From a candidate division KSB1 bacterium (lineage in GTDB: Bacteria > Electryoneota > RPQS01): a stretch of DNA of 64,000 nucleotides. This document shows, one piece after another, positions 1 to 64,000 of the stretch. Both the position numbers and the translations under genes were made by a program. Position 1 is the stretch's first letter, and each line of letters starts with the position of its first letter. Location: contig JACRMR010000007.1 of the NCBI GenBank assembly GCA_016214895.1, positions 1 through 64,000 of the forward strand, read 5' to 3'. The notes beneath the pieces are model-generated. The model was not told the origin of the DNA. It saw nothing but the letters and a program-made list of their open reading frames with translations, and ran no database searches.

Positions 1-66
1 CGACTCCAGCTCCTGCACCACCCGCCGCTTAAACTCCGGGCTGAACGACCGTCTCTGACGTGGCAT
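1..66 (-). CDS. IS3-type transposase OrfA, N-terminal fragment (runs off window)
   Basis: Reading the minus strand from position 66 gives 22 codons beginning MPRQRRSFSPEFKRRVV, which is the characteristic start of the helix-turn-helix transposase (HTH_Tnp_1, IS3 OrfA) that binds the element's ends. An AAAGGAG ribosome-binding site sits 7 bases upstream of the ATG. The rest lies outside the window, so integrity, OrfB and the programmed frameshift cannot be judged. The family call rests only on this short N-terminus. Confidence 0.72.
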   Translation of the reverse strand, partial: MPRQRRSFSPEFKRRVVQELES

Positions 67-122
67 CCTTGGCTCCTTTGTTGCCCCGCCCCTAATCTAC
101 GAAATCAACCCCTGACTGTCCA
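1..122 (-). mobile_element. Terminal part of an IS3-family-like insertion sequence
   Basis: The segment holds the transposase start and its untranslated leader. Read on the minus strand, the likely element end begins at position 122 with TGGACAGTCAGGGG; IS3-family ends start with 5'-TG. The other terminus and target duplication lie outside the window, so the exact boundary is inferred. Coding sequence of a different, lower-G+C character starts right after it, consistent with insertion into a gene. Confidence 0.55.
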
Positions 123-127
123 GTCCG

Positions 128-598
128 ATGGGTGCAGTCCACCGCTCACGGAAGCTTCGTCTACTGCGAGAACTAGACGACTCTGATCCCGGCGCACAAG
201 CCATCATTGTCACCGTCACTAATGATCAGGATGACGTGACACGTACTCGCCCGATGGGAGGCCGAAAGAAAATTGCCTCTGTAAGTGATGACTATCTCGA
301 ATTTGCCATGATGAGCAATCCCGATATTGAGTTGTACATGGAAACCGGAGAGTTGCGAAGCGGATATTTACATGCGCGGAACCGAGACTATGAACTCCTC
401 GAGCAATTTAACGCTTCATCCATATCAAAAAACAGAAACAAGATCTGGCTTGATACCAAGAATCCTACTCCGGCTCAGGTGATTGCGAGTGCCGAACCAT
501 ATGTCTTGGGTTTGCTTGAACTTGGAAAGAAATTCCATCCAAGAAACGCTGGCGAGCTACAGGTTGGATACGACATAGATCGAATCACCTCCGCCTAG
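128..598 (+). CDS. Hypothetical protein, probably cut by the IS at its 5' end
   Basis: A 156-residue frame whose function I do not recognise. It is rich in charged residues and clearly lower in G+C than the genes that follow, suggesting foreign or accessory origin. The first ATG lies only 5 bases from the inferred IS end and has no ribosome-binding site; the frame stays open back to a TGA inside the IS, so the true N-terminus may have been removed by insertion. It ends at TAG (596-598), but the same frame stays open and protein-like for 52 more codons, so this may be the broken front of a longer protein. Confidence 0.5.
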   Translation: MGAVHRSRKLRLLRELDDSDPGAQAIIVTVTNDQDDVTRTRPMGGRKKIASVSDDYLEFAMMSNPDIELYMETGELRSGYLHARNRDYELLEQFNASSISKNRNKIWLDTKNPTPAQVIASAEPYVLGLLELGKKFHPRNAGELQVGYDIDRITSA

Positions 599-757
599 GG
601 CAAGCTGAAACTGTGGGACAAGGTAATTCATTGGGGGGAGTTGTTCTTCAACTTGCCTGCCAGCTACAGAAATAGATCCCCTGAGAGCGAGATCGAAAAG
701 ACTAGAAAACGACTAGAAAGGGCTCGTCAACTGGTCGCAAAATCCAATCCGCGATGA
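599..757 (+). pseudogene. In-frame continuation of the 128-598 gene after a TAG codon
   Basis: Directly after the TAG at 596-598 the same frame runs 52 sense codons to TGA at 755-757. The translation (starting GKLKLWDKVIHWGELFF, ending in a charged stretch rich in Glu, Arg and Lys) looks like protein and contains no ATG of its own. The simplest reading is that 128-757 was one 209-codon gene, now disabled by a nonsense mutation and an IS at its 5' end. Sequencing error or natural TAG termination are alternatives. Confidence 0.45.
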
Positions 758-1202
758 ATAAGTACAGAGATTCCTTTCGCAGCCGCATGTATTGGCATGT
801 GCGCCGCTCGGGAAGAGAATCCCGAGCCCCCTCTTGCCCTCCCGTGAACAGGGCGAGATCCGACGAAGATTCACCCCGCTGCCCCCCATGAATGGGGGGG
901 GGATATGTGAGCGAGAGCAGATCGCGGCTGTGCGTGGCATTGCGCAGCAGGGTGGGCAACCGCGCGGAGTTGTCCCTACCGCGAGCGCCGAGAGGTCGGG
1001 AGCATACGATTGTACGGAGCCACGGAGGGCGGGTCACGGACCCGCCCCTACGATTAGAATCGTCCCACGTCTCGCCTCCCTGCCAGTTGGCCGCGTTCTC
1101 CCGAGCGCATATCCATGCGGCGCTACGAAGATACCCGATTTCGCGCACGGCTGTGCGGCGCAACCGGAGAGCGGGTCGCGGGCCCGCCCCTATCGGGTAC
1201 GC
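758..1202. repeat. Non-coding stretch dense in palindromic repeats
   Basis: No convincing gene is seen. Hairpin elements include one at 882-899 (six C plus AT, a GA loop, AT plus six G), one at 1027-1047 (9-base arms GGGCGGGTC and GACCCGCCC around ACG), and a related imperfect copy near 1171-1187 preceded by a 22-base block at 1137-1158 that recurs at 2212-2233. These are dispersed intergenic repeats. The longer open frames here are by-products of the repeats' high G+C. Confidence 0.6.
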
Positions 1203-1643
1203 TCACTTTGAGGCGGCGTAGTTGACCATGCCGTGCCAATCCACAACGATCACCGGCTCGTCTCCGACAACCCAAGCGTCATGGCCTGAGGGCAGCAGCG
1301 ACACATCGCCGGGTTTGCACTCATACACGGTGCCGTCGTCCATTTGAACCTTCAACACGCCGGACACATGATACTGAAAGTGCGGCGCTTCGCAGCTCTT
1401 GGTCTTGGCCACCGGCTGCAGTGAAGTTGACCACCGCCAACCCGGCTCAAAGACCGCGCGACCGATGGTCACACCGCCGATGGTCATGAGTTCCAAATGT
1501 CCTTTGGGGAATTCGCGAATCTCATCCGGTTTTGCAAAACTCTTCAGCGCGGCTGTGTTCAGATTCTGATCAGTTGCTTTAGTTTGCGCGGCAGCCGAAA
1601 GGACAAGCGCGCACAGGGCCAGTACCAGTGACAAGGATTTCAT
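1203..1643 (-). CDS. Secreted cupin-domain protein
   Basis: A 146-residue protein with a signal peptide (MKSLSLVLALCALVLSAAAQ) and a single small beta-barrel domain of the cupin type: FEPGWRWS, then HFQYHVSGVLKVQMDDG, then CKPGDVSLLPSGHDAWVV. His and acidic residues at the usual cupin positions suggest metal binding, but the substrate is unknown. A start further upstream would be possible, but the ATG at 1643 is preceded by GGAG and is the only one giving a signal peptide at the N-terminus. It is divergently transcribed from an HxlR regulator, which probably controls it. Confidence 0.8.
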   Translation of the reverse strand: MKSLSLVLALCALVLSAAAQTKATDQNLNTAALKSFAKPDEIREFPKGHLELMTIGGVTIGRAVFEPGWRWSTSLQPVAKTKSCEAPHFQYHVSGVLKVQMDDGTVYECKPGDVSLLPSGHDAWVVGDEPVIVVDWHGMVNYAASK

Positions 1644-1706
1644 GATTGCTCCGATTCTTCTTTCGTTGATCTGATGCGCGGGAATTCGTTTCAGGCGTTC
1701 ACCGAC

Positions 1707-1735
1707 AATATAACGAGTGACTTGCGCTTTCGCAA
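1707..1735 (-). promoter_or_regulatory. Promoter of the cupin gene
   Basis: On the minus strand TTGCGA (plus 1730-1735) and TATATT (plus 1707-1712) are separated by exactly 17 bases. This is a good sigma-70 match, placed about 65 bases ahead of the cupin ATG. Confidence 0.6.
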
Positions 1736-1736
1736 G
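1721..1736. promoter_or_regulatory. Operator-like palindrome in the cupin/HxlR intergenic region
   Basis: A perfect inverted repeat CTTGCG-CTTT-CGCAAG overlaps the -35 box of the cupin promoter and lies upstream of the HxlR gene. HxlR-family dimers bind inverted repeats between divergent genes, so this is the natural candidate for their site. The role is inferred. Confidence 0.5.
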
Positions 1737-1787
1737 AGCGCACAAGAATGTGACATAGTGGCGAAAAGTATACCGGGGTAGGAAGCC

Positions 1788-2123
1788 ATGTTCCAAGTGC
1801 AGGATCAGAAATTCGATTGCTACATCGAGTTCACCCTGAGTATTATCGGGGGTAAATGGAAGACGCTAATCCTCTGGAATCTCAGAGATGGGATCAAGCG
1901 CTTCGGTGAGCTGCGAAGGCTCATCCCTGAATGTACACAGAGAATGCTGATTCGTCAGCTGCGGGAACTTGAACGCGATGGGGTTGTCGCACGCAAGATT
2001 TACAGTCAGATTCCACAGAAAGTTGAGTACTCCTTGACCGAACGCGGCGAAACCCTGAAACCCATGTTGGAGCTTGCCTGCAGCTGGGGAATGAGCAGAG
2101 CCGACGAACTGAATGCAGGATGA
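1788..2123 (+). CDS. HxlR-family (DUF24) transcriptional regulator
   Basis: A 111-residue winged-helix protein with the HxlR hallmarks: IGGKWKTLILWNL in the first helix, RFGELRRLIP, then the recognition segment TQRMLIRQLRELERDGVV, and the wing ending VEYSLTERGE. The length is typical. A Cys near the N-terminus (FDCYIEF) matches the position of the redox- or aldehyde-sensing Cys in several family members, so sensing a reactive small molecule is possible. It lies divergent from the cupin gene and has an AGGAAG ribosome-binding site. Confidence 0.9.
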   Translation: MFQVQDQKFDCYIEFTLSIIGGKWKTLILWNLRDGIKRFGELRRLIPECTQRMLIRQLRELERDGVVARKIYSQIPQKVEYSLTERGETLKPMLELACSWGMSRADELNAG

Positions 2124-2672
2124 CCTGTACGCGGCGGCGGTGCGGCGTGTGCCCGGCTGCGGAGAGGTTGGTACGAAGTGCGCATGTCCGTGCGGCGCCA
2201 AACAGATTTTCGATTTCGCGCACGGCTGTGCGGAGCCACGGCGGGCGGGTCGCGGACCCGCCCCTACGATGATCCCTTACAAAAGGTGAGGGAAGGGCGG
2301 AGGTAGATTCCGACAGGGTCTGGAGACCCTGCTCCGGCGACTCTTCGATTCCGGGCGGCCGGGGACGACCGCCACGGCGGAGAATGTCCGAAGCGCGAAG
2401 ACGCGCACCCCCCTCGCTCCCCAAGGAGCGAGGGGAGACCCGGTTCTGCGCGGGTCACGCACAAGATTGGACGGTGATGCGGTGGCGCAGGCGATGCCTC
2501 TGCACCTGCCAAACTCCGTGTGCAAGCCGCGGAGTAGGTCGCTGGCCCGAGCGGCTTTCCGCCGAATCAACAGGATGCCGGCATTCGAGACGGTATTATT
2601 CCGGACGCGATGATCCCTTGCACTTCAATTTCTCCTACATGCTCTGAAATCCAACACCTTGCGGAGGCAACG
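2124..2672. repeat. Gene-free stretch with several hairpin repeats
   Basis: I see no gene. The 22-base block at 2212-2233 plus the palindrome at 2243-2263 (arms GGGCGGGTC/GACCCGCCC around GCG) repeats the arrangement near 1137-1187. Other hairpins are 2314-2331 (CAGGGTCT-GG-AGACCCTG) and 2410-2435 (11-base arms CCCCTCGCTCC/GGAGCGAGGGG, loop CCAA). The end of the stretch must hold the promoter of the next gene, but I cannot point to it. Confidence 0.55.
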
Positions 2673-4817
2673 ATGGCACGGTTCTCCTATTTGGGCCGCC
2701 TGTGGGTGGCACTGCTCGCAGTTCTCGGCTGCGGAATGACGGACGCTTACGCACAGGACAGTTTGAATGTGCAACGGCTCAGTCAGCTCTATGACAACTG
2801 GGCGATTGCCGAAGCTGTCAGAGTGGACGGCGACATTTTGTACGCAGCCACGCTCTGGAACGGTCTGCGCGTCATCGACATCGCGGACCGCACGCGGCCG
2901 GCGGAGATCGCGGCGCTCGATCTCGGCGGCAGCGTGACGGCCATCACGACGCACGGCGCCACGGCGTATGTCGGTGTCTCCGCGCGGCTGGTTTGCGTGA
3001 ACGTCACGAACCCGGCGGCGCCGCAGCGGCTGGGCGAAGTGACGCAGTTCGGCGGCGCCCAAGATCTCATCGAACGCGGCGGTTACCTCTATGCGGCGAG
3101 CGGTTCGGGCGGGTTGCGGATCGCCGACGTCACGAATCCAAACTCGCCGGTCGTCGTCGGCACGGCAGCGACTCGCAATCAGGCGTATGGCGTGGATCTC
3201 CTGGGTTCGCTTGCTTTCATTGCGGATTATGAGAGCGGGCTTTCCATTTTTGACACCTCGAACCCGGCGCTTCCGCAACTGGTCGGCGAGACCACGAACC
3301 AGCCCGGTTTCATGGACGTGGTGGTCCACGATTCGGTCGTTTACGCGGCGGCCGGTGACGGCCTGCACATCATCGATGCGACGATTCCCGCGGATCCGCA
3401 CGAGATCGGCGTCTTCGCTCAGGCCATGGGTGCTCAGGCGCTGGCGCTGCGCTGGCCGCTCTTGTTCGTTGACTGTCACTACCTCGGACTCTATGTATTC
3501 GATTGCACGGAGCCGCTATCGCCGACCGTGTACGGATTCATGGATACGCCGGAGTTTGAAGCATGGGGCGTGGCCTGCGATTCCACCTACGCGTATCTCG
3601 CTGCCGGCTATCACGGGGCGCGCATCATCGATATCAGCGATCCGGAAGCCATCGCCGAGGTGGCCTTCGTTGACACCGATTACCTGCAGACGACGACGAT
3701 CGTCGATCATTTTGCCTACATCGCCGCGGGCGAATACGGGCTGAACGTCGTGGACATTGCCGATCCGCGTCATCCGGTGCCGGTGGGCGCGCTGGATCTG
3801 TCGGGGATGATGATTAACTCCGTGGCGGTGGGAAACCGGTTGTACACGGCCTCCCTTTACAGCTTTTCCGTGGTCGATATCAGCGACCCCGTCGCACCGG
3901 TGTGGATCAACGATGTTGCGACGTCCGATGCGATCTGGTGGATTGCGCACGCCGGGCAATACCTGTATGTGGCCGGCGGCTTCGGCGGGCTGCTCACGTA
4001 TGATCTCGCCGACCCCGACAATCCGCAAGAGGTCTACGGGGTTCCCGTCGAGTATCAACTCTGGAGCATCACGCTCGCCGCCGGCTACGCGTACGGCACG
4101 GCCGGCGAGATGGGGTTGATTGTTTTCGATCTCAGCGATCCGGCGCATCCAGTGGAGCTTACGCAGTTTCACACGGTCTATCGGGCGCTGTTCGCCGCCG
4201 TGGACGGCGACCGCGCGTACGTGACCGTCGAAGACCACGGCTTTGCGGTGATCGACATCAGCGATCCGGCGCATCCGGCGTTGATTCGTCGCGTCACGAC
4301 GCGCGGTTTTGCGGGGGAGATCCATGTGGCAAACGGACTGCTCTATGTGGCCGATCAAGCGGCGGGCTTCAGCGTTTATTCGCTCTGGAACCGCGATCTA
4401 CCCGAATTGGTTGCGTTCTATGACACGCCGACGAACTGCGTGGGATTGACGATCGTGGATACGCTCGTGTACGTCGCCGATTGGCTGCATTGGGGCGTGT
4501 ACGCGCATGCGGACGGACTTGCGGCGGACGATCGCGCCGCACCGGCGCTGCCGCGAGCTCCGGCGTTGCGCGCCTGCTATCCGAACCCGTTCAATTTGCA
4601 ATTGCAGATTGAGTTTGAGCTGCCGCAAACTGAAGCCGTAACGCTGACGATTCACGATGTTCTGGGCCGCGAGACGGCGGTGCTCGCCGACGGGTTGCAA
4701 CCGGCGGGTGCCCGGATCGTGACGTGGGACGCGGGCGAAGCGGCGTCGGGAGTGTATTTCGTGAAGTTGCGCGCGGGGGAATATCGGGCGGTGCGGAAGG
4801 TGTGCCTCTTGAGGTAG
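2673..4817 (+). CDS. Secreted LVIVD-repeat protein with T9SS sorting tail
   Basis: A 714-residue extracellular protein. The signal peptide is MARFSYLGRLWVALLAVLGC...YAQ. The body is a run of about a dozen LVIVD-type repeats of roughly 45 residues, each with a LxVIDIxDPxxPxxVG core (for example LRVIDIADRTRPAEIAALD), expected to form a beta-propeller. The last 85 residues form a T9SS type A sorting domain (ACYPNPFNLQLQIEFELP ... VLGRETAVL ... SGVYFVKLRAG). The start at 2673 was chosen because GCGGAGG lies just upstream and the signal peptide begins there. Binding partner unknown; surface attachment or release is inferred from the tail. Confidence 0.88.
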   Translation: MARFSYLGRLWVALLAVLGCGMTDAYAQDSLNVQRLSQLYDNWAIAEAVRVDGDILYAATLWNGLRVIDIADRTRPAEIAALDLGGSVTAITTHGATAYVGVSARLVCVNVTNPAAPQRLGEVTQFGGAQDLIERGGYLYAASGSGGLRIADVTNPNSPVVVGTAATRNQAYGVDLLGSLAFIADYESGLSIFDTSNPALPQLVGETTNQPGFMDVVVHDSVVYAAAGDGLHIIDATIPADPHEIGVFAQAMGAQALALRWPLLFVDCHYLGLYVFDCTEPLSPTVYGFMDTPEFEAWGVACDSTYAYLAAGYHGARIIDISDPEAIAEVAFVDTDYLQTTTIVDHFAYIAAGEYGLNVVDIADPRHPVPVGALDLSGMMINSVAVGNRLYTASLYSFSVVDISDPVAPVWINDVATSDAIWWIAHAGQYLYVAGGFGGLLTYDLADPDNPQEVYGVPVEYQLWSITLAAGYAYGTAGEMGLIVFDLSDPAHPVELTQFHTVYRALFAAVDGDRAYVTVEDHGFAVIDISDPAHPALIRRVTTRGFAGEIHVANGLLYVADQAAGFSVYSLWNRDLPELVAFYDTPTNCVGLTIVDTLVYVADWLHWGVYAHADGLAADDRAAPALPRAPALRACYPNPFNLQLQIEFELPQTEAVTLTIHDVLGRETAVLADGLQPAGARIVTWDAGEAASGVYFVKLRAGEYRAVRKVCLLR

Positions 4818-5149
4818 CGCCTGGAGTCGATCGGAATTCGCGGTGCTCCGGATTTGCGCATCCCTTGCGCTTTCCGGCGCACGCACCTCCCACTCGGGTC
4901 CTTGAGGCCCGGTAACTTGTAGGAAATCAGACGTCGGGAGTCGGCCGGCAATTTGCTTGCGACCATCGGGTTGCGCCGGGCCGACCAGCCCCCAGCGAAC
5001 GGCGTGACGTATCCCGTCCGGGCACAACTGGGCGGTGATGACGATTCCGGGATGGACCGTGTTGGTCGATCCCCCGAGCCTCGGTAGCAAATAGAGAGCA
5101 CTTTCGTGATGCGCTAAGTCGCAAAGCACATGGACAGCATGGAGGACAG
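4818..5149. other. Intergenic stretch, nothing recognised
   Basis: 332 bases between two secreted-protein genes. I see no RNA gene, no clear terminator with a T-run, and no convincing -35/-10 pair. A GTCGCAAAGC motif close to the next gene recalls c-di-GMP riboswitches, but the order of conserved elements does not fit. Confidence 0.4.
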
Positions 5150-6931
5150 ATGATTAGGCTAAGCCGGAAGACGCTTGGGCGAATACTGGTCGTGACGTTG
5201 GGTCTGCTGCCATGCCTGGCGCGGGCGGATGGTCTGCTGCGGATCGGGCTGCAATTGCACAACGAGCCGCAGACGAACCGGCCATGTACGGCCAACGGCG
5301 AGCAGGACTACCTCAGCACGTGTGTGGTGATGGACAGTCTGATGACGGCGTTTGCGCGGCATGGCGCCAAGATCACGTTTGAGATGGGTCTGGGGAACGC
5401 GCTGAGCACTCCGGTGTGGGGTGGGGCGGGAGTTCGCGGGTCAGTGCCGTACATGGTTCTGCATCCCGAGGTGATTTGCGTCGCCTCACACATTCACTAT
5501 CCGGCGGACATGCCCGGTTTTCGGGACAAGTTCTGCCCGCCCTTCACCGAGGACAACATCGCCGAGGCGAGTTTGACGTACGCGCAGTATGCGCTATCGG
5601 CTGACCGTCGCCGTGATGTGAAGGTGGCGGCGGCAGGGCAGCCGATTCGCGGGGTGTGCGGACTGTGGAGCCGTTTTCCGACATTGCGGTGGGTGCCTGC
5701 TCTTTCCGCGACCGGGTATGAGTGGGTCACCGGCTGGAACAACGTGAATCCGCCCGGCGGTTCGACCGGCGGCCATGCCTGGGCGACGGCCGTCAATCCG
5801 TGGCGCGTTGGCCATGACCTGACGAACGACTATCGGGGCGGGGTGCTGGACTCGTATTACAACGGCGCCATGGTGCTGCTTCCGGACGGCGCAGTTTCGG
5901 GTCGGATGAATCCGAACGAGCAGGTCAGCTTTGCGGTGGTGGACTCGCTGATGCAGGAAAACTGGCTGGCGGGCGATCCGGAGCGGATCAACGTGTGCTA
6001 TCTGACGGTTCACGACTATGAATTCAAGTCCGGCGGCGGAATTGACTATGCCGAGTTCCACGCGTGGGATTCGCTGCTGACGATGCTGGACGGTTACGTT
6101 TCCTCGGGTCAAGCCGTGTATCAGACGATGGATGAAATGTATCAGGATTTTGTCGCGTGGGAAGGAGAGGGCAATATATCGTATCCGCACAACGGCACGT
6201 TCGAAGCGCGGGACACGGTCACATATTGGACGTCGCCGGACGGTCACAACGAGGTTCTGGAATACAATCTTTGCTGGTCGCCGCTCGGGGGCACGGTGCC
6301 GGAGGGCGACGGACAGGATCCGACTCACTATCGGCATGGTCGCTACGGTTATCGATTCGGCGACGCGGCCACGATGCGCGGGATTGGCGCGTCCACGGAA
6401 GGCAAGCACATCTACTGTGTGGTGCCGGCGGACACGTCGGTGGAGTTTCGGGTCTGGTGCTACGCGGAAGGAGCGGCGCAACCGCTGCTCGGCATCCGGT
6501 GGTATGCGAGCGCGGACACGACTCCGGACACACCACATCTGTCTGAAGTGACCGGGGCAGAGGTGGATTCCGTATCGGGCAATTGGAGTTTACTGGTTCT
6601 CCGCGCGGACGTCCCCGCGGGTGCCACCGCGCTGCGGACCTGTCTCTACAAGTCGGGCGACGGATCGCTCTGGTACGATGACGCGAATCTGCGCTATGGC
6701 AGAGGCGCGTTAGCGACCCCGGTGCTTACGGTGGGTCCGGTCAATTCGTCGCAGATTCAACTTCACTGGACCGCGGTGCCCGGCGCGACCGGCTACCGCC
6801 TCCATTACGATACCAATTGCGACGGCTCGTTCACGAACTACATCGTCGTCGCGGCTCCGGGCACGAGCGCAACTCTGGAGATCTCGGCGGCACCGGTCAC
6901 GTTTTACAAGGTGTATGCGGTGGCGCCCTGA
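5150..6931 (+). CDS. Secreted protein of unknown function with Fn3-like C-terminus
   Basis: 593 residues with a signal peptide (MIRLSRKTLGRILVVTLGLLPCLARA). The first 330 residues contain His/Asp-bearing motifs (VASHIHYPADMPGF, CYLTVHDYEF, YQTMDEMYQDF) in an arrangement suggesting a barrel-like hydrolase or polysaccharide-deacetylase-like fold, but I cannot identify a family with confidence. Residues around 340-520 look like a beta-sandwich module, and the last 75 residues (QIQLHWTAVPGATGYRLHYD) are fibronectin type III-like. It lacks the T9SS tail found on its neighbours. The start has GGAGGACAG before ATG. It ends at a strong terminator shared with the convergent RRM gene. Confidence 0.7.
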   Translation: MIRLSRKTLGRILVVTLGLLPCLARADGLLRIGLQLHNEPQTNRPCTANGEQDYLSTCVVMDSLMTAFARHGAKITFEMGLGNALSTPVWGGAGVRGSVPYMVLHPEVICVASHIHYPADMPGFRDKFCPPFTEDNIAEASLTYAQYALSADRRRDVKVAAAGQPIRGVCGLWSRFPTLRWVPALSATGYEWVTGWNNVNPPGGSTGGHAWATAVNPWRVGHDLTNDYRGGVLDSYYNGAMVLLPDGAVSGRMNPNEQVSFAVVDSLMQENWLAGDPERINVCYLTVHDYEFKSGGGIDYAEFHAWDSLLTMLDGYVSSGQAVYQTMDEMYQDFVAWEGEGNISYPHNGTFEARDTVTYWTSPDGHNEVLEYNLCWSPLGGTVPEGDGQDPTHYRHGRYGYRFGDAATMRGIGASTEGKHIYCVVPADTSVEFRVWCYAEGAAQPLLGIRWYASADTTPDTPHLSEVTGAEVDSVSGNWSLLVLRADVPAGATALRTCLYKSGDGSLWYDDANLRYGRGALATPVLTVGPVNSSQIQLHWTAVPGATGYRLHYDTNCDGSFTNYIVVAAPGTSATLEISAAPVTFYKVYAVAP

Positions 6932-7034
6932 AGGGGCGCTCCGCGTTTCCATTTTGCGGTACAGCGGGACGCTGATTCGAAAACGGGACTACACCTCCTG
7001 CTCATGCAGAGATTGTCTGCTGTTTGGAGCAACG

Positions 7035-7070
7035 AAAGAGGGCCAACCCTTGCGGGTCGGCCCTCTTTTT
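7035..7070. terminator. Bidirectional terminator between convergent genes
   Basis: An A-run, then the stem GAGGGCC(A)ACCC / GGGT(C)GGCCCTC with a TTGC loop, followed by five T. Because the stem is flanked by A on one side and T on the other, it can terminate both the plus-strand secreted-protein gene and the minus-strand RRM gene. Confidence 0.85.
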
Positions 7071-7088
7071 CACGTTGCGGATTAACGC

Positions 7089-7364
7089 TTAGTAGCGGTC
7101 GCGGCGGGCGGGACGGTCTTCCTTCGGCCGGGCCTCGTTGACCATCATCTTGCGGCCGCCCTGCTCCATTTCGTTCAGGGCGCTCATCGCGGCGCGCGCT
7201 TCCTTTTCGTTCGGCATTTCGACGAAGCCGAAGCCCTTGCTCTGGCCGCTCATGCGGTCCATGACGAGGCTGGCGCGATCGACCTGTCCGTGCGCTGAGA
7301 ACATGTTTCTCAGATCGTCTTCCGTTGTGCTGTAGGCGAGATTGCCCACGTAGATGTTTACCAT
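7089..7364 (-). CDS. RRM-type RNA-binding protein
   Basis: A 91-residue single RNA recognition motif protein: RNP2 is IYVGNLAY (residues 4-11) and RNP1 is KGFGFVEM (around residues 43-50), followed by a short basic tail rich in Arg and Asp. It resembles the cold-induced bacterial Rbp proteins that bind single-stranded RNA. The ATG at 7364 was chosen because AAGGATTC lies at the right distance and the RRM begins immediately; upstream in-frame starts would add a non-homologous extension. It is a monocistronic unit converging on the terminator at 7035-7070. Confidence 0.92.
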   Translation of the reverse strand: MVNIYVGNLAYSTTEDDLRNMFSAHGQVDRASLVMDRMSGQSKGFGFVEMPNEKEARAAMSALNEMEQGGRKMMVNEARPKEDRPARRDRY

Positions 7365-7512
7365 TGTTGAATCCTTTCCAACTTGCGAGGATGGTATCCC
7401 CATGATTGCCACCTTACCGATCGTCAAGCCGAAGAAAGATTCTCGAACTGCGAACGAACGAAGAGCATTCTCGTGACACGGGCCTGCGACGAGCTCCGAC
7501 TGGAGCGATTTC

Positions 7513-7551
7513 AAAAGCGTGTGTGAGGGAGGATAAATCCCTTAGCACACG
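7513..7551 (-). terminator. Terminator for the radical SAM gene
   Basis: Read on the minus strand, the imperfect stem CGTGTGCTAAGGGA / TCCCTCACACACG is followed by CTTTT. It lies about 95 bases past the stop of the radical SAM gene. Confidence 0.55.
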
Positions 7552-7645
7552 ATGCGGACAATATACGCATAAATAGGGCCGATTCCTATTCCTAAGTTAA
7601 CATACATGAAAACAATAGGTTGGAAATAGAACATCCCGCCCGGGG

Positions 7646-8764
7646 TCATCGTTTGAGCGATAATTGCTCTTTCTCCGGCTTGGCCTGGAGGGCTATTCCC
7701 GCCTCCCCGATCCCGGTTCGGTTGAAGCCGCCCTCGGCCAGCTTTTCCAGTTTGGTCAGCGGCACATAGTAGCTCTTCAGGCCCTCCGTACAGTTCTGGC
7801 ACATTTCTTTGACGCGGCCCTCCCGGATCAATGTCGTGCGCAGGTCATTATACAGCTGGCTGTGCCAGATTTCGCGGAAGTCCTGATGCAGCGCGTTGCC
7901 CATCGGATAGTCTTCATCCTTATCGAAACAGCAGGGCACAACCGTTCCGTTCCAATCGATCATCGTCGAGAACCAGAGCCGCTTGCAAGATTGATAGCGG
8001 CGTTTGGTTTCCCAGCGCTCGCCGATTCGCTGATAGCGGCGCAAGCTCTCCAGGCCGGGGAGATAATCCGCGGCTTGCTGATCGGTATAGACCTGCGTCG
8101 TCTTGATTTCGACCGAATCGGCGCCCCATCCGGCCGCCGTCTTGCGCAGGTACGGAATCTCATGCTCGTTGTGCTTCATCGGCAGCCACTGCATGATAAT
8201 GCGCGGCGTCTTGCGTTTCAGCTCGTCGCGTCGCGCACGCACGGCTTTCATGCCCTGCACGACGGTCTCCAGTTCGCCGCCGATGCGATAAATCTTGTAC
8301 GACTCCGGAGTGAGACCGTCGATGGAGAAGATCAGCTCGTCGAGACCGGAGTCGATCAGGCGGTTCACGAGATTTCGCCGCAACATCAGGTTGCCGTTGG
8401 TGGAGGTCATCGTGTAGATGCCGCGCTCGTGAGCGAACCGGATCATCTCCGGCAGCTCGTCGTTGATCGTCGGCTCGCCCTGATTCCAGAGCGCAAGCAC
8501 GCGCACCTGCGGTCCGACGTTTTCCAGAATGCTCCGGAAATTCGCGAGGGTCATGCTGCCGAGATCGCGTTTGAGTTCGCGGGCGCCAATCGGGCAGAGT
8601 GGACACTGCAAATTGCAGCGGCTGATCGGCTCCATCATGATATTCAGCGGCGCGCCCCACACCACGGGCCGTCTTAGCACATGCGACAGCCCGAAACTCG
8701 CGGCAACTTTGAAAACGTTCCAGGCCAGTCCCGGCTTCAGCGTAAACCCTCTCGGCAGCAGCAT
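7646..8764 (-). CDS. Radical SAM protein with SPASM domain
   Basis: A 372-residue radical S-adenosylmethionine enzyme. The [4Fe-4S] motif is CNLQCPLC at about residues 51-58; the barrel continues with ALWNQGEPTIN and the typical TSTNGNLM. The C-terminal SPASM-like region has the extra cysteines CKRLW ... VVPCCFDKD ... CQNC for auxiliary clusters. Such proteins modify peptides, handle cofactors or act in heme/sugar metabolism; no substrate is indicated because no precursor peptide or partner lies next to it. It is transcribed alone. Confidence 0.85.
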   Translation of the reverse strand: MLLPRGFTLKPGLAWNVFKVAASFGLSHVLRRPVVWGAPLNIMMEPISRCNLQCPLCPIGARELKRDLGSMTLANFRSILENVGPQVRVLALWNQGEPTINDELPEMIRFAHERGIYTMTSTNGNLMLRRNLVNRLIDSGLDELIFSIDGLTPESYKIYRIGGELETVVQGMKAVRARRDELKRKTPRIIMQWLPMKHNEHEIPYLRKTAAGWGADSVEIKTTQVYTDQQAADYLPGLESLRRYQRIGERWETKRRYQSCKRLWFSTMIDWNGTVVPCCFDKDEDYPMGNALHQDFREIWHSQLYNDLRTTLIREGRVKEMCQNCTEGLKSYYVPLTKLEKLAEGGFNRTGIGEAGIALQAKPEKEQLSLKR

Positions 8765-8925
8765 CCGACTCCTTTTCTATGCGATTGCACCAATGTAAGC
8801 ATGACATGGCAGACTATCAAGCGCAGCCGGCGGCAGGTTGGCGCCGCCCGACCTTTGTTATTGCGCGAGAAAATGCGTAAATTATGCAAACAGTGTAGGA
8901 TGGTAGTGCATTGTTTTAGTTGAAC

Positions 8926-11748
8926 ATGGCGCGAATTCTAACAATCCTCACGGCAATCGCCTTGTACGCGGTCGTGCTGCTCCTCGGTGAATCGGAGTCC
9001 AAGTCCGGTCGATTTGGGCCGAAGCGCGAGGCCGAAAAGGGGCCGTACCCCGCCGAGTGGTTCATGCAGCAGCGCCTCTGGCCCGACGTCACGATCCCGA
9101 CGGCCGACTTTCTGGCGGCGGCCGAACAGGCCGAACGGCTTTCGCAGCGTACGCTCGACGATCCGCCGGTCTGGATTGAAGCGGGACCGGGCAATATCGG
9201 CGGTCGGGTGACGGATATTGTCGGGCATCCGGCGAATCCACAACTCTTCTACATTGGTTCGGCTTCCGGCGGAATCTTCAAGACCGTGAATAACGGCGCG
9301 AGTTGGACTCCGATCTTTGACGATCAGCCGACGCAGTCAATCGGGGCACTGGCGATTGATGTGGCGCGACCGGACACAATCTACGTTGGCACGGGTGAGC
9401 CGAATTCAGCGGGCTTCAGCTATTTCGGGACCGGTCTGTATCGCACTCCCGATGCCGGCGCGACGTGGGAACATCTTGGCCTCGCGGAGACCCGCTATAT
9501 TTCGCGGGTGGTGATCGATCCGCAGGACCCCGCGAGCTTGTGGGTTGCCGCGCTTGGCGAACTCTATGCTGAGAGTGAGGTGCGCGGGGTATATCACAGC
9601 ACCGACATGGGGGTAAGCTGGAGTCGAGTGCTCTATGTGAACGACTCAACCGGCGCCAGCGATCTCGTGATACATCCGGAGAATTCGCAGATCCTCTACG
9701 CGGCCACCTGGCAGCGCCTGCGCTCACCGGAGCGTCGCGTGGTTGGCGGCGTCGGCAGCGGGATCTACCGCACCTCCGATGGCGGGCAATCCTGGCAGCG
9801 CTTGCAGGACGGGCTGCCGCAGCCGGCGGCGAATATCGGCCGCATCGGACTGGCGATCAGTCCGTCCGATCCAGACATCCTCTACGCGATCTACGCCGAC
9901 GATCCGGGCTATTTTTTCGGGATCTTCAAGACGACGGATGGTGGAGAGACGTGGGGCCGCGTGAATGACGGCGGCCTCGGCAGCATGTACGCGAACTTCG
10001 GCTGGTACTTCGGAAATATTCGCGTGCGGCCCGACAATCCGAACATGGTCTTCGCGCTGGGGCAGATCCTGATGCGGTCCACGGACGGCGGGCAAAACTG
10101 GTTCGAGATTGGTACCGATGTGCACGTCGATCACCACGCACTCTGGTTCTACCCGGCTCAACCGACGCGAATGCTGGTGGGCTGCGATGGCGGCGCGTAT
10201 GTTTCGACCAACAATGGCAACGGCTGGAGTTTTCTGACCGGGCTGCACAACAACCAGTTCTACGCGGCGACGGTCGATCCCCAGCACCCCGCGCGGCGCT
10301 ACGGCGGCACGCAGGATCAGGGCACGCTGCGCACGCTGACCGGCGCGGTCGGCGATTGGGAGAATATACACGGCGGGGACGGATTCCATGTGATTGTCGA
10401 TCCGACGAATTCCGATCGCATTTACGCGGAGTATCAGTGGGGCTGGCTGGATCGGAGCGAGGATGGCGGCGCGAGCTGGGTCGATGCGACGAACGGGATC
10501 GACGGCAGCGCGCGCACGAACTGGTCAACTCCCATCGCGCTCTCGCCGCACAATTCTCAGACGTTATACTACGGTAATGAGCGGTTGTATCGCACGACAA
10601 ATCGCGCGGATAGTTGGAGCGCGATCAGCCCGGACCTGACCGATGGCGGCGGCCCCGGCAATCTGCCGTTCGGGACGATCACCACGATCGATCCGTCGGC
10701 GCTCGATCCCAACCTGATCTACGCCGGCACGGACGATGCGAATTTCTGGGTGACGACGAACGGGGGAACGAATTGGTTGAATCGATCGAGCGGGTTGCCG
10801 AATCGCTGGATCACCAAGGTCGCCGCCGATCCGCATGACCGGAACGGCTGCTATGTCACGATCACGGGCTATCGGAATGCCGAAACCGACGCGCATATTT
10901 TTCGCAGCGAAGACCAGGGACAGCACTGGACGAACATCAGCGGCGAGCTTCCGGCGGGACCATTGAACGACGTGATCGTCGATCCGGAGATCATCGGCCG
11001 GCTTTATGTGGGGTCGGACTTTGGCGCCTATGTGACGCCGGACTATGGCGAACACTGGTATCCGCTCGGTGAAGGCCTGCCGCGCGTTCCGGTGATCGAT
11101 CTGGTTCTGCACGCACCGACGCATGCCTTGACCGCCGCGACGTATGGCCGCTCGATGTACCGGGCCGATCTGACGACGCTATCCTTGAACCGCGTGCCCG
11201 TGATTTCCTCGGCACTTCCGCCGCCGGATTTGGACTCGGTCGATGCCGGCACGGCCCTGCACTTTGCCATCGAAGCGATCGACCCTGACGGACAGCAGCT
11301 CGAATACGCGTGGTATAGGAACGGTGATCCGGTGAGCGGCACGGACACGACGACGATCCTGTTTGCGACTCCGGGCGCCACCGATCAGATTGCGGTCGAG
11401 GTCAGCGACGGTGAACTCAGCGCGCGGCATTTCTGGACGCTGCACACGTTGGGCACGGCGCTTCGCGAACCCAGGATCGTCCCACAATCGCCGTTGCTCC
11501 TGCAAGCCTATCCGAATCCGTTCAACAGTTCCGCGACGATCCGCTTCGCGCTGCCGATTGGCGGGCACGCGGTACTCTCACTCTACGATCTGACGGGGCG
11601 GCGTGTGCGCCCGTTGCTCGACGCGGCCCAGCCCGCGGGTGAGCAGCGCATTATGCTTACCGCCGGAGACCTGCCCAGCGGGACCTATTTTGTCTCGCTT
11701 CACACCCCCGCGGGCGATCGCCACGCGAAGCTTCTGCTCCTCAAATGA
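8926..11748 (+). CDS. Secreted Asp-box (VPS10/sortilin-like) beta-propeller protein with T9SS tail
   Basis: About 940 residues. An N-terminal hydrophobic segment (ILTILTAIALYAVVLLL) serves as signal peptide. The body holds roughly ten Asp-box (BNR) repeats such as GIFKTTDGGETWGRV, GIYRTSDGGQSWQRL and FRSEDQGQHWTNI, forming sortilin-like propellers also found in xyloglucanases and sialidases. A PKD/Ig-like domain (about 745-840) precedes the sorting tail LLQAYPNPFNSSATIRFALP...LTGRRVRPLL...LLLLK. A TTG at 8920 is an alternative start; neither has a strong ribosome-binding site. Its stop overlaps the next start (ATGA), so the two are translationally coupled. Confidence 0.88.
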   Translation: MARILTILTAIALYAVVLLLGESESKSGRFGPKREAEKGPYPAEWFMQQRLWPDVTIPTADFLAAAEQAERLSQRTLDDPPVWIEAGPGNIGGRVTDIVGHPANPQLFYIGSASGGIFKTVNNGASWTPIFDDQPTQSIGALAIDVARPDTIYVGTGEPNSAGFSYFGTGLYRTPDAGATWEHLGLAETRYISRVVIDPQDPASLWVAALGELYAESEVRGVYHSTDMGVSWSRVLYVNDSTGASDLVIHPENSQILYAATWQRLRSPERRVVGGVGSGIYRTSDGGQSWQRLQDGLPQPAANIGRIGLAISPSDPDILYAIYADDPGYFFGIFKTTDGGETWGRVNDGGLGSMYANFGWYFGNIRVRPDNPNMVFALGQILMRSTDGGQNWFEIGTDVHVDHHALWFYPAQPTRMLVGCDGGAYVSTNNGNGWSFLTGLHNNQFYAATVDPQHPARRYGGTQDQGTLRTLTGAVGDWENIHGGDGFHVIVDPTNSDRIYAEYQWGWLDRSEDGGASWVDATNGIDGSARTNWSTPIALSPHNSQTLYYGNERLYRTTNRADSWSAISPDLTDGGGPGNLPFGTITTIDPSALDPNLIYAGTDDANFWVTTNGGTNWLNRSSGLPNRWITKVAADPHDRNGCYVTITGYRNAETDAHIFRSEDQGQHWTNISGELPAGPLNDVIVDPEIIGRLYVGSDFGAYVTPDYGEHWYPLGEGLPRVPVIDLVLHAPTHALTAATYGRSMYRADLTTLSLNRVPVISSALPPPDLDSVDAGTALHFAIEAIDPDGQQLEYAWYRNGDPVSGTDTTTILFATPGATDQIAVEVSDGELSARHFWTLHTLGTALREPRIVPQSPLLLQAYPNPFNSSATIRFALPIGGHAVLSLYDLTGRRVRPLLDAAQPAGEQRIMLTAGDLPSGTYFVSLHTPAGDRHAKLLLLK

Positions 11749-12983
11749 CCTTGTCTCGCACCCTCTGGATTTTGCTGATCGTGTGCAGCGCCACAGCGGC
11801 CCGCGCCGACTCGTTGCGCGTCATGACCTACAATGTGCTCAATTTTCGCGGCGATCAGGACATGGACCGCGTGGACGATGTTCGCCGGGTGGTCGAATGG
11901 GTGCGACCGGACGTCGTCTGTCATCAGGAAATCATCACGGAGGAGGCGGTCGATGTCTTGCTCTCGTTCGCCTATCTTCAGGTTGAGGACGATTGGGCGG
12001 CGGCGGAGTTTCACGACGGCCCCGATACGGACAACGCATTCTTCTATCGCACGTCCCAGGTCCGGTTCATCTCGCAGCGCATCATTCCGACATCGCTGCG
12101 CGATATTGCGGAATACACGGTCCAGCCGCTCGCGCTCGACACCGCCGCGCGGATACGATTATATTCCGGCCATCTGAAGGCCAGTTCAGGGACCGACAAC
12201 GAGCAACGTCGTCGCGATGAGGCCGCCGCATTGCGTCAGCAACTGAACATGCTGCCCGCCGGGTCGATGTTCATGGTGATGGGCGACTTCAATCTCTACA
12301 CGTCCGACGAACCCGCCTATCAGCTCTTGCTCGATCCGGATCCGAATCCACTCGGACAGTTGTTCGACCCGATCGACCGGCCCGGCGACTGGAACAACAG
12401 CGCGACATTCGCGGATATTCACACGCAGTCGCCGCGCGTGGAGTCGTTCGGCGGCGGATCAACGGGCGGCATGGATGATCGCTTCGATTTCATTCTTGTG
12501 TCGTCCGCACTGCTGGACACGGTCGCTTCGTATGTGCTGCCCGCGACTTACCGCGCGGTCGGCAACGACGGTCAGCATTTCAACGAGTCGATCAACGCCG
12601 GGGTGAACTTCGCGGTGCCGGACAGCGTGGCCGATGCGCTGTATTACGCGGCGGATCACCTGCCCGTGCAAGTGGACTTGCTGCTCCGCGATTCGGGAAC
12701 TTCCGTCACTCCGCCGCGCGAAGTGGCCTCATCCGTGCGACTGGTGACGTGCTATCCGAATCCGTTTAATCCATCGTTGACCGTTGCGCTAACTCCCTTG
12801 ACTACTCCGGCACAATTGCAGGTGTTCGATCTGCTGGGACGGCTGGTATCATCGCGCGAGCTCGGGCGCGGCACGGCGCGTGACATCACCCTTGACTTCT
12901 CCGGACGCGCGGCCGGAAGCTACATCGTTCAATTGAAATCTCAGCAGTTTAATCAAGCGGTAAGGGTGCAACTCGTCAAGTGA
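11745..12983 (+). CDS. Secreted endonuclease/exonuclease/phosphatase-family protein with T9SS tail
   Basis: 412 residues: a signal peptide (TLWILLIVCSATAARA), then the EEP fold shared by DNase I, exonuclease III and phosphoesterases. Motifs are RVMTYNVLNF, VVCHQEI (catalytic Glu), GHLKAS, VMGDFNLYTSD (Asp/Asn pair) and YAADHLPVQVDL (catalytic Asp-His). The tail TCYPNPFNPSLTVALTP...FDLLGRLVSS...GSYIVQLK is a T9SS sorting domain. It overlaps both neighbours by a few bases, sitting between the propeller protein and Der. Secreted DNA degradation for nutrient use is plausible but inferred. Confidence 0.9.
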   Translation: MTLSRTLWILLIVCSATAARADSLRVMTYNVLNFRGDQDMDRVDDVRRVVEWVRPDVVCHQEIITEEAVDVLLSFAYLQVEDDWAAAEFHDGPDTDNAFFYRTSQVRFISQRIIPTSLRDIAEYTVQPLALDTAARIRLYSGHLKASSGTDNEQRRRDEAAALRQQLNMLPAGSMFMVMGDFNLYTSDEPAYQLLLDPDPNPLGQLFDPIDRPGDWNNSATFADIHTQSPRVESFGGGSTGGMDDRFDFILVSSALLDTVASYVLPATYRAVGNDGQHFNESINAGVNFAVPDSVADALYYAADHLPVQVDLLLRDSGTSVTPPREVASSVRLVTCYPNPFNPSLTVALTPLTTPAQLQVFDLLGRLVSSRELGRGTARDITLDFSGRAAGSYIVQLKSQQFNQAVRVQLVK

Positions 12984-14293
12984 AATATCCTGTCATAGCC
13001 ATCGTGGGGCGGCCGAACGTCGGGAAGTCAACGCTGTTTAATCGGATTAGCGGAACGCGCAAGGCAATCACGGCTCCCGAGCCGGGCGTCACGCGCGATC
13101 GTCATGTCGAGTACGCGGAGTGGAACGGTCGCCGGGCGCTCGTCATGGATACGGGAGGCTGGGTGCCGAAGTCCGCCGACCTTTTCGAGACGGCGATTCG
13201 CGAGCAGGTCGAGTTCGCGCTCGACGAGTGTGATATTGCGCTGCTGGTTACCGACGCCCAGACCGGGACCGCCGACATCGACCTCGAGATCGCGCGCATG
13301 TTGCAGCGCGGCAAGGTTCCGGTTCTGCTGGCCGTGAACAAAGTTGACGGACCCAAGCAGGATCCGGAAGTCGGCGAATTCTATTCGGCCGGATTGGGCG
13401 ATCCGATTCCGGTGAGCGCCATTTCCGGGCGCGGCGTGGCGGAGTTGATGGACCTGTTATGGTCGCGACTGCCGACGCTGGATACGGAAACGCCCTCGCG
13501 CCCGCGCCCGCTGGTGGCCGTCGTGGGGCGTCCGAATGTCGGCAAGTCCTCATTTGTGAACGCGATTCTCGGCGAGAATCGGCATATCGTGACGGACGTG
13601 GCCGGCACGACGCGCGACGCGATTGACAGCGAAGTCGCGTATTACGGCCAGCGTTTCACGTTGATCGACACGGCCGGACTGCGCCGCCGCACGCGCGTCG
13701 AGGAGGCGCTCGAGTTCTATACGACGGTCCGCACGCGCAAGGCGGTGGACGAGTGCGACGTAGCGGTTGTCTTGATCGATGCGCGCGACGGGCTGGTTGC
13801 GCAGGATGTGCGGATCGTGCAGGAGGCGGAGGATGGAGGCAAGGGCATTGTGATCGCGATCAACAAGTGGGACCTGGTCGAGAAGGACAGTCACACGGCG
13901 ATTCGCCTCGAAGCGGAGATTGACTCGAAGTTGCCCAGTCTCAGCTATGTACCGAAGATTTTCATATCTTCACTCGAGCGGCAGCGGGTGCACAAGACCG
14001 TGGAGCAGCTGCTGAAGATTCACGAGGAGCGGCAGAAGCGCATTTCGACGCCGGAGCTGAATCGCTTGCTTGAGCTGGTCATGGAAGAAAACCCGCCGCC
14101 GTCGCACAAGGGGCGCGATCTGCGCATTCACTACGTGACGCAGCCGGCGAGTGAGCCGCCGCTGTTCGTATTCTGGATGCGGCATGCCGAGTTTCTGGCT
14201 CCGCACTACAAGCGCTACCTCGAGCGCCGGCTGCGGGAGCAATACGGGTTTACCGGAGTTCCGATACGCCTGGCGTTTCGTCAAAAGACGTAG
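12980..14293 (+). CDS. der: Ribosome biogenesis GTPase Der (EngA)
   Basis: 437 residues with the tandem GTPase layout unique to Der: first P-loop GRPNVGKST (residues 10-18) and second GRPNVGKSS (about 181-189). Each has its DTGG/DTAG switch and NKxD specificity motif (AVNKVDG, AINKWDL), followed by a C-terminal KH-like domain. Der acts in 50S subunit maturation in the cytoplasm. It starts at GTG, overlapping the stop of the secreted nuclease gene by 4 bases. Length is typical. Confidence 0.97.
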   Translation: MKYPVIAIVGRPNVGKSTLFNRISGTRKAITAPEPGVTRDRHVEYAEWNGRRALVMDTGGWVPKSADLFETAIREQVEFALDECDIALLVTDAQTGTADIDLEIARMLQRGKVPVLLAVNKVDGPKQDPEVGEFYSAGLGDPIPVSAISGRGVAELMDLLWSRLPTLDTETPSRPRPLVAVVGRPNVGKSSFVNAILGENRHIVTDVAGTTRDAIDSEVAYYGQRFTLIDTAGLRRRTRVEEALEFYTTVRTRKAVDECDVAVVLIDARDGLVAQDVRIVQEAEDGGKGIVIAINKWDLVEKDSHTAIRLEAEIDSKLPSLSYVPKIFISSLERQRVHKTVEQLLKIHEERQKRISTPELNRLLELVMEENPPPSHKGRDLRIHYVTQPASEPPLFVFWMRHAEFLAPHYKRYLERRLREQYGFTGVPIRLAFRQKT

Positions 14294-14295
14294 CC

Positions 14296-16824
14296 GTGCC
14301 GTCGGTGTTATGCGCGCGCGTCGTGGTCCCCGCGATCGACGGCGCGTTTTCATATCGGGTCAAGCCCGCCGACCGGCACCGTGTGCAGCCGGGGATGCGG
14401 GTGCTCGTGCCGTTCGCGAATCGCCGCCTGACCGGTTTCGTGATCGAGGTGGAGTTGGCGGATGATCCACTGGCGACCAAGCCCATCGAGAGCGTCCTCG
14501 ATAGCCTGCCGGTTTTCTCCGCCGAGCTGCTCGAGTTCACGCGTTGGATCTCGGATTACTATCTCTGCCCGTGGGGTGACGTGCTCAAGGCCGCGCTGCC
14601 CGCGGGCATTTCGTTGGACGAAAAGCGCTATTACACGTATGTGGGGGCGCCGGAGGCTCTGGAATCGCTTTCCGCGCTGCAATTCAGCGATGCGGACCGC
14701 GCGCTGCTCGCCGCGCTCAACACCGAACCGCTGACCGCGGAGCAACTCCGTCGCCGGTTCGGTCTCACGTCGGCGTCGCCCGAGCTCAAGCGGCTGCGCG
14801 CGGCGGGAGTGATCGACTTGCGACCGCTGTTGCGTCCGCCGCTGGTGCGCACGAAGTACGATCAGGTGCTCACCCTCTCTGACCCGGCGCGCGCGGCCTA
14901 TGCCACCTCGCTGTTTGCGTCCTTGCGCAGCGTGCATCAACAACAGTTGCTGCGCGAGATCCACGATTATGAGCCGGACGGAATTACGCGCGCGGAGCTG
15001 CTGCGGGGCGAGAGCGCCACGCGTCGCGCGGCGCTAAAGCGACTGCTCGAACTTGGGCACTTGCATGTTCGACAGGAAGAACATGTCCGGTGGGACCCGC
15101 GCAACGAGCACGTCCCGCACACCGCGGACCCGACGCAACTCACACCGGCGCAGTTAGGGGCCGTGAGCGCGATTTCGGAAGCGGTCGAAGCCGGTTCGCC
15201 CCGCCAATTTCTGCTGTTCGGCGTCACCGGATCCGGCAAGACGCAGGTCTATATTGAGGCGATTCGCCGCGCGCTCGCGCTGGGCCGGACGGCGCTCGTG
15301 CTCCTGCCGGAGATTGCACTCACGCCATTTCTCTGGAGTCGATTTTATCGCGCGTTCGGCGACCGCGTGGCGATTCAGCACAGCGCGCAATCGCCCGCGG
15401 TCCGCTATGACCTATGGCGACAGATCGCGGCCGGCAGATACCCCGTCGTTGTGGGCGCGCGCAGCGCGGTCTTCGCGCCGCTGGCGGGCATCGGGCTGAT
15501 CGTCATCGACGAGGAGCACGAGGCGAGTTTCAAGCAAATGGAGCCGCCGCCGCTCTATCACGCGCGCGATTGCGCGTTGATGCGCGCGCGGCTTGCGCAA
15601 GCCGCGGTCGTGCTGGGCAGTGCGACGCCCAGTATGGAGTCGTGGTACCACGCGCAAGCCGGTCGCTACCGGCTGCTGGAATTGCCCGAGCGCGTCGGCG
15701 GCGCCGTTCATCCCTTGACCCGGGCGATTCCGTACCAACCGGCGGTCGCGGCTGACGATTCGTACGAGCAATACAAGGAGCGCAGATTCAAACGGCAACA
15801 GCCGGCGCCTGAAGCTCCGATTCTAAGTGAAGAATTGCGCACCCGTATTGCGCTGACAGTGGCGGCGCACAAGCAGGTGATGCTCCTGCAAAACCGTCGC
15901 GGTCATTCGCCATTCCTCATTTGCAAGTCCTGCGGCGATATCCCGATGTGTCCGCACTGCTCGGTGAGTCTGACCTTTCATCGCAAGGGACAGGTGCTGC
16001 GCTGTCACTATTGCGATCAGCGGGAGGCCGTTCCCGCGCGCTGCGCCAAGTGCGGATCGGATCAGCTTTCGCGTTACGGAATCGGCACGCAACGGTTGGA
16101 AGACGAGCTCGCCACATTGTTTCCCGCCGCGCGGATTCTGCGCATGGATTCAGACACCGCGAGCGGAGCGGGCAAGCACGCGAAAATGGTCTCGGCCTTC
16201 GCCGCGCATGAATATGATATTCTGGTCGGGACCCAGATGATTGCGAAGGGATTGGATTTCGCGGGTGTTGATCTGGCGGCGGTGGTGCGCGCGGACGCGG
16301 AGTTGTTCTTTCCGGATTTTCGGTCAACCGAGCGCGCCGCGAGCCTGATCTTGCAGCTGGCGGGCCGGGCCGGACGACGGGACGTGCGCGGCGAGGTGCT
16401 GGTTCAGACGGCCGTGCCGGACCATCCCGTGATTCAGACGGCGCTGCGGCAGAACTGGCGGGAGTTCGCCGAGGCGGAACTTGCCACACGTGATCGCTCC
16501 AACTTCCCGCCGTACTCGCGCCTGATCTTGATTCGCGCCGTCGCCCGCGAGGAATCGCCGTGTGCGCGGGCCCTCTTGAAACTCCGCACGTTATTAAAGA
16601 AAGCGGATCCCTTCGTGGATATTCTCGGTCCGGCGCCCGCGATTGTGCTGAAAATTGAGGATCGTTATCGCTACACGATGCTGGCGCGGGTGCGTCGGGA
16701 GGCGGACTCCGCCGGTCAGCGCTTGCGCCAAGCCGTCCGTCGTGCCGTCGATAGTTTTCGCAAAGAGAAGGCGGAGCCGGGAGTGAAACTCGAAATCGAT
16801 GTTGATCCGCAGTCGATCAATTAG
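14296..16824 (+). CDS. priA: Primosomal replication restart helicase PriA
   Basis: 842 residues. N-terminal DNA-binding domains (VVVPAIDGAFSYRVKP, then a winged helix) precede the superfamily 2 helicase core with Walker A GVTGSGKTQVY (about residue 309), DEEHEAS (about 404) and GSATPSMESW. A two-zinc insertion follows at about 542-590 (CKSCGDIPMCPHC ... CHYCDQREAVPARCAKC), then the motif V/VI region GTQMIAKGLDF and QLAGRAGRRD. PriA reloads the replisome at stalled forks. It starts at GTG two bases after der and overlaps the next gene by 26 bases. Confidence 0.97.
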   Translation: MPSVLCARVVVPAIDGAFSYRVKPADRHRVQPGMRVLVPFANRRLTGFVIEVELADDPLATKPIESVLDSLPVFSAELLEFTRWISDYYLCPWGDVLKAALPAGISLDEKRYYTYVGAPEALESLSALQFSDADRALLAALNTEPLTAEQLRRRFGLTSASPELKRLRAAGVIDLRPLLRPPLVRTKYDQVLTLSDPARAAYATSLFASLRSVHQQQLLREIHDYEPDGITRAELLRGESATRRAALKRLLELGHLHVRQEEHVRWDPRNEHVPHTADPTQLTPAQLGAVSAISEAVEAGSPRQFLLFGVTGSGKTQVYIEAIRRALALGRTALVLLPEIALTPFLWSRFYRAFGDRVAIQHSAQSPAVRYDLWRQIAAGRYPVVVGARSAVFAPLAGIGLIVIDEEHEASFKQMEPPPLYHARDCALMRARLAQAAVVLGSATPSMESWYHAQAGRYRLLELPERVGGAVHPLTRAIPYQPAVAADDSYEQYKERRFKRQQPAPEAPILSEELRTRIALTVAAHKQVMLLQNRRGHSPFLICKSCGDIPMCPHCSVSLTFHRKGQVLRCHYCDQREAVPARCAKCGSDQLSRYGIGTQRLEDELATLFPAARILRMDSDTASGAGKHAKMVSAFAAHEYDILVGTQMIAKGLDFAGVDLAAVVRADAELFFPDFRSTERAASLILQLAGRAGRRDVRGEVLVQTAVPDHPVIQTALRQNWREFAEAELATRDRSNFPPYSRLILIRAVAREESPCARALLKLRTLLKKADPFVDILGPAPAIVLKIEDRYRYTMLARVRREADSAGQRLRQAVRRAVDSFRKEKAEPGVKLEIDVDPQSIN

Positions 16825-17836
16825 CGCGCGCCGCCTGCGGCTCGGCTTACTGCTGCTGCTGCTGTCGATAGCGCACGCCGCTCTGGCTCAGGGTCGGGCG
16901 CAGGAGTACCTGCGTCAGGAGTCGGGACGCTATCGGATCGTTTATTGTCCCGAAGACGCGGAAGTCGTCGCGTCGCTGTTGTCGTCGCTCTCGCAATCCG
17001 TTCCGGTTGTCCACCAGCAGCTCGGGTTGACGCTCGCGGATACGGTGACGTTCGTGATCACGCCCTCGAAGGCTGAATGGGCGCGCGTGACCGCCGGCGC
17101 TCCGCTGTGGGCGAACGGGATTGCCTATCCCGACCGCGAAGTCGCGGTACTGAAATCGCCGCGGTTCGGCTTGCCTTACGGTCCGCTGCCGCAGACTGCG
17201 GTCCATGAGTATGTGCATCTGTTGTTGGAAGTCGGTGCTCCGCATGCGGACTTTCCACGCTGGTTCGATGAAGGGGTTGCGCAGCTCGTCGCGGGGCAGG
17301 TCAGCTATATGGATGTGGCGACCCTTTCGCGGGCCGTCTCCGCGCGGCGCGTGCATCGCCTGTCGCAGCTCGAGGGTTTGATGGCGATGAACGACTACGA
17401 AGCGCGGCAGGGTTACGCCGAATCGCTCGTGGCCGTGCAGCTGTTACAGCAGCGATTTGGCTGGTCGGGGATCGGCAATCTGATTCATGCGGTGCGGCAG
17501 GGCGCGGCGTTTGAGGAGGCGATGCCGCGAGTGTTGTTGACGCGGCTCTCGACCTTTGAGCAGGATTATGCGAAGACGTTGGCCACAACTTACGGCGGCG
17601 GCTGGTTCACGGACACGGAGCTCTGGGTGTCCGGGGCGTTCGTGCTGTTGATTCTGGTGGGCGGTTATGCGGCGTGGCGTCGGCGCAAGCGCACCTTGGA
17701 GCGCTGGCGGGAAGAAGATCGCCGCGAACCGCGCGACGGTGAGCCGGGCGATCCACCGTACGTTATCAATTACGAGCTCATTCGCGAACGGAAGCACGAC
17801 GCTAACAACCCCGATCCATCCGACAAGCAGCCGTAG
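16799..17836 (+). CDS. Secreted peptidase MA-like (HExxH) protein with C-terminal membrane anchor
   Basis: 345 residues. A signal peptide (LGLLLLLLSIAHAALAQ) leads into a gluzincin-type domain: AVHEYVHLLLE contains HExxH, and FPRWFDEGVAQLVAG supplies the downstream Glu typical of the peptidase MA superfamily. A transmembrane helix near 275-297 (LWVSGAFVLLILVGGYAAW) is followed by a charged cytoplasmic tail of about 50 residues. The peptidase domain should face the periplasm. The gene starts inside the priA end; start choice is uncertain by one codon (ATG 16799 or TTG 16802). Confidence 0.82.
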   Translation: MLIRSRSISARRLRLGLLLLLLSIAHAALAQGRAQEYLRQESGRYRIVYCPEDAEVVASLLSSLSQSVPVVHQQLGLTLADTVTFVITPSKAEWARVTAGAPLWANGIAYPDREVAVLKSPRFGLPYGPLPQTAVHEYVHLLLEVGAPHADFPRWFDEGVAQLVAGQVSYMDVATLSRAVSARRVHRLSQLEGLMAMNDYEARQGYAESLVAVQLLQQRFGWSGIGNLIHAVRQGAAFEEAMPRVLLTRLSTFEQDYAKTLATTYGGGWFTDTELWVSGAFVLLILVGGYAAWRRRKRTLERWREEDRREPRDGEPGDPPYVINYELIRERKHDANNPDPSDKQP

Positions 17837-17926
17837 TGCCGCACGGCAACGCGCTCGGATCGTCGCTCGCCCTGCGGGAACTGCATCCCCGCCGGACTGC
17901 ATCGCAATTCAACTCAGCACATCGTC

Positions 17927-18481
17927 ATGAACTGGTATCTGGACTGGGTTACACGGGATCCGATTTTTTCGGCCGCGATTCAATTCGCGGTGCTCGGCAC
18001 GCTTGGCGAGACGATATCGCGTTCGTTGCAGCGGCGCAGCTGGACACTGCCCGGCACACCGCTGCAGGTCGCGCACAAGGTCGTGGCCTGGGCGCTGCTG
18101 GGCATCATCATCAAGTATGGTTTCGTCGGGATGCGCGGCTTCGTCAGCTCACTGATCGATCACGAGTTGCTGCCGCGGGCGTTCAGCGGCGGCTTGCTGG
18201 GTGCGCACGCGCTCTCGGTGTGCACGAATCTGATGTTCGGTCCGCAGATGATGTTTTTTCACCGCATCGAGGACAACCTGATCGTGCAGCAGTGGAATTG
18301 GACGGGTCTGCGTACGGCGTGGCTCACCCTGCTCTGGTTCTGGATTCCCGCGCACACGCTGACGTTCATGCTGCCGCGCGACTATCAGATGGGGCTTGCC
18401 GCGCTATGGTCCGTCGCGCTGGGTGTGATTATGGGACTGACGACGCCGCGGCGTGTTTCAACGCGACCCGTCGTGAACTGA
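17927..18481 (+). CDS. Mpv17/PMP22-like integral membrane protein
   Basis: A 184-residue protein with about four hydrophobic helices. The C-terminal signature LWFWIPAHTLTFMLPRDYQMGLAALWSVALG resembles the W-x-x-P...N-F-x-x-P...R...W-x-x-x pattern of the Mpv17/PMP22 family, proposed to form small membrane channels. Bacterial members are uncharacterised. It lies 90 bases after the peptidase-like gene and is the last gene of the long plus-strand run starting at 8926. Family assignment is by pattern only. Confidence 0.68.
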   Translation: MNWYLDWVTRDPIFSAAIQFAVLGTLGETISRSLQRRSWTLPGTPLQVAHKVVAWALLGIIIKYGFVGMRGFVSSLIDHELLPRAFSGGLLGAHALSVCTNLMFGPQMMFFHRIEDNLIVQQWNWTGLRTAWLTLLWFWIPAHTLTFMLPRDYQMGLAALWSVALGVIMGLTTPRRVSTRPVVN

Positions 18482-18522
18482 GCGGAACGTTGGCGAGCAA
18501 CTGAACCTGCCGGCGATCACGC

Positions 18523-21489
18523 TTAGCTCAACGCCGCCTTGGTCAAGCAGCGCTGCACGGCGTTGCTCAGCTCGCGCATCAGGATCGGTTTCATGAGCAA
18601 TTCCTCGAATCCGAATTGGCGGCAGTTGCTCTGGGAGACGGATTCGCTGAAGCCGGTTGTGAGAATGATCGGGGTGTTAGGTCGAATCAGCAGGATTTCC
18701 TGAGCCAGTTGCGAGCCGGTCATGTGCGGCATCGTCTGATCGGTGATGACGACATCATAGCGCAGGGGATCGGCCCGAAACGCCTCCAGCGCTTCGATCG
18801 GACTGGTACGCGTACTCACTTCGTAGCCGAGGAAATCCAGCGTTTCGCGAGCCATCTCGATGATTTCGGGTTCGTCATCCACATACAGGACGTGGCCGCA
18901 GCCGCGCGCGATTGGTTCGTCCCGCACGGCATCCGGCACGACCAGTTCATCGGAGCACGGCAGGTAAACTCGAAAGGTCGAGCCCCGGCCCGGTTCGCTC
19001 TGCACGGCGATATGTCCGCCGTGGGCCGTCACAATCCCGCTAACGACGGCCAGCCCGAGCCCCGACCCTTCGCCGACCTTTTTCGTCGTGAAGAACGGAT
19101 CGAAAATGCGTTCCCGCGTTGCGGGATCCATGCCACACCCGGTATCGCTGACGCTCAGGCAGACATAGCGACCGGTATGCAGGTTAACGTGGCGCCGGGC
19201 GAACTCCGCGTCCACGACCAGCGAGTCGAACTCGACGGTCAGGACTCCGCCGTCGTCGCGCATGGCGTGGAACGCATTGGTACACAGATTCATCAGGATT
19301 TGGTGGATCTGGGTCGCATCGCAGTTGACGGGCAGCGCGGATGTCGAGATGTTCTCCGAGATTTCGATGGTCGAGGGAATGGACGCCCTCAACAACTTCA
19401 GCGCCTCTTTGATGATAAACTGCACGAGCATGGGCCGCCGCTCTTGCTCGGTCTGGCGGCTGAAGGTCAGGATCTGGTTGACGAGGTCCTTCGCCCGGAT
19501 GGCCGCCTTGACAATATGATCGATGTCGGCGCGGGTCGAGCCGCTCACGTCGCCATGCATGACCGCCATGTTCGCGTAGCCGAGGATCGGCGTTAGAATA
19601 TTGTTGAAGTCGTGCGCGACGCCCCCGGCGAGGGTGCCGATGGTTTCGAGTTTTTGCGCCTGCCGCAATTGGGCTTCGAGGCCCTTGCGTTCTTCTTCGG
19701 CCTGCTTGCGCTCGGTAATATCCTGAATCGTTCCGACCATGCGGATCAGCTGCCCGGTCGCGCTCATACTCAGCCGGCCGAGACCATGGACCCAGCGCTC
19801 GGCGCCGTCGGACGCGCGGACGATCTTGTACTCGCGATCGAACGGCTGTCGCCGTCCAATCACTTCCTGCTCGAAGTAGCGTGCCATCTCCGCCTGGCAG
19901 TCGGGATGAATGAGCTCGACCCAGCCCGTTACCGTATGCGGATGGTCAGGCTCGATGCCGAAGATGTCGTTCATGGTCGGTGACGCGGTCCAGACTCCGG
20001 TCTCGATATCGAGGTTGTAGCTGCCGATTTGGGCGATGGACTGCGACTCGCGCAGCAGTTTTTCGCTCTGGCGAAGAGTCTCTTCCGCCCGCTTGCTCTC
20101 GGTGATATCCAATACGTAGCCGTGGAAGTGCGTAATCTGGCCGGCCGGGTCGCGGTCGATCACCGTAAAGTCATAGACCCAGCGATACTCGCCGTCTGCG
20201 CGGCGCAGTCGATACTCCTGCTCAAAGCACGGGACACCGGATTCGCAGTGTCGCGCGACCTCCGCGGCGACGCGGTCCAGATCCTGATCATGCACGATCG
20301 TCGCATACGGGATCTTGCCGCTCATCAAGTCGCCGGGGCCGTGACCGAACTGCGATGCAACGTTCGCGGAAACATACTCGACGGGCCAGCCCTCAGCGGC
20401 GCGCCACTTGAACGCGACGACCGGCCCGCTCATGAACAGCCGTCGCTCAATGACCAGTGCTCCTTCGGCGCGCATGCGATCGGTAATATCCCGGTTGCTG
20501 CCGCGAGTCCCAATATACCGGCCGTTGTCATCGAAGACCGGCTGGCAGACGTGGCTGATCCAGCAGATCGTGCCGTCCCGGCGGATGACACGGAACGTCA
20601 GGTCATCTTCCGAGATCAAGGCCTGCTTCACGCGCCTTCGATGGCTGGCTACGTTTTCGTAGTCATCGGGATGCACAATTCGATCCGCCAGCAGCCTGTC
20701 AGCGAGGAACTCCTCGGCTTTGTATCCGGTGATTCGCTCGCAGGACGGTGAAACATAAGCGTAGTGACCGTCGGCATCGACCCAGAATTCCCAGTCATAG
20801 GTATTGTCGGCGACGATCCGGTATTTGGTCGCCACTTCTCGGAGCGCCGCTTCGGCCTGCTTGCGCTCGGTGATATCCTCGGCGGTCCCCTCATAGCACT
20901 CGATGAACCCGGCTTCATTCCGGACCGCGCGGGCGTATTCGCGCATCACGATCTCGGTGCCGCCCGGCCGCTGCCATGCAGCTTCATAGCCGCGGATTTC
21001 GCCGTCGCGGTCAAGTCGATCCCTGAACAGCGAGCGGGGCGGCGATGAGACAAACCCATCCAGTTCGAGATTGCGGCGCACAAGGTCGTCCACCGACGCA
21101 TAACCGAGCATCGTCGCCAGCGCGGGATTGGCGGCCAGAATCCGGCCGTCGGGGGTCGTCCGATAGACACCGATCGTGAGGTTGTTTAGCAGCAGTTGCA
21201 GCCGCTCCTCACTTTGGCGCAGGGATCTTTCCAACGAAGATCGCCGATCCACTTCGGCCTCCAGCGCCTGGGCATTTCGGCGGATCTGCGACAGCGGACG
21301 CCGCGCGATCCAGTAGCAGAAATAGCCGCATCCCGCTACGGTCAGGAGGGTCAAGGCGACCATCAGCTTTTCTTCGACAAGGCGCGGTCCCTCGGCATAG
21401 AGATGAATCACCCCGACTCCGCACATGATGATGCAGAATCCCAGCACGAGTGCCGTGTGGAGCAGATTCGAAATTTCTGGTGTCTTCAT
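18523..21489 (-). CDS. Membrane-bound multi-PAS hybrid histidine kinase with C-terminal receiver
   Basis: 988 residues. Two N-terminal transmembrane helices (about 8-30 and 41-61) are followed by four PAS/PAC units to about residue 600, each ending in the ITERKQAE/ITESKRAE linker. The HisKA phospho-acceptor helix is LAGGVAHDFNNILTPILGYA near residue 621. The HATPase domain shows the N-box NLCTNAFHAM, DTGCGMD and GSGLGLAVVSGI. The receiver domain from about 861 has VDDEPE, VITDQTMP (phospho-acceptor Asp) and LTTG. No response regulator, output domain or phosphotransfer gene is adjacent, so the partner is elsewhere. Confidence 0.93.
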   Translation of the reverse strand: MKTPEISNLLHTALVLGFCIIMCGVGVIHLYAEGPRLVEEKLMVALTLLTVAGCGYFCYWIARRPLSQIRRNAQALEAEVDRRSSLERSLRQSEERLQLLLNNLTIGVYRTTPDGRILAANPALATMLGYASVDDLVRRNLELDGFVSSPPRSLFRDRLDRDGEIRGYEAAWQRPGGTEIVMREYARAVRNEAGFIECYEGTAEDITERKQAEAALREVATKYRIVADNTYDWEFWVDADGHYAYVSPSCERITGYKAEEFLADRLLADRIVHPDDYENVASHRRRVKQALISEDDLTFRVIRRDGTICWISHVCQPVFDDNGRYIGTRGSNRDITDRMRAEGALVIERRLFMSGPVVAFKWRAAEGWPVEYVSANVASQFGHGPGDLMSGKIPYATIVHDQDLDRVAAEVARHCESGVPCFEQEYRLRRADGEYRWVYDFTVIDRDPAGQITHFHGYVLDITESKRAEETLRQSEKLLRESQSIAQIGSYNLDIETGVWTASPTMNDIFGIEPDHPHTVTGWVELIHPDCQAEMARYFEQEVIGRRQPFDREYKIVRASDGAERWVHGLGRLSMSATGQLIRMVGTIQDITERKQAEEERKGLEAQLRQAQKLETIGTLAGGVAHDFNNILTPILGYANMAVMHGDVSGSTRADIDHIVKAAIRAKDLVNQILTFSRQTEQERRPMLVQFIIKEALKLLRASIPSTIEISENISTSALPVNCDATQIHQILMNLCTNAFHAMRDDGGVLTVEFDSLVVDAEFARRHVNLHTGRYVCLSVSDTGCGMDPATRERIFDPFFTTKKVGEGSGLGLAVVSGIVTAHGGHIAVQSEPGRGSTFRVYLPCSDELVVPDAVRDEPIARGCGHVLYVDDEPEIIEMARETLDFLGYEVSTRTSPIEALEAFRADPLRYDVVITDQTMPHMTGSQLAQEILLIRPNTPIILTTGFSESVSQSNCRQFGFEELLMKPILMRELSNAVQRCLTKAALS

Positions 21490-21766
21490 GGTGTTTCGAA
21501 CGGTGGTCCAACCGTCGGCTGCAACCCGTTGAGGTTTGGCAACCGCAGAGCGGCCACTGCGAAGGATTGCAAGACCCGTTCCGGGTGCTGCTTGCGAACC
21601 GGTGAAGGCGCATCAAGAACGAGGCTCGAAAGCGGGGTTCCGCGGAAACATCTGGCTGGTTAGGGACATTTAACCAATAGTCATTCTTGGAGTAAGGCCT
21701 ATTGCTTTTGGCGGCGATTTCCGTTTACTTCACGGCTGCGTACATTCATTCTTGAGGGTCCACTCC

Positions 21767-22708
21767 ATGCTTTCCCGCCTCTCTCTGGCTGCTGCACTTC
21801 TGTTCTCAGCGTCCGCGGCGTTGGCCGCCTCCGCCGGAACGACCGGATTTGAACTGTTCCGCACCGATGGCTCGGCTCGCAATTCCGCCTTGGCCGGCAG
21901 TCAGATTGCTGTCGGAGGCGATTTGCACAACTTGTTCTCCAACCCCGCTGGGCTGACAGGGATCGAGCGGCCGCTGGGAGGAGTCGGGTTCTTCAAGCAT
22001 GTACTTGACATCAACTCGGGCAACCTCGCCTATGCGCGTCCCCTCGCCGGCCGGGGCGTGTTTGCGGCGGGCCTCACCTATTTCGACTATGGCAAGTTTG
22101 ACAAGGCCAGCGAAAATGGACAGAAGCTGGGCGATTTTGGCGCCTCTGACATTCTGCTGACCGTGAGCGGCGCCCGCCTGATGAGGCCTGAACTTGCCGC
22201 CGGTGTTTCACTGAAATACCTCAATTCTACCATTGACAGCTATTCGGCCTCGGCTCTGGCCGCGGACTTCGGGCTGCTTTACCACACGGGATATGAGAAC
22301 TGGGACGTCGGCGCGGGCATCTACAACGTCGGCTTTGCGACTTCGGCATACCTCTCGGAGAAGGACAAGCTGCCCACAGCGTACCGGCTGGGGTTTGCCG
22401 TGCCTCTGGAGCACCTGCCGGTGCGGGTTACTCTGGCGGGCGAGTACTCCTCCGAAGAGTCAATCCGTGGCTCGGGGGGGCTGGAGCTGACATTTCACCC
22501 GGCGGTTCAGGGACGGCTGGGCTACTCGACCTTGGGTGTTGACCAGCGAGTCGGAACCGACCGGGATGCGCTGGCGGGTTTCTCCGCCGGACTGGGCCTC
22601 CGTCTGAAGCGAATTACGGTTGACTACGCCTTAACCTCGCAGGGCGAAGTCGGTTACTTGAACAGATTCACGATTTCGGCACCGATTGGCAAAGCGCACG
22701 CGAATTAA
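21767..22708 (+). CDS. PorV/PorQ-like outer-membrane barrel protein
   Basis: 313 residues with a signal peptide (LSLAAALLFSASAALAAS). The mature N-terminus FELFRTDGSARNSALAGSQ followed by NLFSNPAGLTGI is the signature shared by PorV and PorQ of the T9SS and the related UPF0164 barrels. Alternating hydrophobic strands continue to the C-terminus, consistent with a FadL-like 14-strand barrel. PorV shuttles T9SS cargo on the cell surface; with many sorting-tail proteins nearby, such a role is likely, but PorV and PorQ cannot be told apart by eye. ATG 21767 has GAGGG at good spacing. It is the first gene of a cluster with an ECF sigma factor. Confidence 0.8.
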   Translation: MLSRLSLAAALLFSASAALAASAGTTGFELFRTDGSARNSALAGSQIAVGGDLHNLFSNPAGLTGIERPLGGVGFFKHVLDINSGNLAYARPLAGRGVFAAGLTYFDYGKFDKASENGQKLGDFGASDILLTVSGARLMRPELAAGVSLKYLNSTIDSYSASALAADFGLLYHTGYENWDVGAGIYNVGFATSAYLSEKDKLPTAYRLGFAVPLEHLPVRVTLAGEYSSEESIRGSGGLELTFHPAVQGRLGYSTLGVDQRVGTDRDALAGFSAGLGLRLKRITVDYALTSQGEVGYLNRFTISAPIGKAHAN

Positions 22709-22732
22709 ACCTCGCCGACAGCCGGGTGTCCA

Positions 22733-23308
22733 ATGGATGAGCAACTCATGCGAGGGGAGGAAACCGACTCGGAGCTAATCCGCCGGTTTCAAGCGGGGGA
22801 GCAGCAGGCCTTCAATCTGCTGGCCCTGCGGCATCGGCGGGCCGTATTCGTGACCATTGTTGGGCTGACCGGAGACGCCGACGAGGCCGAGGACCTGACC
22901 CAAGAGACGTTCATCAAGGCCTTTGAAGCTTTGGGCGCATTCCGTGGAGAATCGGGGTTTTACACTTGGTTGTATCGAATCGCCGTGAACCTCAGCCTGA
23001 ATCGGCTGCGGAAGCGGAAGGTGCGGTCCTTCTTCGGCTTAGAGGGTGCGGCGGCCGCGCTGCCGGCTGACCAGACTGCCGACGCGCCGCTCGAGTTGGG
23101 TGAGTTGTCCGCCAGGCTGCGAGCCGCGATACAGAAGCTCCCGGTCAAGCAGCGGACTGTGTTCATCTTACGGCACTTCCAGGAGTTGCCGCATGCTGAG
23201 ATCGCCGAAATCATGGACCGCGACGTGGGGACGATCAAGGCCAACTACTTTCAGGCCGTGCGCAAGTTGCGTTTATGGCTTGCGCCGTACGTAAAAGGCG
23301 ATGAGTAA
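22733..23308 (+). CDS. ECF (RpoE-like) RNA polymerase sigma factor
   Basis: 191 residues with both regions of an extracytoplasmic-function sigma factor: region 2 (VTIVGLTGDADEAEDLTQET, WLYRIAVNLSLNRLRKRK) and region 4 (LPVKQRTVFILRHFQELPHA, EIAEIMDRDVGTIKANYFQA). The linker is short. It lies 24 bases after the PorV/PorQ-like gene and is followed by a membrane protein in the anti-sigma position. It probably controls this cluster or other envelope genes; target promoters cannot be deduced here. Confidence 0.92.
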   Translation: MDEQLMRGEETDSELIRRFQAGEQQAFNLLALRHRRAVFVTIVGLTGDADEAEDLTQETFIKAFEALGAFRGESGFYTWLYRIAVNLSLNRLRKRKVRSFFGLEGAAAALPADQTADAPLELGELSARLRAAIQKLPVKQRTVFILRHFQELPHAEIAEIMDRDVGTIKANYFQAVRKLRLWLAPYVKGDE

Positions 23309-23331
23309 CAGAAGGCAGGATTGAGGCGACC

Positions 23332-23889
23332 GTGACCGCTGGCCACACATGTGACGAAGCCGAGCTTAATGGCGAAGCGGGAGTGGAGTTCTCCGCGCTT
23401 TCGTCGGTCCTCGCGCAGGTTGACTTGGCAACGGTTTTTCCCGGGACGGTCGTCAGTGATACCGACTTCCTGGTCAAGTTGAGGGCTGGAATCGAGGCAA
23501 GTCAGGGTCAGTATTCGGCTCGAAATGTGTTCACATCATCGCGTGTATTCGCCCAATTGGCGGGTGTTTGTATTGTGGTATTCGTGCTGGTTATGAGGTT
23601 CGGGATCGGGCCCGCTGTTATTGACGCGGATCCCACGCTGAGCGGGTATGTGGAGCCGGAACTATTCACGGATATCGTCGGATATGGTCTGACCGATACT
23701 GAACTCGAGGAGCTGGCCGACGCGAATATCACGGCAGATTCGATTGCAATCGCCCTTGGAATGGCGAACATCCATCTTGTAGTAGATCTGACGGAGTCCG
23801 ACGAAGCGACGGATTACGAAATCCTTGAATTGGATGATGTTGCGATTGCGGCGGTCATGTCCGAGTTGGAATCTACGGAGTTTTTCTAA
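23332..23889 (+). CDS. Single-pass membrane protein, putative anti-sigma factor
   Basis: 185 residues, GTG start with GAGG seven bases upstream. The N-terminal 80 residues should be cytoplasmic. One transmembrane helix lies near 82-98 (FAQLAGVCIVVFVLVMRFG), followed by an acidic extracytoplasmic domain of about 85 residues. I see no recognisable zinc-binding ZAS motif: the early HTCDEAE has only part of it. The role is inferred from position directly after an ECF sigma factor and before a Spy-like protein. Alternatives include any stress-related membrane protein. Confidence 0.6.
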   Translation: MTAGHTCDEAELNGEAGVEFSALSSVLAQVDLATVFPGTVVSDTDFLVKLRAGIEASQGQYSARNVFTSSRVFAQLAGVCIVVFVLVMRFGIGPAVIDADPTLSGYVEPELFTDIVGYGLTDTELEELADANITADSIAIALGMANIHLVVDLTESDEATDYEILELDDVAIAAVMSELESTEFF

Positions 23890-23892
23890 GTC

Positions 23893-24411
23893 ATGGAAAA
23901 GAAAGTTCTGATTTTTGTCACCGTGCTACTGACCCTGCAGCTTGGAATCGCAATTCCGCAGCCACCCGGCGGCGGCGGTCCTCCGCGCTGGGATCGCGAG
24001 CGTGTTGAAACGGTGATAATCGGGAAGTTTGCGGAAGAACTGGACCTTTCGCCGCAGCAGGCGGAGAAGTTCTTCCCGCGCTTCAAGCAGTTTCGCCGCG
24101 ATGCAGAGGGAAACCGGGATGCTCAGCACGCCAGCAGGGAGATGCTGGATCGTATTTCGCACGGTGCCGGAGGTGACCAGGCTGAAGTGCCGAGACTGCT
24201 TGATGAGCAGCAGCAGCTTGTGGCGAAACTGGCCGAGCTACGGCGAGTTTTCCTTGCTGATGTCTCAAACTACTTGACCCCGCAGCAGGTCTCGAGATGC
24301 GCACTGCTCATGGAGGATATTCCCCGGCGGATGCGGGAGCTGGTGGATCAACAGCGGGGCAGCGGGCCTCCGGAGCGCGGTCGGCCCGGTCGCCGCATGC
24401 AACGCGACTGA
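23893..24411 (+). CDS. Spy/CpxP-like periplasmic protein (LTxxQ type)
   Basis: 172 residues. A signal peptide (VLIFVTVLLTLQLGIA) precedes a mainly helical, charged body containing two LTxxQ-like motifs, LSPQQAEKFFPRF and LTPQQVSRC, the mark of the Spy/CpxP/ZraP family of envelope chaperones and stress sensors. The C-terminus is rich in Pro, Gly and Arg. It begins three bases after the putative anti-sigma gene and ends at a strong terminator, so it closes the sigma operon. A role as feedback sensor or chaperone in envelope stress is the likely reading. Confidence 0.72.
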   Translation: MEKKVLIFVTVLLTLQLGIAIPQPPGGGGPPRWDRERVETVIIGKFAEELDLSPQQAEKFFPRFKQFRRDAEGNRDAQHASREMLDRISHGAGGDQAEVPRLLDEQQQLVAKLAELRRVFLADVSNYLTPQQVSRCALLMEDIPRRMRELVDQQRGSGPPERGRPGRRMQRD

Positions 24412-24420
24412 AGATTCGGG

Positions 24421-24448
24421 GCCGCCTGTTCGGGCGGCTCTTTTTTTG
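24421..24448 (+). terminator. Rho-independent terminator of the sigma-factor operon
   Basis: A GCCGCC-TGTTCG-GGCGGC hairpin followed by C and seven T, starting 10 bases after the stop of the Spy-like gene. Confidence 0.88.
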
Positions 24449-24541
24449 ACCAAACTACTCGCGATTGACCACTTAGAGCTTGACCTTTCGCGTCAAATCC
24501 TCGATATTTAAGTACATCCCCCCTGCATTCCAGACCCCTCC

Positions 24542-25513
24542 GTGCCCGCCCTCTCTATCGTGATCGTGTCCTACAATACAGCCGATCTGCTGATCGGCTG
24601 TCTGCGTTCTTTAGCCCGGGTGGAAAGCGAGGCCGAGTTTGAGATTATTGTGGTTGACAATTCGTCTCAGGACGGATCAGCTGCACGCGCCCGATCTGAG
24701 TTCCCGGGGGTCAAAGTTGTTCAACTTGAATCAAATCTTGGGTTTGCGGCCGGTGTAAACCGGGGTTTGGCGGTAGCTTGTGCACCGCTGGTATTCGCGG
24801 TGAACCCAGACTGCATAGTTCCACGCGAAACGTTGCGGCGGCTGCTTTCATTTATGGCCGATCATCCGCGAGCGGCAATTGCGGGAGCGGGGCTCACCAC
24901 AGTCAGGGGTCAAGAGCTGGCTTCGACGTTTCGCTTTCCGTCCCTCTTTCGTGAGTTCTGGAACCTCTTGCCGGAGCTAAAGTCGCTGCTGAAGGCGATC
25001 CGAATTGGCCCCGCGGGCATGTTGCAGCGCCGGGCCGGTGTGATTCCGCCCCCACAGCGCGCGGAATCCGTGAGCGGGGCGGCGTTGATCATGCGCGCAG
25101 TCGCGTTGCGCGAAGCGGCGGGTTTCGATGAGGGGTTCTTCTTGTATCACGAGGAGATCGACCTGTGCACCCGGCTCCTTCGGGCTGGATGGGAAGTCTG
25201 GTGTGTGCCGGCGGCGCAGGTCATTCACTTTGACGCGCAGGCATCCGGTTATCGATCCAACCGTCTCGCCGGAGACCCGGTGCTGACGTGGCGGCTGATG
25301 GGGATGGATCGGCTCTGGTCCAAGCATCGGCCGGGCCTGCCACATCGGCTGTGGAAATGGCAGACGCGGTGGCTGCTTCTGGCGCGGGTATGGTTTGTTC
25401 GGCTATTGGGTCCGCTGGGACGTTCCGACCGGAACGCCCGGGACCACCGGATTTCCGAACTTTTCACGGTTCGGCAGCTCCTTGGCCGCCGAGGACGGGG
25501 AAAAACGCCTTGA
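24542..25513 (+). CDS. GT2-family glycosyltransferase (rhamnosyltransferase-like)
   Basis: 323 residues, starting at GTG. The GT-A fold opens with SIVIVSYNTADLLIGCLRSL, followed by IIVVDNSSQDGSA and VFAVNPDCIVPRETL (nucleotide-sugar and metal site), and later FFLYHEEIDLCTRLLRAGW. This matches the WbbL-like group that adds sugars to lipid-linked glycans on the cytoplasmic face of the membrane. The acceptor is unknown and no other polysaccharide genes are nearby. A weak promoter-like pair (TTGACC at 24480, GATATT at 24503) lies upstream; no ribosome-binding site is evident. Confidence 0.88.
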   Translation: MPALSIVIVSYNTADLLIGCLRSLARVESEAEFEIIVVDNSSQDGSAARARSEFPGVKVVQLESNLGFAAGVNRGLAVACAPLVFAVNPDCIVPRETLRRLLSFMADHPRAAIAGAGLTTVRGQELASTFRFPSLFREFWNLLPELKSLLKAIRIGPAGMLQRRAGVIPPPQRAESVSGAALIMRAVALREAAGFDEGFFLYHEEIDLCTRLLRAGWEVWCVPAAQVIHFDAQASGYRSNRLAGDPVLTWRLMGMDRLWSKHRPGLPHRLWKWQTRWLLLARVWFVRLLGPLGRSDRNARDHRISELFTVRQLLGRRGRGKTP

Positions 25514-25609
25514 CTCTTCCACCGGAAACATTATCTTAAACAGATTCGGTACATGGCGGGCCTGTCTTGGGCCGGGCAGCAAACACATGCAGGGTAAGGA
25601 GGAAGATTT

Positions 25610-27691
25610 GTGGCGGTAACGACGACCGACAAACTGCGCAACGTAGGGTTATTTGGGCACGGGCATTCGGGTAAAACGATGCTTTCCGAAGCGATGATGT
25701 TCGCGATGGGCGTGACCACCCGACTGGGGAAGATTGACGACGGGTCCACGCTTTCGGATTACTCGAAGCAGGAACAGGAGCGGCAGATTTCGATCGCATC
25801 GACGTTGCTGCGCGGGGGGTACAAGGACCACATCATTAATGTATTGGACACGCCGGGCTTTTCTGATTTTATCGGAGAAGTAGTGTCGGCGTTGCGCGCG
25901 GTGGATATTGCCTTACTTGCCGTGGATGGCTCGACGGGCCACGACATAGGGCATTCGCGGGTCTTCGAGTTGGCGCAGGAGCTGGGGCTTCCGCGCCTCT
26001 TTTTCGTAACGAAGCTTGATCGCGAGCATGTGAAGTGGGAGGGGACGATCGACGGCTTGCGCGAGGAGTTCGGGACACACGTACAAGTGATTGACTTCCC
26101 GGTGAATGCCGGGTTGGGATTCACGACGATCGGCAGCGCGCTGACGATGAAGCAATGCACGTATGCGACGGACGGTTCGGGCAAGGTCTCGGTCACCGAT
26201 TTGAGCGGTCCGGCCAAGGAGAAAGCCGAGGAGCTGCGAGCGCAGTTGATTGAGCAGGCGGCGGAATCCGACGACGAGTTGCTGAACAAGTTTTTCGAGC
26301 ATGGCACGCTTTCGGACGACGACCTGGACAAGGGGATCCGGCTGGGGTTCGCGCGCGGTACGCTGTTCCCGGTGCTGTGCGGCGCGGGGTCGGCGAACAT
26401 CGGGACTTCGCGATTGCTGGATTTCCTGGTGTCTCACGGGCCCTCGCCGTTGAACCGGGGCGGTGTTAAGGCGCAGGCGGGCGACAAGGAGATCGAGATT
26501 CGTTCGAGTACTGAGGATCCGATGTCCGGGCTGGTGTTCAAGACCACGGCGGAGGCGCATGTCGGCGAATTGTCGTTCATCCGCATGTTCTCCGGTCAGA
26601 CGCAGCCGGGAGCGGAGCTGCAGAATCCGAATACGGGCAAGGGCGAGAAGATCGGCCAGATCTTTTACATATGCGGCAAGAACCGGATTCCGGCGGAGAA
26701 GTTCATCGCGGGCGATTTGGGTGCGATGGTGAAGTTGAAGGCGACGCGGACGGGCGACACGCTGTGCGACAAGAATCGCAACGTGCAATACCCGGCGATC
26801 GCCTTTCCGTCGCCGGTGCTCGAAAACGCGATTGTTCCGAAGACCAAGGGGGACGAGGACAAGATTGCCAGCGGTCTGAATCTGCTGCACGCCGAAGACC
26901 CGAGTTTCACTTTGGTTCAGGATGCGGAGTTGGGTCAGATGGTGTTGCGGGGGCAGGGCGACTTGCATTTGCTGAATATCCTGGCCCGGCTGCACGAGCG
27001 GTATCATGTGGACGCCGAGCTGATTGAGCCCCGCGTGCCGTATCGTGAGACGATTCGCGGCAGCGCGGACGCGGAAGGGAAGCACAAGAAGCAGTCGGGC
27101 GGTCGCGGCCAGTTCGGAGTGGTTTTCTTGAAGCTGGAGCCCAAGCCGCGCGGGCAGGGTTACGAGTTCGTGGACGCGATTGTGGGCGGCGCGATTCCCG
27201 GCAAATTTGTTCCGGCGGTTGACAAGGGGATTCAGGATACGATCGGGCGCGGCGTCATCGCGGGTTACCCGGTGGTTGACGTGCGGGTGACGGCCTTCGA
27301 CGGCAAGTACCACGACGTGGACTCGTCGGAGATGGCGTTCAAGATCGCGGGCAGGCTCGGGTTCCGTGAAGCCTTCAAGAAGTGCAAGCCGATTTTGCTG
27401 GAGCCGATCTTTGAACTGACGGTGAAGGTTCCGGAAGAGTTCATGGGCGATGTGATGGGCGACTTGTCGAGTCGTCGTGGCAAGATTCAAGGCATGGAGG
27501 GCGAGGGCCGCTATCAGGTGATCCGGGCCCGCGTGCCGCAGAAGGAGCTGTACCGGTATTCGACGGCGCTGCGCTCGATGACACAGGGGCGGGGGATGGC
27601 GACGCAGCAATTCGATCACTATGAAGAGGTGCCGCCGGAGATTCAGCAGAAGCTGGTGGCGGAGTACGTCGAGGAAAAGGAAGAGGAGTAA
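25610..27691 (+). CDS. Elongation factor G paralogue (EF-G2 type)
   Basis: 693 residues with all EF-G domains. The P-loop is GHGHSGKT (residues 16-23) instead of the AHIDAGKT of canonical FusA, which marks the second EF-G class (EF-G2). DTPGFSDF and TKLDRE are switch II and the specificity loop. Domain IV carries GGRGQFGVVFLKLEP, and the C-terminal domain is complete with GEGRYQVIRARVP. Some EF-G2 proteins cannot replace the translocase; the exact role is unsettled. It starts at GTG with a near-perfect AAGGAGG and is followed 6 bases later by the HIT gene. Confidence 0.92.
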   Translation: MAVTTTDKLRNVGLFGHGHSGKTMLSEAMMFAMGVTTRLGKIDDGSTLSDYSKQEQERQISIASTLLRGGYKDHIINVLDTPGFSDFIGEVVSALRAVDIALLAVDGSTGHDIGHSRVFELAQELGLPRLFFVTKLDREHVKWEGTIDGLREEFGTHVQVIDFPVNAGLGFTTIGSALTMKQCTYATDGSGKVSVTDLSGPAKEKAEELRAQLIEQAAESDDELLNKFFEHGTLSDDDLDKGIRLGFARGTLFPVLCGAGSANIGTSRLLDFLVSHGPSPLNRGGVKAQAGDKEIEIRSSTEDPMSGLVFKTTAEAHVGELSFIRMFSGQTQPGAELQNPNTGKGEKIGQIFYICGKNRIPAEKFIAGDLGAMVKLKATRTGDTLCDKNRNVQYPAIAFPSPVLENAIVPKTKGDEDKIASGLNLLHAEDPSFTLVQDAELGQMVLRGQGDLHLLNILARLHERYHVDAELIEPRVPYRETIRGSADAEGKHKKQSGGRGQFGVVFLKLEPKPRGQGYEFVDAIVGGAIPGKFVPAVDKGIQDTIGRGVIAGYPVVDVRVTAFDGKYHDVDSSEMAFKIAGRLGFREAFKKCKPILLEPIFELTVKVPEEFMGDVMGDLSSRRGKIQGMEGEGRYQVIRARVPQKELYRYSTALRSMTQGRGMATQQFDHYEEVPPEIQQKLVAEYVEEKEEE

Positions 27692-27697
27692 CTGCGT

Positions 27698-28204
27698 GTG
27701 GATCGTCTTTGGGCGCCGTGGCGGATGGAGTATATTCTGTCCACGGTGAAGCAGCCCGACGCCAGCGAGTGTATCTTTTGCCGGATGATCGGGGAGCGGC
27801 GGGATGCGGAGAATCTCATCTTACATCGCGGTCAGCACGCGCTCGTTGTGATGAACCTGTTTCCGTACAACAGCGGGCATTTGATGGTGGTTCCGTTGCG
27901 GCATACGGCGGAGTTCAGTTCACTGGGTCCGGCCGAGCATCTGGAATTGATGGAACTGATGACGCTGGGACAGAGGGCGCTGGGCCGGGTTTACGGTCCG
28001 CATGGGTACAACATCGGCATGAACATCGGCCGGGCGGCGGGCGCGGGCATCGTGGATCACTTGCACTATCATATTGTCCCGCGCTGGAACGGCGACACGA
28101 ATTTCATGTCGGCGGTGGCGACGACCAAAGTCATGTCCGAGAGTTTGCCGGAAACGTGGCAGCGGCTCAAGTCGAGCCTGGCGGAGTTGCTGGGAACTCG
28201 GTAG
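27698..28204 (+). CDS. HIT-family nucleotide hydrolase/phosphorylase
   Basis: 168 residues, GTG start. It opens with RLWAPWRMEYI and a CIFCRM motif, typical of the Ap4A phosphorylase-like branch, and ends with the histidine triad DHLHYHIVPRW near residue 120. Members cleave dinucleoside polyphosphates or nucleotide phosphoramidates in the cytoplasm. It follows EF-G2 at 6 bases and is probably co-transcribed with it. Confidence 0.92.
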   Translation: MDRLWAPWRMEYILSTVKQPDASECIFCRMIGERRDAENLILHRGQHALVVMNLFPYNSGHLMVVPLRHTAEFSSLGPAEHLELMELMTLGQRALGRVYGPHGYNIGMNIGRAAGAGIVDHLHYHIVPRWNGDTNFMSAVATTKVMSESLPETWQRLKSSLAELLGTR

Positions 28205-28378
28205 TTCAACAACCCCGCAGAGAATGGCTGTTGAATCCGGCAACGTGGGTTCAGCCCGTTGTTCCTGTCGATCTGTCAAGGGGCTAAAGCCGCCTTGCCT
28301 CGCCGAATCGGGCCGCTAACGCTGGTTCCAGATAGGTCCTGCTTGATCATTGGGTTCGGGAATGCTAACGCGACATCC
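28205..28378. other. Spacer with an imperfect hairpin
   Basis: The spacer after the HIT gene contains CAAGGGGCT-AA-AGCCGCCTTG at about 28277-28298, an imperfect palindrome resembling a dispersed intergenic repeat. No T-run follows it, so termination is doubtful. Confidence 0.35.
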
Positions 28379-28906
28379 ATGAACGTGGGCTACGGCGAAT
28401 TGACGATTCACATTGGCCCGGCGACCGATTTGGCGACCGAGGCGATCGTGAGTCCGGTGAACGCGGAGATGGTTCCGTCGGCCGGGGTCGGTCAGCTGAT
28501 CGTGGCGGCGGCGGGTCTGGACGTTCGGCGCGAGCTGAGCGCGCTGACCCCGACGGTCGTCGGGCGGGTCGTGAAGACCTCGGCGGGCGCGCTGCCGAGT
28601 AAGCTCATCTTGCACGCGGTGACGATGAGCCTGGCGGAGTCCGTGACCCAAGATAACTTTGAGACGGCGTTACGGACCGTGATGTCCACGTGTCGCTCGA
28701 ATTCGATCCAGTCGGTGGGAATCCCGGTATGCGAAATGGCGCCGAAAACGACTCCGGCGCAGGTGGTGATGAATTATGCTCTTGGGCTTGCATTCAAGAG
28801 TTTGAAGGGGGCGCGCGTGCCCAAGCGGATCGTGTTTGCCGTCCCCTCACAACAACTCTGCGACCAGTTTACGAAGGCGGCAAAGTCGATGTTGCTGCTG
28901 GCGTAG
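28379..28906 (+). CDS. Short macro-domain-like protein
   Basis: About 175 residues. The segment DLATEAIVSPVNAEMVPSAG, followed by VGQLIVAAAG and SKLILHAVTMS, follows the macro-domain plan (an Asp/Asn-bearing first loop, a Gly-rich substrate loop, then I-x-H-A-V), a fold that binds ADP-ribose and related molecules. The catalytic Asn is replaced within 'SPVNAEM' and the Gly loop is short, so the activity is uncertain. It is not fused to anything. The ATG at 28379 lacks a clear ribosome-binding site; the frame is open for 40 more codons upstream, so the start is tentative. Confidence 0.65.
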   Translation: MNVGYGELTIHIGPATDLATEAIVSPVNAEMVPSAGVGQLIVAAAGLDVRRELSALTPTVVGRVVKTSAGALPSKLILHAVTMSLAESVTQDNFETALRTVMSTCRSNSIQSVGIPVCEMAPKTTPAQVVMNYALGLAFKSLKGARVPKRIVFAVPSQQLCDQFTKAAKSMLLLA

Positions 28907-28949
28907 TCGGACGAATTCCTTCCTCTATTCATTTCCGTGAAGACAGCAC

Positions 28950-29705
28950 ATGGGTTACTCTCAATTAGCGGGTGTTGACCGCTTTGGAGCCACTCGCCGA
29001 CTCGACACCTGGTGGTTGAGTCCGGCGCTGATGGCGGCGGCATTTGTGGCGTTCGTAATTTACGCGACGTGGGCGGCATTTCAACCGGTTGAGTATTCTC
29101 GATTCGGGCCGTACCTGTCGCCGTTTTACTCTCCGGACCTGACGCAGTGGATTCCGTGGTTTACCTGGTCCCCGGCCTTGTTAATTGTGTGGTTGCCGGC
29201 AGGGTTCCGGTTGACCTGTTATTATGGTCGGAAAGCCTACTATCGGTCGATCACGCTGAACCCGACGGCGTGCGCGGTGGGCGAGGGGAAGCTGGCCTAT
29301 AAGGGGGAGACCGCACTGCCGTGGATTCTGAACAATCTGCATCGCTATTTTCTTTATCTGGTGCTGATTCTCGTGGTGTTTCATTGGCTGCACCTGTTTC
29401 ATGCGTTCGTGTTTGACGAGCATTTCGGGATGGCGCTGGGGTCGCTCGTGATCACGGCGGACACGGTGTTCTTGACGCTGTACGTGTTCAGTTGCCATTC
29501 GCTGCGGCACATGGTGGGGGGGAAGCTGGACTGTTTTTCGTGCGCGGCGAGCGGCTTGACGCGTCACGCGACGTGGAAGCAGGTGAGCGCGCTCAACATT
29601 TATCACAATGTATTCTTCTGGTGCAGTCTGTTTACCGTCGGGTTTGCCGATCTCTACGTACGGATGTGCGCGATGGGCTGCTGGACAGATGTGAGGTTCT
29701 TCTGA
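28950..29705 (+). CDS. sdhC: Succinate dehydrogenase cytochrome b membrane subunit
   Basis: 251 residues with about five hydrophobic segments. Histidines suited to heme ligation occur in NNLHRYFLYLV, VFHWLHLFHAF and FSCHSLRHMVGGK. The protein matches the single large membrane-subunit type found with SdhA/SdhB in Actinobacteria and related groups, anchoring the enzyme and passing electrons to quinone. A C-x-x-C (LDCFSC) follows the last His motif. Its stop overlaps the sdhA start (TGATG), so it is the first gene of a three-gene operon. Confidence 0.85.
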   Translation: MGYSQLAGVDRFGATRRLDTWWLSPALMAAAFVAFVIYATWAAFQPVEYSRFGPYLSPFYSPDLTQWIPWFTWSPALLIVWLPAGFRLTCYYGRKAYYRSITLNPTACAVGEGKLAYKGETALPWILNNLHRYFLYLVLILVVFHWLHLFHAFVFDEHFGMALGSLVITADTVFLTLYVFSCHSLRHMVGGKLDCFSCAASGLTRHATWKQVSALNIYHNVFFWCSLFTVGFADLYVRMCAMGCWTDVRFF

Positions 29706-31510
29706 TGGCAGACTACACACCACATCAGTTTGACGTGCTCGTGATCGGCGCGGGCGGTGCCGGGTTGCGGGCGGCGATTGAAGCGGCGGCGCTGGGCGCG
29801 AAGACGGCGATCGTGATGAAGTCGCTGCTGGGCAAGGCACATACGGTAATGGCCGAGGGCGGTGCGGCGGCGGCGATGCGCAATGCCGACCCGCGTGACT
29901 CGTGGCAGACGCACTTTCGCGACACGATGAAGGGTGGGAAGCTGTTGAATCAGTGGCGGATGGCGCAGCTGCATGCGCAGGAAGCCCCGGATCGCATTTG
30001 GGAATTGGAAGAGTGGGGCGCGGTGTTTGATCGCACGACAGACGGTCTGATCATGCAGCGGAATTTCGGGGGTCACACCTATCCGCGACTGGCGCACGTG
30101 GGCGACCGGACGGGGCTGGAGATCATCCGCACGCTGCAGGACAAGCTGATTCATATGCCGGTGGACGTCTTCATGGAGACGACGGTCACGCACTTGTTCA
30201 AGACGGGCGATACGATTGGCGGCGCGCTGACCTATCGACGCGAAGACGGTTCGTTTCAGCTGTTTAATGCGAAGGCCGTGATTCTGGCGACCGGGGGCAT
30301 CGGCAAGTCGTTCAAGATCACGTCGAATTCGTGGGAATATTCAGGTGACGGCCAGGCGTTGGCGTGGAGCGTCGGCGCGGACTTGATGGACATGGAGTTC
30401 TTGCAGTTTCATCCGACGGGCATGGTCTGGCCGCTCTCGGTGCGGGGGACGCTGATTACCGAGGGCGTGCGGGGCGAGGGCGGAGTGTTGCGGAACAGTA
30501 CCGGCGAGCGTTTCATGTTCAGCTACATTCCTGAGGCCTTCAAGAATGACGTGGCTTCTACGGAGCAGGAAGCGAATCAGTGGGTGCAGGAAGTGATCGC
30601 CGGGAAGCAGGCGACGGTGCGGCGTCCGCCGGAGCTATTGACGCGGGACGTGGTGGCGCGGGCGATCAATTCCGAAGTTCGCGCGGGTCGCGGCAGCCCG
30701 CACGGCGGCGTGTTTTTGGATATTGCGACGCGCCGGACGGCGGACGAGATCAAGCGCAAACTGCCGTCGATGTATCATCAGTTCAAGAAGTTGGCGAATG
30801 TGGATATTACGAAGGAGCCGATGGAAGTCGGACCGACGTGTCACTATGCGATGGGCGGTGTGCGCGTGGACGGTGAGACCGAGATGAGTTCGGTGAAGGG
30901 TTTGTTTGCCGCCGGTGAGGTCGCGGCCGGTCTGCACGGTGCGAATCGGCTGGGGGGGAATTCGCTTTCCGATTTGCTGGTGTTTGGCCGCCGGGCGGGC
31001 GCGGGCGCGGCGGACTATGTTAAGCAGGCCTCGGCGGTCAAGGCCGACGCTTCCGCGGTCGATCGCGCGCTGGCGGAGAACCTTGCTTGTTTTGAACGGA
31101 AAGGCGGCGAGAATCCGTATGCGGTGCACCGCGAGCTTCAGGAAATGATGCAGACGTATGTCGGGATCATTCGTACGGACGCGGATCTGCGGCATGCGTT
31201 GGCGGAGCTTGACAAGTTTGAGCCGCGCGTGAAGCAGCTCTCGGTGACCGGTTCGCGGGCGTACAATCCGGGCTGGCATTTGGCCATGGACCTGCGCAGT
31301 ATGCTGACGTGTTCGCGGGCGTTGACGTTGGCGGCGTTGGAGCGTTGCGAGAGTCGCGGCGGGCACACGCGATCCGACTTTCCTGATTACGATAAGGAAT
31401 GGGCCAAGGTGAATCAGGTGGTCAAGAATGAAAACGGAGTCATGAAGCTGGAGCGGGTGGTTCGACCGCCGATTCCCGATGAGCTGAAGCAACTGGTGGA
31501 GGAGGCCTGA
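29705..31510 (+). CDS. sdhA: Succinate dehydrogenase flavoprotein subunit
   Basis: 601 residues. The FAD-binding N-terminus is VLVIGAGGAGLRAAIEAA. KSLLGKAHTVMAEGGAAAA supplies the flavin-linked His. HPTGMVWP, TEGVRGEGGVL and PHGGVFLDI are the active-site segments, and TCHYAMGGVRVD and GANRLGGNSLSDL close the domain. It oxidises succinate to fumarate at the inner membrane. The ATG at 29705 was chosen because it overlaps the sdhC stop and the FAD motif starts 10 residues later; an upstream extension would be out of keeping with the family. Confidence 0.96.
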   Translation: MADYTPHQFDVLVIGAGGAGLRAAIEAAALGAKTAIVMKSLLGKAHTVMAEGGAAAAMRNADPRDSWQTHFRDTMKGGKLLNQWRMAQLHAQEAPDRIWELEEWGAVFDRTTDGLIMQRNFGGHTYPRLAHVGDRTGLEIIRTLQDKLIHMPVDVFMETTVTHLFKTGDTIGGALTYRREDGSFQLFNAKAVILATGGIGKSFKITSNSWEYSGDGQALAWSVGADLMDMEFLQFHPTGMVWPLSVRGTLITEGVRGEGGVLRNSTGERFMFSYIPEAFKNDVASTEQEANQWVQEVIAGKQATVRRPPELLTRDVVARAINSEVRAGRGSPHGGVFLDIATRRTADEIKRKLPSMYHQFKKLANVDITKEPMEVGPTCHYAMGGVRVDGETEMSSVKGLFAAGEVAAGLHGANRLGGNSLSDLLVFGRRAGAGAADYVKQASAVKADASAVDRALAENLACFERKGGENPYAVHRELQEMMQTYVGIIRTDADLRHALAELDKFEPRVKQLSVTGSRAYNPGWHLAMDLRSMLTCSRALTLAALERCESRGGHTRSDFPDYDKEWAKVNQVVKNENGVMKLERVVRPPIPDELKQLVEEA

Positions 31511-31512
31511 GC

Positions 31513-32256
31513 ATGGGTAACATCGTGCAGATGAAGGTTTATCGCGGCGACAAGAGTGGCGGGTCACTGCGAGACTATTCGCTCGAGATTGACGAAGGCA
31601 TGGTGGTCCTCGATGTGGTGCATAAGATTCAGGCGGAGCATTCACCGGACCTGGCCTGTCGCTGGAATTGCAAGGCGGGGAAGTGTGGTTCGTGTTCGGC
31701 GGAGATCAACGGCAAGCCGTCGCTGATGTGCATGACGCGGATGGATTCACTGCCGCAGGACCGGCCGATTACGGTGGAACCGATCCGCACATTCCCGATG
31801 ATCCGCGATCTGGTGACGGACGTGTCGTGGAATTACGAAGTCAACAAGCGGATCCCCGCGTTCACGCCGAAGCCGAAGAATCCGGATGGCACGTGGCGCA
31901 TGTACCAGTATGAAGCGGATCGCGTGCAGGAGTTTCGCAAGTGCATCGAGTGCTACCTGTGTCAGAATACGTGCCACGTATTGCGGAATCACGATAAGCA
32001 CGACGAGTTTTTCGGGCCGCGGTTCATGGTGCGGCTGGCGATGCTCGAGATGCACCCGCTGGACGCGGCGGACCGCTTGAAGTTGGTGAAGGAGGCGGCC
32101 GGCGTGGGCTTCTGCAACATTACGAAGTGCTGCACGGAAGTGTGTCCCGAGGAGATTCACATCACGGACAACGCGATCATTCCGTTGAAGGAACGCGTGG
32201 CGGATGAGTTCTACGATCCGATTCGGCGGCTGTTCCGGGTGTTTGCGGGGAAGTAG
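31513..32256 (+). CDS. sdhB: Succinate dehydrogenase iron-sulfur subunit
   Basis: 247 residues. The plant-type [2Fe-2S] ligands are in CRWNCKAGKCGSC followed by SLMC. The C-terminal bacterial ferredoxin-like part has CIECYLCQNTC and CNITKCCTEVCPEEI for the [4Fe-4S] and [3Fe-4S] clusters. It carries electrons from SdhA to the membrane subunit. It begins two bases after sdhA. The copies of the REP-like repeat start just past its stop. Confidence 0.95.
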   Translation: MGNIVQMKVYRGDKSGGSLRDYSLEIDEGMVVLDVVHKIQAEHSPDLACRWNCKAGKCGSCSAEINGKPSLMCMTRMDSLPQDRPITVEPIRTFPMIRDLVTDVSWNYEVNKRIPAFTPKPKNPDGTWRMYQYEADRVQEFRKCIECYLCQNTCHVLRNHDKHDEFFGPRFMVRLAMLEMHPLDAADRLKLVKEAAGVGFCNITKCCTEVCPEEIHITDNAIIPLKERVADEFYDPIRRLFRVFAGK

Positions 32257-32262
32257 CGAGTT

Positions 32263-32400
32263 CGCCGAGCAGGGGTTCCTTCTGGATTCCTCGCCGAGCA
32301 GGGATTCAATTTGTTCCTCTTCGCCGAGCAGGGATTCCTTCCCTGCCGGAATTGCAACTTGCCTTCGTCGCCGAGCAGGGATTCCTTCCCTGCCGGAATT
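32263..32400 (+). repeat. REP-like palindromic repeats, left group (four copies)
   Basis: Four copies of a CGCCGAGCAGGG unit start at 32263, 32292, 32322 and 32369. The last two are full length and end in CCTGCCGGAATT. A full copy folds as CCG(A)GCAGGGA-TTCCT-TCCCTGCCGG: a 10-pair stem with one bulged A, the shape of classical REP elements. Copies one and two are truncated. All point the same way and lie just upstream of the RAYT gene. Confidence 0.85.
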
Positions 32401-32421
32401 GGTGAACCCTGAGCAAATTGA

Positions 32422-32910
32422 ATGCGAAGACGCCACAGTCAACTCGGCTTCGCCGGAAGCATTCACTTCATTACGACGGTTACCGAAGTTCGCGGTTCTG
32501 TATTCGTAGAATCGAGCGAATGCAAGAAGATACTTGAATCATTTGAGGTCTTTCGAAATAAGTTCGAGCTTGTGTGCTGCGGCTATGTGTTGATGCCTGA
32601 CCACTTACACGCCGTCTTGGTACAACCTAACGACGGCTCGCATGTTTCCGATGCAATCGGCGGTTTCAAGCGAGCCACATCTCTGAAATGCAAGCCAGCC
32701 CGTTATCCGGACACGCCGTTGTGGCGGGACAATTTCGATGATGTGCCGGTCCCGGGAGTAGAGGCGGCGAAAACGAAATTGCGGTATATGCTGGCCAACC
32801 CGGTGCGCGCGGGGCTTGTGGAGCGGCCGGAGGAATACGAATGGTCAAGTGCGCCGGAGTATTACGGGGGGAAGTCAGGCATTGTGACCGTTACTATACT
32901 GTCGCAGTGA
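32422..32910 (+). CDS. REP-associated tyrosine transposase (RAYT, Y1/HUH family)
   Basis: 162 residues of the Transposase_17/Y1 type. It opens with SIHFITTVTEVRGS. The HUH metal motif is MPDHLHAVLVQP (about residues 55-66), and the candidate nucleophilic Tyr lies in KLRYMLANPVRAGLV, the sequence typical of RAYT proteins, with YEWSSAPEYY near the end. RAYTs nick and join single-stranded DNA at REP hairpins. Inverted groups of a REP-like palindrome flank it on both sides, which supports the assignment. G+C is lower than in the flanking sdhB gene. Confidence 0.9.
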   Translation: MRRRHSQLGFAGSIHFITTVTEVRGSVFVESSECKKILESFEVFRNKFELVCCGYVLMPDHLHAVLVQPNDGSHVSDAIGGFKRATSLKCKPARYPDTPLWRDNFDDVPVPGVEAAKTKLRYMLANPVRAGLVERPEEYEWSSAPEYYGGKSGIVTVTILSQ

Positions 32911-32917
32911 ATCACAC

Positions 32918-33079
32918 ATTCCGGCAGGGAAGGAATCCCTGCTCGGCGACGCTCAAGAACACAGTCCCTGCACGGCGGAAGCGCGAGGACGCCAGCGCAT
33001 AGTGTCGTAGCGAATCACACATTCCGGCAGGGAAGGAATCCCTGCTCGGCGACGGTCAAAATAGTCCCTGCTCGGCGGA
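32918..33079 (-). repeat. REP-like palindromic repeats, right group, tandemly duplicated
   Basis: Two full copies in the opposite orientation to the left group (32921-32948 and about 33024-33051), each followed by a partial copy (about 32964-32979 and 33064-33079). The full-plus-partial doublet repeats with a period of 103 bases, starting at about 32901 and 33004, so the unit has been duplicated in tandem. The array ends within the leader of the YjbQ gene. Confidence 0.85.
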
Positions 33080-33085
33080 AAGTAG

Positions 33086-33496
33086 ATGAAATTCCATACC
33101 GAATACCTTACGTTCAAGACGAAGCAGCGCGAGGAGTTCGTGAATATTTCTCGCGACGTGGAGTCGGCGGTCACGAAGTCAGGGATTAAGGACGGAATGG
33201 TGCTGGTGTCGGCGATGCACATCACGGCGGCGGTGTATGTGAACGATGCGGAGGACGGGCTGATCGAGGATATTAAGGAGTGGTTGCGCGGATTGGCTCC
33301 GGATCAGAACTACCGGCATCACCGCACGGGCGAGGATAACGGTCAGGCGCATCTGAAGAATTTGATCCTGCATCATCAGGTCATCGTGCCCGTTACGAAT
33401 GGGCGACTGGATTTTGGTCCGTGGCAGCAGATCTATTATGCGGAGTTTGACGGTCAGCGCAATAAGCGGGTGATTATCAAGGTGATGGGGGAGTGA
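33086..33496 (+). CDS. YjbQ/UPF0047 family protein
   Basis: 136 residues covering the whole UPF0047 (YjbQ) family: [20 protein letters not shown], then [18 protein letters not shown] and [18 protein letters not shown]. His residues and the acidic DNGQAH loop form the conserved site. Members have weak thiamine-phosphate synthase activity in vitro, and the physiological role is unclear. It begins 7 bases after the last partial REP copy; the GGAAAGTAG just before its ATG overlaps that repeat. It may head the run leading to the Rieske gene. Confidence 0.92.
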
Positions 33497-33501
33497 AGAG
33501 A

Positions 33502-33531
33502 AGTATGAAACATGAAGTATGAATGATGAAG
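33502..33531. repeat. Short 7-base tandem repeat (GTATGAA type)
   Basis: Four to five imperfect units of GTATGAA (GTATGAA, ACATGAA, GTATGAA, TGATGAA) lie directly upstream of and into the first codons of the YpdA-like gene. The same unit recurs in the tRNA spacer at 56814-56912. Confidence 0.7.
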
Positions 33532-34574
33532 CAGATCGGAGTTCACTCTCCGATTCCGGGCATGCGAAGACGCCTGCCTCGGCGGGGACTCCCGAGCTAC
33601 TGGATTTGATCATAGTGGGGGCGGGGCCGGCGGGGATTGCGGTGGGGCTGGAGGCACAGCGGCGCGGGCTGAAAGCGCTGCTGGTGGAGCAGGGGGCGAT
33701 CTGCAATACGATCTACCGCTTTCCACAACACATGCGGTTCTTTTCCACGGCGGACTTACTGGAGTTTCCGGGGATTCCGCTGGTGATTCAGGGGGACAAG
33801 CCGCGCAGCTTCGAGGTCCTGAACTACTTCACGCGGATTGCGGTCGCGGCGAACTTGCCGATCGCCACGCATGAGCGCGTCTTGAAATTGACGCACGCCG
33901 GCGAGCAGTTCTTCGTTCAGACAGAGCGGCGGGAGTTGCGAAGTCGTGCGGTCGTCATAGCGACCGGGACCTACGATCACGCGAACTTGCTGGATGTTCC
34001 CGGCGAGGAACTGGACAAGGTCTCGCATTACTATTCCGGTCCGCAGCCGTATATTGGAACCGATGTGCTGGTCGTGGGCGGCAAGAATTCGGCTGCCGAG
34101 GCGGCGCTCGAACTGTGGCGGGCGGGCGCGCGGGTCACGCTGGTGCACCGGGGTGAATCGCTGCGCGAGAGTTCCATCAAGTACTGGATTCTCCCCGACC
34201 TGAAGAACCGGCTGGCCGAGCGCGCGATTGCGCATTCGTGGGATACGACGATCACGCGAATTGAACCGGACCGGGTGTTGCTGCACATGCCGGACGGTGA
34301 GCGCTGGATCGCGAATGATTTTGTGCTGGCGCTGACGGGCTATCATCCGGATTACCGGCTGCTCGAACAGTGTGGAATTCGGACGGAAGGTGAGCAGCGG
34401 GCGCCGGTGCTCGACAGTGCGTCGCTGGAAAGCGGCGTGCCGGGATTATATGTGGCGGGTGTACTCAGCGCGGGCGCTGATCCGTCGAGAGTTTTTGTTG
34501 AGAACTCGCGGCACCATGGCCGGGTGATTGTGGATCATCTGGCGGAGTCGGGCCGCTTAAGCCGGGAGTGCTGA
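33519..34574 (+). CDS. YpdA-like bacillithiol disulfide reductase (FAD/NAD(P) oxidoreductase)
   Basis: 351 residues. FAD-binding LIIVGAGPAGIAVGLEAQRRG lies near residue 30, and the YpdA-typical CNTIYRFPQHMRFFSTADLLE follows. The NADPH-binding motif is DVLVVGGKNSAAEAALELWR near 187, and ALTGYHPDYRLL comes close to the end. The thioredoxin-reductase CxxC is absent, as in YpdA, which reduces oxidised bacillithiol. No bacillithiol synthesis gene is in the window. The first 25 residues look non-conserved and partly arise from the 7-base repeat, so the start may lie downstream. Confidence 0.85.
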   Translation: MNDEADRSSLSDSGHAKTPASAGTPELLDLIIVGAGPAGIAVGLEAQRRGLKALLVEQGAICNTIYRFPQHMRFFSTADLLEFPGIPLVIQGDKPRSFEVLNYFTRIAVAANLPIATHERVLKLTHAGEQFFVQTERRELRSRAVVIATGTYDHANLLDVPGEELDKVSHYYSGPQPYIGTDVLVVGGKNSAAEAALELWRAGARVTLVHRGESLRESSIKYWILPDLKNRLAERAIAHSWDTTITRIEPDRVLLHMPDGERWIANDFVLALTGYHPDYRLLEQCGIRTEGEQRAPVLDSASLESGVPGLYVAGVLSAGADPSRVFVENSRHHGRVIVDHLAESGRLSREC

Positions 34575-35222
34575 TTGGCTGACGATTTCATGTATTCGTT
34601 TAGCGAGCAGGTGGATCGCTATTTGACGGGAGTCCTGCCGGCACGCGATGCGGTGCTGGCGGCGATGGAGACCCACGCCGTGGAAGCGGGCTTTCCGTAC
34701 ATCGGTCCATTGGTGGGGCCGTTACTCGGGATGCTGGCGCGGGCGATCGGCGCGAAGACCGTCTTTGAGATGGGGTCCGGATTTGGGTTTTCGGCGGTAC
34801 ATTTTGCGCGCGCGGTGCCGCCTGATGGCAGAGTGATCTGCACCGACGGTGAAGCGGGTAACGAGCGCGTCGCGCGCGACTACTTCGTCAAGGCCGGCGT
34901 GGAATCGAAGATCGAATTTCGGGTGGGCGATGCGGTCACGATTTTGGGGGAATACCCCGGGCCGTTCGACATCATCCTGATGGACATCGATAAGGAGGGC
35001 TACCCCGCCGGCTTCCGCGCCGCGTGGCCCAAGGTCCGGCCCGGCGGACTGTTCATCGCCGACAATATGCTCTGGCACGGCGAGGTGATGACGGACAGTC
35101 AGAAGCCGACGACGCTGGCCATCCGCGAATTGACGAGGCTGCTGTATTCCACGCCGGATGCACAGACGACGATCTTGCCGCTACGCGATGGCGTGGCCGT
35201 TGCCATGAAGGTTGGAAGATGA
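34575..35222 (+). CDS. O-methyltransferase (caffeoyl-CoA/catechol OMT-like)
   Basis: 215 residues. The SAM-binding motif is VFEMGSGFGFSAVHFARAVP. CTDGEAGN and DIILMDIDKEGYPAGF hold the metal-binding acidic residues, and FIADNMLWHGEV is typical of the class I, metal-dependent small-molecule O-methyltransferases. The substrate is unknown. It starts at TTG immediately after the YpdA-like stop, with GGGAG upstream; ATG 34590 is an alternative. It overlaps the Rieske start (ATGA). Confidence 0.9.
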   Translation: MADDFMYSFSEQVDRYLTGVLPARDAVLAAMETHAVEAGFPYIGPLVGPLLGMLARAIGAKTVFEMGSGFGFSAVHFARAVPPDGRVICTDGEAGNERVARDYFVKAGVESKIEFRVGDAVTILGEYPGPFDIILMDIDKEGYPAGFRAAWPKVRPGGLFIADNMLWHGEVMTDSQKPTTLAIRELTRLLYSTPDAQTTILPLRDGVAVAMKVGR

Positions 35223-35593
35223 CCCCCCCCGGCCCCCCCGTGAACGGGGGGGAGCGTGGCCTGCGGTGGTTCAAGGTGTGCAAGGTCGAGGATTTGAAGC
35301 CGGGGCAAGCGCGGTCGATTCGATTGCTGGCGCGACTCTACGCGGTGTTCAACGTGAGTGGCGAGTACCACGCGATCGACGGGTCCTGTCGGCACATGAA
35401 GGCGAATCTGGCCGCAGGCCGGGTAACGGGGAAGACGGTGGAGTGCTTCATGCACGGGTGGCGATACGACGTGACGACGGGGGCGTGCTCGACGGTGGAA
35501 TCCGGCAGCGTCGCCACTTATCCGGTGAAGATTGAGGACGGGGCGGTGTTCATTGGGATGGAATGGCCGCCGCGAAACAGTATTGACGATTGA
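35219..35593 (+). CDS. Small Rieske [2Fe-2S] ferredoxin
   Basis: 124 residues with the two Rieske ligand pairs CRH (about residue 57) and CFMHGW (about 76), then YDVTTGACSTVES and a beta-strand end. It resembles the soluble ferredoxins of dioxygenases and NirD-like proteins. The ATG overlaps the methyltransferase stop. Residues 2-14 (TPPGPPVNGGERG) are encoded by a C-run/G-run hairpin repeat also seen elsewhere in the window, so this N-terminus may be a recent insertion or the real start may be GTG 35240. Confidence 0.88.
   Translation: MTPPGPPVNGGERGLRWFKVCKVEDLKPGQARSIRLLARLYAVFNVSGEYHAIDGSCRHMKANLAAGRVTGKTVECFMHGWRYDVTTGACSTVESGSVATYPVKIEDGAVFIGMEWPPRNSIDD
35233..35252. repeat. C-run/G-run hairpin repeat inside the Rieske gene start
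   Basis: Seven C plus G, a TGAA loop, then C plus seven G make a perfect 8-pair stem. Similar elements occur at 882-899, and a looser one at 60387-60405. Here it is translated. Confidence 0.6.
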
Positions 35594-35624
35594 TCGAGGT
35601 TTCACTTCCTGAGAGGGGATTGCC

Positions 35625-38600
35625 ATGAAACAGCTACGAAGTCTTTTTGAAATGGCTTGCTGGGCGCTGCTTGCGAGCTTCGTTTCTGTGGGCGTCGCGT
35701 GGGCGGAGCCGTACGCGATACAGTTCAAGAGCGGCGTGGTTACGCCTGACGCCGGGGCGTACGAGATTCCACAATCCGCTTACATGCAGACCACGGGGAC
35801 GCGCGTTCACGTGTTGCTGCAACTGGAGGACTATCTGCAGGCCGGGGATCGCGAGCGTTTGAAAGCCGACGGTATCGAGCTGCTCTCTTACTTCCCGGAC
35901 CGGGCGTATGCGGCGAGCATTCCGCCGACACTCGACGTGTCGCTGCTGCCCGGACTGGGCGTGCGGAGCGTGACGCCGCTGTGGGCGGACTACAAACTGC
36001 ATCCGCGCGTGACGCGCGGCGAGTTTGGTCCGTGGAGCGAGTTTTCGAGCAGTGAGCGCATTTTCGCGGTCGAAGTGCATTCGGACGTCACACTTGATGA
36101 AGCCGTGTCCGCATTGAAGCTGACGGGCTGGGAGCCTGGCCATCGTTTTGTCGCGGCTCATTCGCTGTTGGTCGCCGGCGACCCGCGGAACGTGAACGAA
36201 CTGGCGAGCATGGATTTCGTCGCGTTCATCGACGAATGTCCGCCGCCACCGGAGATGGTCAACGATGTGGCGCGGACGCGCTTGCATGTGAACGAAGTGC
36301 AGAGCGACCCGTATAATCTGAGTGGCGCGAGCGTGACGATTCTGGTCTATGACGGCGGGATGGTGGACAGCACGCATCCGGATTTCGGCGAGCGCGTGAC
36401 GTGGAATGAAATCGCGGCGATCGCGGATCACCCGACGCACGTGGCCGGGACGGTGGGCGGCGACGGGACGCAGAGCGACGGGACGTATCGCGGCATGGCG
36501 CCGGGGGCGCGGATCATCAGCGGGCAGTACGACGTGTGCATCCCCTATTGCCTGTACGAGAGTCCCAACGATTTCGAGCCGGATTACACGCAGGCGCGGC
36601 GGCAGTTCGGGGTCGAATTGACGACCAATTCGATTGGGGCGAACATCAGTCCCAACGGGTACAACTGCGATTGGATGGGCGACTACGAGACGACGTCGCG
36701 GCTGCTGGATCAAATGACGCGCGACGTGCTTGGCGAACCGCTGATCATGTTCTTCGCGGCGGGCAATGAGCGGAACGATGCCGGCTGCGGTTTGGCGAGC
36801 TATCGCTGTATGTCGGTCCCGGCGGGTGCGAAGAACATCATCACGTGCGGCGCGACGACCTCGACTGACGCGACGGCTTCGTTTTCGTCCTGGGGTCCGA
36901 CCGACGACGGGCGGATCAAGCCGGAAGTCAGCGCGACGGGCGTCAATCTGACCTCGTGCGCGCCCGGACCGGGCTACGGCTATCAGGATATGAGCGGAAC
37001 GTCGATGGCGACACCCGCGACATCGGGCACGGCCTGCTTGATACTTGAGCGCTGGCACCTGTTATTTCCCGGCGCACCCGATCCGTTGCCCGAAACGATG
37101 AAGGCGATTCTGATCAATTCGACCACGGACATCGGTGCCGCCGGACCGGATTACCAGACCGGTTTTGGTTTGGTGAACGCGCTGAAGTCCGTCCAGAATC
37201 TTAATCTTGGCGGCGTTTATGAAGGCTCGCTGGACGTTGGGGAAGAATTGAATCGGCCGTTTGCGGTTGCCGCGGGTACGGCGGTGCTGGATGTCTCGAT
37301 CGCGTGGAGCGATGTCCCGGCAGCGGGGAATGTGACGCCGACACTCGTGAACGATCTCGATTTGCGCTTGGTCGCTCCGGATGGGACGATTCATCTGCCC
37401 TACACGCTGTTGCCGCAGAATCCCGGCAGTCCGGCGGGTCGCGGCGACGACAGCATCAACGTTTGCGAGCGCGCGAGTGTGGCGAATCCGCCGGCCGGAA
37501 CGTGGACCCTGCGCGTGACGGGCACGATCAACAGCGGGAGTTCCCAGACGTTTGGCGTCTGCGCGAACGTCACGTTGGTCGATACGTGGGCGGCAATTTC
37601 GGGACAGATTCGCGATAACGGCAACACGGGAATTCCGGGCGAGGTATCGATCTCCGGTGGTGCGCAGCGGCAGCTGACGGACGCGAACGGGAACTACACG
37701 CTGAGCGTCCCCGGCAACACGACTTACACGGTGGCCGCACGTGCGTACGGCTACCTCCCTGCCCAGACGCAGGTGGTGGTGACCAACGGCACGGTCACGC
37801 AGAACTTTACATTGTCCACCGCGCAGACCGGCACGGTTCACGGCACCGTCACCAACCAGTTCGGAACTCCGCTTTTGGGCGCCACGCTTACCGCGTTCTT
37901 TCCGAATGCCACAATCCCTCCGGCGACGACCGGCGCGGATGGCACCTACGAGTTGATATTGCCGGGCGGGAACTCTTACGAGCTGCGCTGTGCGGCCGGC
38001 AGCGACCAGGCCTCGACCACCGTTACAGTGCCGGAGAACGGGAATGTGACCGCGAACTTTGAGATCGAAGACGCGCGGTACAATCCCACCGGACCCGACG
38101 ATTACGGATATTATGCGTACGAGGCCAATGATCCCGGCCTGCCCGCGGTTTATGACTGGACGGAGATCAGTCCAAACGCAGGGGGAGCCGGCACCCTGGT
38201 GCCGAGCGGCACGGCGAGCAACGATTGGGTCGTGAACCTAACGTGTCCGTTCCCGGTGCGCTACTATGGCGTCGAATCGACGAATCTGCGCATTGGCGCG
38301 GACGGCTGGGTCGGCATCGGCACGGGCGCCAACGGCACGGCCTATTCCAACCAGCCGATTCCCACGGCAGCCGATCCCAATACCATGATTGCTGTGATGT
38401 GGGACGACAATAACCCGGGTCCGGCGCAGAGCAACCGTGCGGATGGTGCGGGCGATATCTCGACCTATCACGACGCGGCGAATGACCGATTTATCGTGGA
38501 GTATCACGACGTTGCTCACTTCTCGCCGACGACCAACCGCACCACAGCACAGCTCATTATCTACAGTCAGGCGGAGCGGCCGACGTTGACAGGCGACAAC

Positions 38601-39623
38601 GAGTTTGAGCTGATGTTCCAGCACGTGGACTACGAGGACAACTCCTCCACGGATGCGGATGGGACGATCGGCTGCGAGAACGGCGACGGTACGACCGGCT
38701 TGCAGATTGTCTATGCCGGCACGTACGATGCCACCGTCTTTGGCTTGAGCGACTCGTACGCGCTGCGCTTCACGACCGGCGCCGTGACGGGCCACGGGGC
38801 GATCCGGGGCCGGTTGACGATGCACCCGGCTCCCGATTACACACAAGTGCCGGTTGTGCTGGGACCTTACACGATCACCCCGGCGGCGGACGGCACGTAT
38901 TTCTTCACCGGCGTCGTGGCGCGCTCGTACACGATGACGGTTTCCTATCCGGACTACGAACTGGGGAGTAACTCGAACGTCGTGGTCAATGCGGATGACA
39001 CGACCACGGTGGACTTTGAGCTGTGGCGGATGGATCCGGCGCGCAACCTGGTGGGCGAGTATGACTGGGCGGTTCCCGAGATTCGGCTGAATTGGGATCC
39101 GGCCTTGTCACTGGCAGATGGTGCCGCGAATGGTCGCGGACGCGGTGCGCTGGACGGCTTCCTCGGCTACGAGATCTGGCTGGGCGGCCGCGGCTTGCAG
39201 GGAACAACTCAGGATACGTTCTTCGTATATCCGGTGACCCAGAGCCGTGCGTACAACTTCTGGATTCTCGCGCGGTATGACGGCGGCGACGCGGATACCT
39301 CGAACCACTATCGCGTGACCGTCGATTTGGCGGCGGCGGACGTGGCGAGCTTGATTCCGGACCGTTTCTACCTTGCGCAAAACTATCCGAATCCGTTCAA
39401 TCCATCGACGACGATCGAATACGGATTGCCGCGGAGTGTGGACGTTCGGATCGAGGTCTTCAACGTGCTGGGCATGCAGGTAGCGACGTTGCTTGACGGC
39501 CTGCAGCCGGCGGGCGTCCACCAGGTTGAGTTCAATGGGGCGGCGACGGGCACGGGTATCTACTATTGTCGGATTCAGGCGGGCGAATTCTCCGGCATCC
39601 AGAAGATGCTGTTGATGAAATAA
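35625..39623 (+). CDS. Large secreted subtilisin-like protease with T9SS tail
   Basis: 1332 residues. Signal peptide to about residue 28, a propeptide-like region, then a peptidase S8 domain with Asp in ILVYDGGMVDSTHPDF (about 241), His in HPTHVAGTVGG (about 272), Asn in FFAAGNERND and Ser in SGTSMATPATSG (about 459). The catalytic domain is followed by a P-domain-like sandwich, two carboxypeptidase-regulatory-like domains (about 660-820), a lectin-like region, another regulatory-like unit, and the sorting tail LAQNYPNPFNPSTTIEYGLP...FNVLGMQVATLLDG. It should be exported by the T9SS and act outside the cell. GAGAGGGGATTGCC precedes the ATG. Confidence 0.93.
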   Translation: MKQLRSLFEMACWALLASFVSVGVAWAEPYAIQFKSGVVTPDAGAYEIPQSAYMQTTGTRVHVLLQLEDYLQAGDRERLKADGIELLSYFPDRAYAASIPPTLDVSLLPGLGVRSVTPLWADYKLHPRVTRGEFGPWSEFSSSERIFAVEVHSDVTLDEAVSALKLTGWEPGHRFVAAHSLLVAGDPRNVNELASMDFVAFIDECPPPPEMVNDVARTRLHVNEVQSDPYNLSGASVTILVYDGGMVDSTHPDFGERVTWNEIAAIADHPTHVAGTVGGDGTQSDGTYRGMAPGARIISGQYDVCIPYCLYESPNDFEPDYTQARRQFGVELTTNSIGANISPNGYNCDWMGDYETTSRLLDQMTRDVLGEPLIMFFAAGNERNDAGCGLASYRCMSVPAGAKNIITCGATTSTDATASFSSWGPTDDGRIKPEVSATGVNLTSCAPGPGYGYQDMSGTSMATPATSGTACLILERWHLLFPGAPDPLPETMKAILINSTTDIGAAGPDYQTGFGLVNALKSVQNLNLGGVYEGSLDVGEELNRPFAVAAGTAVLDVSIAWSDVPAAGNVTPTLVNDLDLRLVAPDGTIHLPYTLLPQNPGSPAGRGDDSINVCERASVANPPAGTWTLRVTGTINSGSSQTFGVCANVTLVDTWAAISGQIRDNGNTGIPGEVSISGGAQRQLTDANGNYTLSVPGNTTYTVAARAYGYLPAQTQVVVTNGTVTQNFTLSTAQTGTVHGTVTNQFGTPLLGATLTAFFPNATIPPATTGADGTYELILPGGNSYELRCAAGSDQASTTVTVPENGNVTANFEIEDARYNPTGPDDYGYYAYEANDPGLPAVYDWTEISPNAGGAGTLVPSGTASNDWVVNLTCPFPVRYYGVESTNLRIGADGWVGIGTGANGTAYSNQPIPTAADPNTMIAVMWDDNNPGPAQSNRADGAGDISTYHDAANDRFIVEYHDVAHFSPTTNRTTAQLIIYSQAERPTLTGDNEFELMFQHVDYEDNSSTDADGTIGCENGDGTTGLQIVYAGTYDATVFGLSDSYALRFTTGAVTGHGAIRGRLTMHPAPDYTQVPVVLGPYTITPAADGTYFFTGVVARSYTMTVSYPDYELGSNSNVVVNADDTTTVDFELWRMDPARNLVGEYDWAVPEIRLNWDPALSLADGAANGRGRGALDGFLGYEIWLGGRGLQGTTQDTFFVYPVTQSRAYNFWILARYDGGDADTSNHYRVTVDLAAADVASLIPDRFYLAQNYPNPFNPSTTIEYGLPRSVDVRIEVFNVLGMQVATLLDGLQPAGVHQVEFNGAATGTGIYYCRIQAGEFSGIQKMLLMK

Positions 39624-39652
39624 TTGCTGGACGATTCCGATTTCGGTCGGCA

Positions 39653-39678
39653 GAAAGGGTCTCATTTGAGGCCCTTTC
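39653..39678 (+). terminator. Strong hairpin after the subtilase gene
   Basis: A 12-pair stem, GAAAGGGTCTCA / TGAGGCCCTTTC, with one G-T pair and a TT loop, 30 bases past the stop. It ends in TTTC and lacks a long T-run, so efficiency is uncertain. Confidence 0.6.
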
Positions 39679-39777
39679 GCATGCCGAAGTACGGTGCAGG
39701 TGCTTGGTGCGGCCCGGGGCATGGGAGTTGCAGCAACGGGCTTCGACAGGTGGGTAAATCAGCAGAAGAGAGTCGAG

Positions 39778-42339
39778 ATGAAGGTTAAGCCGCTGGCGAC
39801 ATTTGACGTGATTCCGACGCTGCCGGACGCGATTTCCGGATTGCGGACGCTGGCCTACAATTTCGTTTGGACGTGGAATCCGGAGTACGGCGCGCTGTTT
39901 CGCGCCCTCGACTCCGGTCTGTGGGAGCATGTCGGTCACAATCCGGCGCGCATGCTGCAGGAGATCTCTCAGGTGGGGTTGAACGAAGCGGCGCGCGATC
40001 CGGGTTTCCTCGGCGAGTATCATCGCTGTCTGGGGACGCTGGAGCGCTACATGAACGATCCGACCTGGTTCGAGAAGATCTGTCCGATCTGTCGTCAGCG
40101 GGAGATCGTCTATTTCTCGATGGAATACGGCATCTCTGAATGTTTGCCGGTGTACAGCGGGGGTCTGGGCGTGTTGTCCGGCGACCACTTGAAATCGTCT
40201 TCGGATCTCGGTTTGCCGTTGGTCGGCGTGGGTTTGGCATACCGGCAGGGCTATTTCCAGCAGCAGCTGACGGGTGACGGTTATCAGACGGAACTTTATC
40301 CCGAAAACGACTTTGACCGATTGCCGCTTTTGCCGTTAACGGATGAGCAGGGCAATCGCGTTCGCGTGTCGGTGCAGTTTCCCGGGCGTACGGTGTGGAT
40401 ACAGGGGTGGAAGGTGCAGGTGGGTCGGGTGCCGTTGTACTTGCTGGACACCGATGTTGCGGAAAATGACGCGGCGGATCGTCGCATCACGCACACGCTG
40501 TATGGTGGCGACAAGGAGACGCGGATTCAACAGGAGCTGGTGCTGGGGTTTGGTGGCGTGGCGCTGGTCTCCGCGCTCGGCATTCCGACGACGGTCTGCC
40601 ACATGAACGAGGGACACTCCGCGTTCATTCAGCTTGCCCGGATCATCCGCGCCCGCAAAGAGCAGGGATTGGCGACCGTGGAAGCCACGCAGCTCATCAG
40701 CGCCGGGACGGTGTTCACGACGCACACCCCGGTCCCGGCGGGGATCGATCAGTTTCCCCCCGACTTGATGGACAAGTACTTCAGCAGCTCGCTGCCGGCG
40801 TTGGGCATGAAGCGCGAGGAATTGCAGGCCCTGGGCAGCAAGCTCCCGGGCCAGACCGGACAGCTCTTCAATATGGCGATTCTCGCATTGCGGACGGCCG
40901 ACTATACGAACGCGGTCAGTCGGCTGCACGCGGACGTGTCTCGCCGGTTATGGGAAGAGAGTTGGCCGAATCTGCCGTATGATGAGATTCCGATTGACTA
41001 CGTGACCAATGGCATTCACGTTCGGACGTGGGTGTCGGCGGAGATGAGTCAATTGTTCGACAAGGTGCTGGGACCCGAATGGAAGCAGTCTCCGGACCAC
41101 AAGCAGGCGTGGGAGAAGGTGCCGGAGATTCCGGATGCGGATCTGTGGCGGGTGCGGGAGCAGAATCGCGCGCGACTGGTGGACTATTGCCGGCGGCGGG
41201 TCGCGGAATACCGCGCTCGCACGAGTCCGGTTGAGCCGCGCGAATCGGAGCTGAACGACTTGTTGGATCCGCATGCGCTGACCATCGGCTTCGCCCGGCG
41301 ATTCGCCACGTACAAGCGGGCCACGCTGCTGTTGCGCTATCCCGATCGCTTGCTGGCGTTGCTGCGTGACGCCGCGCGCCCGGTGCAGTTCGTGTTCGCG
41401 GGCAAGGCCCATCCGCAGGATGAAGCGGGCAAAGCGCTGATCCGCGACTTGATCTATTTCGCTCGCGCGGAGAAGGTCGAACACCGTCTGATATTCCTCG
41501 AGAACTACGACATGGGCGTGGCGCGGATGCTGGTGCAGGGCGTGGACATCTGGCTGAATACGCCGCGCCGCCCGCTGGAGGCGAGCGGGACGAGCGGGAT
41601 GAAAGTGCTGGCGAACGGCGGACTCAATCTGAGCATCCTCGACGGCTGGTGGGATGAGGGCTATGATCCGAAAGTCGGCTGGGCCATCGGACGCGGCAAG
41701 ACGGTCAGCGACGAGAAACTGCAGGATGATCGCGACGCGCAGAGCCTGTTCGAGACCATTGAGCAGTCCGTCGTGCCGTTGTTCTACACGCGGGACGATC
41801 GCGCGCTGCCCGCGCAGTGGATCAGCAAGGTCAAGCATAGCATCATCGATCTGGTACCGCGTTTCAACACGAGCCGGATGATCAAAGAGTATGCGGAGGA
41901 CTTCTATATCCCGGCGCTGGACCGCGCGCACAAGTTGGCTCAGGATGGTCGGGAAAGCCTGACTGCCTTTGCCAAATGGCGGGCGGAGCTGCAGCGGCAC
42001 TGGTCCGCCGTCCGCGTGAGTCGGGTGGCGTTTCAGCCGACCGCGAATGGCAAGGTCGGATTCACGGTCGATGTGCAGGCCGACATCGAGCTGGGGGGAT
42101 TGTCGCCGGAGGACGTGGAAGTCCAGGCGTACTACGGTCCGATTCGCCCTGATGGCAGCTTGCAGTTGCTCGGCTGTGTGGCGCTCGAACCGAAGAGCGG
42201 GGGCAAGTATGCGGGACGGGTTTCCGTGGGCGAGAGCGGTCGCTTCGGCTACACGGTGCGGGTCCTTCCCAGCCATCCGTTGTTATCGAATCCGCTCAAA
42301 CTGGGATTGGTGCACTGGGCCGAACCGGTGAAGCCATAG
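39778..42339 (+). CDS. glgP: Alpha-glucan (glycogen/maltodextrin) phosphorylase
   Basis: 853 residues of glycosyltransferase family 35. The N-terminal DUF3417-type domain (TLAYNFVWTWNPEYGALFRA) marks the bacterial/archaeal alpha-glucan phosphorylase branch. VYFSMEYGISECLPVYSGGL and MNEGHSAF form the core. The pyridoxal-phosphate site is EASGTSGMKVLANGGLNLS with the Lys near residue 607. The enzyme releases glucose-1-phosphate from glycogen or maltodextrin in the cytoplasm. ATG 39778 was preferred because the conserved domain begins there; ATG 39721 would add 19 residues. It is transcribed alone. Confidence 0.95.
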   Translation: MKVKPLATFDVIPTLPDAISGLRTLAYNFVWTWNPEYGALFRALDSGLWEHVGHNPARMLQEISQVGLNEAARDPGFLGEYHRCLGTLERYMNDPTWFEKICPICRQREIVYFSMEYGISECLPVYSGGLGVLSGDHLKSSSDLGLPLVGVGLAYRQGYFQQQLTGDGYQTELYPENDFDRLPLLPLTDEQGNRVRVSVQFPGRTVWIQGWKVQVGRVPLYLLDTDVAENDAADRRITHTLYGGDKETRIQQELVLGFGGVALVSALGIPTTVCHMNEGHSAFIQLARIIRARKEQGLATVEATQLISAGTVFTTHTPVPAGIDQFPPDLMDKYFSSSLPALGMKREELQALGSKLPGQTGQLFNMAILALRTADYTNAVSRLHADVSRRLWEESWPNLPYDEIPIDYVTNGIHVRTWVSAEMSQLFDKVLGPEWKQSPDHKQAWEKVPEIPDADLWRVREQNRARLVDYCRRRVAEYRARTSPVEPRESELNDLLDPHALTIGFARRFATYKRATLLLRYPDRLLALLRDAARPVQFVFAGKAHPQDEAGKALIRDLIYFARAEKVEHRLIFLENYDMGVARMLVQGVDIWLNTPRRPLEASGTSGMKVLANGGLNLSILDGWWDEGYDPKVGWAIGRGKTVSDEKLQDDRDAQSLFETIEQSVVPLFYTRDDRALPAQWISKVKHSIIDLVPRFNTSRMIKEYAEDFYIPALDRAHKLAQDGRESLTAFAKWRAELQRHWSAVRVSRVAFQPTANGKVGFTVDVQADIELGGLSPEDVEVQAYYGPIRPDGSLQLLGCVALEPKSGGKYAGRVSVGESGRFGYTVRVLPSHPLLSNPLKLGLVHWAEPVKP

Positions 42340-42403
42340 CCATCCGCGGGCGGAGAGCGCTGTCGGAAATTTGCGCCGGGGCTGTCGCAGCCGGAACGAA
42401 GCA

Positions 42404-42440
42404 TACGAGGAAGGCGAGTCATCGACTCGCCTTCCTCGTA
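42404..42440. terminator. Perfect 17-pair palindrome between convergent genes
   Basis: 17-base arms (left arm TACGAGGAAGGCGAGTC) enclose a 3-base loop, ATC. It lies between the glgP stop and the convergent pseudopilin gene. There is no T-run, so it may be a Rho-type 3' end stabiliser, a processing site or a protein-binding palindrome. Confidence 0.6.
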
Positions 42441-42539
42441 GAGTGGCAGTGGAGCGGGGCGAACGGCTGGGGAAACTGCGGTTCAATTCACCCAACCGGC
42501 GGGCACCTTGCCCGATTACCGCAGAATGCCTATGCAGGA

Positions 42540-42953
42540 CTATTCGCGGAGGATAGCATCCGGCGTTGCACGAAGGATCGAGGAGCCATTATCGTTGGCC
42601 TGCACCCGGATGATATAGTCGCTATTGGCATCGAGGGCGTAGGACAGAAACGTGAACGTGTTGCTGTACGGCAACTCCCCGAGCGAATTTCCATCGGCGT
42701 CGATGAGTTGGGATTGCAGGTCAGCGTAGCTGGCCACGGCGACCGGATAGGTGGACCAGTCGGCGGCATAATAGGCGAGGAGCTTGCGCACGAGATCGAG
42801 GTCGTAAGCGGCTGCGGCAACTTGAGATTTGTCGCGCATGTGCATGAAGCGAGCGACCGCCATCGTCGCGAGCAACGAGATTATCATCATCACGATCATC
42901 ATCTCGATCAGCGAGAACCCTCGCTGTCTTCCGCGGGTCGGTTGCATAGGCAT
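42540..42953 (-). CDS. Type II secretion / type IV pilus pseudopilin
   Basis: 137 residues. The prepilin peptidase site is RGFSLIEMMIVMMIISLLAT, with cleavage expected after Gly and Glu at mature position 5, followed by the hydrophobic N-terminal helix. The C-terminal domain (about 100 residues, YDLDLVRKLLAYYAADWSTYP) matches small GspG-like pseudopilins. No secretion or pilus assembly genes are adjacent, so it is an orphan. GGAG precedes the start; ATG 42947 is an alternative with better spacing. Confidence 0.88.
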   Translation of the reverse strand: MPMQPTRGRQRGFSLIEMMIVMMIISLLATMAVARFMHMRDKSQVAAAAYDLDLVRKLLAYYAADWSTYPVAVASYADLQSQLIDADGNSLGELPYSNTFTFLSYALDANSDYIIRVQANDNGSSILRATPDAILRE

Positions 42954-43047
42954 TCACTCCATCTTTTGCTCCGGTTAAGGCAATGGGAGTGCCAGTTTTG
43001 TCGCGGGCGGGTCAGCACAATTGGAACGGTACTCAGGCGGTGGACAG

Positions 43048-43079
43048 CAAAACGGGTTGACCCGCTGGGCCAACCCGTT
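43048..43079 (-). terminator. Terminator of the cupredoxin gene
   Basis: On the minus strand, a 9-pair stem AACGGGTTG / CAACCCGTT with an 11-base loop ends in CGTTTTG. It lies 24 bases past the stop. Confidence 0.7.
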
Positions 43080-43102
43080 CACAATCCGAGCCGCAGCCGC
43101 GG

Positions 43103-43738
43103 CTACTTCATAAACAGCATTTTCCGCGTGAGGGTGGTGGTCGGGGTCGCCAGCGCGTAATAGTAGATGCCGGTGGACAGGCCGCTCGCATCGAAGTTCA
43201 GGCGGTGCGTCCCGGCGCTGAGCTCACCGTCGATCAACGAGCGCACGCTTTCGCCGAGGACGTTGTACACGGCGAGTTTCACCGGCGTGGATTGCTGCAG
43301 CGAGAACACGATTTCGGTGTTGGCGTTAAAGGGATTCGGGAAGTTTTGCGACAGTTCAGTCGCCGCGGGCAATTCCGCGCGCACGTCGCCGGCGGCGGCC
43401 GCCTCGACAACGACCGTTCCGGCCATCCCCGGAGCGTGCGGCTGACAAACGTACGGATAGGAGCCGACGGGCAGCGGGGTGGACTGCGACGCATTCGGAT
43501 ACTGGTAGGTCCACGGTGCGGGCGCGGCATTACCGCTGCGAAACAGCTGCGGGTTTCCGGTGTGGTTGACGTTGTGCGTTCCGCCCGTGTTGTTCCAGAC
43601 GACCGTGTCGCCTAATTGAATCGTCACGGTGGCAGGCGAGAACTGGAAGTTGCTGACGGTCACCGTGTGCACGGTTGCGGTTGCGGATAGCGAAAGCGCG
43701 AGCAGCGCGATGACCAAAGTTGCTCTCAGACGGTCCAT
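43103..43738 (-). CDS. Secreted plastocyanin-like cupredoxin with T9SS tail
   Basis: 211 residues. After the signal peptide (LVIALLALSLSATATVHT) comes a blue-copper domain: FSPATVTIQLGDTVVWNN, the first ligand His in GGTHNVNH, and Cys, His and Met in YVCQPHAPGMAGTVVV. This is the complete type 1 copper set. The tail LSQNFPNPFNANTEIVFSLQ...YNVLGESVRSLI...GIYYYALA is a T9SS sorting domain, so a copper electron carrier or copper binder is placed at the cell surface. ATG 43738 has a strong GGAGG. The next upstream gene is a double acetyltransferase. Confidence 0.92.
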   Translation of the reverse strand: MDRLRATLVIALLALSLSATATVHTVTVSNFQFSPATVTIQLGDTVVWNNTGGTHNVNHTGNPQLFRSGNAAPAPWTYQYPNASQSTPLPVGSYPYVCQPHAPGMAGTVVVEAAAAGDVRAELPAATELSQNFPNPFNANTEIVFSLQQSTPVKLAVYNVLGESVRSLIDGELSAGTHRLNFDASGLSTGIYYYALATPTTTLTRKMLFMK

Positions 43739-43764
43739 ATTACCTCCTGCGGTGTGGACTTTGC

Positions 43765-44733
43765 TTATGCGTCGGGATATTCGCGAAACGAGTAGTAGTA
43801 GTGATGGTCGTCGAGTAAGAATCCGGCAGCCTCGAAGAGCTTCCGACTCGGATGATTCGAGTGTTCGATCAGTGCGCCGATCACCAAATTTCCGTCGTCG
43901 AGCAGCGTCTGCTTGGCGGCGGTGACCAGGGCCATCGCGAGGCCGCTGCGGCGCTCCTCGGGCAGGGTCGCCAGGCGCTCGATCCAGCCCTTGCGACCAT
44001 CGGAGCTGATCAAAGTTGCCGCGACCATCTTGTCTGCGCGGAAGGCGCCCCAGCCGCCGATGTGCGGCCCGCTCAGATGAGCCTGAAGCCGCTCGGGAGT
44101 GTCCCGTCCAGTCAGTTTGTAACCGAGGCCGCCGCTGGTCCAAAGCCCGTAGAGCGCTTCGACATCACCGCCGTGGAGCGGGCGCATTTCGACAGTACCG
44201 ATACGAATTCGTCGAACGTCATCATGTTGCTGCTTTTCAACGGACATAGCCATGAAGTGCCCCCGATCACTCAGGCCGACCGAGTGATAAAGGCCAATGG
44301 CGCTGTGGTTCTTACTGGAAACCAGCAGCCATAGTTCCGCTGCCGACCGCGCCCGGGCCTGCTCAACGGCGAACTCAAACATCGCCCTGCCCAAACCTCG
44401 ACCGCGGTGGGCGGGGTGGACGGTAAGATCCCACACCCAGAGCTCCGACAGTCCGTTGAATCTGTTTGTTGTGAGATGAAGCCAGACCTGTGCGATCAGC
44501 GCGTTATAACCATCAACGAGCACATAAATCGCGCTCTGGCGGGCGAACGCATACTCGCGAACAAATGCGGCAAAGTCTTTGCGCATCTTCTCGGGCTGGT
44601 CCGGTGGTCGGCCGTGCATAAAGGCACAGGTCGGCAGTCCGAGATCGATGAAAGCGTCCACATCATTGGCTGACAATTGGCGGAGGGTGAGGTCCGGAAA
44701 CCCGGCAAGGTTGTAAGGCATAGGAGGCTGCAT
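43765..44733 (-). CDS. Tandem GNAT N-acetyltransferase
   Basis: 322 residues made of two GNAT folds. The first (about 15-165) has the acetyl-CoA motif VHPAHRGRGLGRAMFEFAVE and NHSAIGLYHSVGL. The second (about 175-320) has TLPEERRSGLAMALVTAA and NHPSRKLFEAAGF. The first is the better match to an active enzyme; the second loop lacks one Gly of the usual R-x-x-G-x-G/A. The substrate is unknown. It lies 26 bases upstream of the cupredoxin gene on the same strand and may be co-transcribed. Confidence 0.88.
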   Translation of the reverse strand: MQPPMPYNLAGFPDLTLRQLSANDVDAFIDLGLPTCAFMHGRPPDQPEKMRKDFAAFVREYAFARQSAIYVLVDGYNALIAQVWLHLTTNRFNGLSELWVWDLTVHPAHRGRGLGRAMFEFAVEQARARSAAELWLLVSSKNHSAIGLYHSVGLSDRGHFMAMSVEKQQHDDVRRIRIGTVEMRPLHGGDVEALYGLWTSGGLGYKLTGRDTPERLQAHLSGPHIGGWGAFRADKMVAATLISSDGRKGWIERLATLPEERRSGLAMALVTAAKQTLLDDGNLVIGALIEHSNHPSRKLFEAAGFLLDDHHYYYSFREYPDA

Positions 44734-44927
44734 GCCTCTTCGGTAGGGGGTGAATAAGGCACGAAATGGCTATAAGTCCATAATAGATTATACTTAAAAT
44801 TTTCGAAGGGCGCAAGTGAGTTGTGCAGCAAGTACCGAATGACGGGAACGAATAAATTGGATGTTTTGTATATTATTTACGCGATGCGATTGGGTCAACT
44901 ATCCCTACAGGATTCAGGAGAACAAGG

Positions 44928-45770
44928 ATGACGAAGAAGCTGGGTCTGATTCTGGCCTCGGTGGCCGCAGTGGCGATTGTGGCAGTGGGTTCGATGACCT
45001 ATGCCTGTGGCGGTGCCTGCAAGAGCGGGACGAAGACGGCTGCGGTGCAGACCGCGGGCGGCAGTTGTGCAAGCACAGGGGTGAAGACGGCGGGTAGCGG
45101 CAGTGGCTGCTCAAGTCCCGGAGCCAGCGGCAGCAGCTGTGCGAGCACAGGGGTAAAGACAGCCGGCAGCGGCAGTGGCTGTTCGAGCACCGGAGCCAGC
45201 GGCGGCAGCTGTTCGAGCAAGGGCGCGAAGAACGCGAGTGCGGGCGGTGCGTGCGGTTCGGGTGAGAAGACGAAGCAGACGAAGATGGCGGGCGCGGCGT
45301 GCTGCCCGGGTGGGGCGGGTTCGGCGGGATGCTCGTCGAAGATGGCTTCGCTGTGTGGCGACAAGGGCTATTTCGCCGCCAACGTATATGACTGCAAGGA
45401 CGGCCACGTGATGGCCGTTTACAAGGGCAAAAAGTTTGAAGTGACGGACAAGACTCCGTACACGCAGATCGAGAATGCCCGCTACTATTTCGCGGACAAC
45501 GAGTGCGCGGTGAAGTGTCAGGAGACCTTGAAGACGATGGCTGCCGAGATCAACCGCGAGGCGGTTTCGCTGGCGACGGCGGAAGGCAACATCGTGGAAA
45601 ACAAGGACGGGCACAAGATCGCGGCTTGCAAGATGTCCGGCGAGAAGTTTGAAGTCACGGGGACGACCCCGGCGCGTGTGATGGACGGGCAGAAGGTTTA
45701 CTTCTGCAGCGAGAATTGCGCGAGCATGGCTTCGATTTCGACCGCGGACAAGCAGGTTGACGCGAATTGA
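44928..45770 (+). CDS. Secreted Cys-rich repeat protein with metal-binding-like C-terminal domain
   Basis: 280 residues. A signal peptide (GLILASVAAVAIVAVGSMTYA) is followed by a low-complexity region to about residue 135 with near-identical 24-residue units containing SCASTGVKTAGSGSGCSS. The DNA repeats show recent expansion. About 20 Cys are spread over this region, including ACCPGG. The C-terminal half has two similar modules (YFAANVYDCKDGHVMAVYKG and NIVENKDGHKIAACKMSG), ending in VYFCSENCAS, which recalls YHS/TRASH metal-binding domains. Binding of copper or another soft metal is likely but inferred. AGGAG lies upstream of the ATG, and a terminator follows. Confidence 0.75.
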   Translation: MTKKLGLILASVAAVAIVAVGSMTYACGGACKSGTKTAAVQTAGGSCASTGVKTAGSGSGCSSPGASGSSCASTGVKTAGSGSGCSSTGASGGSCSSKGAKNASAGGACGSGEKTKQTKMAGAACCPGGAGSAGCSSKMASLCGDKGYFAANVYDCKDGHVMAVYKGKKFEVTDKTPYTQIENARYYFADNECAVKCQETLKTMAAEINREAVSLATAEGNIVENKDGHKIAACKMSGEKFEVTGTTPARVMDGQKVYFCSENCASMASISTADKQVDAN

Positions 45771-45813
45771 CGAGTAGCTCGTGAGCCGGTGAGATTCCGG
45801 CGGATCGATGTAG

Positions 45814-45844
45814 AAAGGCCGCGCCCGTGGGGTGCGGCCTTTTT
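45814..45844 (+). terminator. Terminator of the Cys-rich protein gene
   Basis: The stem AAAGGCCGC / GCGGCCTTT, extended by inner G-C pairs around a GTG loop, is followed by T. It lies between convergent genes and could also slow transcription arriving from the minus strand. Confidence 0.82.
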
Positions 45845-45868
45845 GTTGAGGGGGCGCGGTGAGATTTC

Positions 45869-48800
45869 CTATTTCAGTAACATCACTTTGTGGGTCTCCA
45901 CGCGGCCGGCGAACTCGATGCGATAGAGATACACACCGGCGGCGGCCGCGGACGCGTTCCAGTTCAGGCGGGTCAAGCCGGCGTCTAACCGCTTGTCAAG
46001 CAGCGTCGTGACCTTCTGCCCGAGCAGATTGTAGATCTCGACCTTCGCGAGTCCGGCATTCGGCAGCGTGAGCTCGATAGCGACGGAGTTGTTGAAGGGG
46101 TTGGGATGCGCGGTGGCGAGAACCTGGCCCGTTATCCCACCTTCGTCCCGCGAGATATCTTCGGCCTCAAAACCGAGTATCTCTTGAATCCGCCTGTCCA
46201 ACTGCGCGAGGCGTTGACGGCGTTGGCCGATCCGCTCTGTCTGACGAGCTCCGCCGGCTCCTTCGTCCAAGTAATCCACCATAGCCGAAGTGAACGCCAC
46301 CCATTCGCTGTCTCGAGCCGTCGAGGAGTCCTCACGAAGCAGCTGCAATTCTTCCCGAGCCTGGACATAGCGCTCGGCCGCGATCGAGGCATGGATCGCT
46401 TCGCGTCGTGCGGCTTCACGAGTCCGGCTGTCACTTGTGGTGTCAAGCCCGATCTCTTCCAGCAGGCCATGACGCGACATGGCACCCACCTCTGCCTTCA
46501 ATCCGGAGCGTAGATAGCCGCGCGCGGACCAAATTGCCTCCGGGCTCTCGGGATAGTCGTTCATGATGAGTTCGTAAAGGTCGCTTGCTGCGCGGTAGTT
46601 GCTGTCGGCTTCGAGCCGAGTCGCCTGCTGGAACGCAGCTTCGGGACCCGATTCGAGGAGGCCGAAGGGCAGCGTAGTGCATTCCCATGATACTCCCAGA
46701 GGCGCATAGTCCGCCATCCAAGGCATCGGACAAAAATGCGCGTCGCCCGCACCGGTAGGATCGCCCTCTGGGAACCAGTAGTTTCCGGTAAAGTCCCACC
46801 ACGTGGGATAAGGGAACGGACCTGTGCAGGGCTTCGCCGGATCCGTAATGTAGATGTACGTTCCATCGACATCGAATTGAAACGTATTGGAGCCGTACTT
46901 GAGTTGTGGATAGGAGGCGTTGATCCGCATGAGCGGTTTCCACTGCGCCGGGGCATTCGAACATCCATAACAGACCAAACTTGTCTGGGATTGGATCAGG
47001 AAGTTGCATGCCCAGCCGTCCGTGTTGTTGTTCATGACCAAGTTCGCACCGGCGTACGCCAGAACTTGGTAACGCTGGTTATACCGGAACCGGTTGCATG
47101 ACAGTTCGGCATTCGTACTGACGAAGTACCCTCCGGCGTATGGGATCGACACTGTCCCGTTGTACTCGATGGTGTTAGACACGAACAATGGCGCCTCGCC
47201 CGTGTCGTAATTGTCGCCGCTCCAGAAGATTCCGTCACGGCCGCAAGTGCGAATGATGTTGTCGGTGAATACGCCGGCACTCGCGTTGCCCCGAATCCCG
47301 TAGTACGTGCAATTCTCGATCAAATTGCCCGTGCATCGGAGTTGTGAGCGCGCGCAGAATAGCGCCTGGATTCCGGTCTCCATGCCATAGATCCGGCTGT
47401 GCTTGATTTCGGTGAGCTGGCCGCCTGACGCCGAGATCATCTCCCCGCCATGGATCACACAGTGATCGAGCGTGACGTCTTCCGCGTTGTAGAAATCCAG
47501 CGCCGAATACGGCGAGCTGCCGTCTGCTTTGAAGTAGATCGAATCGCCGTCGGTGCCCACCGCGCTCAGGGTTCCCTCAATGAACAAATTGGCGTCCGGC
47601 CTTAACTCGACCACCGTTCCCGGTTTGATCACGAGGGAGTAGTCCGCGGGCACTGTGTAGTTCCCATGCACGATGATGCGCCCTTCCCACGTCATGCTCG
47701 GCCGCGGCTGCGTCCCCGTCACCGGCTGCGCGTATAAGCCCGTGTGCTTGGGACCGTTCTTCAGACCGTTCCACTCGTTGGTCTCAGGGTTGTAGGGGAT
47801 GCCAAGATCGTAAGCCTGAATGCTGGCTCCGACGCCGTTGGTCCTTGTTACCAACACAAGGTCTGCTGTGCCATTGGCGTCAACATCGGAAATCGTCGGG
47901 GCGGCCTTGAAATCCACCGTCTCAATGAGGTAGCCAGCGGACACTGGCCACGAGAAGTCCTGACCGTACGTCAACTCCAATCGCATGTTCCGGATACTTG
48001 CGGACTCATTCAATCCAACCTCTGTGACAAGCTGCAGGTCGGGATCGCCACTCGTGTTCACGATCGCTGGCGAATAGCCGGCGTATCGGTTAGCTTGGTT
48101 GTGCGTGAACAATCTTGGCCACCCTTGCTCAGCCTGAGGGTTAACTGCGAATACATCGGTCTCCCGGAGCCACTCGAATCGTGTATCGCCGTTGTTGGAT
48201 TGCAGGGAAGGAACGTAGAGGTCCAACTTAGTTCCCGAATACCCATCGGCCACCGCGAGTTGATTGTGCCGTTGGATCAGTTGGTCTTCTGGCAGTCGGA
48301 AATCTGACCAGGCTAGCGTCGCGAGGTCAACCCCGATAATTGCTGTCAGTGACGGGCTGTCGTCAGGTTCGTTCTTGGCGAGGAAGTAGGCTTCAAGCGA
48401 GCCGTTGAAATCGCGGTCGCACACGACCGGTCCGGGCTCAACAACGTAACCGATGCCGTCACTCCTGCCAAGCAAATACCATCCGCTTACATCTACCGTT
48501 TCGGTGGCATCATCGCCTTCCTCCGGGTGCATGATGATGACGCGTGCCATTCCTGACGCATCTTCGGCCCGGGGAAATACGGCGACTACCTCTGGGCCGC
48601 CATCTTGATCAATGTCCACCACCGCCGGCATTGAGGGGCCCAGCGGTATGAATGGATCGCAAATGGGCGGACATGGATGATTGAAGTAGAAATCGGCGTA
48701 GGGTGGCGTGACAGCATTCAGGCCTTGCCCGTCCCAGCACAAGACCACCAAACTGTTACCCCACACCTTGCCGGTATGAATGGGTGGATGCGCGTCTTCA

Positions 48801-49477
48801 TCTTGAAAACCGCCGTCATTAGCTGATCCGGCAAAGATCAGGTCGTCGCTTCCGTCTGGCCCCTCGCCGGGACCCGGACCTCGAACGTCAGCCACGGCGG
48901 GCGTGGCCATCAGGCAGTTCGCATAGCTGAACTGCGCAAGGAGCTGCGCCTCCCCGTTCGTGATTTCCCAGACGAGCACAACACTGCACCAGTGAAGGCA
49001 GTCGGCAGTGCCGTGATCTCCAGTCGGGCAGCTGGCGTTCACGAATCCGAGATAGGCGCTCGCGCCTATTGCAATCTCACGATATCCGTCGCCGTCCACA
49101 TCCGCAATGGCGGGCTCGTCACGGAAGTGGTATGCGAAGTTCACATCCCGTCCGGGAAAAGGATTGTAGTCGGAAGGAAATCTGAAATCAAATAGCGGGT
49201 TACTTTCCGAGGTATGTTCATAATCGAACACCAGAATCCGTCGCTGCAGGTGGATTGGTCCATTGTCGTACGAATCATCGGGATCGTCCGCAAGCACGAT
49301 CACCTCCGGGTAACCGTCGCCGGTGACATCCACAACCAGTGCGCCGCGGTCCTGAATGCCCACCAGCCCGCGATCATTGAACCAAATCGGAAAACCCGGA
49401 ACAAGATTGGGCTGCGCGAGGGCGACGGCAGCAGCCAGGAGCAGAAGAGAGGTTGTCGGCAAAAGAAACGGTCGCAT
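45869..49477 (-). CDS. Large secreted FG-GAP/beta-helix protein with T9SS tail
   Basis: 1202 residues. Signal peptide to about residue 21. The N-terminal half carries FG-GAP/VCBS-like calcium-type repeats (VVDVTGDGYPEVIVLA, AIADVDGDGYREIAIG, VCDRDFNGSLEAYFL). Residues about 710-940 form a right-handed beta-helix (LIENCTYYGIRGNASAGVF). A helical region with TPR-like spacing (about 995-1110) precedes the sorting tail TAHPNPFNNSVAIELTLP...YNLLGQKVTTLLDK. The ATG at 49477 has GGGAG seven bases away. It lies 11 bases after the first gene of its operon. The beta-helix is clearly related to the one ending the subtilase at 51167-53173. Confidence 0.9.
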   Translation of the reverse strand: MRPFLLPTTSLLLLAAAVALAQPNLVPGFPIWFNDRGLVGIQDRGALVVDVTGDGYPEVIVLADDPDDSYDNGPIHLQRRILVFDYEHTSESNPLFDFRFPSDYNPFPGRDVNFAYHFRDEPAIADVDGDGYREIAIGASAYLGFVNASCPTGDHGTADCLHWCSVVLVWEITNGEAQLLAQFSYANCLMATPAVADVRGPGPGEGPDGSDDLIFAGSANDGGFQDEDAHPPIHTGKVWGNSLVVLCWDGQGLNAVTPPYADFYFNHPCPPICDPFIPLGPSMPAVVDIDQDGGPEVVAVFPRAEDASGMARVIIMHPEEGDDATETVDVSGWYLLGRSDGIGYVVEPGPVVCDRDFNGSLEAYFLAKNEPDDSPSLTAIIGVDLATLAWSDFRLPEDQLIQRHNQLAVADGYSGTKLDLYVPSLQSNNGDTRFEWLRETDVFAVNPQAEQGWPRLFTHNQANRYAGYSPAIVNTSGDPDLQLVTEVGLNESASIRNMRLELTYGQDFSWPVSAGYLIETVDFKAAPTISDVDANGTADLVLVTRTNGVGASIQAYDLGIPYNPETNEWNGLKNGPKHTGLYAQPVTGTQPRPSMTWEGRIIVHGNYTVPADYSLVIKPGTVVELRPDANLFIEGTLSAVGTDGDSIYFKADGSSPYSALDFYNAEDVTLDHCVIHGGEMISASGGQLTEIKHSRIYGMETGIQALFCARSQLRCTGNLIENCTYYGIRGNASAGVFTDNIIRTCGRDGIFWSGDNYDTGEAPLFVSNTIEYNGTVSIPYAGGYFVSTNAELSCNRFRYNQRYQVLAYAGANLVMNNNTDGWACNFLIQSQTSLVCYGCSNAPAQWKPLMRINASYPQLKYGSNTFQFDVDGTYIYITDPAKPCTGPFPYPTWWDFTGNYWFPEGDPTGAGDAHFCPMPWMADYAPLGVSWECTTLPFGLLESGPEAAFQQATRLEADSNYRAASDLYELIMNDYPESPEAIWSARGYLRSGLKAEVGAMSRHGLLEEIGLDTTSDSRTREAARREAIHASIAAERYVQAREELQLLREDSSTARDSEWVAFTSAMVDYLDEGAGGARQTERIGQRRQRLAQLDRRIQEILGFEAEDISRDEGGITGQVLATAHPNPFNNSVAIELTLPNAGLAKVEIYNLLGQKVTTLLDKRLDAGLTRLNWNASAAAAGVYLYRIEFAGRVETHKVMLLK

Positions 49478-49488
49478 GAGATACTCCC

Positions 49489-51009
49489 TTACGGTTTGAG
49501 ATAGATGATTCGCTTCACCCACGCATGGTAGGGCGTGGAGATGTGCACGAAGTAGGTTCCAAAGGCGAGCGAGGACGGAAGCACGACGCGGATGTCGCTT
49601 CCGTGCACTGCCGGCGGTTGGTCGAGTTCGATCCGCTGACCGAGCAGGTTGTAGAGCAAGATCTCGGTCTGACCGGTGAGCCGCGTCGGGGACACGATCA
49701 CAAACGAGGACTGAACGGGCTGTGGATACACGGTGAGGGTTCCTGTGCCCGGGCTGGCGGTCGGACGACGATCTGCGACGGAGTTCGGCGGCTCGTCCGG
49801 ACCGGGGATATGCGTGAGATCGATTTGGTCGCGCGTGGGATTGTGCCGAACCGAGAACTGGGCCAGCCAATAGCCGCCTCGTTTCCAGATAAACGGATCA
49901 ATGCACACTCCCGCAGGTGTCACGAGGGTTGGTCCGATGACACGGCGTCCCGCGAAGTTGAAGCCGTTGAACTGCATGAGGTGCGACGCGGCAATTCCGC
50001 GAATGAACAAAAGTGTATCCGGAGGGACGAGGATCCAGTCCGTAGAGGTGTATAGTGCTTCCGTACCGACATTTACCGTGTCGCCCCCCGACCCGTCGCG
50101 GGGATCGCGGGCATAGAATTCGCCTGAAAATTCACTCCATAGAGAATGATGAAATGCTCCCGTCGTGTCAATGTAGAACCGTCCGTTTCCGATCTGATGC
50201 GGTATCGGATCGCCGCTGGACAGCACGAGCTCGGGGACGCGCGGTGATGTATCCATCCGCATCACAGAGACCTGCTGCAGCTCGTCACCAGGCGCGTGGC
50301 GGAACGCCGTCCATACTGATTGGTCGGGTGCGAGAGCCAAGAGTGAGTATCCGGTCACGTCCGGCAGAGGCACGATCGGCTGCAGCGAGTCGATGACTTG
50401 TGCGCTCTCGTCGAAGCTCATGAATCGCGTCAGGTCGGAGTACCAGATGACGTCGTTGTTGGTTTCAACCAAGTGAATGCCGTTCTGGCTGAATCCAGGG
50501 AATACGTGGGACCATGGCAGTTCTCTCGGTTCGATGAGAAAGTTGCCAGCGGTGTCAAGTTTCGCGTACATGAAGCGGTTCATCCACCATGGAAAGTCGT
50601 AGCTGCGCCACCAGACGACGTGGATGGCGCCGTGGTGATCCCTGAGCACTCCCGGCCAGTGATCCATCCGCTGGCTGTCTGGCGCGATCAGAACGGAAGT
50701 CGTCAGGGGGTTGCCCCAGTTGTCAAATCGCTGGTAGGCGAGGCAGGATGGCTGCTGAATCGCCTCTTGCACGCTCCGCACCGTGAAGAGGTGGATTTGC
50801 AGGGCCTCATCCACGATCATTTGCGGGCCGTGGTGGTAGTAGTTGTCCCGTGTCAATGGAATGAGCTGGTCCCATGACTGCGCATTTGCAGCATTAACAA
50901 TGAGTACCATCGCACACAACACCGCAAAGCGAACCCAGCGCCACGGTTGCGGCATGAGTTCGCCTGAATTGTGTTTGCGGTTGGGCCACCGTGAAGAAAG
51001 TCGCTGCAT
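49489..51009 (-). CDS. Secreted protein with T9SS tail, first gene of poly-C promoter operon 1
   Basis: About 506 residues, body not recognised; it may form a propeller (HVVWWRSYDFPWW, WYSDLTRFMSFD). The signal peptide is preceded by a 28-residue basic extension (MQRLSSRWPNRK), then FAVLCAMVLIVNAANAQ. The tail VYPQPVQSSFVIVSP...YNLLGQRIEL...GTYFVHIS is a T9SS sorting domain with YPQP in place of YPNP. The ATG at 51009 was chosen because GGAGG lies 8 bases away and the promoter's start point would fall about 25 bases upstream; ATG 50955 is an alternative. Its first 84 bases and leader are nearly identical to those of the 53182-54459 gene. Confidence 0.8.
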   Translation of the reverse strand: MQRLSSRWPNRKHNSGELMPQPWRWVRFAVLCAMVLIVNAANAQSWDQLIPLTRDNYYHHGPQMIVDEALQIHLFTVRSVQEAIQQPSCLAYQRFDNWGNPLTTSVLIAPDSQRMDHWPGVLRDHHGAIHVVWWRSYDFPWWMNRFMYAKLDTAGNFLIEPRELPWSHVFPGFSQNGIHLVETNNDVIWYSDLTRFMSFDESAQVIDSLQPIVPLPDVTGYSLLALAPDQSVWTAFRHAPGDELQQVSVMRMDTSPRVPELVLSSGDPIPHQIGNGRFYIDTTGAFHHSLWSEFSGEFYARDPRDGSGGDTVNVGTEALYTSTDWILVPPDTLLFIRGIAASHLMQFNGFNFAGRRVIGPTLVTPAGVCIDPFIWKRGGYWLAQFSVRHNPTRDQIDLTHIPGPDEPPNSVADRRPTASPGTGTLTVYPQPVQSSFVIVSPTRLTGQTEILLYNLLGQRIELDQPPAVHGSDIRVVLPSSLAFGTYFVHISTPYHAWVKRIIYLKP

Positions 51010-51041
51010 CGCTCCGGCCTCCGGGTTTGATCGATGGGAAT

Positions 51042-51070
51042 AATCTACTCTACACAATCAACATTGTCAA
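51042..51070 (-). promoter_or_regulatory. Sigma-70 promoter of secreted-protein operon 1
   Basis: On the minus strand TTGACA (plus 51065-51070), a 17-base spacer, and TAGATT (plus 51042-51047). The expected start leaves a leader of about 25 bases with GGAGG before the ATG at 51009. A poly-G run (plus-strand C) ends 8 bases upstream of the -35 box. Confidence 0.8.
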
Positions 51071-51078
51071 CCGCTCAT

Positions 51079-51109
<31 letters not shown>

Positions 51110-51166
51110 ATCAATTCCGCCCACTTCGCTCCGATTTATGAGAACTTCAATAGAGGCACGATCACG

Positions 51167-53173
51167 TCAGGCCATGCGCGCTTCATTGTTCGTGAACCGC
51201 GCGCGCTCGCCGTTGGTGCGGTCGCCCTGCCAGTAGATGCCGACCTTGTCGCACGAGTCGAGCGTGTTGTACTCGAACGTCCCCGCGCTGGCGAGACCGA
51301 GGATCCCGTAACGACAATGCGTGAACAGATTGTACTCGATCAGCGAATTCGCGGTCGTCACGTCGTAGGCTTCGAGACCGTAGAAGCAGCTATCGAACGT
51401 GCAGTTGTTGATCCACGTGTAATCCCCGCCCTGCACGAACACAATCGGCGCGCGCTTGAAGATGCAATGTACGAGTTCCACGGAGTCCGCATTCACAAAG
51501 TAAATCCCACCGCCGCCGGTATTCGAGGGGAACTCGAAGATGATCGGCTCCGCCTCCGTGCCCTTTGCCTGCAACTTGCCGGAGATGTCGAGGGATGCTC
51601 CGGCATCAAACTTGATCCGTGTCCCGGGATTGATCGTGAGAGTCATGTCTTGCGGGACGGTCAACTGATCCACCAGGAAGTACGGGCTTAGATCATCCCC
51701 ATCTTCGTCATGGTCATAGATGTGCTTGCGGACCGTCAAATCGGAGATCAGAGTCTTCTCGCCCGGTGAGCGCAGCAAAGCTTTGAAGGCATTGACGCGG
51801 CCGTAGCCAAGCTCCTCGTCATATCCCCGTCGATCAGCCTCGTTGGCGTTCACATCGTCACACGAAAGCTGGAGAATGCTCTTGACATCTGCTGGACTAA
51901 GGCTTGGGCGGTAGGACCGGAGCAATCCGGCGATCCCCGCGACCATGGGCGTGGAGAAAGAGGTTCCACTCTTGTAGCCGATCTGGCCGTCTACGATCTC
52001 GTTGTCGCAAAGGAGGGATGAATTGCTTCCATTCCATTGTCGCAGGGTCAACAAGGTCATGCAACTCGGGCCGTGCTCCTCGTCGCATCCATAGGCGCCT
52101 GCCGGCGCGACCAATGAAATCCTTGTTCCGTAGTTGGCGCCGAAGCAGGTGGGCGCGTCATCCTCTCGCCATCGCTGGTCGTTTTGGTCAGTCCCACCTA
52201 CGGCGATGATCTGGTCGGGTAACTCGTCCACCATGTTTGCCGGAAATTGAATCGTGTCGTTTCCGCTATTTCCAGTTGGGAAGACAAAGAGCACATTCTC
52301 ATCCGCATAGCTCAAAATTGCTGATCGAGCAGTTTCGCTTGCGCCGTTGGAAGAGTAACTCCATGATATGATCGACGCTCCGTGATCCATTATGGCATCT
52401 GCGAGGGCATCGGAGAAGTGAGCAATCGAAACAACTCCATTGTGAGCCATCTTCTCAACTACCAATCCGCACTCGGGACAGACTCCCGCTACAAGCGTGT
52501 CGTTGTTCGACTGCGCGCCGGCAATCGCCGCGCACGCGGTTCCGTGTCCTCTTGATTGAATGGGATCATTGGTTTCATTCCATCCTCGAAACCCTTCATC
52601 ATGACAGATGCAACCCAGAGTGATTCTGTCCGGATCGTCCAAATCTGGGTTCCGGAATATATTGTCTTCATCATCATACGGAATACCTCGATCAAGAATG
52701 GCGACCTTAGTATTCACGTCACCCCGGGAGATGGTCGCAGCTTCGACCCACATGATGTCCGCGCCGCTGGTACCGAAACTCTGCCCTGTATTGTGTAGAT
52801 ACCATTGAAGCCCCCAGTAGGAATCAACCGACTGCTCATACATAACCATGTTCGGCTCGCAATACTGCGCAAACGGCTTATTCGCAACAGAATCGCACAG
52901 CATCACAACATCCATCGTGTCATCAAAATACAAGGTGAAGGAATTTATCCGGCGCATCGCAACCACCGAATCAAGATCAACTTCGGTCAGATAGGGCGCA
53001 ATATCCGTCCACGTTGCGCCGTTCTCTAATCCGAGCAGCGCTTCGCCGTCAACGAATTCAGTGAGACCACCGTTCCATATGCCAAATGATGTTGTCCCCC
53101 CGGCCAAGCTAAGGGATGTGACTGACAGGAAGCACATTAGCATGACCAGAGTGACGTTGATGCGGGCTTGCAT
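51167..53173 (-). CDS. Secreted subtilisin-like protease, C-terminally truncated
   Basis: 668 residues: signal peptide, S8 domain with Asp in VAILDRGIPYDDE (about 162), His in QSRGHGTACAAIAG (about 211), FPTGNSGND, and Ser in KSGTSFSTPMVAGIAG (about 404). A beta-helix follows (PQDMTLTINPGTRIKFD ... RYGILGLASAGTFEYN) and stops abruptly after ARFTNNEARMA. The beta-helix is homologous to part of the 45869-49477 protein, which continues for some 300 residues more to a T9SS tail. This one has no tail, so it probably lost its 3' part where promoter cassette 1 lies. It may still be active but would not be sorted normally. It starts 8 bases after its upstream partner. Confidence 0.85.
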   Translation of the reverse strand: MQARINVTLVMLMCFLSVTSLSLAGGTTSFGIWNGGLTEFVDGEALLGLENGATWTDIAPYLTEVDLDSVVAMRRINSFTLYFDDTMDVVMLCDSVANKPFAQYCEPNMVMYEQSVDSYWGLQWYLHNTGQSFGTSGADIMWVEAATISRGDVNTKVAILDRGIPYDDEDNIFRNPDLDDPDRITLGCICHDEGFRGWNETNDPIQSRGHGTACAAIAGAQSNNDTLVAGVCPECGLVVEKMAHNGVVSIAHFSDALADAIMDHGASIISWSYSSNGASETARSAILSYADENVLFVFPTGNSGNDTIQFPANMVDELPDQIIAVGGTDQNDQRWREDDAPTCFGANYGTRISLVAPAGAYGCDEEHGPSCMTLLTLRQWNGSNSSLLCDNEIVDGQIGYKSGTSFSTPMVAGIAGLLRSYRPSLSPADVKSILQLSCDDVNANEADRRGYDEELGYGRVNAFKALLRSPGEKTLISDLTVRKHIYDHDEDGDDLSPYFLVDQLTVPQDMTLTINPGTRIKFDAGASLDISGKLQAKGTEAEPIIFEFPSNTGGGGIYFVNADSVELVHCIFKRAPIVFVQGGDYTWINNCTFDSCFYGLEAYDVTTANSLIEYNLFTHCRYGILGLASAGTFEYNTLDSCDKVGIYWQGDRTNGERARFTNNEARMA

Positions 53174-53181
53174 GATTCCCT

Positions 53182-54459
53182 CTAATGGTTGATTACGACG
53201 GATTGGATGTGAGCAGGTCCGTCGATACCGGCGGCGCTTAGATAGTAGATACCAGCAGGCAACGAGGCGACGGCAAGTCGCGTCACATAGGTGGAGCGTG
53301 CCGTAGAAGTGCTTGCGACCAATTGCCCCAAAACGTTGTAGAGCCTGAATTCGGTGGCCACCTCGGCACGAATCTTGAGTTCGGTACTCGCCGGATTTGG
53401 ATAGGTTAGAATCTGAATACGGTGCGCCGGCCGCTCGTCCGTTCTGACTTCTGTCGTCGGCGTGCGGCAGTAGATGCCTTCCAGCCGGTCAACGATCCAA
53501 GTGGAATCGTCCGTATATAGCGGCCTGCCGCTGGAAAGGGTGTCGGCAACATCGGTCCAATTCTGCAGCGTCTCGTCGACTAAGCTGATCCCGTTCCATC
53601 CTCCGATCAGTAGATTTCCACGGGTGTCGATGCACATGTCGAATGCAACGCCGACACTTGCTGGCAACGGATAGACGACCAAGGAGTCCAGCGATTCGTC
53701 GTAGATTGTCAGCGAATCCGTTGTGAGTATGTAAATCCAGTCATTGACTGGATGGTGGTGAATACGATGAATGTCTTGTTGCCAGTAGTCATGTAAGTAA
53801 CGAATACTCGAGTCGGTAAGTGAGATTTCGGCAAACAACGTGGCTTCTGCAAAGTAAATAGTTTCCGAGGCTGTCGACGAATATACCAATCCCGCCCAAC
53901 CGGGCACCCCCGAGCTAACAAAACCCCAGTCAATGCCTCGATCATTGCTCGCGTAGAGATATCCAGATTCATTATCGTCATGCCATGATCCCAGCATTTG
54001 ATCTGCACGATGTGGCGAGATAGAGAACGCGTGCATCTCACCTCCCCATGGCGGATTCCGCTGGAACAAGTCCCATTGTTGCCCAGAATTGACGGAGCGA
54101 TAGAGCCCTAGCGACGTGGCGGCAAACATCGTATCTGATGGAGGTAACGTACCAGCGAACTGCCAGATCGGCATGCCAAACAACATTGATTGCCATCCCC
54201 CACCGGAGTCGTCGTACCGGTAGATCCCACCAAGCGTGCCTGCGATAGTCGCTCCGTCCGGTCCGCTACTCTTAGTCACACAGAGTACTTCAGCAGGTGG
54301 TCCACCCAGAAACGTCCAGTTTGGCCCGCAAGCGCGAGCTGGATTAATGGCAAGCAACACCCACCAATACACGACAAAGCGAACCCAGCGCCACAGATGC
54401 GGCATGAGTTCGCCTGAATTGGGTTTGCGGTTGGGCCACCGTGAAGAAGTTCTCTGCAT
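53182..54459 (-). CDS. Secreted protein with T9SS tail, first gene of poly-C promoter operon 2
   Basis: About 425 residues. It shares the N-terminal extension and leader of the 49489-51009 protein (MQRTSSRWPNRK, LMPHLWRWVRFVV), then diverges. The body has Asp-box-like segments (IYRYDDSGGGWQSMLF, LYRSVNSGQQWDLFQ, LYASNDRGIDWGFV), suggesting a beta-propeller. The tail LTYPNPASTELKIRAE...YNVLGQLVAST...GIYYLSAAG is a T9SS sorting domain. ATG 54459 has GGAGG and sits just after the promoter. It is followed at 8 bases by the subtilase, giving a two-gene operon like operon 1. Confidence 0.83.
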   Translation of the reverse strand: MQRTSSRWPNRKPNSGELMPHLWRWVRFVVYWWVLLAINPARACGPNWTFLGGPPAEVLCVTKSSGPDGATIAGTLGGIYRYDDSGGGWQSMLFGMPIWQFAGTLPPSDTMFAATSLGLYRSVNSGQQWDLFQRNPPWGGEMHAFSISPHRADQMLGSWHDDNESGYLYASNDRGIDWGFVSSGVPGWAGLVYSSTASETIYFAEATLFAEISLTDSSIRYLHDYWQQDIHRIHHHPVNDWIYILTTDSLTIYDESLDSLVVYPLPASVGVAFDMCIDTRGNLLIGGWNGISLVDETLQNWTDVADTLSSGRPLYTDDSTWIVDRLEGIYCRTPTTEVRTDERPAHRIQILTYPNPASTELKIRAEVATEFRLYNVLGQLVASTSTARSTYVTRLAVASLPAGIYYLSAAGIDGPAHIQSVVINH

Positions 54460-54491
54460 CGCTCCGGCCTCCGGGTTTGATCGATAGCAAT

Positions 54492-54520
54492 AATCTACTC
54501 TACGCAATCAACATTGTCAA
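54492..54520 (-). promoter_or_regulatory. Sigma-70 promoter of secreted-protein operon 2
   Basis: On the minus strand TTGACA (plus 54515-54520), a 17-base spacer, TAGATT (plus 54492-54497). It is the same promoter as in operon 1, with one spacer difference. Confidence 0.8.
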
Positions 54521-54531
54521 CCCGCCCTCAT

Positions 54532-54540
54532 CCCCCCCCC
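54532..54540. repeat. Homopolymeric tract of 9 C upstream of operon 2 promoter
   Basis: Nine C on the plus strand, 11 bases upstream of the -35 box. It corresponds in position to the 29-C tract of cassette 1. Confidence 0.7.
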
Positions 54541-54710
54541 GCGATATGCTCTGTATTATCATCAATTCCGCCCACTTCGCTCCGATTCACCGCACCTTCG
54601 AAAGGGGCGCCACATTAGTTCCTGAGCCGGGTGGCGCGCCGCGATGAGAAGAGTCCCGCGGCATCGCGCAACTCATGTTCCCGCTTTGGACAGGTGTCGC
54701 GGCGACGCAG

Positions 54711-56207
54711 CTACCGCATGACCGGTCCGCAATCGTGTACCACTACGAAATTCGCGTAGCTCTCGGTCCCCGCCGACACTGAAAAGAGGTTTTCGCCCGC
54801 CGCAACATTCTGAGTTCCGACCAGCATCCAGTCGGGATCAGTTCCGGCGTCGGGGTCTCCATCGTTGCCGGGATTCGATGTCTTCCAAACTTGGTAAGTG
54901 CCGTCGGTGGGAGCAAGGTATCGGATCTCGATCTGTCCGGCGCCGGATGCCAGATAACCGGTGACCTGCGTGGCGGGTTCACATTGAATCGCTTCCTGCG
55001 CCGTGATGTAGATTTCATCCGCCAGCGTCGTGATTTGCGAATCGTTGGGTCCGTTTCTTCCGTTGATCATCACCAGCACTCCGATCCGACTGATCGCGTC
55101 CCATTGGAACTGGGTCGAAACGCCCGAGTAGCTGCCGGGATGAAACCACAGTGAGTCATAGGGCACCGCCTCCGATTCCCTGAGGATCAGTCCCTGGGGT
55201 CCCCACGGCCCTTGCGCATGGGCCGCGCACATCGTATCGACCGTGGCCGCATCGAGTATCCGCACTCCTCCCACTTCGCCGCGGTTCATCAGGCTGAGCA
55301 GAAAGCGCGACATCTCGGGAATATTGGTTCGCAGCATCGCCGCCGGAACGAGCGGGCTGCTGTAGAGGACGTAGGGCGTGCTGCCGTTTGGCATATAGGG
55401 CGTGGCGAGTGTGGTCGTGTCCAGACCCTGGAGATACCAGACCGAGCGGTCCATTCCCAGCGGCGAGAAGATGTTGGCTTCGCAGTAGAGGTGAAAGGGT
55501 AGATCGCTGATCCGCTCGACCAGATATCCGATCAGAGTCGCGCCGACATTGGTATAGGTCATGGCCGCCCCCGGCGGTTGCGGCAGGAAGCACTGAGACG
55601 CGTTGTAGTATTGGCCGCCAGGAACCAGATAATTCTGGAGGAATTCAGCGATGGTGACCGTCGGGTCTCCCGGTCTTCGGAGGCTGTCCAGAACCGTCCA
55701 CCAGTCCCGAATGCTTGAACCGTGCGTGAGCAGCATCCGAAACGTGATCACGGCAGTCGGGTACGAAGGATTGGACACGGCGAACGGGAGAAAGTCGTTG
55801 ACGGGATCGTCGAGTTCAAACCACCCGTCTTCCCACAACTGCATCAGTGCGACGGCGGTGACCACTTTGGAGACGGAGGCCTGCATGAATAGAGTCGAAT
55901 CACCGACCGGCCATTGCTGCTGGACATTGGCCCAGCCGTAAGCGTGTGACCAGATGATGTCGCTGTCATGGATCGCGCAAACGGCCACTCCCGGCGTGTT
56001 GTTGGCTTGCATGACGCTGTCGATAAACGCATTTAACCGGGTCGTGTCGAGCGCGGTGACCGCATGCGGACGCGGGAGGCTGCTCGGCTCCGCCTGCTCT
56101 CGAGCCACGCCTTGTGCGGCTATCGAGCGTGGCCCGCTGGGCTGTGCTCCAACATCGACCGACCAACCGAACCATAAAACGAAAGCGACCAGAGCGCAGA
56201 GTTTCAT
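54711..56207 (-). CDS. Secreted serine hydrolase of the beta-lactamase/penicillin-binding family
   Basis: 498 residues. Signal peptide (LCALVAFVLWFGWSVDVGAQ). The class C beta-lactamase-like fold shows the nucleophile motif ASVSKVV (SxxK, about residue 112), the YTNVG Y-x-N motif (about 218) and a conserved FHPGSYSG near 355. Such proteins include esterases, DD-peptidases and D-aminopeptidases, so the substrate is open. The last 90 residues form a small beta domain (GQIEIRYLAPTDGTYQVWKT), ending without a T9SS tail. GGGAG precedes the ATG. Confidence 0.9.
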   Translation of the reverse strand: MKLCALVAFVLWFGWSVDVGAQPSGPRSIAAQGVAREQAEPSSLPRPHAVTALDTTRLNAFIDSVMQANNTPGVAVCAIHDSDIIWSHAYGWANVQQQWPVGDSTLFMQASVSKVVTAVALMQLWEDGWFELDDPVNDFLPFAVSNPSYPTAVITFRMLLTHGSSIRDWWTVLDSLRRPGDPTVTIAEFLQNYLVPGGQYYNASQCFLPQPPGAAMTYTNVGATLIGYLVERISDLPFHLYCEANIFSPLGMDRSVWYLQGLDTTTLATPYMPNGSTPYVLYSSPLVPAAMLRTNIPEMSRFLLSLMNRGEVGGVRILDAATVDTMCAAHAQGPWGPQGLILRESEAVPYDSLWFHPGSYSGVSTQFQWDAISRIGVLVMINGRNGPNDSQITTLADEIYITAQEAIQCEPATQVTGYLASGAGQIEIRYLAPTDGTYQVWKTSNPGNDGDPDAGTDPDWMLVGTQNVAAGENLFSVSAGTESYANFVVVHDCGPVMR

Positions 56208-56484
56208 ATTAAGTCTCCCGGGGCTGTTGGTTTCGAGTATCGTACACGCACTATTCGACCGGACACCCCCCGGGAAGGTTTAACTCGGGACCTGCCGGGA
56301 GGCGGAGAAACGCGTGGGACCGGCTCGGCCCCTGCTTCGGGCCCGTTCGAGTCATTCGGCGGGAATCAGGGGTTTCCCACCGCCTCACGGCGACGATCGA
56401 CGACACTGACTTAAACGCATAATAATAAAAGATTTGTGCTTTATCATCGACTGACGGGGCGCACTTGGAACGGGGCCATCCTGC
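56208..56484. other. Intergenic stretch, promoter region of divergent units
   Basis: No gene is seen. An A+T-rich patch (about 56415-56440) lies between the minus-strand hydrolase and the tRNA cluster and may hold control sites, but nothing specific can be named. Confidence 0.35.
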
Positions 56485-56513
56485 TTGACAAGTGGGGTCG
56501 AATTGCTTATATT
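56485..56513 (+). promoter_or_regulatory. Sigma-70 promoter of the tRNA cluster
   Basis: TTGACA (56485-56490), a spacer of exactly 17 bases, then TATATT (56508-56513). The tRNA-Ala gene starts 23 bases later. Confidence 0.85.
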
Positions 56514-56536
56514 GCGGGTTCTTACGGCATACCCAT

Positions 56537-56609
<73 letters not shown>

Positions 56610-56615
56610 CGAAGC

Positions 56616-56720
56616 CGAAAATGCAGAAATTCAGAAACGCGGAAATGCGGAAACGCCAGTCCGGTTTGCGCAGTGAATTCGGTGGCGTGAGTTTCTGCAT
56701 TTCTGATTTTCCGCGTTTTT
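56616..56720. repeat. 8-base tandem repeat and its inverted copy in a tRNA spacer
   Basis: About four units of CAGAAATT, CAGAAACG, CGGAAATG and CGGAAACG end near 56656. An inverted counterpart (TTTCTGCATTTCTGATTTTC..., about 56690-56720) follows after about 33 bases. The two arms can pair imperfectly. Confidence 0.65.
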
Positions 56721-56733
56721 GAATTGGTCTTCT

Positions 56734-56805
56734 GCGGGAGTAACTCAGTGGTAGAGTTCCACGTTGCCAACGTGGCTGTCGCGGGTTCGAATCCCGTCTC
56801 CCGCT
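56734..56805 (+). tRNA. tRNA-Gly (anticodon GCC)
   Basis: Cloverleaf with acceptor GCGGGAG/CTCCCGC, anticodon arm CCACG-TTGCCAA-CGTGG, and T arm GCGGG-TTCGAAT-CCCGT. CCA is not encoded. Confidence 0.96.
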
Positions 56806-56813
56806 CCGCAGAA

Positions 56814-56912
56814 GGTATGACATATGAAGTATGAAGTATGAAGAAGTCGTGGTGCGGGCTCGGTCTGAACTCGGCTTCATAGTTCATATTTCATAGTTCA
56901 AACTTCATACTT
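56814..56912. repeat. 7-base tandem repeat and its inverted copy in a tRNA spacer
   Basis: Units of the GTATGAA type (56814-56846) are followed after about 28 bases by five units of the complementary TTCATAN type (56874-56912). The same unit occurs at 33502-33531. Confidence 0.7.
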
Positions 56913-56919
56913 GGCACAG

Positions 56920-56992
56920 GGCGCCGTAGCCAAGTGGTTAAGGCGGAGGTCTGCAAAACCTCTATTCAGCGGTTCGAATCCGCTCGGCGCCT
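56920..56992 (+). tRNA. tRNA-Cys (anticodon GCA)
   Basis: Acceptor GGCGCCG/CGGCGCC with discriminator T as expected for cysteine, anticodon arm GAGGT-CTGCAAA-ACCTC, and T arm AGCGG-TTCGAAT-CCGCT. CCA is not encoded. Confidence 0.96.
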
Positions 56993-57022
56993 CACCGCCG
57001 ACCTTGAGGCTCGGAATTTGGA

Positions 57023-57108
57023 GCCGGGGTGGTGAAATGGTAGACACAGGGGACTTAAAATCCCCAGGGACTTATCCTCCCGTGCCGGTTCGAGTCCGGC
57101 CCTCGGCA
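57023..57108 (+). tRNA. tRNA-Leu (anticodon TAA)
   Basis: Class II tRNA with a long variable arm. Acceptor GCCGGGG/CCTCGGC, anticodon arm GGGGA-CTTAAAA-TCCCC, T arm GCCGG-TTCGAGT-CCGGC, discriminator A. Confidence 0.96.
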
Positions 57109-57261
57109 CTAACCAGTTTCCATGCTGGTCAGCAGGCGCGCAGCGCGGGTAGTCCGTGCGGGTTCGAGCGGCGAGCGCAAGCAAAGTCTCGGATCGGATG
57201 ACCGACGAAAGGAAACGTCAAGAACCCAGAACCGACACCTCATTCTGACGGTATATCGCGA

Positions 57262-57306
57262 ACCGCGACGGTGGTTGACGAGGCCGCAGATGTCGCGGTC
57301 TTTTTG
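57262..57306 (+). terminator. Terminator after the first four tRNA genes
   Basis: The stem ACCGCGAC / GTCGCGGT with a long internal loop is followed by CTTTTTG. It lies between tRNA-Leu and tRNA-Val. Confidence 0.65.
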
Positions 57307-57353
57307 TTGGTGCCGTCGGGATCGGCAGTTTCGATTTTCATATTTTTCTTGTT

Positions 57354-57431
<78 letters not shown>

Positions 57432-57566
57432 CCACAGCTTGTGGACCCCTGCCGCCAAGCGCGGCTTAGGCCGGCAACTCGCCGCGGCGGGTTACCGCTT
57501 GCGAGATAGTAGGTTCACAACATCCGTGACGCGCGTTACCCGCCCGGACTCGGGCCACACGATAGC

Positions 57567-59480
57567 ATGAGCGACGTAGAACTCACACTGCAGGATGGCC
57601 GGCAAGTTACGGTGCCTGCCGGCACCAAGCCCCGCGATGTGTTGGGCGAAGACGTGCAGGTGGGGGCCACCGGGGTGCTGGTGGCGGTGCTGGACGACAA
57701 TATCTGGGACCTCTACCGTCCGCTGGATCACGGTGGCCAGCTGCGGTTTGTCACCTTTGAGGACGAAGCCGGCAGGCATGCCTACTGGCATTCGGCCGCG
57801 CACTTGATGGCGCATGCGATCAAGGAGCTCTGGCCGGAGTCGCAGCTCACCATCGGCCCGCCGATTGCTGACGGGTTCTACTACGACATCGACTCGCCGC
57901 ACGTCTTCACCCAAGAGGACTTTCCGGTCATTGAGGCGAAGATGGTGGAGATTTCCAAGCGGAATCTGCGCCTGGTTCGCAAGGATATCAGCCGTGCCGA
58001 GGCCGTTGCCCTGTTCCATCGGCTGGGCGAGCATTACAAGCTGGAGATGATCAGCGAGCTGGCCGAAGACCTGACGATCTACGAACAGGGGAATTTCGTC
58101 GATCTGTGCCGCGGCCCGCATCTGGACACCACGTCCCGCATCAAGCATTTCAAGCTGCTTTCGGTGGCCGGAGCGTATTGGCGCGGCGACGAGAAGAACA
58201 AGATGTTGCAGCGGCTCTACGCGACGGCTTATCCGACCAAAGAGCTGCTGGCGGAGCATCTGCACCGGATCGAAGAGGCCAAGCGGCGGGACCATCGCAA
58301 GCTGGGCAAAGAACTCGATCTGTTCAGCTTTCATCAGGAATCGCCGGGCGCGGTCTTCTTCCATCCCAAGGGGCAGGTCATCTGGGATGAGATTGCGCGC
58401 TACTGGACGGCGAAACATCGCGCGGCGGGTTACGAGCAGGTGCGCACCCCGTTCGTGCTGAACGAGGAGCTGTGGAAGAAGTCGGGGCACTGGGACCACT
58501 ACCGTGAGAACATGTATTTCACGGAGGTGGAGGAGCAGATGTATGCTCTGAAGCCGATGAATTGCCCGGGCCATTGCCTGATCTACGGCAATCATCAGGT
58601 GAGCTATCGGGATTTGCCACTGAAGATTTGCGAACTGGGCACAGTGCACCGCTATGAAAAGAGCGGGGTGCTGCACGGCATGTTTCGCGTGCGGGTGTTC
58701 ACCCAGGACGACGCGCACATCTATGTGACGCCGGAGCAAATCGAAGTTGAAGCGGCCAGGGTTGTCGAGTTTATTTTCGAGATGTACCGCGATTTCGGCT
58801 TCTCCGATTTTCGCGTCGAGCTCTCGACCCGGCCACCCTCGCGAGTCGGTTCCGACGAGATTTGGGACCAGGCCGAAACTGCGCTGGCCAATGCATTGAA
58901 CAGACTACAGGTCTCGTACAAATTGAATCCCGGCGACGGCGCGTTTTACGGGCCGAAGATCGACTTTCATATCAAGGATGCGATCGGGCGGACCTGGCAG
59001 TGCGGCACGGTGCAGTGTGATTTTTCAATGCCGGCCCGCTTTGGCCTGGAATACGTCGGCGCGGACGGCGCTCGCCATACCCCGGTGATGATCCATCGTG
59101 CCTTACTGGGCTCGATGGAACGGTTTATCGGCATCCTGATCGAGCATTACGCCGGCGACTTACCGCTGTGGCTGTCGCCGGAACAGATTCGCATTTTGCC
59201 GATCACGGATAAGGCCGAGGTGTACTGCGCGGACGTGCTGGCCCGACTCGTCGCGGCTGGGTTCCGCGCGAGTATCGATCCACGCAATGAGAAATTGGGC
59301 TTCAAGGTTCGCGATGCCGAGATTCACAAGGTACCCTATATGGCGGTGATTGGCGCGCGCGAAGCGGAAGCGGGGCAAGTATCCCTCCGACGGCGAAAAG
59401 AAGGAGATTTAGGGAGCGTACCGATTGCCGATGTCATCTCGCGACTGACGTCGGAGATTCAATCGCGTGTCTCCCACTAA
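57567..59480 (+). CDS. thrS: Threonine-tRNA ligase
   Basis: 637 residues with all threonyl-tRNA synthetase domains: the N-terminal TGS domain; the editing domain HSAAHLMAHAIKELWP with HxxxH and later FVDLCRGPHLDTTSRI; the class II catalytic core (MNCPGHCLIYG with the zinc Cys, RVRVFTQDDAHIY, PVMIHRALLGSMERFIGIL); and the anticodon-binding domain ending in SRVSH. First gene of the thrS-infC-rpmI-rplT-pheST cluster. The infC start follows at 3 bases. No strong ribosome-binding site is evident. Confidence 0.97.
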   Translation: MSDVELTLQDGRQVTVPAGTKPRDVLGEDVQVGATGVLVAVLDDNIWDLYRPLDHGGQLRFVTFEDEAGRHAYWHSAAHLMAHAIKELWPESQLTIGPPIADGFYYDIDSPHVFTQEDFPVIEAKMVEISKRNLRLVRKDISRAEAVALFHRLGEHYKLEMISELAEDLTIYEQGNFVDLCRGPHLDTTSRIKHFKLLSVAGAYWRGDEKNKMLQRLYATAYPTKELLAEHLHRIEEAKRRDHRKLGKELDLFSFHQESPGAVFFHPKGQVIWDEIARYWTAKHRAAGYEQVRTPFVLNEELWKKSGHWDHYRENMYFTEVEEQMYALKPMNCPGHCLIYGNHQVSYRDLPLKICELGTVHRYEKSGVLHGMFRVRVFTQDDAHIYVTPEQIEVEAARVVEFIFEMYRDFGFSDFRVELSTRPPSRVGSDEIWDQAETALANALNRLQVSYKLNPGDGAFYGPKIDFHIKDAIGRTWQCGTVQCDFSMPARFGLEYVGADGARHTPVMIHRALLGSMERFIGILIEHYAGDLPLWLSPEQIRILPITDKAEVYCADVLARLVAAGFRASIDPRNEKLGFKVRDAEIHKVPYMAVIGAREAEAGQVSLRRRKEGDLGSVPIADVISRLTSEIQSRVSH

Positions 59481-59483
59481 TTG

Positions 59484-60029
59484 ATGGAAAGACGCGGTCC
59501 ATTTTTCAGACCGGAACCCAAGCAGGATCCGACTCGCATCAACGAGCGGATTCGCGTGCCTGAGGTCCGTGTGATCGGCAGCGACGGGTCGCAGGTCGGC
59601 GTGTTGCCGATTGAACAGGCCTTGCGGATGGCGCGGGAGGCGAATCTGGATTTGGTGGAAATCGCACCGCTGGCCACACCGCCGGTAGTCAAGATTACCG
59701 ACTATGGCAAGTACAAGTACGATATTCAGCGCAAGGAGCGTCTGGCGCGCAAGAAGCAGACGGCCACGGTGCTGAAGGGGATCCGGCTGACGGCGACGAC
59801 GGACGACCACGACCTGATGACGAAGGTCAAGTTGGCGCGGCAGTTCATCATGGAGGGCGCCAAGGTCAAGTGTTCGATCATGTTTCGCGGCCGGATGATT
59901 ACGCATCAGGAGTTTGGGACGCGCATGCTGGAGCGCATGGCGACGGAGCTGACGGATGTCGCGAAGGTCGAATCGGCGGCCAAGTTGGAAGGGCCGCGGA
60001 TGATGACGATGATTCTGATTAAGAAATAA
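59484..60029 (+). CDS. infC: Translation initiation factor IF-3
   Basis: 181 residues: N-domain NERIRVPEVRVIGSDGSQVG and EIAPLATPPVVKITDYGKYK, a Lys-rich linker, and C-domain LTATTDDHDLMTKVKLARQF and CSIMFRGRMITHQEFG. It keeps 30S subunits free and checks the start codon. TTG at 59481 is immediately upstream and in frame; the frame offers no AUU start like that of E. coli infC. The gene is coupled to thrS without its own clear ribosome-binding site. Confidence 0.96.
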   Translation: MERRGPFFRPEPKQDPTRINERIRVPEVRVIGSDGSQVGVLPIEQALRMAREANLDLVEIAPLATPPVVKITDYGKYKYDIQRKERLARKKQTATVLKGIRLTATTDDHDLMTKVKLARQFIMEGAKVKCSIMFRGRMITHQEFGTRMLERMATELTDVAKVESAAKLEGPRMMTMILIKK

Positions 60030-60054
60030 TCCCGGAAAACAGGGAGTAAGATAG

Positions 60055-60270
60055 ATGCCGAAGATGAAGACCAAACGTTGCGCCGCCAAGCGATTTCAGC
60101 TGACGGGCAGCGGCAAGTTAAAGCACAAGAAATCGTTTCGCCGCCATTTGTTGGTCGCCAAGGCCAGCAAGCGGACGCGCGCGTTGGCGGGCAACTTCGT
60201 GACGGAGCGGGCGAATCTGAAGATTCTGCGCCGACTGCTCGGTACGGCGATCAAGTCGCCCAGCGCGTGA
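60055..60270 (+). CDS. rpmI: Ribosomal protein bL35
   Basis: 71 residues starting MPKMKTKRCAAKRFQLTGSG, the standard bL35 N-terminus, with a basic body (KHKKSFRRHLL) and a slightly long C-terminus. A Gly/Arg/Lys-rich 50S component. It lies between infC and rplT, as in most bacteria. Confidence 0.97.
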   Translation: MPKMKTKRCAAKRFQLTGSGKLKHKKSFRRHLLVAKASKRTRALAGNFVTERANLKILRRLLGTAIKSPSA

Positions 60271-60288
60271 CGCAAGAGAGTTGATGAC

Positions 60289-60313
60289 GCGGTTCCGGCA
60301 CGTGCGGAACCGC
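60289..60313 (+). promoter_or_regulatory. Hairpin in the rpmI-rplT leader
   Basis: A 9-pair stem GCGGTTCCG / CGGAACCGC with a 7-base loop in the unusually long (154 base) rpmI-rplT spacer. Ribosomal protein L20 represses its own operon through RNA structures in this region in other bacteria; here the role is inferred. Confidence 0.4.
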
Positions 60314-60386
60314 CTTACATGTGTCGGGACACGGCCTGTCGTGGAGCCGTTACCGTAAAACGAGGGGCGAATCAACCCCTCTTAAT

Positions 60387-60405
60387 CCCCCCGCAGAGTG
60401 GGGGG
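60387..60405. repeat. C-run/G-run hairpin upstream of rplT
   Basis: CCCCCC-GCAGAGT-GGGGGG, just ahead of the rplT ribosome-binding site and after another small stem (GAGGGG/CCCCTC). It resembles the elements at 882 and 35233 in layout. Confidence 0.5.
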
Positions 60406-60424
60406 AACAGCCGAAGGAGAAGCA

Positions 60425-60772
60425 ATGCCACGCGCGACCAATGCACCGGCGGACCGCCACCGGAAAAACAAGATTTTCAAGGCTGCGAAGGGCTATATTG
60501 GCCGTCGTGGCACGCTGATCAAGGCCACGACGGAGACTCTCGAGAAGGGTCTGGCCCGGGCGTTCAAGGATCGCAAGCGCAAGAAGCGTGAGTATCGCCG
60601 CCTGTGGATCGTGCGGATCAACGCCGCGGTTCGTGAGCACGGACTCAGCTATTCCAGGTTCATCGCGGGACTGAATGCGCAGGGAATCGTGCTCGACCGC
60701 AAGCAGCTGGCGGAGATGGCAGTGAATGATCCGTCGGCTTTTGCGGCGTTGGCTCGTCAGATTGCCGCGTAA
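60425..60772 (+). CDS. rplT: Ribosomal protein bL20
   Basis: 115 residues: [20 protein letters not shown] leads to [20 protein letters not shown] and the highly conserved [20 protein letters not shown], then [11 protein letters not shown] and ending LARQIAA. It is needed for early 50S assembly. The N-terminal tail differs from the usual VKRGxxARxRRK version but keeps its basic character. AAGGAG precedes the ATG at good distance. Confidence 0.97.
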
Positions 60773-60825
60773 ATCGCTGACGTCGGAACTGGTGCGGGAA
60801 TGTCGCGCCGTTAAGTGAGTAGGTC

Positions 60826-60856
60826 AAGCGATTCCGTGGGGCATGGAATCGCTTTT
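60826..60856 (+). terminator. Terminator or attenuator before pheS
   Basis: The stem AAGCGATTCC / GGAATCGCTT, with a GTGGGGCAT loop, is followed by TTCTT. It lies 54 bases past rplT and 44 bases before pheS, so it either ends the rplT transcript or attenuates read-through. Confidence 0.75.
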
Positions 60857-60900
60857 CTTATGATTTGGATTTAGCGCACCCCTCAGCCGGGGTATCAAAG

Positions 60901-61914
60901 ATGATTGATCGCATACAGCAGGTTCGGGAAGCGGCGAGGCGCGAGTTTGACGCGGCCCAAAGTCTGGCCGACGTTGAGCTCGTGCATGTAAAGTACCTGA
61001 GCCGTAAGGGTTTGCTGGCCGATTTGTTCAAGTTGATGCCGAAAGTTGACGCGGCCGAACGTCCGCGTGTCGGTCAGCTCATCAACGAGCTGCGCGACGA
61101 ACTGGAAACGATTGCGGCGGAGAAAACACGCACGCTGAAGCCCCGGCAGGTGGGTCCGCAGCTCGATCCGACATTGCCGGCGCGGATGCCGTGGGTGGGC
61201 ACGCATCATCCGCTCTCGATCGTGATGCAGCGAATCGTGGACATCTTTCGCGGCATGGGTTTTCGCGTTGCGGACGGTCCGGAAATTGAGTTGGTCAAGT
61301 ACAATTTTGACAAGCTCAATACTCCGGCCTGGCATCCCTCGCGCGCGCTGACGGATACGATCTACCTGCCGAATGGATTCGTGGTGCGGACGGAAACCTC
61401 TCCGGTGCAGGTGCGCACGATGGAACAGCAGGACCCGCCGGTGCGAATCATTTCGCCGGGCCGGGTTTATCGTCGCGATTCCCCGGACGCGACGCACTCG
61501 CCGATGTTTCATCAGGTCGAAGGGCTGTACGTGGACGGAGGGGTGACGATGGCGGACTTGAAGGGGACGCTGCTCTCGTTCTACCGGCAGTTCTTCGGCG
61601 AGCACACGAAGCTGCGCATGCGTCCGCACTTCTTTCCGTTTACGGAGCCGTCCGCCGAAGTGGATGTCAGTTGCCCGTTCTGCGACGGCCAGGGTTGCCG
61701 TGTGTGCAAGCAATCGGGCTGGTTGGAGATGGGCGGCAGCGGGATGGTGCACCCCAACGTGCTCGCCGGCGTCGGCTATGATGCCGAGCGCTACACGGGC
61801 TATGCTTTCGGACTGGGCATCGACCGGCTCGTGATGCTGCTCTACGGCATGGACAACATCAAGCTGCTTTATGAGAGCGACGTGCGTTTTCTCAAGCAGT
61901 TCGCGGGAGCGTAG
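60901..61914 (+). CDS. pheS: Phenylalanine-tRNA ligase alpha subunit
   Basis: 337 residues: an N-terminal coiled-coil that holds tRNA, then the class II core with HPLSIVMQRIVDIFRGMGF, TRTLK linker, SPVQVRTM, RVYRRDSPDATHSPMFHQVE and the motif 3 FGLGIDRLVMLLYG. C-x-x-C pairs (CPFCDGQGCRVCKQSGW) form the zinc knuckle found in many bacterial PheS. ATG 60901 gives the normal length; upstream in-frame starts add a non-conserved extension. It pairs with pheT 8 bases downstream to form the alpha2-beta2 enzyme. Confidence 0.97.
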   Translation: MIDRIQQVREAARREFDAAQSLADVELVHVKYLSRKGLLADLFKLMPKVDAAERPRVGQLINELRDELETIAAEKTRTLKPRQVGPQLDPTLPARMPWVGTHHPLSIVMQRIVDIFRGMGFRVADGPEIELVKYNFDKLNTPAWHPSRALTDTIYLPNGFVVRTETSPVQVRTMEQQDPPVRIISPGRVYRRDSPDATHSPMFHQVEGLYVDGGVTMADLKGTLLSFYRQFFGEHTKLRMRPHFFPFTEPSAEVDVSCPFCDGQGCRVCKQSGWLEMGGSGMVHPNVLAGVGYDAERYTGYAFGLGIDRLVMLLYGMDNIKLLYESDVRFLKQFAGA

Positions 61915-61922
61915 GTTTAGTC

Positions 61923-64000
61923 ATGATTCTCTCCTATCGCTGGCTATCTGAGTTACTCGACATTCCGGTTTCGCCCGATGACTTAATCGAGGTGCTGACC
62001 TACCTCGGTTTGGAAGTCGAGGCGGTACATCGATACGCGCCGGCACTGGGGAACGTCGTTGTCGGCGAGGTCCTGGAGTGCGCGCGGATCGCGGGCACCG
62101 AGCACCTATCGCTGACGCAAGTGAACGTCGGCGGTAGCGTAAGTCAAATTGTCTGTGGCGCGCCGAACGTGGCCATTGGGCAGAAAGTCGTGGTGATGCT
62201 GCCCGGAGCGGTGACGGCGCACGGGATGAAGATCAAGGCCGCCAGACTGCGCGGGAATGAGTCACTCGGGATGATCGCCTCGGAACGCGAATTGGGCTTG
62301 TTCGATTCGCACGAGGGGATACTGGTCGGCGACGCGGATTGGAAAGTGGGCGCGCCTGCCGCGCAATATCTTGAACTGGCGGATACCTGCTATGATGTAG
62401 AAATCACGCCGAACCGGCCGGATTTCTTTTCGCATGTGGGAGTTGCGCGCGACCTGGCGGCCAAGTTTCGCGTCGAATGGCGCTGGCCGGACTATCCGAT
62501 GCAGGAATCGGGCGATTCGGTCTCGTCGCGGATTCAGGTGCGAATCGAGTCGCCGTTGGGTTGCCCGCGCTACGCGGCGCGTGTGATCGAAGGCGTCAAG
62601 ATCGCGCCGTCCCCCTACGCGCTACGACTGCGGCTGGCGCGCTGCGGCATTCGGCCGATCTCGAACATCGTCGATGCGACGAATTACCTGATGCTCGAGT
62701 TCGGTCACCCGTTGCACGCATTCGATGCGCGCTTCCTCGGCGGGAAGCAGATCGTGGTGCGCTATGCGAAAGACAAAGAGCAATTCACGACTCTGGACGG
62801 TAAGGATCACGCACTCGGTTTTCAGGATGTCTTGATTGCCGATGCCACGCGTGGGGTCGCGCTGGCCGGGGTCATGGGCGGCTTGAACAGCGAGATTCGG
62901 GAAGACACGACCGATGTCGTGATTGAATGCGCCTATTTCGATTCGGTGCATGTTCGCCGCACCGCGCGCGCGCAAGGGATGAATACCGATTCGTCCAAGC
63001 GCTTTGAGCGCGGCATGGACCCGAACGGGGTCCCCCGGGTAATCGACGCGACGGCCTGCCTGATGCAGCGGCTGGGTGGCGGGTCGATTCGCACGGGCAG
63101 AGTAGATGCATATCCGACTCCGGTGGCGTTGTCGCGGATTCGCTTCCGTCCGAGTCGGTTCACTACGATTGTGGGCGTTGATCTGCCTCACGACGAAATG
63201 ACGGACGTGCTGAGCCGTCTGGGTTGCGACGTCAAGAATCAGGGCGATGTTTGGGAAGTAGCGGCACCGTCGCACCGGCCGGATCTCAATTCGGAAATCG
63301 ACCTCATCGAGGAGATCATCCGGGTGCACGGTTACGCGGCGATTCCCACGGCGACATCGAGCCGTGTCCCGATTTCGGGTCACGATGACCCGATGTTCCT
63401 GTTGCGCCGCCGTGTCAGCGAAGTCATGGTCAGCCTCGGCTTCATGGAGACCTTGTCGGTTTCCATGCGCACGCCGGAACCGCGCCGCGATCCGCCGATC
63501 GGCGAAACGGGCGTGGAACTGGTGAACCCGGTGAACGACGACATGAAGCGGATGCACGGCTCCTTGCTGCCGGCACTGGTCCAATCGGCGGCTGGCAACT
63601 GGAAGCGCGGCGACCGCAATCTGAGGCTCTTTGAGATCGCGCGGGTGTTCCGTCAGGGCGAACCGGACGATCCCCGAACTTGGGAACGCTGGGTCCTGAC
63701 GGGGGTGCTGACCGGGTCGATCGACCCGGAAAGCTGGTCGCGACCGGCCAAAGCAATGGATTTCTTTGATTTGAAAGCTGCTATTTTGTTGCTGTGCCGT
63801 CGGTTGCGGCTTGACAATGTCCAGATTTTTTGCTATGATATTGATAACCGTGAACATCTATCGGGTGCCGTCCGGCATTTGGACAGAATTGTCGCCCGCT
63901 GGGGGATCTGGTCTGGCGAGGAGATGAGCCGCTGCGATATCGACGCGGAGGTGGCTTGGTTTGAGTTCGATCTGGCGGCCGTGCTGTCGATTGAACTGCC
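61923..64000 (+). CDS. pheT: Phenylalanine-tRNA ligase beta subunit (partial, runs off window)
   Basis: 692 codons are present of about 800 expected. The order is: start MILSYRWLSELLDIP; tRNA-binding (EMAP-like) domain about 39-148 with GMIASERELGL; B3/B4 editing region with SNIVDATNYLMLEFGHPLHAFD (about 240-265); LAGVMGGLNSEI; B5 domain; and the catalytic-like core with EIDLIEEIIRVHGYAAIP. The C-terminal anticodon-binding domain lies outside. It is co-transcribed with pheS. Confidence 0.96.
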   Translation, partial: MILSYRWLSELLDIPVSPDDLIEVLTYLGLEVEAVHRYAPALGNVVVGEVLECARIAGTEHLSLTQVNVGGSVSQIVCGAPNVAIGQKVVVMLPGAVTAHGMKIKAARLRGNESLGMIASERELGLFDSHEGILVGDADWKVGAPAAQYLELADTCYDVEITPNRPDFFSHVGVARDLAAKFRVEWRWPDYPMQESGDSVSSRIQVRIESPLGCPRYAARVIEGVKIAPSPYALRLRLARCGIRPISNIVDATNYLMLEFGHPLHAFDARFLGGKQIVVRYAKDKEQFTTLDGKDHALGFQDVLIADATRGVALAGVMGGLNSEIREDTTDVVIECAYFDSVHVRRTARAQGMNTDSSKRFERGMDPNGVPRVIDATACLMQRLGGGSIRTGRVDAYPTPVALSRIRFRPSRFTTIVGVDLPHDEMTDVLSRLGCDVKNQGDVWEVAAPSHRPDLNSEIDLIEEIIRVHGYAAIPTATSSRVPISGHDDPMFLLRRRVSEVMVSLGFMETLSVSMRTPEPRRDPPIGETGVELVNPVNDDMKRMHGSLLPALVQSAAGNWKRGDRNLRLFEIARVFRQGEPDDPRTWERWVLTGVLTGSIDPESWSRPAKAMDFFDLKAAILLLCRRLRLDNVQIFCYDIDNREHLSGAVRHLDRIVARWGIWSGEEMSRCDIDAEVAWFEFDLAAVLSIEL

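Follow-up and report, generated by a model that had tools for sequence, protein, structure and literature searches.

RAYTs (TnpA_REP) are Y1 HUH transposases that, elsewhere, are described as domesticated, and they are accompanied by cognate hairpin repeats, the REPs. Canonical REPs carry the tetranucleotide GT[AG]G immediately 5' of the stem (PMC2817692, PMC6006769), and this foot is contacted in the E. coli enzyme by W94, Q95, E100, H101 and R104 (PMC6006769, PMC8266576). The RAYTs that have been studied cut at a CT dinucleotide beside the REP, complementary to bases 3 and 4 (AG) of the GTAG foot, and in the Marinomonas system an altered foot shifted the cut site; both cleavage beside REPs and a role of the foot in the choice of cleavage site have experimental precedent (PMC8266576). 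Variants of this arrangement include the class 3 TnpA_Y1 proteins of Planctomycetes and Acidobacteria, which have a CnGA foot (Quentin et al. 2018, PMC6006769), the REPINs (Bertels and Rainey 2011, PMC3116915), and the TIRtrons with their TIRYT genes (Di Nocera 2013, PMC3733652).

The locus described here occupies positions 32257..33085 of a stretch of 64,000 nucleotides (the window) from the 3.21-Mb genome of a candidate division KSB1 bacterium. With high confidence it can be read as a REPtron, that is, a domesticated Y1 HUH transposase (RAYT) with its cognate REP, inserted into an sdhB-yjbQ operon. The evidence for this reading comes from sequence and predicted structure, and consists of the protein family and fold, the inverted flanks, the dispersal and covariation of the repeat, its pairing with the enzyme, and an empty site in relatives.

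The left neighbour is sdhB (31513..32256, + strand; Pfam Fer2_3 and Fer4_8) and the right neighbour is yjbQ/UPF0047 (33086..33496, + strand; Pfam UPF0047). In five relatives yjbQ follows directly 3' of sdhB at a distance of 0–9 nt, with stop and start overlapping or nearly touching, and the 829-bp module is absent from the junction in all five. The module is therefore an insertion, as the preliminary description had proposed. The sequence AAGTAG occurs at both of its edges (32251-32256, on the sdhB stop side, and 33080-33085, before the yjbQ start), and may be due to a short duplication or to chance. That description had also called the host FCB-like, a reasonable view in that a member of the family has been deposited as a candidate division KSB1 bacterium. 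Further along the window (35625-39623) there is a large subtilase-like protein with, by inspection, the end NYPNPFNPSTTIEYGLP...KMLLMK, which is presumably a C-terminal sorting-type domain of the kind usual in FCB lineages.

The gene within the module (32422..32910, + strand) encodes a RAYT of 162 aa. The HUH motif is H61-L-H63, the catalytic Y122 lies within YMLANPV, and these three residues are unchanged across 26 relatives. The protein matches Pfam Y1_Tnp at 25.1 bits (cut-off 23) and NCBIfam NF047646 (REP_Tyr_transpos) at 89.4 bits (cut-off 80), and its AlphaFold model (pLDDT 93.8) has as closest PDB fold 4ER8 (E 1.2e-8), the E. coli RAYT with a REP hairpin bound. The original assignment as a Y1 HUH transposase with an HLH motif is thus borne out and, by its RAYT-specific similarity, narrowed to RAYT/TnpA_REP. 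The enzyme type, together with the ISDra2 and IS608 transposases as the next-ranking fold matches, would also suit an insertion sequence of the IS200/IS605 type that moves autonomously and from which the repeats derive as non-autonomous elements, but this is very unlikely: the gene is single-copy, no tnpB adjoins it, the flanking hairpins are inverted rather than on the same strand, and the REP_Tyr_transpos model scores above its cut-off while transpos_IS200 does not. There are four RAYTs in the genome; the others share 43-51% identity with the window RAYT and are not the near-identical copies that IS200/IS605 membership would imply.

Eight REP units lie in the module, four in forward orientation to the left of the RAYT gene and four inverted to the right, and such inverted orientation on both sides (inverted pairs I1-I8) is the arrangement expected of a REPtron. 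Two units on each side are complete palindromes (32321..32352, TCGCCGAGCAGGGATTCCTTCCCTGCCGGAAT, and 32366..32399 on the + strand; 32918..32951 and 33021..33054 on the - strand). On each side the remaining two units are half-units that comprise foot, 5' arm and loop (32264..32275, GCCGAGCAGGGG, and 32293..32304, GCCGAGCAGGGA, on the + strand; 32965..32976, GCCGTGCAGGGA, and 33065..33076, GCCGAGCAGGGA, on the - strand). The left group had been described as four direct palindrome copies; the direct orientation holds, but two of the four are half-units, while the right group is as described, with two full and two partial units in the opposite orientation. The right group is a tandem duplication of ~103 nt. 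The full unit consists of TCG, the foot CCGA, a 7-bp stem (GCAGGGA with TCCCTGC) closed by the 5-nt loop TTCCT, and then CGG and AAT. On folding, the proposed stem with one bulged A is reproduced, and covariation over 37 distinct units agrees with it: standard pairing is found in 94.9% of pair cells, covariation scores 0.201 vs 0.073 +/- 0.012 for shuffles (slid partners reach at most 0.070), and compensatory changes are seen at stem position 3 (A-T to G-C or C-G) and position 7 (A-T to T-A or C-G). The half-units lie 26-30 nt outside, i.e. upstream of, full units (window positions 32264, 32293, 32965 and 33065); the same placement recurs at many sites, among them C20:321730 and C21:4179-4218 in the genome and locus L223, and also in another genus. 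Slippage at the hairpin is possibly their source.

The suggestion that these units belong to a genome-wide family is upheld. Exact matches to the 12-mer GCCGAGCAGGGA number 66 in the genome, vs 0 for the reversed control, and a 62-nt sequence taken from the right flank matches 70 places, mostly over ~31 nt at 88-100% identity. A relaxed pattern fits 108 units in the fetched stretches. The copy numbers come from pattern searches and from stretches around matches, such that units with an altered 12-mer far from any match can escape them. Of the 108 units, 34 are identical over 29 nt, spanning both the foot and the 3' AAT. The copies at the RAYT locus, which had been put forward as possible founders of the family, are typical of the major, TTCCT-loop subfamily. 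When genes are called with a codon-pair model that was trained on the window, 82 of 87 units fall between genes, vs 19.6% non-coding DNA in the scanned stretches. A second subfamily with the loop CTGTG is also present (C2:285665, C3:352707, C3:399695, C12:522429, C20:281721, C13:211 and C23:211) and is dominant in a related genus; across genomes, the window 12-mer is found 66 times in the window's genome and ~40 times, with the CTGTG loop, in G008, and is rare elsewhere. Conserved sequence extends further around the CTGTG-loop units (CATCGGGA..CTCCTC and CTCCGGTCGTCAACC..GACCAGATTCCG), which therefore lie in a larger dispersed repeat, near-identical copies of which are found at the starts of contigs C13 and C23. 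That contigs C9, C13 and C23 begin inside repeats could point to chance or to an assembly artefact of low-complexity GC-rich repeats, but the probability of this is negligible given the empty reversed control, the many different flanks, the covariation and the independent relatives.

Most units (63 of 73) lie 3' of a gene and in its sense orientation, as do 20 of 24 co-directional clusters (p ~0.0015). This placement would suit host elements, for example transcription terminators, attenuators or hairpins that stabilise mRNA, whose numbers selection or recombination had raised and among which the RAYT had merely landed. Such an origin is unlikely, since the units have no U-tract and match no Rfam family (a search with the REP gives nothing up to E = 5), 34 copies share the identical 29-mer with foot and AAT included, and each RAYT has a different hairpin, with REP type following the RAYT tree. 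The terminator reading in particular was rejected: the units lack a T-tract, the number of terminator-like sites equals that in shuffles, and the sole overlap is with a half-unit. A further expectation, that the repeat would form inverted REPIN pairs in intergenic regions, is contradicted by the orientation counts. Neighbouring units outside the RAYT locus are in the same orientation in 35 pairs and in opposite orientation in 2, and form direct arrays with a spacing of 35-165 nt. The dispersed form is therefore not a REPIN; it is like REPINs in being a RAYT-dependent dispersed REP population within one genome, but unlike them in consisting of direct arrays instead of inverted pairs (PMC3116915).

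The REPtron reading gains further support from the other RAYTs. The four RAYTs of the genome are flanked by four different REP hairpins, one type each. That of the C3 RAYT (CCCGATGGGGCACTTGGAGACAAGTGCCGCC) occurs in 47-nt direct arrays and its hairpin core has 67 exact copies genome-wide, that of the C12 RAYT is CCCGAGCGGGGCAGGTG...CACCTGCCGCCGC, and that of the C8 RAYT is CCCGAGCGGGGCATGTC...GACATGCCGCCGC. The arrays of the C3 RAYT (L032:692-2211; C3:160650-162170) lie on both sides of the gene with a strict 47-nt period, comprise about ten and about eight copies, and are open in several reading frames. The C8 RAYT gene (L034:1240-1773, minus strand) itself contains its cognate REP, at 1454-1493, in frame and between the HUH and Tyr motifs; REP insertions within the RAYT gene are reported to be a special trait of subclass 2.4 (PMC6006769).

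In a survey of 41 relatives, a sharp group of RAYTs scores >170 bits and the others score <=113 bits. The high-scoring group, 28 proteins restricted to two families of one order, is monophyletic (support 99/98), and repeated, mostly inverted hairpins adjoin the gene in nearly all members for which flanks are available. All seven loci that have bulged REPs of the form GGGGCA..TGCCGCC belong to one nine-member subclade (by our own count, the chance of seven bulged-type loci falling within 9 of 28 RAYTs is ~3e-5), and sister RAYTs from different genera have a common REP in two cases (G009d/G007c and G010b/G009c). REP type tracks the RAYT tree, not the genome. The assignment of subfamilies to RAYTs one-to-one is incomplete, because G008 has ~40 copies of the CTGTG-loop form but no such copy beside any of its four detected RAYT genes. 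The alternative outcome, a repeat that occurs nowhere else in the genome and relatives with no RAYT-repeat pairing, was looked for and is not what was found; specific pairing holds both within the genome and in relatives. The same family has a second RAYT clade (L202-L209; G001, G002, G004 and G007-G010) with a WQ.GYWSE-type motif and adjacent hairpins with CTAG- or TTAG-like feet, and a third group (L212-L216; G020, G026, G028 and G037) has PSHIH and WQDRFDR motifs and lies between long inverted repeats whose ends read GCGTCAGGTC.

The preliminary description had assigned the repeat the classical REP shape. The repeat does have a bulged stem; the GT[AG]G foot that defines the GTAG REP superfamily, however, is absent from the window REP and is replaced by CCGA. 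This foot is constant across stem variants and at unit borders, and some relatives have CCGC or CCGT. Across the 28 clade RAYTs, CCG[N] feet were detected next to 20 and GT[AG]G next to 3, the automatic detection being only partly specific because palindromes yield feet on both strands (CCGG and GGCG are partly the same hairpins). The enzyme differs correspondingly at the positions of the foot contacts, as transferred from E. coli by alignment of the clade with 4ER8 at low identity: the tryptophan is kept (W101), while Q95 corresponds to R102 or is variable, E100 to D107, H101 to V108 and R104 to P111. At least 90% of the clade members have P111, within the motif W..xFDDV..P (WRDNFDDVPVP in the window RAYT). 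From the set that contacts GTAG (W94, Q95, E/D100, R104) the W is retained, with R102 and P111 at the places of Q95 and R104. A RAYT from the same phylum (G015a) with the motif WQPRFWEH..R has a flanking GTAG hairpin, and another clade goes with CTAG-type feet, so that foot and RAYT motif change together.

In alignments of independent copies from both loop classes of the window genome and from G008, conservation drops to ~0 beyond YCG on the left of the unit and AAT(C) on the right. The left end has the dinucleotide YC (T 47-63%, C 95-100%) and the right end TC (T 90-94%, C 58-85%). Bases 3 and 4 of the CCGA foot are GA, complementary to TC, and the unit-end TC would thus fit the guide rule by foot complementarity, as a correlation recognized after the fact. 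A tentative extension, which we think somewhat less probable than not, is that in this RAYT clade, restricted to one order of a phylum related to KSB1, the guide code has been switched, with CCGA in place of GTAG, changed foot-reading residues, and a cut moved from CT to TC under the same complementarity rule.

From the sequences we infer that the RAYT mobilises the REP repeats. The enzyme would bind the REP hairpin on single-stranded DNA (the lagging-strand template or otherwise exposed ssDNA) through the 5' CCGA foot and the stem, its predicted substrate being single-stranded REP DNA carrying TCGCCGAGCAGGGATTCCTTCCCTGCCGGAATC. Y122 would then cut at the TC (YC) dinucleotides bounding the unit, which GA, the final two bases of the foot, would select through complementarity, and the unit would be rejoined or copied elsewhere by single-strand copying or excision. 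The RAYT gene itself may rarely spread by the same route when inverted units bracket it, and direct arrays and half-units may grow by slippage over the hairpin.

The system resembles the RAYT/REP pairs of Gammaproteobacteria (E. coli TnpA_REP, 4ER8; Nunvar 2010, PMC2817692; subclasses 2.2 and 2.5 of PMC6006769) in its Y1 HUH enzyme, which has NP behind the region of the catalytic Tyr, the inverted flanking REPs, the bulged hairpin in many intergenic copies, the RAYT-REP coevolution, and the presence in one genome of several RAYTs with a separate REP for each. It differs from them in the CCGA foot, in R (or a variable residue), V and P at Q95, H101 and R104, and in the direct arrays. Class 3 TnpA_Y1, suggested by a non-GTAG foot of the form CnGA and likewise high in copy number, was rejected on protein motifs: class 3 has NHVH, W[TA] and Y....EQ, whereas the window RAYT has DHLH, WR and YMLANPV in class 2 style, a comparison made with the published motifs (PMC6006769). 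TIRtrons similarly have RAYT-like genes between inverted repeats that are not of the GTAG type, some of which recur in the genome, but here the unit is a foot plus hairpin and the CCG foot is constant across the clade (PMC3733652). A RAYT clade of class 2 style whose REPs have a CCGA foot and stand in direct arrays is a variant, not a new kind of system.

RAYT-REP pairing is hereby extended to an uncultured lineage on the FCB side, one genome contributing four cognate pairs and one order 28, and with a natural change of foot to CCGA that is accompanied by changes in the foot-contact residues and in the unit-end dinucleotides. If the guide code has indeed been switched, the clade would offer a test of the guide model in nature, one that mutation of the E. 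coli RAYT could not provide. Such a panel of enzyme-hairpin pairs makes the choice of cleavage site by RAYTs directly testable.
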